Shown piece by piece: positions 1-28,866 of a stretch of DNA of 28,866 nt. A program made the position numbers and the translations under genes. The stretch is from a virus. Every line of letters starts with the position of its first letter. Within the stretch, counting starts at the first letter, position 1. The notes below the pieces were generated by a model. That model saw nothing but the letters and a program-made list of their open reading frames with translations. It was not told where the DNA came from and did not search any database. The stretch lies in IMG/VR virus record IMGVR_UViG_3300042878_001149, positions 1 to 28,866 of that record. One strand, written 5' to 3'.

Positions 1-1
1 G

Positions 2-433
2 CATTTAATTGAGAAGGTCAGGCAGCTGCAAGAAAATGTGTTGCCAGTGGTGGCAGGGTTGGCAGTGACTGAACTGATTCTGAACGATCCGCCACCACCA
101 GCGCGTGGCAGTGCACCAGGGTTTGTGAGTGACAAACAGCGCAAATTTGTTATGGCAGGGTATCGAAAAGGCACCATACAGATACCGTATGTACGCGGCC
201 GTGGTGCAGGCAAATCACAGAAGCTGAATAGAAGCTACCTAGTACTACGCGGCACCATTGCAGAGTCACAAGTAGTAAGCACTGCCAGCTATGCACAGTA
301 CGTGGTAGGCAATAAGCAGGCCCCAATACATCAGGGCCGTTGGCTGACCACTGACGAAATAGCCAAACGTATAGAGGATAGTGGCAAAATCAAATCAGTG
401 ATAGAGCAGGCCGTAAAAGACGCATTTTCATAA
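2..433 (+). CDS. Virion morphogenesis protein, HK97 gp10-like (5'-partial)
   Basis: The frame is open from the first full codon at position 2, so the gene starts upstream of the window. The GTG at 38 is internal: the homologous gene at 28458 shows about 12 codons missing before position 2. Visible product is 143 residues, basic, with a PPPP run, a conserved central block (GYRKGTIQIPYVRGRGAGKS) and a C-terminal pattern of YAQYVVGNKQAPIHQGRW followed by a helical end. Small size, the YA..V..G....P pattern and position between portal and capsid genes resemble HK97 gp10-like neck or tail-completion proteins. That family call is inferred from context and weak motifs. The copy at 28458 is about 95% identical in protein but only about 87% in DNA over the shared part. 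Confidence 0.6.
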   Translation, partial: HLIEKVRQLQENVLPVVAGLAVTELILNDPPPPARGSAPGFVSDKQRKFVMAGYRKGTIQIPYVRGRGAGKSQKLNRSYLVLRGTIAESQVVSTASYAQYVVGNKQAPIHQGRWLTTDEIAKRIEDSGKIKSVIEQAVKDAFS

Positions 434-457
434 TGCTACACTATTAAAGGATTACAC

Positions 458-541
458 ATGATAGGCATGGAACGGGTAGGGTGGCGATGCTGGCAGGGAT
501 TGGGTGCAATCCATTATGAAAGAGAATGCAATGGAAGTTAA
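458..541 (+). CDS. Possible 27-residue leader peptide
   Basis: An ATG at 458 follows AAAGGA at a 7-base spacing, the best ribosome site between the gp10-like gene and the next long frame. It encodes 27 residues (begins MIGMERVGW) and stops at 541, just inside the next gene. It may only serve to deliver ribosomes to the next start, which has a weak site of its own. No homology is recognised. It could equally be chance. Confidence 0.25.
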   Translation: MIGMERVGWRCWQGLGAIHYERECNGS

Positions 542-1322
542 ATCGGTGCGTGATGTAGAGGTTACGTTTAAGACAGAAGACTCGCAATTTTATATAAAAG
601 ACGATAAAGGCGAATATTACATCTCTGATGACAATATGGGCGATTTTTTGCGCACACTTCTATTTATGATGGGGTTTAACAATGCAGATATGGAGAACTT
701 TTTGAAACATAGCACCATGGAAGTGAAGGCAGGCAGCAGGCACAGTGCAGCAGATATGAAAATCATACGTATGGCCCGCAAGGCATCGCAATCTATTGCA
801 GAATATATGGAGCAATTAGGCGATGATATGCAAGACGATGATACCGAAACCAAATCTATGCATGATATGGGCGATGAATTCAACACACGCCAGCGTATGA
901 TTGTGTCTGCACTTGTAGAAGTGACACACGAGGCAGGCAAGTTTGATACATCAGCTGGTGCCAATGGCGCACACTATATACCTGCAGCACAAAATACATT
1001 CATGGCTAAGGGCATTTGCTGCCAGCACTGCTATTTTTACCAGCCTGATTATCAGTGTGCCATTGTTGATGCAATCATCGATCCAATGGCCGTGTGTAAA
1101 CTTTGGGTAATTCCACAATCAGAGATTATGGAAGCAATGCCAGAATTAGATGTAATTACCGTGGTGGAAACGGTAGAGCCAATGGAAGTAGACGCTTCCG
1201 AATATGCAGAACCTATGGAAGGCGATGCTGATGAGTCTGATAGTACAGCCGTCATTCGCACTGCTATAGCGTCAGAAGCAGCAAAGAATTTTGTACGCCA
1301 GCTGATTGGAATGAATCAATGA
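504..1322 (+). CDS. Cysteine-cluster head-region protein, unknown function
   Basis: The frame opens with GTG at 504. ATG at 516 or 531 is as likely as the true start, the latter preceded by AAGAGA. The product has up to 272 residues. The middle (about residues 90-115) is acidic and rich in Asp and Met. At about residues 168-200 lies a cysteine cluster: CCQHC, then a Cys ten residues on, then VCKLW. This spacing resembles small Fe-S (HiPIP-like) or zinc modules seen in some phage head-gene proteins. The C-terminus is again very acidic, with a helical end. It overlaps the protease/capsid gene by four bases. Acidic, helical content next to the protease could fit a scaffold-related or minor head role, but this is inference. 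Confidence 0.75.
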   Translation: MQSIMKENAMEVKSVRDVEVTFKTEDSQFYIKDDKGEYYISDDNMGDFLRTLLFMMGFNNADMENFLKHSTMEVKAGSRHSAADMKIIRMARKASQSIAEYMEQLGDDMQDDDTETKSMHDMGDEFNTRQRMIVSALVEVTHEAGKFDTSAGANGAHYIPAAQNTFMAKGICCQHCYFYQPDYQCAIVDAIIDPMAVCKLWVIPQSEIMEAMPELDVITVVETVEPMEVDASEYAEPMEGDADESDSTAVIRTAIASEAAKNFVRQLIGMNQ

Positions 1323-2875
1323 TGTATGCAGTAAAACTTGTATCTGATTACGTGGTACGTGGTCGTGGCGTGGTGTTTGGTGGCAAAGATTTGACGGGTG
1401 ATAGATTCACCAAATCAACAGACTTTGGCGACACACGAACGTTTCTTGGCATGCCCGTGTACTACGATCACGGCCTAAGTAATTTGCAGTCACAAATTGG
1501 TACCGTCAAGATGTGGCAGCCTGATGATGAAGGCATTGATGTTGAAATTGAAATTGACAAACGCCACAAATATGCACAGCAGGTGATGGCACTCGTAAAA
1601 CGCGGTGTGCTAGGATTATCTACAGGTGCACTATCACATTTGGTGGTCCGTGATGGTGGCGAATTGAAACGATGGATTGTTGGGGAGATTAGTTTAACAC
1701 CTACACCAGCAGAACCACGAACCATGGCTATTTCTGATATGAAGGCAGTGCCACAGGCTGGCAACAGCGGCCCTGCAAGTAACAGTAGCAATATACACAC
1801 ATTTACATCAAAGGAATTAACCCCAATGTCAGACCAATTGATTAAAGATGCAGTAAAAGCCGCCATCGAAGAAATGGCAGGCGAACCTGTACGCGGTGGC
1901 GTTATCGCAGGCAATGCGCCAGCCACCAAGAAGCTCACCACTATGGGCAACAGCAATGATCAAATGCAAGCCCTCAAACACTGGATGCGTACTGGCGATG
2001 AAATTGCAGCGAAGGCCGTATTAGTCGAAGGCACCAATGCAAATGGTGGTTTCTTAGTACCGGAAACCTATGCACAGCAAATCATTGATAAGCGTGATGA
2101 AACGTGGATTGGTGCCAAGCTGCCAATGCAACGCTACACCACGCAATCTGACATTTTCAACATTGCTGCACAAAATGAGAAATCAGATTTTGCATTCGTG
2201 GCTGAATCTGGTGCGTACAATCAAGATGAGCCTACATTTTCAGGTGTGGCCATTACCTTGTACACGGCATCATTGGGTATGTTGATTTCAAACCAATTGC
2301 TTCGTGACCAAGCTATGGATCTTGATGGATTTGTTGCACGTGAAGTAGGGCGCGCGTATGCACGTCACTTGAATAATTTCATGTTGGTTGGTACGGGATC
2401 AAGCCAACCATATGGCATCATTCCACGTGCCACGGTAAATACCGAAACGCTGGCCAGCACCACGGGTGTTGATGCAGCGGATATTATCAACATAGTGCAC
2501 AAGTTGCCAAGCTGGTATGCAGATGATAGTGCCAGTGTTGGTTGGGTAATGCGTAACACCACGCTTGGAGCTATTCGCGCACTCACTGGTAACTTCTTTT
2601 CATTCCAAGCCACGCCACAAGGCGGCATTGATAATCTGTATGGAAAACCTGTTGCTGTTTCGGATAAGATTGCAGCCATGGCCGCCAGTGCCAAATCTAT
2701 TCTGTTTGGTAACTTCAATTACTATGCATATGTGGAAAACTTGAATCTGGAAATCAGCCGCAATCCATACCTGTACCAGGCGAATTACCAAACGGCCATT
2801 TTCTGTACTGCACGCTGGGGTGGCGATGTGACGCAGGCTGATGCATTCGTGCTGGGTAGCAATCCTGCTTCATAG
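1319..2875 (+). CDS. Prohead protease-major capsid protein fusion (HK97 fold)
   Basis: One uninterrupted frame of 518 residues holds two normally separate proteins. Residues 1-150 match the S78 prohead protease family: H51 in YYDHG, S101 in GLSTGA and E123 in GEISLTPTPAEPRT fit the expected catalytic residues. A Ser/Asn-rich linker (about 145-168) leads to M170. From there a helical segment like an HK97 delta domain precedes the capsid body (GGFLVPETYAQQI, then SDFAFVAESGAY and VGTGSSQPYGI). The product should assemble the shell, and the protease should trim it during maturation. AAAGGA at 1810-1815 stands 10 bases before the ATG of M170 (1826), so a separate 349-residue capsid protein is probably also made. 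Start at 1319 overlaps the previous stop (ATGA). Confidence 0.95.
   Translation: MMYAVKLVSDYVVRGRGVVFGGKDLTGDRFTKSTDFGDTRTFLGMPVYYDHGLSNLQSQIGTVKMWQPDDEGIDVEIEIDKRHKYAQQVMALVKRGVLGLSTGALSHLVVRDGGELKRWIVGEISLTPTPAEPRTMAISDMKAVPQAGNSGPASNSSNIHTFTSKELTPMSDQLIKDAVKAAIEEMAGEPVRGGVIAGNAPATKKLTTMGNSNDQMQALKHWMRTGDEIAAKAVLVEGTNANGGFLVPETYAQQIIDKRDETWIGAKLPMQRYTTQSDIFNIAAQNEKSDFAFVAESGAYNQDEPTFSGVAITLYTASLGMLISNQLLRDQAMDLDGFVAREVGRAYARHLNNFMLVGTGSSQPYGIIPRATVNTETLASTTGVDAADIINIVHKLPSWYADDSASVGWVMRNTTLGAIRALTGNFFSFQATPQGGIDNLYGKPVAVSDKIAAMAASAKSILFGNFNYYAYVENLNLEISRNPYLYQANYQTAIFCTARWGGDVTQADAFVLGSNPAS
1810..1828 (+). promoter_or_regulatory. Internal ribosome site for a separate major capsid protein
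   Basis: AAAGGA (1810-1815), ten bases, then an in-frame ATG at 1826 (M170 of the fusion). The sequence from AAGGA through TTAACCCC to ATG repeats the leader style found before 2888, 3104, 4169 and 7848. That argues it is a working start giving a 349-residue capsid protein in excess over the protease fusion. Confidence 0.7.
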
Positions 2876-2887
2876 GAGTAAACCCAC

Positions 2888-3097
2888 ATGCGTGTAAAGC
2901 TACACAACAGCCTTGCACGAACGGTGGGTGATCGCATGGTAGTACACACTGGTGGTGATGTTATCGACGTCACCACCAGTGAAGGCACCAGGCTGATTGC
3001 TACCAATCGTGCCACGTTAGTACCAGACGACGTGCCAGCCATCGATGTACCACAAGAGCAGGCACCAAAACGTGTGCGACGTCTGCCAAAGGAATAA
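2888..3097 (+). CDS. Small head-region protein, unknown
   Basis: Sixty-nine residues, preceded by AGGAG nine bases before the ATG, a strong leader shared with other structural genes, so high expression is likely. The sequence reads as a small beta barrel: alternating Val/Ile/Thr strands with VGDRMVVHTGGDVIDV and TNRATLV. It ends in a charged tail (PKRVRRLPKE). No family is recognised. Its place between the capsid protein and the head-tail connector suits a decoration, cement or connector-associated protein, which is inference only. Confidence 0.75.
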   Translation: MRVKLHNSLARTVGDRMVVHTGGDVIDVTTSEGTRLIATNRATLVPDDVPAIDVPQEQAPKRVRRLPKE

Positions 3098-3103
3098 ACC
3101 ACT

Positions 3104-3700
3104 ATGGCATATATAACTGCAGCAGACTTACGATCATACATTGGGGCCACCAGTAGCAGTGATGATACCCAATTAGGATTCGCTGCCACGCGTGCACAGT
3201 CAATGATCGAAACATACACCAATCGTATTTTTGAATGCCCTGCAGATACCACACGGTACTATAATGCACTTGATTTTCGGTATGGTGGAAACATTGATGC
3301 ATTCAATAACACACTGCAATTGGATTTTGATTTGTGCCAGCTTACGAGTATTTTGAATGGCAATGGTCAAGCGATACCAACAAACGTGGTAGTACTATTG
3401 CCAGCAAATTACACGCCAGCATACGCAATCAAGATACAAATGAACACCAGCTACATTTGGACCTATACAGGCACACCAGATGTGGCAATTCAAATTGTAG
3501 GACGGTTTGCCTACTCGATCACGCCACCATCTGATATTGTGGCAGCGTGTTTGCGTCTAGGCAGTTTCATTTATCGTGCACGCGAAGGCACACCTGATAG
3601 TGATAGAGCAATTTTATCAGCAGATGGCGTTATTCTGCAGGCACCACGAATACCCACAGACGTGCAGCAGATGTTGGAACCCTACAGGAAGCGTAGCTAA
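3104..3700 (+). CDS. Head-tail connector (gp6-like adaptor)
   Basis: This 198-residue product begins MAYITAADLRSYIG, followed by D(T)QLGFAATRAQSMIETYTNR, the helical N-terminal pattern of gp6-like head-tail connectors that form a ring under the portal. A beta-rich middle (about 45-130) is followed by helices ending PTDVQQMLEPYRK, also usual in the family. AAGGA plus TAAACCACT precedes the ATG. Its stop overlaps the next start (TAATG). Position after the capsid gene supports the call. Confidence 0.8.
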   Translation: MAYITAADLRSYIGATSSSDDTQLGFAATRAQSMIETYTNRIFECPADTTRYYNALDFRYGGNIDAFNNTLQLDFDLCQLTSILNGNGQAIPTNVVVLLPANYTPAYAIKIQMNTSYIWTYTGTPDVAIQIVGRFAYSITPPSDIVAACLRLGSFIYRAREGTPDSDRAILSADGVILQAPRIPTDVQQMLEPYRKRS

Positions 3701-4155
3701 TGGCCAGCAATATTGATGCAATCATATCTGCCATTGTGGCACTCAATGTACAGCTATCTGGCAGTAGCGTGCTGGTACGATCAGGCACCACACTAAAAGA
3801 TAGCGAGGAAATCAGCGATCTGCCAACGCGGATTGTGTCACCTGTTGGCATGACGTCACAACGAACCCGTGTGCAAACGTTAGGTGGTGCAGGCCACGTA
3901 ATGAGTACTGAATGGACCATCACGGACACATGCCTATTGCGTGCAGTAGGCATGGGTTTAGGGCTGATGGATATTGCCACGGTATACCAGGCATACATGG
4001 CGGCATACATTGAGCAGGCACGCCAGCTATCAAATCAAACCTACACACTAACACTACTCACGCAACGTGCACAGGTGGTTGAGTTTACAGTAGGATCAGG
4101 CCGAAATTATCATGCAGTTATTTGCACACTCACGTTTGTTGAGATTGTGCAATAA
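3700..4155 (+). CDS. Neck or tail-terminator protein (by position)
   Basis: This 151-residue product begins with a helix (MASNIDAIISAIVALNV) followed by beta strands, a helical region (AVGMGLGLMDIATVYQAYMAAYIEQ), and a final strand (CTLTFVEIV) ending in the last residues. Small alpha/beta proteins in this slot, between the head-tail connector and the major tail protein, are commonly tail-completion or tail-terminator proteins. No diagnostic motif is visible, so the role rests on gene order. It overlaps the connector gene by one base. Confidence 0.65.
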   Translation: MASNIDAIISAIVALNVQLSGSSVLVRSGTTLKDSEEISDLPTRIVSPVGMTSQRTRVQTLGGAGHVMSTEWTITDTCLLRAVGMGLGLMDIATVYQAYMAAYIEQARQLSNQTYTLTLLTQRAQVVEFTVGSGRNYHAVICTLTFVEIVQ

Positions 4156-4168
4156 GGAGATTTAAACC

Positions 4169-4615
4169 ATGGCACAAACCACAGGTGCAATGTCAGGATC
4201 AGCAGCTACCATCAGCTACCAATCTGGTGGCACTGGTACATACACGGATATTTCAGGAAGCAGCCAATCAGTAGACGTGGTAACGCTTACCAAAATGACG
4301 GGTGAAGCATACACGTTTGATGGTAGCTATGCAGTGTTGACGGTTGGCAAGAACGAACCATCAGAAGTAGTAGTAAATGTGTTGTACACCGATACCACTA
4401 CAGAAGCGTATCAAACCATGCTTACTGCATTTGAGCAAGGCACACTAATTTCGCTCAAATGGGTGCCAGGTGGTGTCACTGCTGGTGCAGATACCTACAC
4501 CACGAGTGCTGGCCAGATTACTGCTATTGATTTGCCTGCCATCGATGCATCAAGTGCAGGCCCAATCATGGCATCATTCACGCTCCGGTGTGCGAGTATT
4601 ACCCACACCACCTAA
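4169..4615 (+). CDS. Major tail protein (tail tube subunit)
   Basis: This 148-residue product is almost wholly beta: Gly/Thr/Ser-rich strands, no cysteine until the C-terminus, and the segments AYTFDGSYAVLTVGKNEP and VVVNVLYTDTTTEAYQTML, which look like a tube-forming beta sandwich with one helix. AAGGAG lies nine bases before the ATG, among the strongest sites in the genome, as expected for an abundant subunit. It sits directly before the tail chaperone pair and tape measure. An intergenic hairpin follows it. Confidence 0.8.
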   Translation: MAQTTGAMSGSAATISYQSGGTGTYTDISGSSQSVDVVTLTKMTGEAYTFDGSYAVLTVGKNEPSEVVVNVLYTDTTTEAYQTMLTAFEQGTLISLKWVPGGVTAGADTYTTSAGQITAIDLPAIDASSAGPIMASFTLRCASITHTT

Positions 4616-4631
4616 TTGGATTATGCACAGG

Positions 4632-4660
4632 TTGCGTGGTTGGCAGTGCTGGCCACGCAA
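4632..4660 (+). terminator. Hairpin after the major tail gene
   Basis: TTGCGTGG (4632-4639) and CCACGCAA (4653-4660) form a perfect 8-bp stem with a 13-base loop. No U-run follows, so it is not a standard intrinsic terminator. It may stabilise the upstream mRNA end or reduce transcription into the chaperone genes, which need fewer copies. Confidence 0.45.
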
Positions 4661-4683
4661 TACTACTATAGGAACAACACACG

Positions 4684-4899
4684 ATGTACATTATTGATTC
4701 TACAAAGTTAACTATTCGCGATGTGGCAAACCTTGTGAAGGCTGGCCAATCCAACAATTTAGATGCACTGCTACCAATCATGAATAAGTGTGTGCAAGTA
4801 GATGATGGGAGATTGGCAGAAGATTTGCCTGCAAACCATTTGGCGCAAATCATCAGTGCAATTGTTAGTCGTGTATCAGGTGACACAAACCCAAAATAG
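4684..4899 (+). CDS. Tail assembly chaperone, short form (gpG-like)
   Basis: This 71-residue, mostly helical product begins MYIIDSTKLTIRDVANLVKAGQ. It lies between the major tail protein and the tape measure, the fixed place of the G/GT tail chaperones that coat the tape measure before tail assembly. Its last sense codons (CCA AAA) form part of a CCCAAAA slippery heptamer right before the TAG stop. A -1 shift continues into the frame of the next gene. AGGAACAAC precedes the start. Confidence 0.75.
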   Translation: MYIIDSTKLTIRDVANLVKAGQSNNLDALLPIMNKCVQVDDGRLAEDLPANHLAQIISAIVSRVSGDTNPK

Positions 4900-4947
4900 C
4901 AATGGCATTGCGTGCACACCTATGGACAAAAGCACCAATGCCTATTG
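4890..4947 (+). other. Programmed -1 ribosomal frameshift signal
   Basis: CCCAAAA at 4890-4896 is read C CCA AAA in the zero frame, matching the X XXY YYZ rule, and the next codon is the TAG stop (4897-4899). A hairpin starts seven bases downstream: GGCATTG (4904-4910) pairs with CAATGCC (4936-4942). Beyond a one-base bulge the stem extends through CAAT (4900-4903) and ATTG (4944-4947). Slipping yields a 134-residue fusion of the two chaperone frames, as in the lambda G-T pair. Confidence 0.8.
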
Positions 4948-5087
4948 AATACTTGGAATTGGTATTGTGTCGTGATATATACCACTGTACACCAGCCAAT
5001 TTGCCAGACTGGCAGACCATATCAGAACATCTGGCACTGATGGCAATTGAAGCAGAAGTGAATGAACACAAGGCCAAACGCAAATGA
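4902..5087 (+). CDS. Tail assembly chaperone, frameshift extension (gpT-like)
   Basis: The frame from ATG 4902 gives 61 residues, but it is also open upstream through the slippery heptamer at 4890-4896. It is probably made mainly as the C-terminal 63 residues of a 134-residue fusion with the preceding frame. It is helical, with a basic end (NEHKAKRK), and includes a PANLPDWQTISEHLALMAIE segment. No ribosome site stands before the ATG, which supports expression by frameshifting. It ends with an ATGA overlap with the tape measure gene, whose product it should bind. Confidence 0.75.
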   Translation: MALRAHLWTKAPMPIEYLELVLCRDIYHCTPANLPDWQTISEHLALMAIEAEVNEHKAKRK

Positions 5088-6940
5088 GTGATACCACCGT
5101 AATGATTCGTTTTCTTGGTGAAGACGATGTAACACCAGTGGCGGAAAACGTCACCAACAGTGTAGAAAATGTTGGTGGTGCAGCCAAAACAGCAGGCAGT
5201 GGATTCAGTGCCATGCAATCAATTGCCACTGGTGCATTTCAGGCCATTGGCAGTGCAGCCACCAACCTGGCAGGGGCCGCATTATCCAAGGTTGGTGATT
5301 TCATATCAGGAAGCATTCAGGAAGCATCAGAGTGGAATTCTGTTATTGCACAAACTGAAGCAGTAGTGAAATCCACAGGCATGGCGGCTGGCCTGACTAC
5401 GCAACAGATGGCAGATATGGCTGGTGCCATGAGTGCCAGCAGTGGTACCAGCATTTTTGCGGATGATGCAATTCTTGGTGCACAAAATGTGTTGGCCACA
5501 TTTACGCAAATCAAAGGCACAAATTTTGGCGATGCTACACAATCCATTTTGGATATTAGCCAAGCTATGGGTACTGATTTGCAATCATCTGCACTGCAAG
5601 TGGGCAAGGCCCTGAACGATCCTGTAGCAGGCATTGGGGCATTGTCGCGTGTGGGTGTGTCATTTTCTGAAAATCAAAAGAAGATGATCGAAGCGATGGT
5701 AGAAACGGGCGATGTGGCTGGCGCACAGCAAATCATTCTTGCAGAACTAAATAAAGAATTTGGTGGCAGTGCAGCGGCCGCGGTTGATACCTATGCAGGC
5801 CAGCAGGCATTGGTGGCTGCACAATTTGCGGATATTCAGCAGACACTAGGAGAGGCATTACTACCTGTACTGGTACGATTTGGTACATATGCCAGTGAAG
5901 TGCTGGTGCCAATTGTTGGTGATTTGGTCACGCAATTTTCAAATTTCATTAGCAGTGTTGACTGGCCAGGCATTATATCTGCCATCGATGAATTGTATTT
6001 ATCCTCTGATGCATTTGTATCTGGCATTGATTGGCAAGGCACATTGGCATCAATACGTGCAGGGTTTAATTCATTTCTGGTAGCAATTCAGCCAATCACT
6101 ACTGCCATTGCGAATCTGTATGCAGTGGCAAAACCTGCATTCACTGCACTATACAATGCAATCACCACACAACTGGCATCACCACAAACGCAAGGCTATA
6201 TGCAAAATATTGTCACCATATTTCAGTTACTAGGAGATATTCTGATTGGTGTAGTGTCACTGGCAATTAACGTGGTAGTCGTACAGGTAAAATCACTTAT
6301 GAGTGCATTTCAGTTTTTATGGCCATACATTCAAATTGTGCTAAATGGTTTTATGGCATTGATTGCACCATTCCAAACACTGATAATTGGTGCACTGACT
6401 GCTATCAGCCAATTGCTAAAAGGTGATTTTGCAGGTGCATGGCTGACGATTCAAACGGCCATTACTACATTTATTACTACTGCATTAATTGCCATGACCA
6501 CATTTGCAAATGATCTTATTAGTAAACTCAATACCATGGTGGCGGGCCTTGCATCGTCTGCAATGCAGGTTGGCCAAAGTATTGCAAATGGTATTGCCAA
6601 AGGCATTAGTAATGGTGTAGCTTCCATCACCAATGCCGCCAGAGCCGCTGCACAGTCTGCACTTAATGCGGCCATGGCACTTCTTGGTATTAAATCGCCA
6701 TCAACGGTATTTGCAAATCTGGTAGGTAAACCAATATCGCAGGGCATGGCGGCTGGCATCATGGCAGGTTTGCCAGACGTGCAAAACGCAATGAATGCAA
6801 CACTTGGCAGTGGCGTGAATTCAGCACGGGCCACCGTGCAGAATTACTACCAGTTATCTGCCACGTATAATACACAACAGAGTGAGTCAAGTATCATGGC
6901 TGATTTCAATGCCATGCAAATTCTAGCAGGTGGTATATAG
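5084..6940 (+). CDS. Tape measure protein
   Basis: This 618-residue product sets tail length. It is Ala/Gly/Gln-rich and largely helical, with the family-typical stretch EFGGSAAAAVDTYAGQQAL and then TLGEALLPVL around residues 224-265. Hydrophobic segments follow at about 375-480 (for example ILIGVVSLAINVVVVQV), consistent with membrane-interacting parts. Near the C-terminus KSPSTVFANLVGKPISQGMAAGI is typical of tape measures. At about 0.15 nm per residue it predicts a tail near 90 nm. It overlaps the chaperone gene by four bases. Confidence 0.92.
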   Translation: MSDTTVMIRFLGEDDVTPVAENVTNSVENVGGAAKTAGSGFSAMQSIATGAFQAIGSAATNLAGAALSKVGDFISGSIQEASEWNSVIAQTEAVVKSTGMAAGLTTQQMADMAGAMSASSGTSIFADDAILGAQNVLATFTQIKGTNFGDATQSILDISQAMGTDLQSSALQVGKALNDPVAGIGALSRVGVSFSENQKKMIEAMVETGDVAGAQQIILAELNKEFGGSAAAAVDTYAGQQALVAAQFADIQQTLGEALLPVLVRFGTYASEVLVPIVGDLVTQFSNFISSVDWPGIISAIDELYLSSDAFVSGIDWQGTLASIRAGFNSFLVAIQPITTAIANLYAVAKPAFTALYNAITTQLASPQTQGYMQNIVTIFQLLGDILIGVVSLAINVVVVQVKSLMSAFQFLWPYIQIVLNGFMALIAPFQTLIIGALTAISQLLKGDFAGAWLTIQTAITTFITTALIAMTTFANDLISKLNTMVAGLASSAMQVGQSIANGIAKGISNGVASITNAARAAAQSALNAAMALLGIKSPSTVFANLVGKPISQGMAAGIMAGLPDVQNAMNATLGSGVNSARATVQNYYQLSATYNTQQSESSIMADFNAMQILAGGI

Positions 6941-7842
6941 TGCCATACACACTTACCTACACCATACAAGGCACCACGTATACACTTAGTGGCTATGATG
7001 CAGTGTCTGGCCTGACGTTTAACTATTTGGGTGATTTAGGTTTTGGCATGGCACCACTACATAGAATCACACAGCGCGGACCACTGCAGCAGGGTGATTC
7101 GGATGTAGATTTTCGCCTCGATCCACGCGTGCTACAGTTACCATTCATTTTCACTGCTGATACCATGACGCAACATTATGCCATTCGAGATAAGGTATTA
7201 GCAATATTTTCACCATCAAACGTGGTTGGCACACTCACGATTACACGGCCTGATGGCACACAGCGCGCGATTGCCACAAAGATTTTAGGTGGTTTGTCAC
7301 TCGATGTTGATGCCAAATCAGGATATAGCGTGAAAACAATTGTGCAAATGCGTGCTGATGATCCTACCTGGTACAATCCTACACAGAACACCATAGCAGG
7401 CACATCTGCAATTTTAGGTACACCAACCCCAATACCACGTGTATACCCTGTGACCTATGGGGCCAGTGGCACCATCAATGTGAATACGTCTATATCGTAT
7501 ACTGGCACATGGAATTCATACCCAAACATTGTGGCAGTGGGGCCACTCAATAACTTAGTTATTCAGAACACCAGCACAGCAGATGTAATTACCCTTACTG
7601 CAAACATTGCAGCTGGCACCACATACACGTTTGATTTACGCTATGGGTATAAAACAGTAGTAGATCAGAATGGTGCAAATGTGCTGGCAAATATTAGTGC
7701 GGCATCGAATCTGGCCACGTTCAATTTGGCACCAATGCCACAAATTATTGGTGGCGTGAATGGCATTCAAATCACTGCCACGGGTGGCACCAGTGCAAGT
7801 AGTGTAACGCTTACCTACAATGACAGATTTATAGGAGTATAA
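6940..7842 (+). CDS. Distal tail protein (Dit-like)
   Basis: The GTG start at 6940 shares a base with the tape measure stop. The N-terminal 150 residues carry siphovirus distal-tail features: strands YTIQGTTYTLSG, then the block around DVDFRLDPRVLQLPFIF, a helix (HYAIRDKVLAIFSP) and GTLTITRPDGTQRAI, ending in ADDPTWYNP. This fold forms the ring at the tail tip. Residues about 160-300 form a second, beta-rich Thr/Ala/Asn domain, probably a carbohydrate-binding-like or galectin-like insertion domain. Being the first gene after the tape measure is the standard place for Dit. Confidence 0.8.
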   Translation: MPYTLTYTIQGTTYTLSGYDAVSGLTFNYLGDLGFGMAPLHRITQRGPLQQGDSDVDFRLDPRVLQLPFIFTADTMTQHYAIRDKVLAIFSPSNVVGTLTITRPDGTQRAIATKILGGLSLDVDAKSGYSVKTIVQMRADDPTWYNPTQNTIAGTSAILGTPTPIPRVYPVTYGASGTINVNTSISYTGTWNSYPNIVAVGPLNNLVIQNTSTADVITLTANIAAGTTYTFDLRYGYKTVVDQNGANVLANISAASNLATFNLAPMPQIIGGVNGIQITATGGTSASSVTLTYNDRFIGV

Positions 7843-7847
7843 CCACC

Positions 7848-8765
7848 ATGGCTGAACAATCAATTGGATATGCCACCACTGGCACGGGTGATGGCCCTGC
7901 AGCAGGATATGATTCCGCGCGTATGACGGTAATTGAGGCAAAAACACTTGGCATTGGCGTGCTACTACAAGGCAGTTATTTAGTGGCATCAGGCACTGGC
8001 ACTGCCACGCTAGCCATTGCAGATGGCAGTGCAGTGGTGGCCACAGGAACCACTACAGTTACTGGTGGTTATCTCTATGAAAATACCAGCACTGCCAGCA
8101 TTGCAGTGGGAGCAGTGACAAACGGCACCTATTTTTTGGTAATTCTTGCGAATGAATCTGGTGGCAGTGTGACAGTTACGCGATCAGTAGCAGGCACAAC
8201 CATTCTCACCAAAACCACGCGGCTGGCACTGGCCACCAGTGCACAATTAACCACTGCTGCACAGCCATATATTACCCTTGGCACGGTCACTGTAGCATCA
8301 GGCCTCGTAAGTGCGATTACTTCATATTTTAACTATGCTACCACGCGCCAATTATCACCAGCCATTTATGCCACCATGAGTGGTGGTGTGGTAACACTGA
8401 CTGCAGCAAATACTGATTATCAGATTGGTAATTTCTCATCATCAACAAGTAGTGCTGATGGCACCATTTCATTAGATGCACCATCAGGAACCATTGCAAT
8501 ACTTGCGAGTGGGTTTTATATTTTTTCTGTACAGGTTGCATATAGCACAGGCACTACTGGCAATCGACGCGTGACCATGGATAATGTCATTATTTATCCA
8601 CCAGTATCTGCTGCACTGTTTGCCACGGGATCAACGTTTGCTGGCACCTATTCAACATTTATCACGGTAACACCTGGTACGCAAGTTTCTACCAATGTCA
8701 AGGCATGGTCAAGTGTGACAGGCCAAAGTGTAACAAATTGCGTTGTAAATGTGAAACGAATCTAG
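7848..8765 (+). CDS. Tail fibre or receptor-binding structural protein
   Basis: This 305-residue product is low in charge and rich in Thr, Ser, Ala and Gly, as in trimeric fibres. The N-terminal third has repeated short strands. The last 120 residues (from about DGTISLDAPSGTI through SGFYIFSVQVAYSTG to the end) look like a C1q/TNF-type jelly roll. A similar pattern appears in the product starting at 9844. AGGAG lies 10 bases before the ATG, indicating strong expression. It lies inside the baseplate cluster. No exact receptor or sugar can be inferred. Confidence 0.65.
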   Translation: MAEQSIGYATTGTGDGPAAGYDSARMTVIEAKTLGIGVLLQGSYLVASGTGTATLAIADGSAVVATGTTTVTGGYLYENTSTASIAVGAVTNGTYFLVILANESGGSVTVTRSVAGTTILTKTTRLALATSAQLTTAAQPYITLGTVTVASGLVSAITSYFNYATTRQLSPAIYATMSGGVVTLTAANTDYQIGNFSSSTSSADGTISLDAPSGTIAILASGFYIFSVQVAYSTGTTGNRRVTMDNVIIYPPVSAALFATGSTFAGTYSTFITVTPGTQVSTNVKAWSSVTGQSVTNCVVNVKRI

Positions 8766-9866
8766 ATGGCACCTGTATACACAATGACCATTTATAATGC
8801 CAGTGGCGTGATTCAAACCATTGCCACGGATTACATGCAGCTGGCCATCAGTAGGCAGGTAAATGCCATTGACGGTTTGTCATTTAGCATGACTAGCACG
8901 TCACCTAACGCGCAATACCTGCAGTATGGGTATATTGTGTCAGTGACGCGTCAAGACACCGCACAAGGCATTACTGCAGCAGTAGAATTTGCTGGCATGA
9001 TTCGCAAGGTTGTGCGAATTGTCAGCACACAAACCATCTACCAAATCACGGCCGTATCGATGATGGCACTGCTGGCAGATCGCGTGGTAGCGTATCGAGC
9101 CAACGTGGCAAACCGTAGTGTATTTTCTGCAGTGCCTGCTGAAACCGTGCTGAAAACATTGTTTAACTATAACTGCACCACGTTGGCAGTAACTGGCACC
9201 ACGTCGCAACGAATTATTAATGGTAACACCACAGGCATGACCACGGCCGCCAGTGCAGGTGGTGGCAGCACCGTAAGCATTGCCTGCAGTATGCAGAACC
9301 TACTTGATGTAATGCAAACGGTAGCAGTAGGCAATGGTGGTGATTTCGATATGGTGTGGACTGCACCAGCCACGTACACATTTACGTGGTATTTAGGCCA
9401 GCGTGGTACCAATCGAAGTAGTAGTGTAATCCTATCAGTGGCCACTGGCACCATTGCAGAACTGCAAGTGATAAAGGATAGGCTGCAAGATTTTACCAAT
9501 GTCATTTTAGGTGGCAGTGGTGAATCACTGGCCCGCAATATGTATAGCAGGCCAGCAACACTAAACACGGGTTTGTCTAATCGTGAAAAGTTTATGGATT
9601 TACGCAATCAGGGAACAGCCAACACGGCCGCCAATTATCACACGATTGGCAGTAGTGCAATTGCACTAGATGAGAAAAGGCAAACCACATACGTGGTAAA
9701 GCTGACACAAAACGCGGCCCTGAAGTATGGGCGTGATTATTTTTTTGGGGATTTAGTCACCATCAATGATGGTGGTACACTGGTGGTGCAGAAGGTGCAA
9801 GGGGTTGAACTTAAATTTGATAATAATGGAAGTGAAACCGTGAATGTCAAGCTTAATAATCAATAA
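8766..9866 (+). CDS. Baseplate hub / tail-associated protein (Gp37-like)
   Basis: This 366-residue product begins with a strand (YTMTIYNASGVIQTIA) followed by INAIDGLSFSM-like text and ITAVSMMALLADRV. Such patterns occur in the siphovirus hub proteins (ReqiPepy6 Gp37-like, gp27-type fold) that close the tail tube. A central segment (about 165-215) carries SMQNLLDVMQTVAVGNGGDF, and the end (about 255-366) has KDRLQDFTNVILGG and a final beta region with GRDYFFGDLVTIND. No lysozyme or peptidase motif is visible. It starts directly after the fibre-like gene stop and overlaps the next gene by 23 bases. Confidence 0.75.
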   Translation: MAPVYTMTIYNASGVIQTIATDYMQLAISRQVNAIDGLSFSMTSTSPNAQYLQYGYIVSVTRQDTAQGITAAVEFAGMIRKVVRIVSTQTIYQITAVSMMALLADRVVAYRANVANRSVFSAVPAETVLKTLFNYNCTTLAVTGTTSQRIINGNTTGMTTAASAGGGSTVSIACSMQNLLDVMQTVAVGNGGDFDMVWTAPATYTFTWYLGQRGTNRSSSVILSVATGTIAELQVIKDRLQDFTNVILGGSGESLARNMYSRPATLNTGLSNREKFMDLRNQGTANTAANYHTIGSSAIALDEKRQTTYVVKLTQNAALKYGRDYFFGDLVTINDGGTLVVQKVQGVELKFDNNGSETVNVKLNNQ

Positions 9867-10326
9867 TCTTGCATCGACTATGGCAGATGCACAGGCACTG
9901 CAGCGCGTCGAAACCCCTGCTGCATGCTTGACACTGACGCGTACAGCCACGCTAGCAATTACCACTGCTGGCACGATTATTACATGGCAGGTAGAAACAC
10001 GTGGCAACGGCATTACGTGGTCCGGCGCGGATATTACCATACCCACATCGGGGTATTACTCAATATCTGTTATATACACATCGGGCGGAGCACACGGCAG
10101 CACCATGCGTCTTTTTGTTAACACAGTCAACGTGTTAAGCATGCCAAGTGATGGCCTTGTATCGGTGCGCCACGCGTTCGCCATGATGCGTTATTTTCAA
10201 GCCAACGATGTTATTCAGGTAAATGCACTTCCAGGAGCAAATACCACTGTGCAAATCAATGCAGAGGGCACGACAAACGAATCGCCACTACTGCACATCG
10301 TGCAATTAACAGGGAGTCAAACATGA
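9844..10326 (+). CDS. Fibre tip protein with C1q/TNF-like jelly roll
   Basis: This 160-residue product has a short N-terminal helix (STMADAQALQRVETPA) followed by a beta-rich domain with ITIPTSGYYSISVIYTSG and FQANDVIQVNALPG. These are typical C1q/TNF-like strand patterns also found in phage fibre tips. The start lies inside the hub gene; ATG 9880 is an alternative. Codon use departs from its neighbours, with more TCG and CGG and GCG-rich stretches, so the gene may have been acquired by exchange, common for receptor-binding parts. Target unknown. Confidence 0.65.
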   Translation: MSSLIINNLASTMADAQALQRVETPAACLTLTRTATLAITTAGTIITWQVETRGNGITWSGADITIPTSGYYSISVIYTSGGAHGSTMRLFVNTVNVLSMPSDGLVSVRHAFAMMRYFQANDVIQVNALPGANTTVQINAEGTTNESPLLHIVQLTGSQT

Positions 10327-10640
10327 TTATTTACCGCTTACTACTGGCAGTGCCACAGATTTCATTCTTGTATGTAGATGATTTAGGCACCTATTACGAC
10401 ACGCCACCAGCTGACAGTGAAATTGTAGATTCGCCACTACAAGAGCAGGCACTAGAAAATGTACGTGAATGGCGTGATCAGTTACTACAGGAATCAGATT
10501 ATACCCAATTGCCTGATGTGCCTATTGCACCAGCTGATTTAGCACAGTGGCGCGCGTATCGTCAGTCATTGCGCGATTATCCACAACAGATTAATGTAGA
10601 CAATTGGAGTGCACCACCATGGCCTGTTGCGCCATGGTAA
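10323..10640 (+). CDS. Tail (fibre) assembly chaperone, Phage_tail_APC-like
   Basis: This 105-residue product contains EWRDQLLQESDYTQLPDVPI followed by WRAYRQSLRDYP. This is the conserved signature of phage tail assembly chaperones of the APC/DUF4376 type, which help fold or attach fibres. The C-terminus is Trp/Pro-rich (WSAPPWPVAPW). It overlaps the fibre gene by ATGA and is the last gene of the tail module, the usual place for such a helper. Confidence 0.8.
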   Translation: MIIYRLLLAVPQISFLYVDDLGTYYDTPPADSEIVDSPLQEQALENVREWRDQLLQESDYTQLPDVPIAPADLAQWRAYRQSLRDYPQQINVDNWSAPPWPVAPW

Positions 10641-10683
10641 ATGTGTGATATAATCGATTTGTCGAAACACATACACGCGCCAG

Positions 10684-10730
10684 CACAAACGCCACGGACC
10701 GCCACGCAAACCGAATGCGTGGCGTTTGTG
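10684..10730 (+). terminator. 13-bp hairpin with a competing inner hairpin
   Basis: CACAAACGCCACG (10684-10696) and CGTGGCGTTTGTG (10718-10730) form a perfect 13-bp stem. GCCACGCA (10701-10708) can instead pair with TGCGTGGC (10716-10723), so the 3' arm has two alternative partners. This is the logic of an attenuator, though only a short U-rich stretch follows. It marks the end of the tail operon. Confidence 0.55.
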
Positions 10731-10822
10731 TGTTATAATCTATTTGCTAGTCTAGGCAGTCACTAAATAACGATACTGATCGCACAGCTGGCGCGCGTGG
10801 TGCACCAAAATTAATACGCGAG

Positions 10823-10863
10823 ATAATACCCAATCATCTGCAGTGGTTGGGTATTATTGCGTT
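10823..10863 (+). terminator. Intrinsic terminator-like hairpin
   Basis: ATAATACCCAA (10823-10833) and TTGGGTATTAT (10847-10857) form a perfect 11-bp stem with a 13-base loop, followed by TGCGTTT. The A/T-rich stem foot plus U-rich tail suits termination just upstream of the promoter at 10875. Confidence 0.6.
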
Positions 10864-10874
10864 TAAATTGCCTA

Positions 10875-10903
10875 TTGACACGTATAGCATTTTGATATAC
10901 AAT
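10875..10903 (+). promoter_or_regulatory. Strong sigma70-type early promoter
   Basis: TTGACA (10875-10880), exactly 17 bases, then TACAAT (10898-10903). The -35 is perfect and the -10 matches five of six. It lies 41 bases upstream of the first early gene and directly after a terminator, so it probably drives the early operon from 10945. Confidence 0.85.
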
Positions 10904-10944
10904 CATGGCAGGTTATTCGCAATAGCACAGGAAGTAGGAACAAC

Positions 10945-11175
10945 ATGGCAGGCGCGCGCAAGTGGTGGTCAGTTAAGAAGATTGGTGGCGAATTGAAAAC
11001 CGTGCAAGCGGTTGATATTCGGAGTGCTGCACTCAAAACGTTTGGCCTGAATCCATCACGCCATGAGTATGGCATTTGGTTTGATTCACAAACGCGAATC
11101 GCACAGGTGACCAAACACACCAAACATGGCACAGTAATTGTTGGGGCCGTCGCTATTTACAATGAGGATGTGTAA
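10945..11175 (+). CDS. Early small protein, unknown
   Basis: This is the first gene after the strong promoter at 10875. The product has 76 residues and is basic, with an N-terminal KWWSVKKIGGELKTVQAVD segment and a C-terminal strand pair (TVIVGAVAIYNEDV). TAGGAACAAC stands before the ATG. First-transcribed small genes in phages often act on the host, but nothing here shows a function. It is separated from the next gene by two bases. Confidence 0.75.
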   Translation: MAGARKWWSVKKIGGELKTVQAVDIRSAALKTFGLNPSRHEYGIWFDSQTRIAQVTKHTKHGTVIVGAVAIYNEDV

Positions 11176-11177
11176 TT

Positions 11178-11555
11178 ATGGAAAATCACTACAAGGTCAT
11201 GATTCGGAGTGAAAAACAGATTCAGCAAATCATCAAGAATGAAGTGCAAGAGCTGGTAGCACGTGGTGCAGGGTATGACAAAATCAAAGAAATGGCAGGG
11301 CCAGACTCATGGGTATGTGTACTGGCAGGCCAAATCAAGGCCCGCGCCAATGACGTGCCACGCGCGTTAGAAGGTGGCGATTATCACACACACAATTGGG
11401 GCCGTCTGCACACCATCGAGGAATCTACACTGCAGGTTGGTGACGTGGTGCAAATTCAAGGCAAACCATACGAAGTGATCGCAAACAAATCAACCATGGG
11501 TGATGCACACGTGCCAAGCCATACGTGGTTTGTGGCAATGAAGGTGTACGAGTAA
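11178..11555 (+). CDS. Early protein with possible SH3-like C-terminus, unknown
   Basis: This 125-residue product has a helical N-terminal part (residues 10-40, KQIQQIIKNEVQELVARG), a middle with HTHNWGRLH, and a C-terminal beta segment (TLQVGDVVQIQGKPYEVIANK) typical of small SH3-like barrels. It overlaps the next start by one base (TAATG). No family is recognised. Confidence 0.75.
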   Translation: MENHYKVMIRSEKQIQQIIKNEVQELVARGAGYDKIKEMAGPDSWVCVLAGQIKARANDVPRALEGGDYHTHNWGRLHTIEESTLQVGDVVQIQGKPYEVIANKSTMGDAHVPSHTWFVAMKVYE

Positions 11556-11758
11556 TGCCAAAGTTTATGATTTGTATTGATGGCAAGGTGTACGAGATTT
11601 ATTCACAGAACCGTGCCAAGGCCGTGCAGGCCGCCATCAATGAACACTATGGCGAATGGTTAGAAGCAAAGGTGCAATTTGCACGGTACATGACTGGTAG
11701 TGTTGTGTACCAGGCCACCACGAGCCATGGCAGCATTGAAGCAATTGTGAAGCAGTAA
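11555..11758 (+). CDS. Early small protein, unknown
   Basis: This 67-residue product starts at ATG 11555, which overlaps the previous stop; a GTG-led extension to 11525 is less likely. It has an N-terminal hairpin (FMICIDGKVYEIYSQ), then a helix (NRAKAVQAAINEHYGEWLEAK) and a final beta part. No function is recognised. Confidence 0.7.
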   Translation: MPKFMICIDGKVYEIYSQNRAKAVQAAINEHYGEWLEAKVQFARYMTGSVVYQATTSHGSIEAIVKQ

Positions 11759-11769
11759 GGAGTAGACAA

Positions 11770-11943
11770 ATGACCGCACAGCAAGAATACGAATTTGCAC
11801 TACTATCATTCTGGTACCAACGTGCAGAACGTCGCGGCGATCAGGTAGGCATGGCCAGCTACAATCGGCGAATATTTGCATTGATTTCGGCAGCATACCC
11901 ATGGTACTACAAGGGATTACCAGAAACTGTGAGAGGTGAATAA
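11770..11943 (+). CDS. Early small protein, unknown (57 residues)
   Basis: AAGGAGTAGACAA directly precedes the ATG, a very good site, also found word for word (GGAGTAGACAAATG) before 19189. The product is rich in Tyr, Trp and Arg (FALLSFWYQRAERRGD, AAYPWYYKGL) and likely helical. It fills the gap between its neighbours with a normal spacing, so it is very probably real despite its length. Function unknown. Confidence 0.7.
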   Translation: MTAQQEYEFALLSFWYQRAERRGDQVGMASYNRRIFALISAAYPWYYKGLPETVRGE

Positions 11944-11944
11944 C

Positions 11945-12208
11945 ATGGCGCAAGATACCAGCAAGACACTAGTACGAGATGTGTATACCGTCAACGTAAA
12001 TCATTTTGCACGGTATGGCATGAATGAAGTGGCAGTGAGTGCAGACCACAATCATGATCACCTGAAGGTGGTTGTGTCTGGCCACAAAACCCAATTGCAA
12101 ATGGTTAATGATGCACTAGGAATTGTACAAACGCGCATTGCAGAATTAGAACGGTTGGCGGCTGATATGCAAATGATTATGGAATTGATGCAGAAGGGTG
12201 AAAAGTAA
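11945..12208 (+). CDS. Early coiled-coil protein, unknown
   Basis: ATG 11945, with GAGAGGTGA just upstream, is preferred over the GTG at 11936. The product has 87 residues. The N-terminal half has strands (VYTVNVNHF, DHLKVVVSGHK). The C-terminal half is a long helix with heptad-like spacing (LGIVQTRIAELERLAADMQM), likely a coiled coil for self-association. The stop overlaps the next start (TAATG). Confidence 0.75.
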   Translation: MAQDTSKTLVRDVYTVNVNHFARYGMNEVAVSADHNHDHLKVVVSGHKTQLQMVNDALGIVQTRIAELERLAADMQMIMELMQKGEK

Positions 12209-12486
12209 TGAGTGAAGTAACACGCATGTATTTCGAACGCGAAGTAGTAGGCACACCAGAAAACAGCAAACGCGTGTGGTCTGCAATGGTGGTGAATGAT
12301 GGTGAAATGGTTAGCATAACCCTATGGCAAGATGGTGCATGGTGGTGCATGCAAGAGGAATGCAATGGCAAGGTGTACAGCAGCACATGGGGAAATGCAC
12401 AGCACATCATGCAGGAGCTGGCATTATACGGCCTGCAGGTAGTGGTAGATCACATTGATTTCAACGCGAGTAATATCAATGTCTGA
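12208..12486 (+). CDS. Early protein, unknown
   Basis: This 92-residue product has the beta-rich, Trp-rich core VWSAMVVNDGEMVSITLWQDGAWW... read in pieces as VWSAMVV and VSITLWQDGAWW. A helix with AQHIMQELALYG follows and a final strand. No domain is recognised. It begins in a one-base overlap and its end overlaps the start of the RHH gene at 12479. Confidence 0.72.
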   Translation: MSEVTRMYFEREVVGTPENSKRVWSAMVVNDGEMVSITLWQDGAWWCMQEECNGKVYSSTWGNAQHIMQELALYGLQVVVDHIDFNASNINV

Positions 12487-12676
12487 AAAGAAACGAATCA
12501 TTATGTTGCGATTGCCAGGGGTGTTGGTTGATAGCATCGATGCACTGGCAGCTGATAAGGGGTTAACGCGAACGGGCATGGTAATCATGCTGTTAACGTC
12601 ACCAATATTTAAGGCCCTGAATGAGAAAAGGAAGGAAGCACAACGCAATGCCAGAAAATCTCAAACTGGTGAGTAG
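12479..12676 (+). CDS. Ribbon-helix-helix (CopG-like) small DNA-binding protein
   Basis: This 65-residue product starts at ATG 12479, overlapping the previous gene by eight bases. The N-terminal strand KKRIIMLRLPGVLVDSID followed by a helix, a turn and LTRTGMVIMLL matches the beta-alpha-alpha layout of ribbon-helix-helix proteins. These bind DNA as dimers through the strand. The C-terminal tail is very basic (EKRKEAQRNARK). It could be an early regulator of phage or host promoters. Confidence 0.6.
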   Translation: MSEKKRIIMLRLPGVLVDSIDALAADKGLTRTGMVIMLLTSPIFKALNEKRKEAQRNARKSQTGE

Positions 12677-12842
12677 TGGCAGGAACCGTGGTTTTGTATG
12701 GTTTCTGTACAGTGAGTTTGGCAAGTGGCTAGTGGAAGTGGTGGCAGACAACAAGGCAGTATCAATTACTGCAAGTACTGAAACTGATGCACTGGCAATC
12801 ATTCGTGATTTGCGTATGGATTACGAGTTAGGCAATTTCTAG
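12648..12842 (+). CDS. Early small protein, unknown
   Basis: ATG 12648, with AGGAAGGAAG upstream, is preferred over ATG 12621. The product has 64 residues. It reads as a compact alpha/beta domain: strands GFVWFLYSEF and WLVEVVADNKAVSIT, then a helix (ETDALAIIRDLRMDYEL). No function is recognised. It overlaps the RHH gene by 29 bases and is followed by a hairpin at 12852. Confidence 0.7.
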   Translation: MPENLKLVSSGRNRGFVWFLYSEFGKWLVEVVADNKAVSITASTETDALAIIRDLRMDYELGNF

Positions 12843-12851
12843 GCACAACGC

Positions 12852-12881
12852 GGCCTGCAGTGGAACAACACACTGCAGGCC
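12852..12881 (+). terminator. Perfect 11-bp GC-rich hairpin
   Basis: GGCCTGCAGTG (12852-12862) and CACTGCAGGCC (12871-12881) with an 8-base loop. It is followed by TAAAACG, not a U-run. It may partially terminate, pause or protect the upstream early mRNA. Confidence 0.5.
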
Positions 12882-12933
12882 TAAAACGAACAGCACAGGT
12901 ATTCGCACATTTATTGTACCAGATTGGGATTTT

Positions 12934-13320
12934 ATGACCACTTCTTACAATCGGTTTGTAATCATGACTGATGCACAGTGGCTGCACGTATTGCCAATGG
13001 TGCACCAGGCTGATGGCACCATGGGAAACTTAATTAACCACCTAAAAACCACCAGCTACATTGACGCTACATACCCAATGGTAATTGGCACCGTATGCGT
13101 GGTACGTTGCACAGGATTCATGGCAGGTGGCGTGGCGTGGCACTCATCGGCAGAAACCCATGATGGGGTATTTTATCGCTGCCACTATGCAGAGAATATT
13201 TTATTTAGTGACAGCCAAGGCGAATGGCGAATATACCGAAACACAATGCAGTATGGCAATGGCGTAACACTCGACAAACATCAATATGTAGCACGACTGG
13301 AGCAAATTAACCATGAGTAA
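12934..13320 (+). CDS. Early protein, unknown
   Basis: This 128-residue product may begin at ATG 12934 or ATG 12964; neither has a strong ribosome site. It has an N-terminal helical region with WLHVLPMVHQADGTMGNLI, then strands (MVIGTVCVVRCTGFM), HSSAETHDGVFYRCHYAE and a final beta-rich part. Several His and Cys residues are present, but no clear metal-site spacing. It overlaps the next gene by eight bases. No family is recognised. Confidence 0.7.
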   Translation: MTTSYNRFVIMTDAQWLHVLPMVHQADGTMGNLINHLKTTSYIDATYPMVIGTVCVVRCTGFMAGGVAWHSSAETHDGVFYRCHYAENILFSDSQGEWRIYRNTMQYGNGVTLDKHQYVARLEQINHE

Positions 13321-13642
13321 TGATCAAGAATTGTTGGCAATATCAATGCGCGATTATTTCGAAATTGATTCGGAAATCACTGCATTAGAAGCAACACAAA
13401 AAGATATTCGTCGCAATATCGAAACATTGGCAGTGGCCATGGGTGGCAATGTCAAGCTGGCACACATTGGCAGCGTGGTTATCACAGAGCCTAGCACCAG
13501 CCACAGCTACGATACCAAAAGCATTGATGCATTGCTGTATGAACTGATCGAGAATGGCGAATTAAACACTGCCAAGAAAATCATGGAATGCAAAAAAGAA
13601 ACCACGCGTGCTGGTGGTTTACGAATCACGAAGGCAAAATAA
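13313..13642 (+). CDS. Small coiled-coil protein, unknown
   Basis: This 109-residue product has a helical N-terminal half (YFEIDSEITALEATQKDIRR), a strand VGSVVITEP-like core, and a C-terminal helix with YDTKSIDALLYELIENGE and then KETTRAGGLRIT. Small proteins of this plan are common near phage replication genes, but their function is usually unknown and none is assigned here. Confidence 0.72.
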   Translation: MSNDQELLAISMRDYFEIDSEITALEATQKDIRRNIETLAVAMGGNVKLAHIGSVVITEPSTSHSYDTKSIDALLYELIENGELNTAKKIMECKKETTRAGGLRITKAK

Positions 13643-13643
13643 T

Positions 13644-13799
13644 ATGCCAATATTTTTTGTGTTAGGAAGTGCACTGGCAGCAATAACAGTGATGATGATT
13701 ATCATTCACGTATTGTGGTATGGCGAGGTGTGGCACAAGATTGCACTGTTTGCAGCGGCATGGGTTATCGTAATTGTATTGTGGGGAATGGGTATATGA
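13644..13799 (+). CDS. Small membrane protein (two TM segments)
   Basis: ATG 13644 follows the previous stop by one base and gives 51 residues. Two hydrophobic stretches (IFFVLGSALAAITVMMIIIHV and IALFAAAWVIVIVLWG) flank a short charged turn, predicting a membrane hairpin. Because it lies in the early module and not beside the endolysin, it is less likely a holin than a host-membrane-acting early protein such as an exclusion factor, which is inference. Confidence 0.65.
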   Translation: MPIFFVLGSALAAITVMMIIIHVLWYGEVWHKIALFAAAWVIVIVLWGMGI

Positions 13800-13972
13800 C
13801 AACAGTACTAATTGGTTTGGCAATCACTGCCATGATTGTGGTGGTATCAGTGACCATTGCACAGTGCATGGTGTGGTACGAAAAAACCATTGCCAGCTGG
13901 CATCACGAGTGTTTGCAGGATGAGTTTGCCAAAGGCTGGGATTCAGCTATTGAGTTTATGAAACGGGATTAA
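13796..13972 (+). CDS. Small membrane-anchored protein
   Basis: ATG 13796 overlaps the previous stop (ATGA) and gives 58 residues. One N-terminal hydrophobic segment (TVLIGLAITAMIVVVSVTIA) is followed by a soluble, helical tail (YEKTIASWHHECLQDEFAKG). Coupled translation with the two-TM gene before it suggests that they act together at the membrane. Function unknown. Confidence 0.65.
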   Translation: MTTVLIGLAITAMIVVVSVTIAQCMVWYEKTIASWHHECLQDEFAKGWDSAIEFMKRD

Positions 13973-13982
13973 TTGCCAACGT

Positions 13983-14016
13983 GGCACCATTTTCGTGATG
14001 TTACGAAAATGGTGCC
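13983..14016 (+). terminator. Perfect 14-bp hairpin after the early operon
   Basis: GGCACCATTTTCGT (13983-13996) pairs with ACGAAAATGGTGCC (14003-14016) across a 6-base loop. No U-run follows. It ends the membrane-gene operon and stands 25 bases before the promoter at 14041. Confidence 0.55.
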
Positions 14017-14040
14017 AACGTATCAACTCACAAGTAATAT

Positions 14041-14069
14041 TTGTGGGTTGCTACAACATAGTGTATAAT
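14041..14069 (+). promoter_or_regulatory. Promoter of the repressor/SSB operon
   Basis: TTGTGG (14041-14046), 17 bases, TATAAT (14064-14069). The -10 is perfect, the -35 matches only TTG. It lies upstream of the RHH gene and overlaps the palindrome at 14063-14077, as expected for a regulated promoter. Confidence 0.65.
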
Positions 14070-14077
14070 TGTTATAC
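14063..14077 (+). promoter_or_regulatory. Palindromic operator candidate over the -10 box
   Basis: GTATAA-TTG-TTATAC is a perfect inverted repeat (6+3+6) lying across the -10 element and transcription start. Ribbon-helix-helix repressors commonly bind short palindromes in their own promoter, and such a gene begins about 20-35 bases downstream. Autoregulation is inferred. Confidence 0.55.
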
Positions 14078-14110
14078 GTTAGGAGGTGATGAAACATTAA
14101 AACCCGTTTA

Positions 14111-14275
14111 ATGGCTATTCGCATCGATGTACAAATCTACCTGGCACTGCTGATGGTAATAGCAGAACAGGCCAGGCAAGGCAATCACACCACGATATCG
14201 GACGTGGTACGCAACGCAATTACAATGTATTTACAAGACAAAAGAAACGAGAAACACAATGAGCTGGCAAGATGA
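14111..14275 (+). CDS. Ribbon-helix-helix (Arc/CopG-like) repressor
   Basis: From ATG 14111 the product has 54 residues (MAIRIDVQIYLALLMVIAEQ, then TTISDVVRNAITMYL), a clear ribbon-helix-helix pattern. That ATG has no ribosome site. A perfect AGGAGGTGAT (14081-14090) lies 30 bases upstream. The frame is open from 14093, and an in-frame ATT at 14096 stands at ideal spacing, which would add I/M-KTRL and complete the usual N-terminal arm. A rare ATT start, as in infC, is therefore possible and would keep expression low. It overlaps the SSB-like gene by 17 bases and probably represses the promoter at 14041. Confidence 0.7.
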   Translation: MAIRIDVQIYLALLMVIAEQARQGNHTTISDVVRNAITMYLQDKRNEKHNELAR

Positions 14276-15041
14276 CGCGCAAGGTATGGAATGGAAGAGC
14301 CAAGAAGACAAAGACCAAATGCCGCGGATTCGTTGGGCACATGGTCGCAAGGTGGGCAAGGTTGCGGAGTTTGGCCGTTGGTACACCAAGGCTGATGGCA
14401 TGCCAACACCACCAGATGGCTGGCAGGAATCAGATTTGTATGATGATGGTGGCTGGCAATCCAAGAGCATGATGTTTGTGCCACTCATCAAACGCAGTCA
14501 GGCATTCAGTGTTGATGATGCAGGTACCTACACGTGGCATGATCACTGGCAAAAGGGTTTGAAACTGTACACTGAAGTGGTATGTTTGCTGAAGGGTTTT
14601 GAGGAACCCGTGATTTTTGCCTGCAAAGGGTGGACTGCTGGCCGTGTGGTTGGTGCAAAAAATAGCGTGATTTCAGAACACAACGAGTTTGTGCACAAAG
14701 AAGCAAACAAGACTGCCAAGGCAGCACTGCCACCATGGGCATTTTGGGTGCCTGTTGGTGGTAGCTATGATTTCAAAGGCAATCCAATATTTGTTGAGGT
14801 AGGTGCAGGCCAGCAAAAGACACTGCTGCACGATATTGTGTTGGAAGGCATTAAACAGCCTGCTGATCGAGCCACACTCACCAGCCTATATGTAGGTAAA
14901 GAATTGATGCAATACGGCCTGCATATTCGCAATGGCCTTGTAGAAGATGGCTGGCACACCAAACGACGTGGCAACGTGGCAGCAGAACAACCTGCCACCA
15001 ATACACCACAACCACTTGATGATGACAGCCTAGCATTTTAG
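14259..15041 (+). CDS. Single-stranded DNA-binding protein-like
   Basis: This 260-residue product has a beta-rich, Trp-rich core (YTWHDHWQKGLKLYTEVVCL, GYPWAFWVPVGGSYDFKG-like strands) and ends in an acidic tail, LDDDSLAF, after a Pro/Thr-rich linker. Such acidic tips ending in Phe are the partner-binding tails of SSB proteins and recruit primase, helicase or polymerase. The gene sits just before the primase/helicase. No classic OB-fold signature can be proven by eye, so the call rests on tail and context. An intrinsic terminator follows at 15061. Confidence 0.6.
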   Translation: MSWQDDAQGMEWKSQEDKDQMPRIRWAHGRKVGKVAEFGRWYTKADGMPTPPDGWQESDLYDDGGWQSKSMMFVPLIKRSQAFSVDDAGTYTWHDHWQKGLKLYTEVVCLLKGFEEPVIFACKGWTAGRVVGAKNSVISEHNEFVHKEANKTAKAALPPWAFWVPVGGSYDFKGNPIFVEVGAGQQKTLLHDIVLEGIKQPADRATLTSLYVGKELMQYGLHIRNGLVEDGWHTKRRGNVAAEQPATNTPQPLDDDSLAF

Positions 15042-15060
15042 TATTTTGGTATAGCGTGAT

Positions 15061-15094
15061 AGACTGCATACACTTCCGTATGCAGTCTATTTTT
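15061..15094 (+). terminator. Intrinsic terminator before the primase gene
   Basis: AGACTGCATAC (15061-15071) and GTATGCAGTCT (15078-15088) form a perfect 11-bp stem with loop ACTTCC, followed by ATTTTTA. It lies only 15 bases before the primase ATG, leaving no room for a promoter, so it may act as an attenuator. Confidence 0.85.
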
Positions 15095-15108
15095 ATCAGT
15101 AGGATTTT

Positions 15109-17151
15109 ATGAGCACAGCACAAAAGGTACTACAGGCCCTGAATTTAGAAATCAATGAAACAGGCCAGTACAGATGTAATTCACCATTTCGGAGTGGCAG
15201 TGACAGCAATTCATTTTCACTCATCATTGATGATGATGAACACGGGGCCTATCAGGATTTTGTAGGCAATGCCAAAGGCACACTATACCAGCTGGCAGAT
15301 TATCTTGGCATTGAAACTGCAGTAAGAATTGATACCAGCAAACGCGCGTACCGTGATCACCACGATTACGCCACACAGAAGGGCCTGCAGTGGTCAGTAT
15401 TTGAAAAAGCAGGCTGGACTACCACAAAGAAAAATAGACGGCCTGCAGTGGCAATCAGCACGGATAATGGCACACGCTACAGGTTTCTAGATTATCAGGA
15501 TTCTAAAACATACATTAGTGATACCGGTTTTAAATCCTGCTGGTACAAGCTACGCGAGGCCGTGCAGATGGCACGAGCTGCCAACCTGCCACTGGTATAC
15601 ACCAATGGTGAAGCATCAGTGGTGGTAGCACAGCACTATGGCATACCTGCCATTACCATGGCTGGTGGTGGTGAACGCGTGTTACCTGCATCACTACTAG
15701 ACGAATTGCAGAATTGGTGGTCAAGTGGTCAAATAATCATTGCACTAGATTGTGACAACCAAGGCAGAAGTGCTACCACTGATTTGCTGGCACAATTCAA
15801 GACTGCACACATGAATGCACACGCCATCGATATGCGACTAGGTAAAGGTGGTGATCTGGCAGACTATTGCAATTTGTACCAGGCAGGCACCATGCAGGAG
15901 ATATTAACCCTGCCAGCCATGACAGGCCCTATTACCAAACCCGTTGAGTATGTAGTGAAGCGCGAAATCATTTCTGCACGTGATTTAGATGCAAAACGGT
16001 TTCAGGCACTGCAAATGATTATTGAGGAATTTGGGCCTGAAGGGTGTATTTTATTTGCAGGTAAACCAAAGGCCCGTAAATCATGGCTATCTACTGGTGT
16101 AAGTTTGATGGTGGCATACGGCCGCAATGCACTTGGCAAATACGCCACGAAGCAAGGTAGCGTGCTATACATGGATCTTGAATCTAACCAACGTCGTATG
16201 CAGTCACGTTTGCGCCAGATGCAAATGAATGACGAACCACTGCCAGAAAATCTATTCATTGTGAATGAGTGGTCAAAGGGCGAGGAAGCAGTAAAAGAAT
16301 TAGATGAGTGGCTAACACACCAAAAAGATTGTGTGTTGGTGGTCATTGACATTTTAGAAAACATACGTGCACCACGCCAAAAGAATGCCAACCCATACAC
16401 AGAAGATTATGATGCAGTCAAACCACTAAACGTGCTGGCAGAAAAACATCACTGCCTGATTCTGGTAATCCATCACACACGCAAATCAAAAGCAGAAGAT
16501 GCATTTGATGAAATATCAGGCACCACTGGCCTGGTTGGTGGTGTGTCTGGTATGTGGATATTGTCGCGGATCAGTGGTGATGATGACAAAACACAGCAGG
16601 CTGAATTTCTAGTACGCGGCCGTGATATTGATGCAGATGATAAGCGAACTCTGCAGTGGAATAATGAAACATCGATGCACCAAGTAATAGGAGATACCGA
16701 ATCATTTCTGCTATCACCAGAACGCCGCGATATATTGAAGTTACTAGAAAATGGATTGCACTACAGGCCACAAGATATTGCAGACGCAATAGGCAAGAGC
16801 CGCCAGAACACACACAAGATGCTTACACGATTAAAGGCGGCAGGCATGGTGAAGCAGGACAGTGTGGGGAAGTATTTTGTGGTCAAGAACAAAACCATAC
16901 CTGTTGGCTATGATGATGATTCGCCACCACCAGCCACCATGCCTATAGTGGCACCTGTAACGCCACCACAGGCACCATTGCCTACTACTGGCATGCTTAC
17001 AGGACTGCCACCGCACAAGATTGCACAGATGCAGGCACTGGCCAAAAGCGACGCGCAAGAAGATCACTATGCACTTGCCAAAATGCTGATTGCACTTGGA
17101 TATAGCACAAGTGAAATGCAAACACGCATAATTAATGAGTTATGCATTTAG
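15109..17151 (+). CDS. Primase-helicase (TOPRIM plus RecA-like ATPase) with winged helix
   Basis: This 680-residue replication protein combines three parts. Residues 1-75 resemble the start of DnaG-type primases but lack the zinc cysteines (YRCNSPFRSGSDSNSFSL). A TOPRIM domain at about 155-250 has E168 (TNGEAS) and D214/D216 (ALDCDNQGR). A RecA/RepA-like ATPase at about 300-510 has AGKPKARKSWL (318-326), Walker B D414 in VLVVIDIL, and H455/H456 in VIHHTRKS. A winged helix follows at about 539-591 (LLENGLHYRPQDIADAIGKS), then a Pro-rich linker and a helical end. The Walker A has Arg where Gly normally precedes Lys. It should prime and unwind phage DNA, probably at the iterons just downstream. 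Confidence 0.88.
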   Translation: MSTAQKVLQALNLEINETGQYRCNSPFRSGSDSNSFSLIIDDDEHGAYQDFVGNAKGTLYQLADYLGIETAVRIDTSKRAYRDHHDYATQKGLQWSVFEKAGWTTTKKNRRPAVAISTDNGTRYRFLDYQDSKTYISDTGFKSCWYKLREAVQMARAANLPLVYTNGEASVVVAQHYGIPAITMAGGGERVLPASLLDELQNWWSSGQIIIALDCDNQGRSATTDLLAQFKTAHMNAHAIDMRLGKGGDLADYCNLYQAGTMQEILTLPAMTGPITKPVEYVVKREIISARDLDAKRFQALQMIIEEFGPEGCILFAGKPKARKSWLSTGVSLMVAYGRNALGKYATKQGSVLYMDLESNQRRMQSRLRQMQMNDEPLPENLFIVNEWSKGEEAVKELDEWLTHQKDCVLVVIDILENIRAPRQKNANPYTEDYDAVKPLNVLAEKHHCLILVIHHTRKSKAEDAFDEISGTTGLVGGVSGMWILSRISGDDDKTQQAEFLVRGRDIDADDKRTLQWNNETSMHQVIGDTESFLLSPERRDILKLLENGLHYRPQDIADAIGKSRQNTHKMLTRLKAAGMVKQDSVGKYFVVKNKTIPVGYDDDSPPPATMPIVAPVTPPQAPLPTTGMLTGLPPHKIAQMQALAKSDAQEDHYALAKMLIALGYSTSEMQTRIINELCI

Positions 17152-17152
17152 T

Positions 17153-17302
17153 GGTTTACACGGGTTTACACGGTTGACAGTGGTTTACGTGGTTTACGTG
17201 GTTTACATTTGTAAACCGTGTAAACCAGGGTGGATTTTAGGTGGTTTACACGGTTTAAGGCATTGGGATGCAGTAATCTGGCATTGTGTAAACCAGTAAA
17301 CC
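17153..17302 (+). repeat. Iteron cluster, candidate replication origin
   Basis: GGTTTAC occurs six times forward (17153, 17163, 17182, 17191, 17200, 17243) and four times reversed as GTAAACC (17211, 17220, 17288, 17296), plus a degenerate copy at 17252. Neighbours are mostly 9 bases apart. The copies at 17191-17226 form a large imperfect palindrome. The cluster fills the gap right after the primase/helicase gene. Binding by that protein's winged helix, or by the multi-HTH protein at 17751, is plausible; origin function is inferred. Confidence 0.75.
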
Positions 17303-17337
17303 ACTATTTCTAGGAATTGATAAAAAAAGGAACAACA

Positions 17338-17754
17338 ATGACTAAGTTACGACTAAACAGTGAGTGCATTGGCTGCAGTGATCGATTTATACCCAATGAT
17401 GATGGCGTGCCATTGTGTGGCTACTGCCGAAACAATGCAGCTGGTATACGCGAACGATTGCGTGTGGGGTTGGCAGTGACCATGGCCAGCGTGCATGAAC
17501 AAATTTTGCGATTGTCTGAAGCAGACGCTGCCAGACTCGATGCAATCTATACAATGAAAACGAACCTGCCACGAGCTGGCACTACTCCTGATGAATTGAT
17601 TAAAATGTACAATGCCCACACTGATTTTGCACTACGCATTGCAGCTACCAAACGAAAAGGTGATGCACTATCAGCAGTGCTGCGTTTGCAGGATGATGCA
17701 AAGGCACTGCAAAACAAATTGCACTCATTAGAAACACTGGTGCATCTCATATGA
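17338..17754 (+). CDS. Zinc-ribbon protein, unknown
   Basis: ATG 17338, with AAAAAGGAACAACA upstream, is preferred over ATG/TTG at 17317. The product has 138 residues. The N-terminus carries CIGC (C10, C13) and CGYC (C28, C31), a four-Cys zinc ribbon. The rest is helical, with heptad character near the end (VLRLQDDAKALQNKLHSLETL). Position between the iterons and the multi-HTH gene suggests a DNA- or RNA-binding helper in replication or transcription. It overlaps the next gene by ATGA. Confidence 0.7.
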   Translation: MTKLRLNSECIGCSDRFIPNDDGVPLCGYCRNNAAGIRERLRVGLAVTMASVHEQILRLSEADAARLDAIYTMKTNLPRAGTTPDELIKMYNAHTDFALRIAATKRKGDALSAVLRLQDDAKALQNKLHSLETLVHLI

Positions 17755-18863
17755 GTGTCATTAGCAAAATACATGATATGGAACCACAGAAGGTGTTTGA
17801 TCTGGTACGTGCCAATGGCATGCGTCGCACGTGCAAAATACTGAAGGTTGGCACACACGCGCTGGCACGATTTCTGAAGCTACACCACTATGATGATTCG
17901 CCACAATGGACCAAAAAGCATGTACTGCAGCACTACATCAATAATGGATTTAGTGCACAGGAGATGGCAGCAGAATTTGGGTGCAACATCGATACCGTGT
18001 ATACGTGGCTAGGCAAATTTGATATGGTGGTACGCAATAAACCATGGACTGCACAAGAAGAAAAATATTTGCAGTTTATGGCGTTTCAGGAACCGTGGCC
18101 AGTGGTAGCAGAAAAACTTGGCAGAACGATTGCATCAGTGCAAGTGCGGGCCAAACGTCTTGGTTTAAAAAGTCGTGCTATGGTTGGCTATACCATTGAA
18201 CACATTGCAAGTGACGTGCATATGGATCCAACACAAATACGATTATGGCACCAGCAATTGGGTTTGAAATTATCAACAGTAAAGACCACCAAACTGATCA
18301 CTGTGAACCCTGTTGATTTCTATGAGTGGCTGCAGGCTGGCAATATATTTCGGATTGAGGATATAAGCAAATGTGCACATTGGCTAAAAGAATTGCACGC
18401 CAGTGCCATGCAGGAATACATTACCACTAAAGAAATCTATAGCTACACGACAAAGGTAATGGATTATGCAGCGCGCCAGGAGTGGCCAGGACGCGTGGTA
18501 CCACAGCCACTTGTATATATACAGCGTAATGGTATTGGCATGGTATACAAACGTGCTGAAGTGTACGAGTGGCTGAAGCACTACAGGTACACGTTACCAC
18601 GTCGAATTACCAACACCATGCCAAACTATTTGTGGTGGCGTGATTTCGCAAACGAGTGGGATTACAAATACATCTATAGAAGCGATGTAATGGCCATTAT
18701 GAATGAGTACAGGAATAAAATAGGATTTTTGCGCGCTGATTATGGATTCCCAAAATCCACTGATAGCATGCATGGCTATTTTGAACGTGCTGAACTTATT
18801 CGATGGTGCCAGACCACTGGCCTGTACGCCAATTTGCTACAGGAGTTACTAAAGACGCTATGA
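17751..18863 (+). CDS. Multi-HTH DNA-binding protein with Myb/SANT-like motif
   Basis: This 370-residue product strings several DNA-binding motifs. The first is a helix-turn-helix at about 45-85 (FSAQEMAAEFGCNIDTVYTWL). A SANT/Myb-like block at about 97-140 follows, with WTAQEEKYLQFMAF and then VAEKLGRTIASVQVRAKRLGL. Further HTH-like parts lie after residue 145 (IEHIASDVHMDPTQIRLWHQ, YITTKEIYSYTTKVMDYA). It probably reads specific phage DNA, for example as a late-gene activator or origin binder. No enzyme motif is seen. The stop overlaps the nuclease start by four bases. Confidence 0.75.
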   Translation: MSVISKIHDMEPQKVFDLVRANGMRRTCKILKVGTHALARFLKLHHYDDSPQWTKKHVLQHYINNGFSAQEMAAEFGCNIDTVYTWLGKFDMVVRNKPWTAQEEKYLQFMAFQEPWPVVAEKLGRTIASVQVRAKRLGLKSRAMVGYTIEHIASDVHMDPTQIRLWHQQLGLKLSTVKTTKLITVNPVDFYEWLQAGNIFRIEDISKCAHWLKELHASAMQEYITTKEIYSYTTKVMDYAARQEWPGRVVPQPLVYIQRNGIGMVYKRAEVYEWLKHYRYTLPRRITNTMPNYLWWRDFANEWDYKYIYRSDVMAIMNEYRNKIGFLRADYGFPKSTDSMHGYFERAELIRWCQTTGLYANLLQELLKTL

Positions 18864-19129
18864 GAAACGCCAAAACGGACCACAACCAAAATGAGATTGT
18901 GCAGGCATTGCGCCAGGTAGGCTGCAGTGTGGTGTTACTGCATAAGGTAGGCAGTGGTGTGCCTGATCTGCTGGTAGGATTTCGCGGAGTTACCTATTTG
19001 ATGGAAGTGAAGCAGGCCAAAAGCAAACCCAACGTAAGGCAAGAGCAGTGGTATAGGGAATGGAACGGCATGCCACCAGTGGTGGTAAAAACCATTGATG
19101 ATGCAATCAATGCAGTGATGCCTGATTGA
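18860..19129 (+). CDS. VRR-NUC family nuclease
   Basis: ATG 18860 overlaps the previous stop and gives 89 residues. The pattern NEIVQALRQVGCSVVLL, then GVPDLLVGFRG and LMEVKQAKSK, with Q at the start of the next helix (RQEQWYREW), is the compact VRR-NUC form of the PD-(D/E)XK fold. The key residues are PD, EVK and the downstream Gln. Such phage enzymes cleave structured DNA and may resolve replication junctions before packaging. The -35 of the next promoter overlaps its stop codon. Confidence 0.88.
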   Translation: MRNAKTDHNQNEIVQALRQVGCSVVLLHKVGSGVPDLLVGFRGVTYLMEVKQAKSKPNVRQEQWYREWNGMPPVVVKTIDDAINAVMPD

Positions 19130-19155
19130 CAATGTACTGCAAATTGCTATATATT
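19126..19155 (+). promoter_or_regulatory. Sigma70-type promoter
   Basis: TTGACA (19126-19131), 18 bases, TATATT (19150-19155). The -35 is perfect and overlaps the nuclease stop; the -10 matches five of six. It lies about 35 bases before the gene at 19189 and should drive the transglycosylase/paralogue operon. Confidence 0.75.
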
Positions 19156-19188
19156 GTACATGGTGTATGTGATGATAGGAGTAGACAA

Positions 19189-19347
19189 ATGGAACTGATT
19201 AAACAGATTCGTGTGCTGGCAGTAGTGCTAGGAATCTTGGCACTACTCATGGCGTGGCAACATCAATGGTTTATTTCGGGATGTATGACCATACTTGCAT
19301 TGCAGTTTGTGATGTGGGTATGGCACCATCAGAAGGGTGGCAAATGA
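19189..19347 (+). CDS. Small membrane protein (two TM segments)
   Basis: ATG 19189 follows GGAGTAGACAA; the longer frame from 19126 would start inside the promoter and is rejected. The product has 52 residues, with two hydrophobic segments (VLAVVLGILALLMAW and SGCMTILALQFVMWVW) and a basic tail. It is translationally coupled to the exported transglycosylase after it (ATGA). It could help export or anchor that enzyme, or be a holin-like protein; not resolved. Confidence 0.65.
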   Translation: MELIKQIRVLAVVLGILALLMAWQHQWFISGCMTILALQFVMWVWHHQKGGK

Positions 19348-19706
19348 TTACACTACTCATTTACCTGACCTGCACACTTGGCACCTGCACTACCATGCCA
19401 CTAATAGTTACACCAGAAGCGGCCGCCATTGCCACATGTGAAAGTGGTGACACAGTCACCTATGGCAGTTATGAATTGCACGCCAGGAGTGCCACAAATG
19501 ATGGTGGCATATGGCAATTCAATGATAGTACCTATATGTGGCTGAATGGGTATGATCATGCAGAATTGGATTTGCCACGCAATCAATATGACACGTTTGT
19601 ATATTTATGGGATGGCGGCCGTGGCTGGCGTCATTGGAGCAGTAGCAAATCATGCTGGGATAAGTGGCTAGTAATCGATGCAGATGATAAGGCGGTGATG
19701 AAGTGA
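19344..19706 (+). CDS. Exported lytic transglycosylase (Rpf/lysozyme-like)
   Basis: ATG 19344 gives 120 residues. A hydrophobic N-terminus (MITLLIYLTCTLGTC) looks like a signal or lipoprotein-type peptide. The mature part has IATCESGDT, GGIWQFNDSTYMW and a terminal GGRGWRHWSSSKSCW. This is the order seen in Rpf-like and related lysozyme folds: catalytic Glu in CESG, G-WQF substrate loop and an end with paired cysteines. It should cut the glycan strands of peptidoglycan from outside the membrane. It is the second wall enzyme besides the amidase at 22793. Confidence 0.75.
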   Translation: MITLLIYLTCTLGTCTTMPLIVTPEAAAIATCESGDTVTYGSYELHARSATNDGGIWQFNDSTYMWLNGYDHAELDLPRNQYDTFVYLWDGGRGWRHWSSSKSCWDKWLVIDADDKAVMK

Positions 19707-20239
19707 CACAAGAAACACTAAAGATTCTCGATCAGTTAGTAGTGTTCACTGCAAAAAAAGAACATCCTACTGATTTGTTCTATGCAGAAATTACGCTAGA
19801 CGATAAGACACATTTTATGATGTACAGGCGACAGCCAGTGCAAATTTGGATTGATGGCCACGCAATGCCTACAAAATGGCCTCCTTACATCGAATGGGAT
19901 TTTAGCAGGCATTTAGTGGAATTGACCACACTTACATCATGGCAATTATTGCAGCGTCAATGGCTGCCGAAACAGAATCAAATCACTGATGATTTTGAAC
20001 AGGATTATGGATTGTTGAAGGTGGCGGGTTGTGATTTTGGGATTAACTATACAAAGGATCGTAGCTGCTGGCGTTACCTATTTTATGAAGATTATGGTGA
20101 AATTTATGATTCGGTATCATATCGAGCACCACAATCAGATTGGTATGCAAGTGATGATCCACCATCATTAGAGCATTTCATCAAATGGGTAATGAGCACT
20201 GTTGCATATGAACAGCAATTTGGAGAAAAGGATTTATGA
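19703..20239 (+). CDS. Paralogue family member A, unknown
   Basis: This 178-residue acidic, aromatic-rich product shares a plan with those at 20236 and 21545. All have an N-terminal beta part (here ETLKILDQLVVFT...WIDG), an LTSWQ motif at about 75, DRSCWRY in the second half, and a C-terminal HFIKWVMSTVAYE. No known domain is recognised. ATGA overlaps join it to both neighbours. Base composition here is lower in GC than in the replication genes. Confidence 0.7.
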   Translation: MTQETLKILDQLVVFTAKKEHPTDLFYAEITLDDKTHFMMYRRQPVQIWIDGHAMPTKWPPYIEWDFSRHLVELTTLTSWQLLQRQWLPKQNQITDDFEQDYGLLKVAGCDFGINYTKDRSCWRYLFYEDYGEIYDSVSYRAPQSDWYASDDPPSLEHFIKWVMSTVAYEQQFGEKDL

Positions 20240-20760
20240 ACGAATTTGGATTCGAGCCAATGCCAGAACGCGTGCACACAGAAACATTGCGTTTGTTTGG
20301 CCAAACTGTGCAATTCACCAAACATGGTGATATGTGCAATGGTATTTTTCAATTCAACGGCCTAACGCATTTGTTGTCATGGGAAACCATTGGCTATAAT
20401 CGTGCACTGTACATCGATGGCGTGCAAATAAAAACGAGTGTTGAAGGCGGCATAACAGGTATTCGTTTTATGCAGGCACTGGCCAGCCTGCACAAGCTGA
20501 CTGCATGGCAGCAATGCGAATTGTTTCATGAACGGTTTGAAACCTACACCACAGAGCATATTACCTATGAAGTGGCTGGCATTGAATTCTATGCCGAAAC
20601 GTCAATAGATGATACCGCGTGGCGATATGTGACAGAAGATGATGATCGATGCTGGCACATATCACGATGGTTTAATGGCATGGAATTCAAACCATGCCTG
20701 CATCATTTTCGGCATTGGATTAATTCGACAATAGAGTATAAGGAAAATTACGATGACTAA
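20236..20760 (+). CDS. Paralogue family member B, unknown
   Basis: This 174-residue product resembles the preceding gene's product: ETLRLFGQTVQFTK near the start, LYIDG, LTAWQ at about 97, DDTAWRY in the second half and HFRHWINSTIEY at the end. The repeated architecture implies tandem duplication and divergence. The conserved Trp and His suggest a structural core or binding pocket, not an obvious catalytic site. It overlaps both neighbours. Confidence 0.7.
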   Translation: MNEFGFEPMPERVHTETLRLFGQTVQFTKHGDMCNGIFQFNGLTHLLSWETIGYNRALYIDGVQIKTSVEGGITGIRFMQALASLHKLTAWQQCELFHERFETYTTEHITYEVAGIEFYAETSIDDTAWRYVTEDDDRCWHISRWFNGMEFKPCLHHFRHWINSTIEYKENYDD

Positions 20761-20962
20761 TGAACAATTGCGGATTCAGGCCGCCATTGCCAGATCAGAA
20801 GCACTACTAGACAGCCTTAAAGGAACCAAGGCACGATTAATCGAGTGCATCACCATGGGTGATGATGTGACGACAGACTATAGCGAAATCAGCGCAATGA
20901 TTGTACAGTGCACTGCAATCATTGAACATCTGCACGTGATGCAGGATAAGGCAGCACAATGA
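20753..20962 (+). CDS. Small helical protein, unknown
   Basis: This 69-residue product is predicted as two long helices (NEQLRIQAAIARSEALLDSL and YSEISAMIVQCTAIIEHLHV), probably a helical hairpin or coiled coil. Its last 24 bases (20939-20962, encoding MQDKAAQ) recur at the end of the next gene with three changes. Function unknown. Confidence 0.65.
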   Translation: MTNEQLRIQAAIARSEALLDSLKGTKARLIECITMGDDVTTDYSEISAMIVQCTAIIEHLHVMQDKAAQ

Positions 20963-21414
20963 ACAACCGAATCGAGAACCCACTAATTAGCAAGTTTTTA
21001 CAAGACCGCGCGTCAATACCGCTTCAAGTATTGACCATTCCTCATTGGGAATTCAACACCACATTCTTGCCACATGTGTGTACAGATTGGGAAATTTGTG
21101 CATATACCTATGGGAGTGATAGCACATACATTGCACAAATTGAACTGTATTATGGTTTGCTCAAAATGCCATGGGGCACACATCGTATTACCGCGGCGCT
21201 TCCATTAATAGGCAGCAACGGTTTATATATAGGCGATTCAATGCGTGACGTGCTATATCGCATTGAGCTACTATGGCAGACTGCAAAAAAAATGCCAATT
21301 GGATCTATGGTGGCGAATCAGCATATTGAAATCATGATAGACAATGAAAGTTTGTTTATGGATTTATGGCAAATGCATGATTCTAATACAATGCAGGATA
21401 AGGCGACGCAATGA
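20959..21414 (+). CDS. Unknown protein with shared C-terminal tail
   Basis: This 151-residue, aromatic-rich alpha/beta product includes IPHWEFNTTFLPHVC, IAQIELYYGLLKMPWG and VLYRIELLWQT. It is not clearly part of the TAWQ family, although length and position are similar. It ends MQDKATQ, encoded by a near copy (21391-21414) of the preceding gene's 3' end. That suggests insertion by recombination at short repeats. No function is recognised. Confidence 0.65.
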   Translation: MNNRIENPLISKFLQDRASIPLQVLTIPHWEFNTTFLPHVCTDWEICAYTYGSDSTYIAQIELYYGLLKMPWGTHRITAALPLIGSNGLYIGDSMRDVLYRIELLWQTAKKMPIGSMVANQHIEIMIDNESLFMDLWQMHDSNTMQDKATQ

Positions 21415-21545
21415 AACGACGCACGGCACTGTATTACAAGGTTAGATTATCAATTTGGGTAAGACGCATTACAAAGTATTGGAAGCGAGTGCCAATAGCA
21501 AAAACTATGCACGATTTCGCAATAAATAGCAAAGGCAAGGTGTGA
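21411..21545 (+). CDS. Small basic protein (44 residues), unknown
   Basis: ATG 21411 overlaps the previous stop (ATGA), and the stop at 21545 overlaps the next ATG (TGATG), which argues that the frame is real. The product is very basic (MKRRTALYYKVRLSIWVRR, then KYWKRV) with an amphipathic look. It could bind nucleic acid or membranes; no family is recognised. Confidence 0.5.
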   Translation: MKRRTALYYKVRLSIWVRRITKYWKRVPIAKTMHDFAINSKGKV

Positions 21546-22000
21546 TGGAAACATATTTAATCCTAGGCAATATCCTAATTATGGAATCAGACGGTACTGG
21601 TAATGAGGTAGGCACTGTGACCGTGAATGGCATTGTGTACCACGTGATAAAAGACGAACGATGGAAGGTGTCTGTTAATCACAAAAAGGTTGCGGAGGAT
21701 TACGGGTATTTCAATTTCAACGTCGAAGCGCACATCATGAATCATCAAAAAATGACGGCATGGCAAAAAACGCGGCACGGTTTTGAACATTTCAAAACTA
21801 CCAAGGACAACACGACGGTATACATCATTGCAGATGTACCATTATTTGTATACCGTGCAGATGATGCGACGTGCTGGCGATACTACACGGGAGATGATGC
21901 CGAAATATGGCAGCCCTGGTCACCATGGTACCCAGCGGAGATTCAACCAAGCGCAGACCATTTCACGCAGTGGGTAATTTCATCAATCGAGGTGAAGTAG
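21545..22000 (+). CDS. Paralogue family member C, unknown
   Basis: This 151-residue product keeps the family marks: MTAWQ at about 80, DDATCWRY in the second half and HFTQWVISSIEV at the very end. The N-terminal part (VGTVTVNGIVYHV) is beta-rich but diverged. It is separated from members A and B by three other small genes. ATG 21545 is preferred over GTG 21542. No function is recognised. Confidence 0.68.
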   Translation: METYLILGNILIMESDGTGNEVGTVTVNGIVYHVIKDERWKVSVNHKKVAEDYGYFNFNVEAHIMNHQKMTAWQKTRHGFEHFKTTKDNTTVYIIADVPLFVYRADDATCWRYYTGDDAEIWQPWSPWYPAEIQPSADHFTQWVISSIEVK

Positions 22001-22002
22001 CT

Positions 22003-22716
22003 ATGAACACTGCCACCATCATTGCCAAAACCGTGCCAGAGTCTGGTATGAGTTTCGAGGAATACATCGTATATTGTGCACGTGTTAGCAATCCTGCCAA
22101 TCAGGCAAACCACGACACTGCACCACGTCTTATGCGTTACCTGATGAAGCACAGGCACTGGTCACCATTCGAGATGGCCAGCATCAGTATGGAAATTACC
22201 ACCACGCGCGATATTGCACGCCAGATATTACGCCACCGGTCATTTTCGTTTCAGGAATTCAGCCAACGCTATGCAGATCCTACACAGGCACTAGGATTTG
22301 CCAACCGTGAAACACGATTGCAGGACGCCAAAAACAGGCAGAACAGCATTGCCACAGATGATGAATATATCACTGCTGAATGGAATGCACTGCAGGCTGA
22401 TATGATGGCCATGGCGCAATCGATGTACGAGGAAGCAATCAGGCTAGGCATTGCCAAAGAGCAGGCCCGCGCGTTACTGCCAGAAGGGTTGACGGTATCA
22501 CGTCTGTACATGACTGGCACCGTCAGATCATGGCTGCACTACTGCAAAGTGCGTATGAAAAGTGATACGCAAAAGGAACACCGCGCAATTGCAGTGGCGG
22601 CATGGCAGCAATTAATCACGGTAATGCCATCACTACAAATGACACTAAGTAGATACCCAATACGCAAAGGCATTAGTGGTGGCCTGATTCGCCAGTGGAA
22701 TAAAAAACGCGTATAA
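22003..22716 (+). CDS. thyX: Flavin-dependent thymidylate synthase
   Basis: ATG 22003 with GAGGTGAAG upstream gives 237 residues, a usual ThyX length. The signature RHR-x7-S is present as RHRSFSFQEFSQRY (residues 77-90). The N-terminal CARVSN followed by KHRHWSPFE, and the later ALLPEGLTVSRLYMTGTVRSW, are also family-typical. It converts dUMP to dTMP using methylene-tetrahydrofolate and FAD, supplying thymidine for phage DNA. A strong terminator follows. Confidence 0.96.
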   Translation: MNTATIIAKTVPESGMSFEEYIVYCARVSNPANQANHDTAPRLMRYLMKHRHWSPFEMASISMEITTTRDIARQILRHRSFSFQEFSQRYADPTQALGFANRETRLQDAKNRQNSIATDDEYITAEWNALQADMMAMAQSMYEEAIRLGIAKEQARALLPEGLTVSRLYMTGTVRSWLHYCKVRMKSDTQKEHRAIAVAAWQQLITVMPSLQMTLSRYPIRKGISGGLIRQWNKKRV

Positions 22717-22737
22717 TCACCAGCCAAACCCACAAAT

Positions 22738-22775
22738 AATAGCCATGTATACTAAATGTATACATGGCTATTTTT
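22738..22775 (+). terminator. Intrinsic terminator after thyX
   Basis: AATAGCCATGTATAC (22738-22752) and GTATACATGGCTATT (22758-22772) form a 15-bp perfect stem with loop TAAAT, running into a T-rich tail (ATTTTTATT). It stands about 18 bases before the amidase start, so the lysis genes depend on read-through or release of this stem. Confidence 0.88.
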
Positions 22776-22792
22776 ATTCGGAGTATGCCACC

Positions 22793-23338
22793 ATGACCAC
22801 ACCAGATGTGCTATTTCGGCGTGATTTTCGACAATGGAAAACAGCAGAACAATTTCGGGATCACGTGTGGTCATATGATAGCGATATTGCCAATTGGGCA
22901 AAAGTAATCGTGATGCATCACACCTATTCACCACAGGAATACCAATGGCGTGGATTACGCACAATGACTGGCATGATGAATTATTATTGTGGCCTTGGCT
23001 GGACCAGTGGACCACACCTATTCATTGCACCAGATGGCATCTGGCAGATGACGGCCATCAACGAGCCAGGCACACACGCGGCCATGTGGAATAATAAATC
23101 ATGGGGTATTGAGATGGTTGGCTATTTTGATCATCATGCATGGTCAGACAAACAACGAACCACCATGTACCATGTGGCTGAAACATTGCTTAGGTGGCGT
23201 GGCCTGCAGCCATCAAAAGATACCGTGCTAGGCCACAGGGAAACAGGCAGCAGGAAAACTTGCCCTGGCACTATGATAGATATGAATGTAGTACGTGCCG
23301 ATTTGCGTGCACGATTTGTACAGGATACGAATGCATGA
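22793..23338 (+). CDS. Endolysin: N-acetylmuramoyl-L-alanine amidase (Amidase_2)
   Basis: ATG 22793, with CGGAG upstream, is chosen because the longer frame from 22745 begins inside the terminator stem. The product has 181 residues. Zinc ligands of the family are visible: H42 or H43 in VMHHTYSP, H148 in VLGHRETG and C157 in KTCPG. Other conserved parts are HLFIAPDGIWQM and NNKSWGIEMVG. It cuts the amide bond between muramic acid and the stem peptide at lysis. There is no separate wall-binding domain and no signal peptide, so the holin should release it. Confidence 0.95.
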   Translation: MTTPDVLFRRDFRQWKTAEQFRDHVWSYDSDIANWAKVIVMHHTYSPQEYQWRGLRTMTGMMNYYCGLGWTSGPHLFIAPDGIWQMTAINEPGTHAAMWNNKSWGIEMVGYFDHHAWSDKQRTTMYHVAETLLRWRGLQPSKDTVLGHRETGSRKTCPGTMIDMNVVRADLRARFVQDTNA

Positions 23339-23541
23339 GTACCGTAGAATCACAGTTAGCAGAGATTAATACCCATCTCACCTACATTGCCAAACGCCTT
23401 GATGAAGGCAATGCAAAATTTCAGTCACTCGAAGCACGCATTACCCAATTAGAGCAAGAGCAAACCAAATGGAAGGGCGTTATGATGGCCATCAGTGCAC
23501 TGTATGCAGTGCTGGTGTTTATTCTGAATTATATGAAGTAA
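23335..23541 (+). CDS. XhlA-like lysis protein
   Basis: ATG 23335 overlaps the amidase stop and gives 68 residues. An N-terminal coiled coil (ESQLAEINTHLTYIAKRLDE, then FQSLEARITQLEQEQ) is followed by one C-terminal membrane segment (GVMMAISALYAVLVFILNY). This is the plan of XhlA-type proteins, which act with a holin in Bacillus PBSX and related phages. It is therefore assigned to the lysis cassette. Confidence 0.78.
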   Translation: MSTVESQLAEINTHLTYIAKRLDEGNAKFQSLEARITQLEQEQTKWKGVMMAISALYAVLVFILNYMK

Positions 23542-23552
23542 GGAGTAAGGCA

Positions 23553-23732
23553 ATGAAACCATGGTACGAATCCAAAACGATTTGGGTGAATGTATTGTTG
23601 TTAGTGGCCAGTGTCTGTTTGGCATTGCTGAATGAACCAATGATGCATGAGTATGCACCAATTATTGTGATTATTAATACTACTATTAATGTAATATTAC
23701 GCATTATGACAACTAATGCAGTGAGTATGTAA
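23553..23732 (+). CDS. Holin (two TM segments)
   Basis: ATG 23553 follows AAGGAGTAAGGCA and gives 59 residues. KPWYESKTIWVNVLLLV at the start is common in short phage holins. Two membrane segments (VNVLLLVASVCLALL and YAPIIVIINTTINVILRI) are separated by a short loop. It should form the membrane lesion that lets the amidase out. Adjacent to the amidase and XhlA-like genes. Confidence 0.8.
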   Translation: MKPWYESKTIWVNVLLLVASVCLALLNEPMMHEYAPIIVIINTTINVILRIMTTNAVSM

Positions 23733-23744
23733 GGTAGGTAGTGT

Positions 23745-24194
23745 ATGGACGATTTGGGCACTGTTAAAAAAGGCCGCAAACGTAGCGATAACTGGCAGGC
23801 TAGGTTTCTTGCAGACTATGAACGCAATGGCAATCTAATGAATGCAGCACATGTAGCGAATGTGGCACGCCAAACTGTATATAACCATCAACGCGATAAC
23901 CCTGCATTTAATGAAAAATGTGATGAAGCGTATGGTATTTTTTGTGCCAGCATCGAACGTGAAATAAAACGACGTGCATTTGCTGGCAGTGATATGTTAC
24001 TAATAGCCATGGCCAATAGGCACATGCCAAACGAATACAGGCAACGTCAAGAGATACAGCAGACTATCACACATGATTATGTAGTAGAGATTGGCACGCC
24101 ACGTGTACCAGCTATCACCACAAACACCACAGATACAATACAGGACGTTACGCCATTCAGAATGTACGAAACCACAGGAGATGTTTTGGAGTAG
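23745..24194 (+). CDS. Terminase small subunit
   Basis: This 149-residue product has an N-terminal helix-turn-helix (FLADYERNGNLMNAAHVANV, ARQTVYNHQRDNPAF) followed by a helical oligomerisation part (FCASIEREIKRRAFAGSD) and a C-terminal acidic tail. This is the layout of small terminases that recognise the packaging site and load the large subunit. AAGGTAGG precedes the ATG. It overlaps the large subunit gene. Confidence 0.85.
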   Translation: MDDLGTVKKGRKRSDNWQARFLADYERNGNLMNAAHVANVARQTVYNHQRDNPAFNEKCDEAYGIFCASIEREIKRRAFAGSDMLLIAMANRHMPNEYRQRQEIQQTITHDYVVEIGTPRVPAITTNTTDTIQDVTPFRMYETTGDVLE

Positions 24195-25311
24195 CACAGC
24201 ACGGTTTCGGGCCTTCATTGGCGGCCGTGGTAGTGGCAAGACACGAGCTGGTGTAATCGAGGTATTGCGAATGCCTGCAGGTAGCACGGGTATGATCGTG
24301 GCACCAACATACCCAATGCTTAGAGATGGCCCGCGCAAGATGCTATTAGATATTGCACGCCAGGCTGGCATACTCAAAACCCACAACATCAGTACTGGCA
24401 CCATCACACTGCATGGCAACAGAACAATATTGTTGCGGAGTGCAGATAATCCTGATAGATTGCGTGGTGCCAATCTTGGTTGGATTTGGTTTGATGAAGC
24501 GGCCATGATGCATCTCGATGCATGGCAGATTGCCATTGCAACACTTAGAGAAATGCCAGGCAAGGCGTGGATAACCACCACGCCACGCGGCCGTAATTGG
24601 ATATATGACCTATGGCATGGCAGTACCAATGCAGATTATGCAGTGATACATAGCAAGACCACAGACAATGTATTTCTGCCTGACACATTCATACATACAT
24701 TGAAGCAGGCATACACTGCAGAACAATTTGAACAGGAAGCAAACGGCCAGTTTGTTGATTTGTCTGGTGCATTGTTCAAACGTCAGTGGTTTACAATTGC
24801 GGATCAGGCACCACCAAACCTGCAGTGGCATAGGTATTGGGATTTGGCCACCAGTGTGCGAGATAGTGCAGACTATACCGCCAGTGTGCGGGTGGCCATG
24901 AGTGATGATGGCATCATGTATATTGCTGATGGCATACGTATCAAGGCTGAATGGCCAGATGTACGCAAGATTATGATAGATGTAATGCGATCAGAAGCAG
25001 ACACCACCACGCAAGGTGTCGAGGAAGCATTGCACGGTTTGGCAGGGCTGCAGGAATTGCGCCGAATGCAGGAACTAGCACACGTCACACTGATTGGCTA
25101 TCACGTCAGCAAAGATAAGATGCACCGCGCTATGCCATGGGCCGCGCGTGCTGAACAGAATATGATTCGCGTAGTGCGTGGCGAGTGGTGCCAGCAATTC
25201 ATTGATGAGGCTGTTTCATTCCCGTATGGCAGTCATGATGATATGGTTGATGCAGTGAGTGGTGCCAATGCCATGCTAGGCAGTGGTGGCGTAATGTATG
25301 ATTTTATGTAA
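24181..25311 (+). CDS. Terminase large subunit
   Basis: Counting from ATG 24181 (376 residues): Walker A GGRGSGKT at 14-21, Walker B IWFDEA with D105/E106, nuclease-domain D221 (YWDLATSVRDSADYTA) and the late acidic pair D353/D354 in SHDDMVDA. It drives DNA into the prohead and cuts it. The start is uncertain. The frame stays open to TTG 24091 and GTG 24103, and the residues just before M1 (KPQE) resemble those usually found ahead of the ATPase motif, so a 30-residue longer form is possible. AGGAG abuts the ATG with no spacing. Confidence 0.95.
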   Translation: MFWSSTARFRAFIGGRGSGKTRAGVIEVLRMPAGSTGMIVAPTYPMLRDGPRKMLLDIARQAGILKTHNISTGTITLHGNRTILLRSADNPDRLRGANLGWIWFDEAAMMHLDAWQIAIATLREMPGKAWITTTPRGRNWIYDLWHGSTNADYAVIHSKTTDNVFLPDTFIHTLKQAYTAEQFEQEANGQFVDLSGALFKRQWFTIADQAPPNLQWHRYWDLATSVRDSADYTASVRVAMSDDGIMYIADGIRIKAEWPDVRKIMIDVMRSEADTTTQGVEEALHGLAGLQELRRMQELAHVTLIGYHVSKDKMHRAMPWAARAEQNMIRVVRGEWCQQFIDEAVSFPYGSHDDMVDAVSGANAMLGSGGVMYDFM

Positions 25312-25334
25312 TTGGTAAGTAAAGGTGTAATGTA

Positions 25335-28241
25335 ATGACGTCATACAAGGCGATCGAGGCCATACCAGGTTGGTACAACGTTGCCAAGAAGGCTGGCGAA
25401 TTATACGGAACCATCGATGCATACGAAAAGGTGCCTATGCTATATCGCGCAATTAACTTGCGTAGTGATGCACTAGGAACCGTGCCATTCGTATTAGAAC
25501 GCAATGATGTGCCTGTAGATTATCCATTCGTTACGCCAATGGATATGCTAATCCAAGAAACAGAACGTGCACTGCTGTTAACTGGCAATGCGTTTTGGCT
25601 GCGTCTATACCGCGGCCGTGTACTGTATGGGTTTCAATTCCTAAATCCTAAATCAGTTACTGTGGAATACAAGGCTGAATATCAAACAGCAGATAACATA
25701 CTATCAGGTTTACGATTTAGCCAAAACATCAATGGCACCATATACGGCCCGTGGACCATTGACCAAATTGTGTACTGGCGCGAACCATCAATTCGAGATG
25801 ATGTATACGGTGGCGTGGCACCTGCCAGCGTGGCACTGCAATCTGCACAGCTGGCATATTACTTGGAACGATTCACCAGTGCATTTTTTGAACATGGTGC
25901 ACAGCCAGCCGTAATCATGAGTCTAGACAAATCCATTACGCCACCAGAATATGAACGCCTTAAATCTGACTGGCGATCACGGGTTGAGAATGTTTCAAAC
26001 GCATTCAAAACATTCTTTTTTAGGGGTGAAGTTAAAACCCAAATTCTTACCTTCCCGTTAAAAGATATGGAACTTGTACCACTGCAAGAACGCGTCACCA
26101 CCAACATTACTACCACGTTTGGTGTGCCACGAACCATGCTAGAAGCAAGTGCTGCAAACTATGCCACGGCTGATAGTGATCGCCAATCATTTTGGCGAGA
26201 AACGATTGTGCCGCGGCTGGCATTCTATCAACGCGTGCTAAATCAGCAGGTGTTTGCACCACTCAAATACAAGATGCATTTCACACCAGAAGTACTAGAC
26301 GTATTTCAGACTGATGAAGCGGCCCGCGCTGGCAGTCTACTGCAATTGGTACAGGCTGGTGTGCCATTGAGTAGTGCAATGAAGATTCTTGGCTATAACA
26401 ACATTGACGAAGCAATAGGAATGCCATCAACCATCACTGGCCCTGACGTTACAGGAGTCAATGTGGATAGTGGTACAGAAATTGTGGATGAATCACTAAA
26501 CGATATGAAGGCAGTGCAGGCCAGCAGGTTGGCTGATTTGGAAGCATACGAACGCAAGGCACTGAAACGCTACAAGACCAAAGGCAATGCGGCTGCCACG
26601 TTTGAATCAGATGTATTGCCACGCTATATGACTGATTACATTCATGCAGAACTGAAAAGCGTAAAAAAAAAGAGTGATATAGCACATGTATTTCACTTCA
26701 TAAAGGCACTTACATTGGCCGATCTCACACCAGCTGAACGCAAGGTGTACAACGCCATTGCAAGTAAGCTGGCAACGCGGAGTGATAAGAATGCAGAAGC
26801 AATTGCACGTGGTGACTACACAGCCATTGACACTGATTTGCGTAATCTACTCACTGACAATGTTGCACAGCTGGTATTAGATGCAGGTGCACAACGCATT
26901 CGTACCATACCTGGCATGGCTGATGTTGTAGGTGATGACGTTATAAAACAAGGCATTGCCAATCATGCCAATACCTACATTGATTCGTATTGGAACCCCT
27001 TCCTGCAAGATTTATCAGCCACGGAGCAGAGTTATATTAGCAGCGTTATTGCCAATGCACAAACCACGGTTGGTATTACTGTTGATGATATTAAAAACCA
27101 ATTAGCCATGTTTGGTGATTTGCGCGCACAACGCATTGCATTCACTGAACCCACACGAGCTGCAGCACAGCAAACGTTTGCCATTCAGAATCAGGCACTG
27201 CAGGCTGGCATCAATACCACTATGGTATGGATTGCAGAAAATGATAGTGAAGTATGCAATTTGTGCGAACCACTAAACACACTGACACAAGACGAATGGC
27301 CACCAGAAGCAACAGATGGGCCACCACGCCACGTAAATTGCAGGTGTGCTATTGGATTGCAGCTGGTGAAATCGCCAATTGTAGAGCCTGAAGCAGGCAC
27401 CATCGATGTAGTAGCAGATCCAAACGCCACGCCACCACCAGTGCCATTATTACAGCGGAGTGCTGCTGATATTGCAGACTATATTATTAGTGAAGTGCCT
27501 GCAATAGCAAAGGCAGAATATGACACACTACAGCAATTAAAAAGTGAAGCTGATGCATTATACATACAGGCCACTACATCAACAGATTTACTTACGCGTC
27601 TAACTACAACAAAAGAATTTAATGCAAAACTTGTTGAAATTAAAAAACAACAAGACAAATATAAAAAGGCACAAATAAAAGGATATGAAACAGTACTGCC
27701 ACAATTACAATCAACCACGCCACAGCAGGTTGTATTAAGTTTCAATGCAAAATTCACTGCTGCACAGCAGGCCGAAATTGCTAAATATATTGAGTTAACC
27801 ATAGGAATGGCTAAACAACGCGCAGATGGAACGCCATTAACCATACGCGTTGCGCCAGAAACCAACCGTAATAATAATGGATCATACTCACCAAACACGC
27901 AAACATTGTATGTAAGAGGTAATGGACCAGTAGGCACTGTTGTACATGAAACCATACATGCAATGCAAGACCAATTGCAATATGGTGTATCTGAAACCAA
28001 TGTATTTGGCGATGCACGTACAGCTGGATTAACGCCAGATACAAAAAATGGATACCTTACATATAGTGGATTAACCGATAACCCATATGCATTTAGAATT
28101 TATAGTCAATCTAGCAGTCAGCCAATGGGTAAATATTGCGAAATACTTACCACTACATTGCAAAATATTGCAGGTTGGGGAACAATCAACGATCGTGGAA
28201 TTATTGAGCTGGCCACGCAAATCATAAAGGATAATAACTAA
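25335..28241 (+). CDS. Portal-MuF head protein-zincin-like protease fusion
   Basis: One 968-residue frame has three parts. Residues 1-390 are an HK97-type portal (LYRAINLRSDALGTVPF, LLLTGNAFW, FGVPRTMLEASAANYATADS). Residues about 400-675 are an SPP1 gp7/MuF-type head morphogenesis region, ending in its Cys/His signature (CNLCEPL at 641, then HVNCRC near 666). Residues about 690-968 form an AT-rich-coded domain with a charged coiled coil (about 740-790), then HETIH at 871-875 and a possible third zinc ligand E936 in CEILTTTLQ. Portals form the DNA entry ring, and MuF proteins are packaged inside heads and ejected. The end therefore resembles an injected metalloprotease. No frameshift separates the parts. 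Next gene overlaps by one base. Confidence 0.92.
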   Translation: MTSYKAIEAIPGWYNVAKKAGELYGTIDAYEKVPMLYRAINLRSDALGTVPFVLERNDVPVDYPFVTPMDMLIQETERALLLTGNAFWLRLYRGRVLYGFQFLNPKSVTVEYKAEYQTADNILSGLRFSQNINGTIYGPWTIDQIVYWREPSIRDDVYGGVAPASVALQSAQLAYYLERFTSAFFEHGAQPAVIMSLDKSITPPEYERLKSDWRSRVENVSNAFKTFFFRGEVKTQILTFPLKDMELVPLQERVTTNITTTFGVPRTMLEASAANYATADSDRQSFWRETIVPRLAFYQRVLNQQVFAPLKYKMHFTPEVLDVFQTDEAARAGSLLQLVQAGVPLSSAMKILGYNNIDEAIGMPSTITGPDVTGVNVDSGTEIVDESLNDMKAVQASRLADLEAYERKALKRYKTKGNAAATFESDVLPRYMTDYIHAELKSVKKKSDIAHVFHFIKALTLADLTPAERKVYNAIASKLATRSDKNAEAIARGDYTAIDTDLRNLLTDNVAQLVLDAGAQRIRTIPGMADVVGDDVIKQGIANHANTYIDSYWNPFLQDLSATEQSYISSVIANAQTTVGITVDDIKNQLAMFGDLRAQRIAFTEPTRAAAQQTFAIQNQALQAGINTTMVWIAENDSEVCNLCEPLNTLTQDEWPPEATDGPPRHVNCRCAIGLQLVKSPIVEPEAGTIDVVADPNATPPPVPLLQRSAADIADYIISEVPAIAKAEYDTLQQLKSEADALYIQATTSTDLLTRLTTTKEFNAKLVEIKKQQDKYKKAQIKGYETVLPQLQSTTPQQVVLSFNAKFTAAQQAEIAKYIELTIGMAKQRADGTPLTIRVAPETNRNNNGSYSPNTQTLYVRGNGPVGTVVHETIHAMQDQLQYGVSETNVFGDARTAGLTPDTKNGYLTYSGLTDNPYAFRIYSQSSSQPMGKYCEILTTTLQNIAGWGTINDRGIIELATQIIKDNN

Positions 28242-28468
28242 TGAATGTGAATCTAATAATTACAGGCAATGGCGAAAACTATAGTTATGATAGCAATACT
28301 GATACTATGATTGGCAATGGTGAATACTTGGAGATGATGAATACTATGATTGAAATTGCAGATTATGGCGTTAATCCATACAAACAAATTGCAGAATTAA
28401 TGCAATCACTTGAATACAAAGTGCAATATAATTTCACACCCGATAAAGGCAAATTAGATGGCATTTAG
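28241..28468 (+). CDS. Small acidic protein, candidate partner/immunity of the protease domain
   Basis: ATG 28241 shares one base with the fusion gene's stop, with AAAGGA ten bases upstream. The product has 75 residues and is acidic. It begins with strands (NVNLIITGNGENYSYD) and continues with a helix (GEYLEMMNTMIEIADYG, YKQIAELMQSLEYK). GC is near 33%, as low as the preceding protease-domain segment, and it rises sharply in the next gene. Coupling to a putative toxin domain and shared composition suggest a cognate inhibitor. That is inference; no family is recognised. Confidence 0.65.
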   Translation: MNVNLIITGNGENYSYDSNTDTMIGNGEYLEMMNTMIEIADYGVNPYKQIAELMQSLEYKVQYNFTPDKGKLDGI

Positions 28469-28866
28469 CATTGAAGTGCAAAACGCAACACTGCACCTAA
28501 TCGAGAAATGCAGGCAGCTACAGGAAGTAGTGCTGCCTGTAGTGGCTGGCCTTGCAGTCACTGAATTAATCAAGAACGATCCACCACCACCAGCGCGTGG
28601 CAGTGCACCAGGGTTTGTCAGTGATAGGCAGCGCAAATTTGTTATGGCAGGATATCGAAAAGGCACCATACAAATACCGTATGTACGCGGCCGTGGTGCA
28701 GGCAAATCACAGAAACTGAATAGAAGTTATCTGGTACTACGTGGCACCATTGCAGAATCACAGGTAGTAAGCACTGCGAGCTATGCACAGTATGTGGTGG
28801 GGAATAAGCAGGCACCAATACATCAGGGTCGTTGGTTGACCACTGATGATATTGCCAAACGTATGG
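28458..28866 (+). CDS. Virion morphogenesis protein, HK97 gp10-like (3'-partial)
   Basis: ATG 28458, with AAAGG upstream, opens a frame that runs off the window end (136 codons visible). It supplies the N-terminus missing from the gene at position 2 (MAFSIEVQNATL). Over the shared 373 bases there are 49 base differences, nearly all silent, no indels, and six amino-acid changes in 124. GC returns to the genome's usual level at once after the AT-rich gene it overlaps by 11 bases. Role as for the first copy. Confidence 0.65.
   Translation, partial: MAFSIEVQNATLHLIEKCRQLQEVVLPVVAGLAVTELIKNDPPPPARGSAPGFVSDRQRKFVMAGYRKGTIQIPYVRGRGAGKSQKLNRSYLVLRGTIAESQVVSTASYAQYVVGNKQAPIHQGRWLTTDDIAKRM

Follow-up and report, generated by a model that had tools for sequence, protein, structure and literature searches.

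An imperfect end overlap in a tailed-phage record points to a map of about 28.5 kb closed between two strains

When the same gene lies, in two diverged versions, at both ends of a phage record, does the phage carry two copies of it, or was a circular map read beyond its own starting point? The question arises in a window of 28,866 bases that constitutes one entire IMG/VR record. It represents a tailed phage with all genes in one orientation. From the left, a variable gene is followed by a capsid protein with a protease-like region and by head-tail and tail genes, including that for the tape measure protein. Onward lie genes for a primase-helicase-like protein, ThyX, an amidase and the two terminase subunits, and the right side encodes a portal-MuF fusion of 968 aa. 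The gene at both ends is called gene X here; since the record comprises exactly 28,866 bases, both copies run off the contig ends. The features concerned are as follows.

1..433, plus strand: gene X, left allele (open frame 2-433; 5' end lost at the contig end; 143 of about 155 codons left)
504..1322, plus strand: variable gene separating gene X from the capsid gene, differing in length and content among relatives; follows gene X once the map is closed
1319..2875, plus strand: major capsid protein with N-terminal protease-like region (PF05065, E 3e-43; PHROG major head protein and head maturation protease)
25335..28241, plus strand: portal-MuF fusion, 968 aa (PF04860, E 2e-36; PF04233, E 1e-7); precedes gene X once the map is closed
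28458..28866, plus strand: gene X, right allele (open frame 28458-28865, ATG at 28458; 3' end lost at the contig end)
28493..28866, plus strand: overlap segment matching 1-374 (ungapped self-alignment; closure here gives a 28,492-bp map)

Realignment confirmed what a first-pass annotation had read from the letters, namely a gap-free match of 1-374 to 28493-28866 with 49 differences and six residue changes. The two 374-nt segments are 86.9% identical (BLAST E-value of the left versus the right copy 5.8e-131). The runner-up ungapped match for 1-374 within the window reached 35.6% (mean 25.3%, sd 2.4%), which rules out chance. In the common open frame 42 codons differ, 36 of them silently, and the six amino-acid changes are V/C, N/V, L/K, K/R, E/D and I/M. 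Mismatches at codon positions 1, 2 and 3 numbered 8, 4 and 37, and dN was 0.038 versus a dS of 0.62. On these figures the annotation was also right that the ends do not differ by sequencing error: they are real alleles under purifying selection. The mismatches are concentrated at the start of the overlap, with 25 of the 49 within its first 91 bases and the first at base 4. The longest exact run measures 41 nt, so that no long assembler k-mer is common to both end copies.

We then asked how relatives are organised across the same stretch. A scan of IMG/VR for gene X yielded 16 loci. In each of the 14 close relatives gene X is single-copy and forms one continuous piece with the portal-MuF gene and, in contigs that extend far enough, with the capsid side, in the order portal, gene X, capsid. 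In these relatives the sequence of the window's right end runs straight into that of its left end. Because a single gene X lies between the portal-MuF and capsid genes in relatives, the map of the window closes to a 28,492-bp circle. Complete gene X comprised 155 aa in relatives where it could be read; the full-length versions start like the right copy and, in most relatives, end like the left copy. Among more distant relatives, 11 had a match, which was one full-length gene X in ten of them and one partial match at a contig end in the eleventh. Two copies were found in none of 15 relatives at the DNA level and in none of the 11 further ones at the protein level.

End overlaps also occur in six other long relatives, elsewhere on the map. 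Two of them (3300032285_001890 and 3300032245_001150) have exact overlaps of 123 bp, which we take to be the assembler's k-mer length. The overlaps of the remaining four, listed here, are imperfect, spanning 91-99% identity and 208 bp to about 1.5 kb.

G016: 3300043429_000632
G017: 3300046820_001817
G018: 3300046779_001453
G003: 3300047561_001022

The last of these, with 27,659 bp, shows an end-to-end self-overlap of 679 alignment columns (91.5%) at window positions 4428-5101. The window crosses 4428-5101 once and continuously, and 3300047561_001022 has just one gene X where it runs across the seam of the window. The other three imperfect overlaps measure 330 bp (94.2%), 208 bp (98.6%) and, as two adjacent stretches, about 1.5 kb in sum (91.5% and 96.4%). 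Seam sites vary and include the capsid gene, tail genes before TMP, the adaptor gene, the TerS/amidase interval and the ThyX side; one further seam lies in an unmapped region with no matches to the window proteins tested. In total, five of the 11 long clade records examined (the window and ten relatives) had imperfect end overlaps, and the four relatives are probably near-complete genomes closed between strains.

As relatives cross the seam with one gene X and close at other places on the map, we infer that the end overlap is almost certainly the assembly seam of a circular or circularly permuted map of about 28.5 kb that was read into a sister strain, and not a gene duplication. Of the two readings offered by the first-pass annotation, the joining of two strains in a circular or permuted genome of some 28.5 kb is thus strongly supported, by single-copy continuity and by the other seams, while a duplication of gene X around the toxin-like cassette is not supported. 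Inferred for this particular sample are its seam, from the relatives, and also the route of the assembler and the mixing of strains. The template would have been a circular or circularly permuted, concatemer-derived tailed-phage genome of about 28,492 bp, in a metagenome with several strains up to about 19% apart in gene X. The assembler may have started from an arbitrary position within gene X, gone round the circle once and, on reaching gene X again, continued in another strain's allele. Closure would have gone unrecognised because the alleles have no long exact k-mer in common, leaving a 374-bp imperfect overlap. Each phage would then carry one gene X.

Circular templates are known to break at a random location and to leave a k-mer-long repeat at the ends of the contig (CheckV paper, PMC8116208). 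Like the direct-terminal-repeat (DTR) contigs described there, the window would derive from a circular or concatemeric template that was opened arbitrarily, so that its ends repeat each other. Unlike in those contigs, its repeat is imperfect (86.9%), as expected if the ends come from different strains; with a mismatch already at base 4, an exact-repeat test (at least 20 bp) misses the overlap. Within-population variation is one cause of contig breaks (COBRA paper, PMC10914622), and strain variation appears to govern the end positions of the window as it does in the breaks simulated in that study. However, the window passes its own start by 374 bp rather than ending in a shared k-mer. The record can therefore be read as a near-complete circular-map phage genome that was filed as an open contig, and closure gives 28,492 bp. 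Imperfect end overlaps can escape exact-repeat completeness tests, and testing for end overlaps with some tolerance would yield additional complete genomes and keep genes from being falsely reported as duplicated. Apart from such overlooked closures the finding is ordinary.

How the two alleles relate to the rest of the population was assessed over the 374 nt in 16 sequences (120 pairs); only identities were used, because the gene X allele tree has few supported forks. Pairwise identity ranged from 80.7 to 100% with a median of 88.0%, and the 86.9% between left and right is unremarkable, being typical of any two members of the population. The right allele is 93.3% identical to that of the nearest relative, L015, and 90.1% to that of L011, while no relative exceeds 88.5% to the left allele. 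Left and right copies are not each other's nearest relatives. Along the window, L015 is 92-94% identical from 25700 to the right end (cassette apart), 85-88% at 1-2000 and 98% at 4700-5080; at 1600-3700, L006 and others are closer to the window than L015. The population is mosaic. The 30-mers tested, taken from where the two alleles diverge, had no exact match in any other IMG/VR record. Megablast against annotated phages gave no match to the window, and identity of the capsid protein to annotated phages was below 31% among the matches listed.

Could both alleles nevertheless stand on one molecule? The record might capture one junction within a genuine head-to-tail array of related phages, two in number, either as tandem prophages or as a mixed concatemer that arose by recombination of co-infecting strains. 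Concatemers and tandem prophages exist, and a mosaic population in which the nearest relative shifts along the window would suit such an origin. However, the imperfect overlaps at unrelated sites in four relatives fit general closure better than repeated independent arrays, and when some 85,000 species genomes of bacteria and archaea were scanned for gene X and the capsid protein by pattern-based searches of limited reach, no relative came up. We consider such an array very improbable.

Further readings involve the region beside the right copy of gene X, where two features form a cassette (window 27385-28468).

From about 27385, plus strand: metallopeptidase-like C-terminal extension of portal-MuF (285 aa, HETIHAMQ), common to L016 and diverged in L003
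28241..28468, plus strand: 75-aa ORF, candidate immunity gene; a homologous 76-aa ORF follows the same extension in L016

In L003 the diverged extension is followed by an unrelated 91-aa ORF, so that in all three phages the putative toxin gene is directly followed by an ORF of less than 150 aa. Extension and small ORF are absent in L004, L006, L007, L010-L013 and L015, in which the protein ends shortly past the MuF domain and gene X lies directly next. The cassette thus shows a presence/absence polymorphism, as a clean insertion between the MuF domain and gene X. The MuF domain scored 32.7 bits against a cut-off of 29.6 (PF04233). Tox-MPTase4 in the extension stayed below its curated cut-off (14.0 versus 25 bits, E 0.048), the HExxH motif is retained in the three extension homologues, and a structure model of the extension had a mean pLDDT of 51, too weak for interpretation. 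The arrangement resembles the MuF polymorphic toxins of phages (PMC5576092) in its MuF domain, variable C-terminal extension, metallopeptidase-like motif and small following ORF. It differs from them in that a single protein of the window combines portal and MuF and the toxin domain is only weakly recognised.

It is conceivable, though highly unlikely, that the seam marks a real recombination site of co-infecting strains, at which mixed concatemers with both alleles would help to exchange the MuF toxin-immunity cassette. An extremely unlikely reading is that gene X is truly duplicated, with one copy on either side of the toxin cassette or of the remaining genome, and that cassettes are exchanged by recombination at these copies, as the first-pass annotation had proposed. 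The record does hold two open, selected copies, and the cassette beside the right one varies among relatives. Yet gene X is single-copy with or without the cassette, including in the carriers L016 and L003, and none of the relatives surveyed at either level has two copies. The neighbours of the cassette are the portal-MuF gene and, across from it, a single gene X; the right copy alone adjoins it in the window, and the left copy lies about 25 kb away. Both copies are, moreover, truncated exactly at the contig ends and are not mutual nearest relatives, and relatives show similar imperfect end overlaps in other genes. A duplication confined to this strain would formally fit as well, though it is very improbable.

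Tailed-phage genomes are often terminally redundant, but both termini of a packaged molecule are cut from replicas of a single genome and are identical, whereas those of the window differ in a pattern of purifying selection and the relatives open at many different genes; physical terminal redundancy of a packaged linear molecule was rejected on the 13% divergence between the ends, which contradicts it except where two strains had contributed to the concatemer, and its probability is negligible.

Closure between strains being the preferred reading, what might the gene at the seam encode? Searches of Pfam, PHROG and PDB gave no significant match for gene X, and neither sequence nor structure comparison matched it significantly to the tail completion or Neck1 family. 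Two sub-threshold similarities, to phrog_5 (E 0.035, in one of 16 members) and to the SaPI1 neck structure 9mu2_P (E 0.27, probability 0.47), hint that gene X might encode a structural protein of the tail-completion or neck type.

In some relatives, a ferritin/Dps-like domain (PF00210) forms part of the variable gene that follows gene X and precedes the capsid gene. Matches were found at 3654-4979 of L010 and 9258-10394 of L016 (E 5.8e-16 and 3.8e-12) and also in L007 and L012; unlike the corresponding gene of these relatives, ORF 504-1322 of the window had no PF00210 match. A Dps-like domain within a gene of the phage head region looks unusual.

Elsewhere in the window, the ORFs at 19703, 20236 and 21542 are adjacent, are 23-27% identical and have W-Q, WRY and HF..W..S motifs in common. 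Judged by these motifs, they look like diverged paralogues. The gene content of the segment in which they lie (window 19703-22000) differs among relatives.

Follow-up and report, generated by a model that had tools for sequence, protein, structure and literature searches.

In phage lambda, the S49-family protease C is fused to a scaffold, and the scaffold, Nu3, is also made from an internal in-frame start. In herpesviruses, UL26 and UL26.5 give nested products, through which an abundant structural partner carries the protease into the procapsid interior. In phage HK97, the protease (gp4) and the capsid protein (gp5) are encoded by separate genes, the protease is recruited non-covalently, and the capsid precursor carries an N-terminal delta domain.

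Fusions of the protease to the capsid protein itself have been published for Arthrobacter phages of clusters AM, AU and AN (PMC5513430), and for Microbacterium phages of clusters EE and EL together with RRH1 (Rhodococcus) and Gordonia phages (PMC7302621); the accessible portions of these two papers describe a fusion only, without mention of a nested start. Such fusions have long been noted as odd, and we found no explanation for why a shell with hundreds of subunits does not end up with hundreds of fused proteases. When the literature was searched for internal starts in protease-capsid fusions, with subscription papers only partly covered, no report was returned. The fusions and the nested protease-partner genes of lambda and herpesviruses are thus already known, and what appears to be new, as far as these searches reached, is a nested capsid start within protease-capsid fusions.

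In this study, we describe such a gene in a window of 28,866 bases, the whole stretch of DNA that was analysed, which corresponds to positions 1 to 28,866 of the viral record IMGVR_UViG_3300042878_001149. The gene resembles lambda C/Nu3 in that the partner domain is preceded by an in-frame start, here with a ribosome-binding site that is conserved, but the partner is a capsid protein instead of a scaffold, and the protease is predicted to be S78/gp21-like instead of S49. The herpesvirus protease has a related fold, whereas its partner is a scaffold and its short form is produced from a separate transcript. Compared with HK97 gp4/gp5, the two functions and the gene order are equal, and the delta domain of HK97 is longer.

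The fusion ORF occupies positions 1319-2875 on the plus strand and encodes 518 amino acids in a single, stop-free frame. It begins with tandem ATGs at 1319 and 1322, the first of which overlaps, as ATGA, the stop of an upstream ORF on the same strand (504-1322); the protease start may therefore be translationally coupled to that ORF. ORF 504-1322 contains a cysteine motif (CCQHCYFYQPDYQCAIVDAIIDPMAVCKLWVIP) and gave no significant match in Pfam or PHROG. In a number of related loci (L041-L046, L049 and L065) the frame runs approximately 180-260 residues further upstream, fusing an extra N-terminal region to the protease-capsid protein; this region has a YCVYK-type start and a 'RHSEADMKLIRTARKG' stretch that resembles the separate ORF 504-1322 of the window, and in L046 a Cys cluster similar to that of the same ORF is fused to the protease. 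Another composite head gene was observed at 25335-28241, where the portal ORF (968 aa) has a MuF-like, minor head region near residues 574-675 and represents a portal-MuF fusion. Fusions of this kind have been reported in some Microbacterium phages (PMC7302621).

Residues 1-135 of the fusion (1319-1723, plus strand) are predicted to form a prohead protease of the S78/T4-gp21 type, on the basis of family matches, conserved His, Ser and acidic residues, and an assemblin/gp21 fold. The Pfam family Peptidase_S78 (PF04586) matched 15 of 42 family members (best E-value 2.5e-07), with the window protein itself unmatched, and the PHROG head maturation protease matched the window protein at 3e-06. The putative catalytic residues H51, S101 and E123 showed no substitution among the 42 aligned protease domains and are also present in A1 and A2. 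The AlphaFold (AF2) model of the domain, with a pLDDT of 87.9, was aligned by VIA-align with T4 gp21 (5jbl) over 123 residues (Z 10.6, rmsd 3.3), followed by herpesvirus proteases at Z 6-7; Foldseek alone gave a weak result for the protease (E about 0.09). The second half of the protein is an HK97-fold major capsid protein: Pfam Phage_capsid (PF05065) matched residues 243-513 (2045-2857, plus strand) at 3.2e-43, and Foldseek matched the fold to a GTA capsid at 1e-17, with HK97 also among the matches. The proposal of the sequence-only reading that an H51/S101/E123 protease lies in one frame with a complete HK97 capsid protein is thus borne out by the stop-free ORF, the invariant residues and the Pfam capsid match.

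The two domains are joined by a hypervariable linker (1724-1825, plus strand). In the model, pLDDT is below 50 for residues 130-211, which predicts disorder, and a helix (residues 172-186) begins within this low-confidence region, two residues after M170. The median pairwise identity was 0.29 in the linker between the conserved EPRT motif and the nested start; it was 0.75 in the protease and 0.40 across the first 20 residues that follow the start. Searches of PDB sequences with the known fusions and with the protease profile gave no usable match, and therefore no solved structure from which a mature N-terminus could be read.

The linker holds the candidate ribosome-binding site of a second ORF. 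The sequence AAAGGA-ATTAACCCCA-ATG lies at 1810-1828, with the Shine-Dalgarno-like AAAGGA at 1810-1815 (plus strand), 10 nt 5' of an ATG at 1826 that is codon M170 of the fusion. From this ATG, a nested in-frame ORF of 349 amino acids (1826-2875, plus strand) would encode a short N-terminal helix followed by the complete HK97-fold capsid protein. M170 is the only in-frame ATG or GTG of the fusion ORF with a Shine-Dalgarno match of at least 5; since such matches also occur at 10 of the 258 internal in-frame ATG or GTG codons elsewhere in the window, the evidence from the window alone is only suggestive. The same applies to the earlier proposal that the leader copies one used at other strongly expressed structural genes. 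The pattern AAGGA-N3-9-ACC-N0-4-ATG does recur, with copies at 3104 (head-tail adaptor) and 4169 in addition to that of the nested start, but the enrichment is mild (three occurrences against about 0.5 expected, with 4 of 100 shuffles reaching three) and, taken from the window by itself, is suggestive and not decisive.

Mild enrichment of the motif, together with a GC content that dips to 0.42 at the nested start from about 0.56, would also be expected if A-rich linkers yielded AAAGGA and ATG by composition. Comparative data make such a chance origin extremely unlikely. Two scans of viral contigs identified about 100 related loci, down to about 35-40% identity, in which the protease and capsid parts share one unbroken open frame; a scan of cellular genomes returned two distant capsid relatives only and no fusion. 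A start codon was present at the nested site in all 98 loci that span the linker (79 ATG and 19 GTG), which is better than composition allows; of the Val codons in those ORFs, just 28% are GTG. The nested ATG is present in L023 and, 51 codons after EPRT, in L046, and the L030, L058 and L077 groups carry GTG where their neighbours carry ATG.

Among 29 divergent representatives used for the comparative tests, 22 had an in-frame start in the linker with a Shine-Dalgarno match of at least 5, compared with 3.9 after codon shuffling and 10.4 after synonymous shuffling, although these counts overstate independence since the representatives share descent. Shuffles that keep composition thus fall far short. 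Within the same ORFs, 29.9% of in-frame ATG/GTG codons in the linker had a match of at least 5, compared with 3.4% elsewhere, and at the site itself the match length was 5 in 22 representatives, 4 in six and 3 in one. The match falls in codon phase 0, 1 and 2 in 12, 12 and 4 representatives, respectively, AAAGGA encoding part of S-K-E in the window and K-G in L030 and L036, which indicates that the nucleotides are conserved and not the amino acids.

The phase data bear on a second explanation, in which the full fusion is the sole product, all capsid protein is released by self-cleavage in the linker, and M170 and AAAGGA are kept for protein reasons such as a cleavage site or the start of a helix. 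The predicted disorder of the linker is in keeping with this, as is the fact that prohead proteases cut capsid precursors. Conservation of the protein, however, predicts neither a Shine-Dalgarno sequence kept in differing codon phases, where it gives KE, KG or GD, nor a start residue that is Met (ATG) in some loci and Val (GTG) in others, nor a fall in mRNA structure exactly at the start codon, and this explanation is considered quite improbable.

The median MFE of 60-mers was -3.7 kcal/mol at the nested start and between -10 and -19 at distances of 40-60 nt in either direction. The structure z-score against shuffles was only +0.8, and part of the minimum is therefore explained by composition. 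In 24 of the 26 lineages in which the two starts were compared, mRNA was less structured at the nested one. In the window, both measures favoured the internal site, with stronger Shine-Dalgarno pairing (-5.6 vs -3.3 kcal/mol) and less structured mRNA (-3.0 vs -7.9) than at the full-length start. Across the lineages, however, the internal Shine-Dalgarno sequence is only moderate (5 nt), and its pairing was stronger than that of the full-length start in 8 of the 26 and weaker in 18. Shine-Dalgarno strength was for this reason rejected as a general predictor of the product ratio, and since it disagrees with accessibility across lineages, sequence cannot settle that ratio.

Because the internal Shine-Dalgarno sequence is in many lineages weaker than that of the full-length start, the nested start could also be a decaying remnant of a capsid gene that was once separate, one from which little protein is now made; protease followed by capsid is the gene order in comparable phages with separate genes. 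The start is, however, retained in each of the 98 loci despite their deep divergence, in a linker whose protein sequence is otherwise free to change, which argues against decay, and we regard a relic as quite improbable.

Candidate nested starts were also found among fusions outside these loci. Fusions from Arthrobacter, Microbacterium, Rhodococcus RRH1 and small Gordonia phages, and PHROG 4523, have, like the window gene, a protease and an HK97-type capsid protein in one frame; the published actinophage fusions are annotated as single proteins, whereas the window gene is read here as encoding two products. The known fusion phages were not found by tblastn with the whole window fusion or with its protease half, and they are therefore at best remote relatives of the window protein. 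Twenty known actinophage protease-capsid fusion genes were compared, many of them interrelated and thus not 20 independent cases. In 12 of the 20, the protease is followed by an in-frame ATG whose Shine-Dalgarno match is at least 5 (2.2 expected). With a match of at least 4 after the protease motif the count rose to 19 of 20 (6.5 expected), which is an upper figure because the shuffle-test match of Idaho, and possibly of others, may not be a capsid start; Emperor was the one fusion of the 20 examined with no in-frame ATG preceded by a Shine-Dalgarno match after the protease. Examples include GMA5 (AGGAGG-8-ATG), GRU3 (AAGGAG-9-ATG), Circum (AAGGAG-8-ATG), RRH1 (AAGGA-9-ATG) and Adaia (AAGGA-10-ATG), and alike residues follow the nested ATG in Circum, Gordon and Count.

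Two further observations were made on these genomes. In Gordon (L123, 7302-9458) and Count (L125, 11100-13337), repeated helical segments of the QKEVVHSLL type precede the nested ATG, as though additional delta-like copies were present in the full fusion and absent from the nested product. The record OR067381.1 ('Pseudomonas phage Hadban') gave a fusion match at 3195-4754, coordinates identical to those in Arthrobacter phage Adaia and with near-equal scores, and its host label may be wrong.

Taken together, the conserved start codon, the phase-varying Shine-Dalgarno sequence, the mRNA minimum and the recurrence in other fusion lineages make it very probable that the nested start functions and that one gene would give both a fusion and a capsid protein alone; from these sequence comparisons we put the probability at roughly 0.85. 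The same evidence upholds one part of the original proposal, a nested start for the capsid protein alone. Another part, a ratio of many capsid subunits to few fusions, is favoured by accessibility (24/26) and disfavoured by Shine-Dalgarno pairing (8/26), and is unproven.

In the two-product reading, initiation at 1319 or 1322 would give the 518-aa protease-linker-capsid fusion, and initiation at 1826 would give a 349-aa capsid precursor whose short N-terminal helix takes the place of a delta domain. As there is no stop between the domains, production of the protease means production of the fusion. The capsid domain common to both products would presumably allow them to co-assemble into the prohead, with the fusion taking the protease into its interior covalently and without a separate targeting signal; we infer this placement of the protease by its own capsid domain from the fusion itself, and consider it sound. 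The nested product, if made, would dilute the fusion so that not every subunit bears a protease, and after assembly the protease may cut the disordered linker or the N-terminal region and thereby free itself. The order of protease and capsid genes in comparable phages fits an origin in which the stop of the protease gene was lost and the ancestral capsid start was kept, and this origin is likely.

We further consider it fairly likely that natural HK97 protease-capsid fusions, in several lineages without recognisable sequence relation, as a rule rely on a nested start for the capsid protein, and would thus be two-product dosage devices that set the number of proteases per prohead. A nested start would explain why not each of the hundreds of subunits in a shell has to carry a protease, an answer that is simple and testable in cultured phages such as Arthrobacter phage Maggie or the Microbacterium EE phages. 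If the nested start is real, many fusion genes are currently annotated without their true capsid start, and a capsid-based example joins those from lambda and the herpesviruses, in which nested genes combine protease and scaffold.
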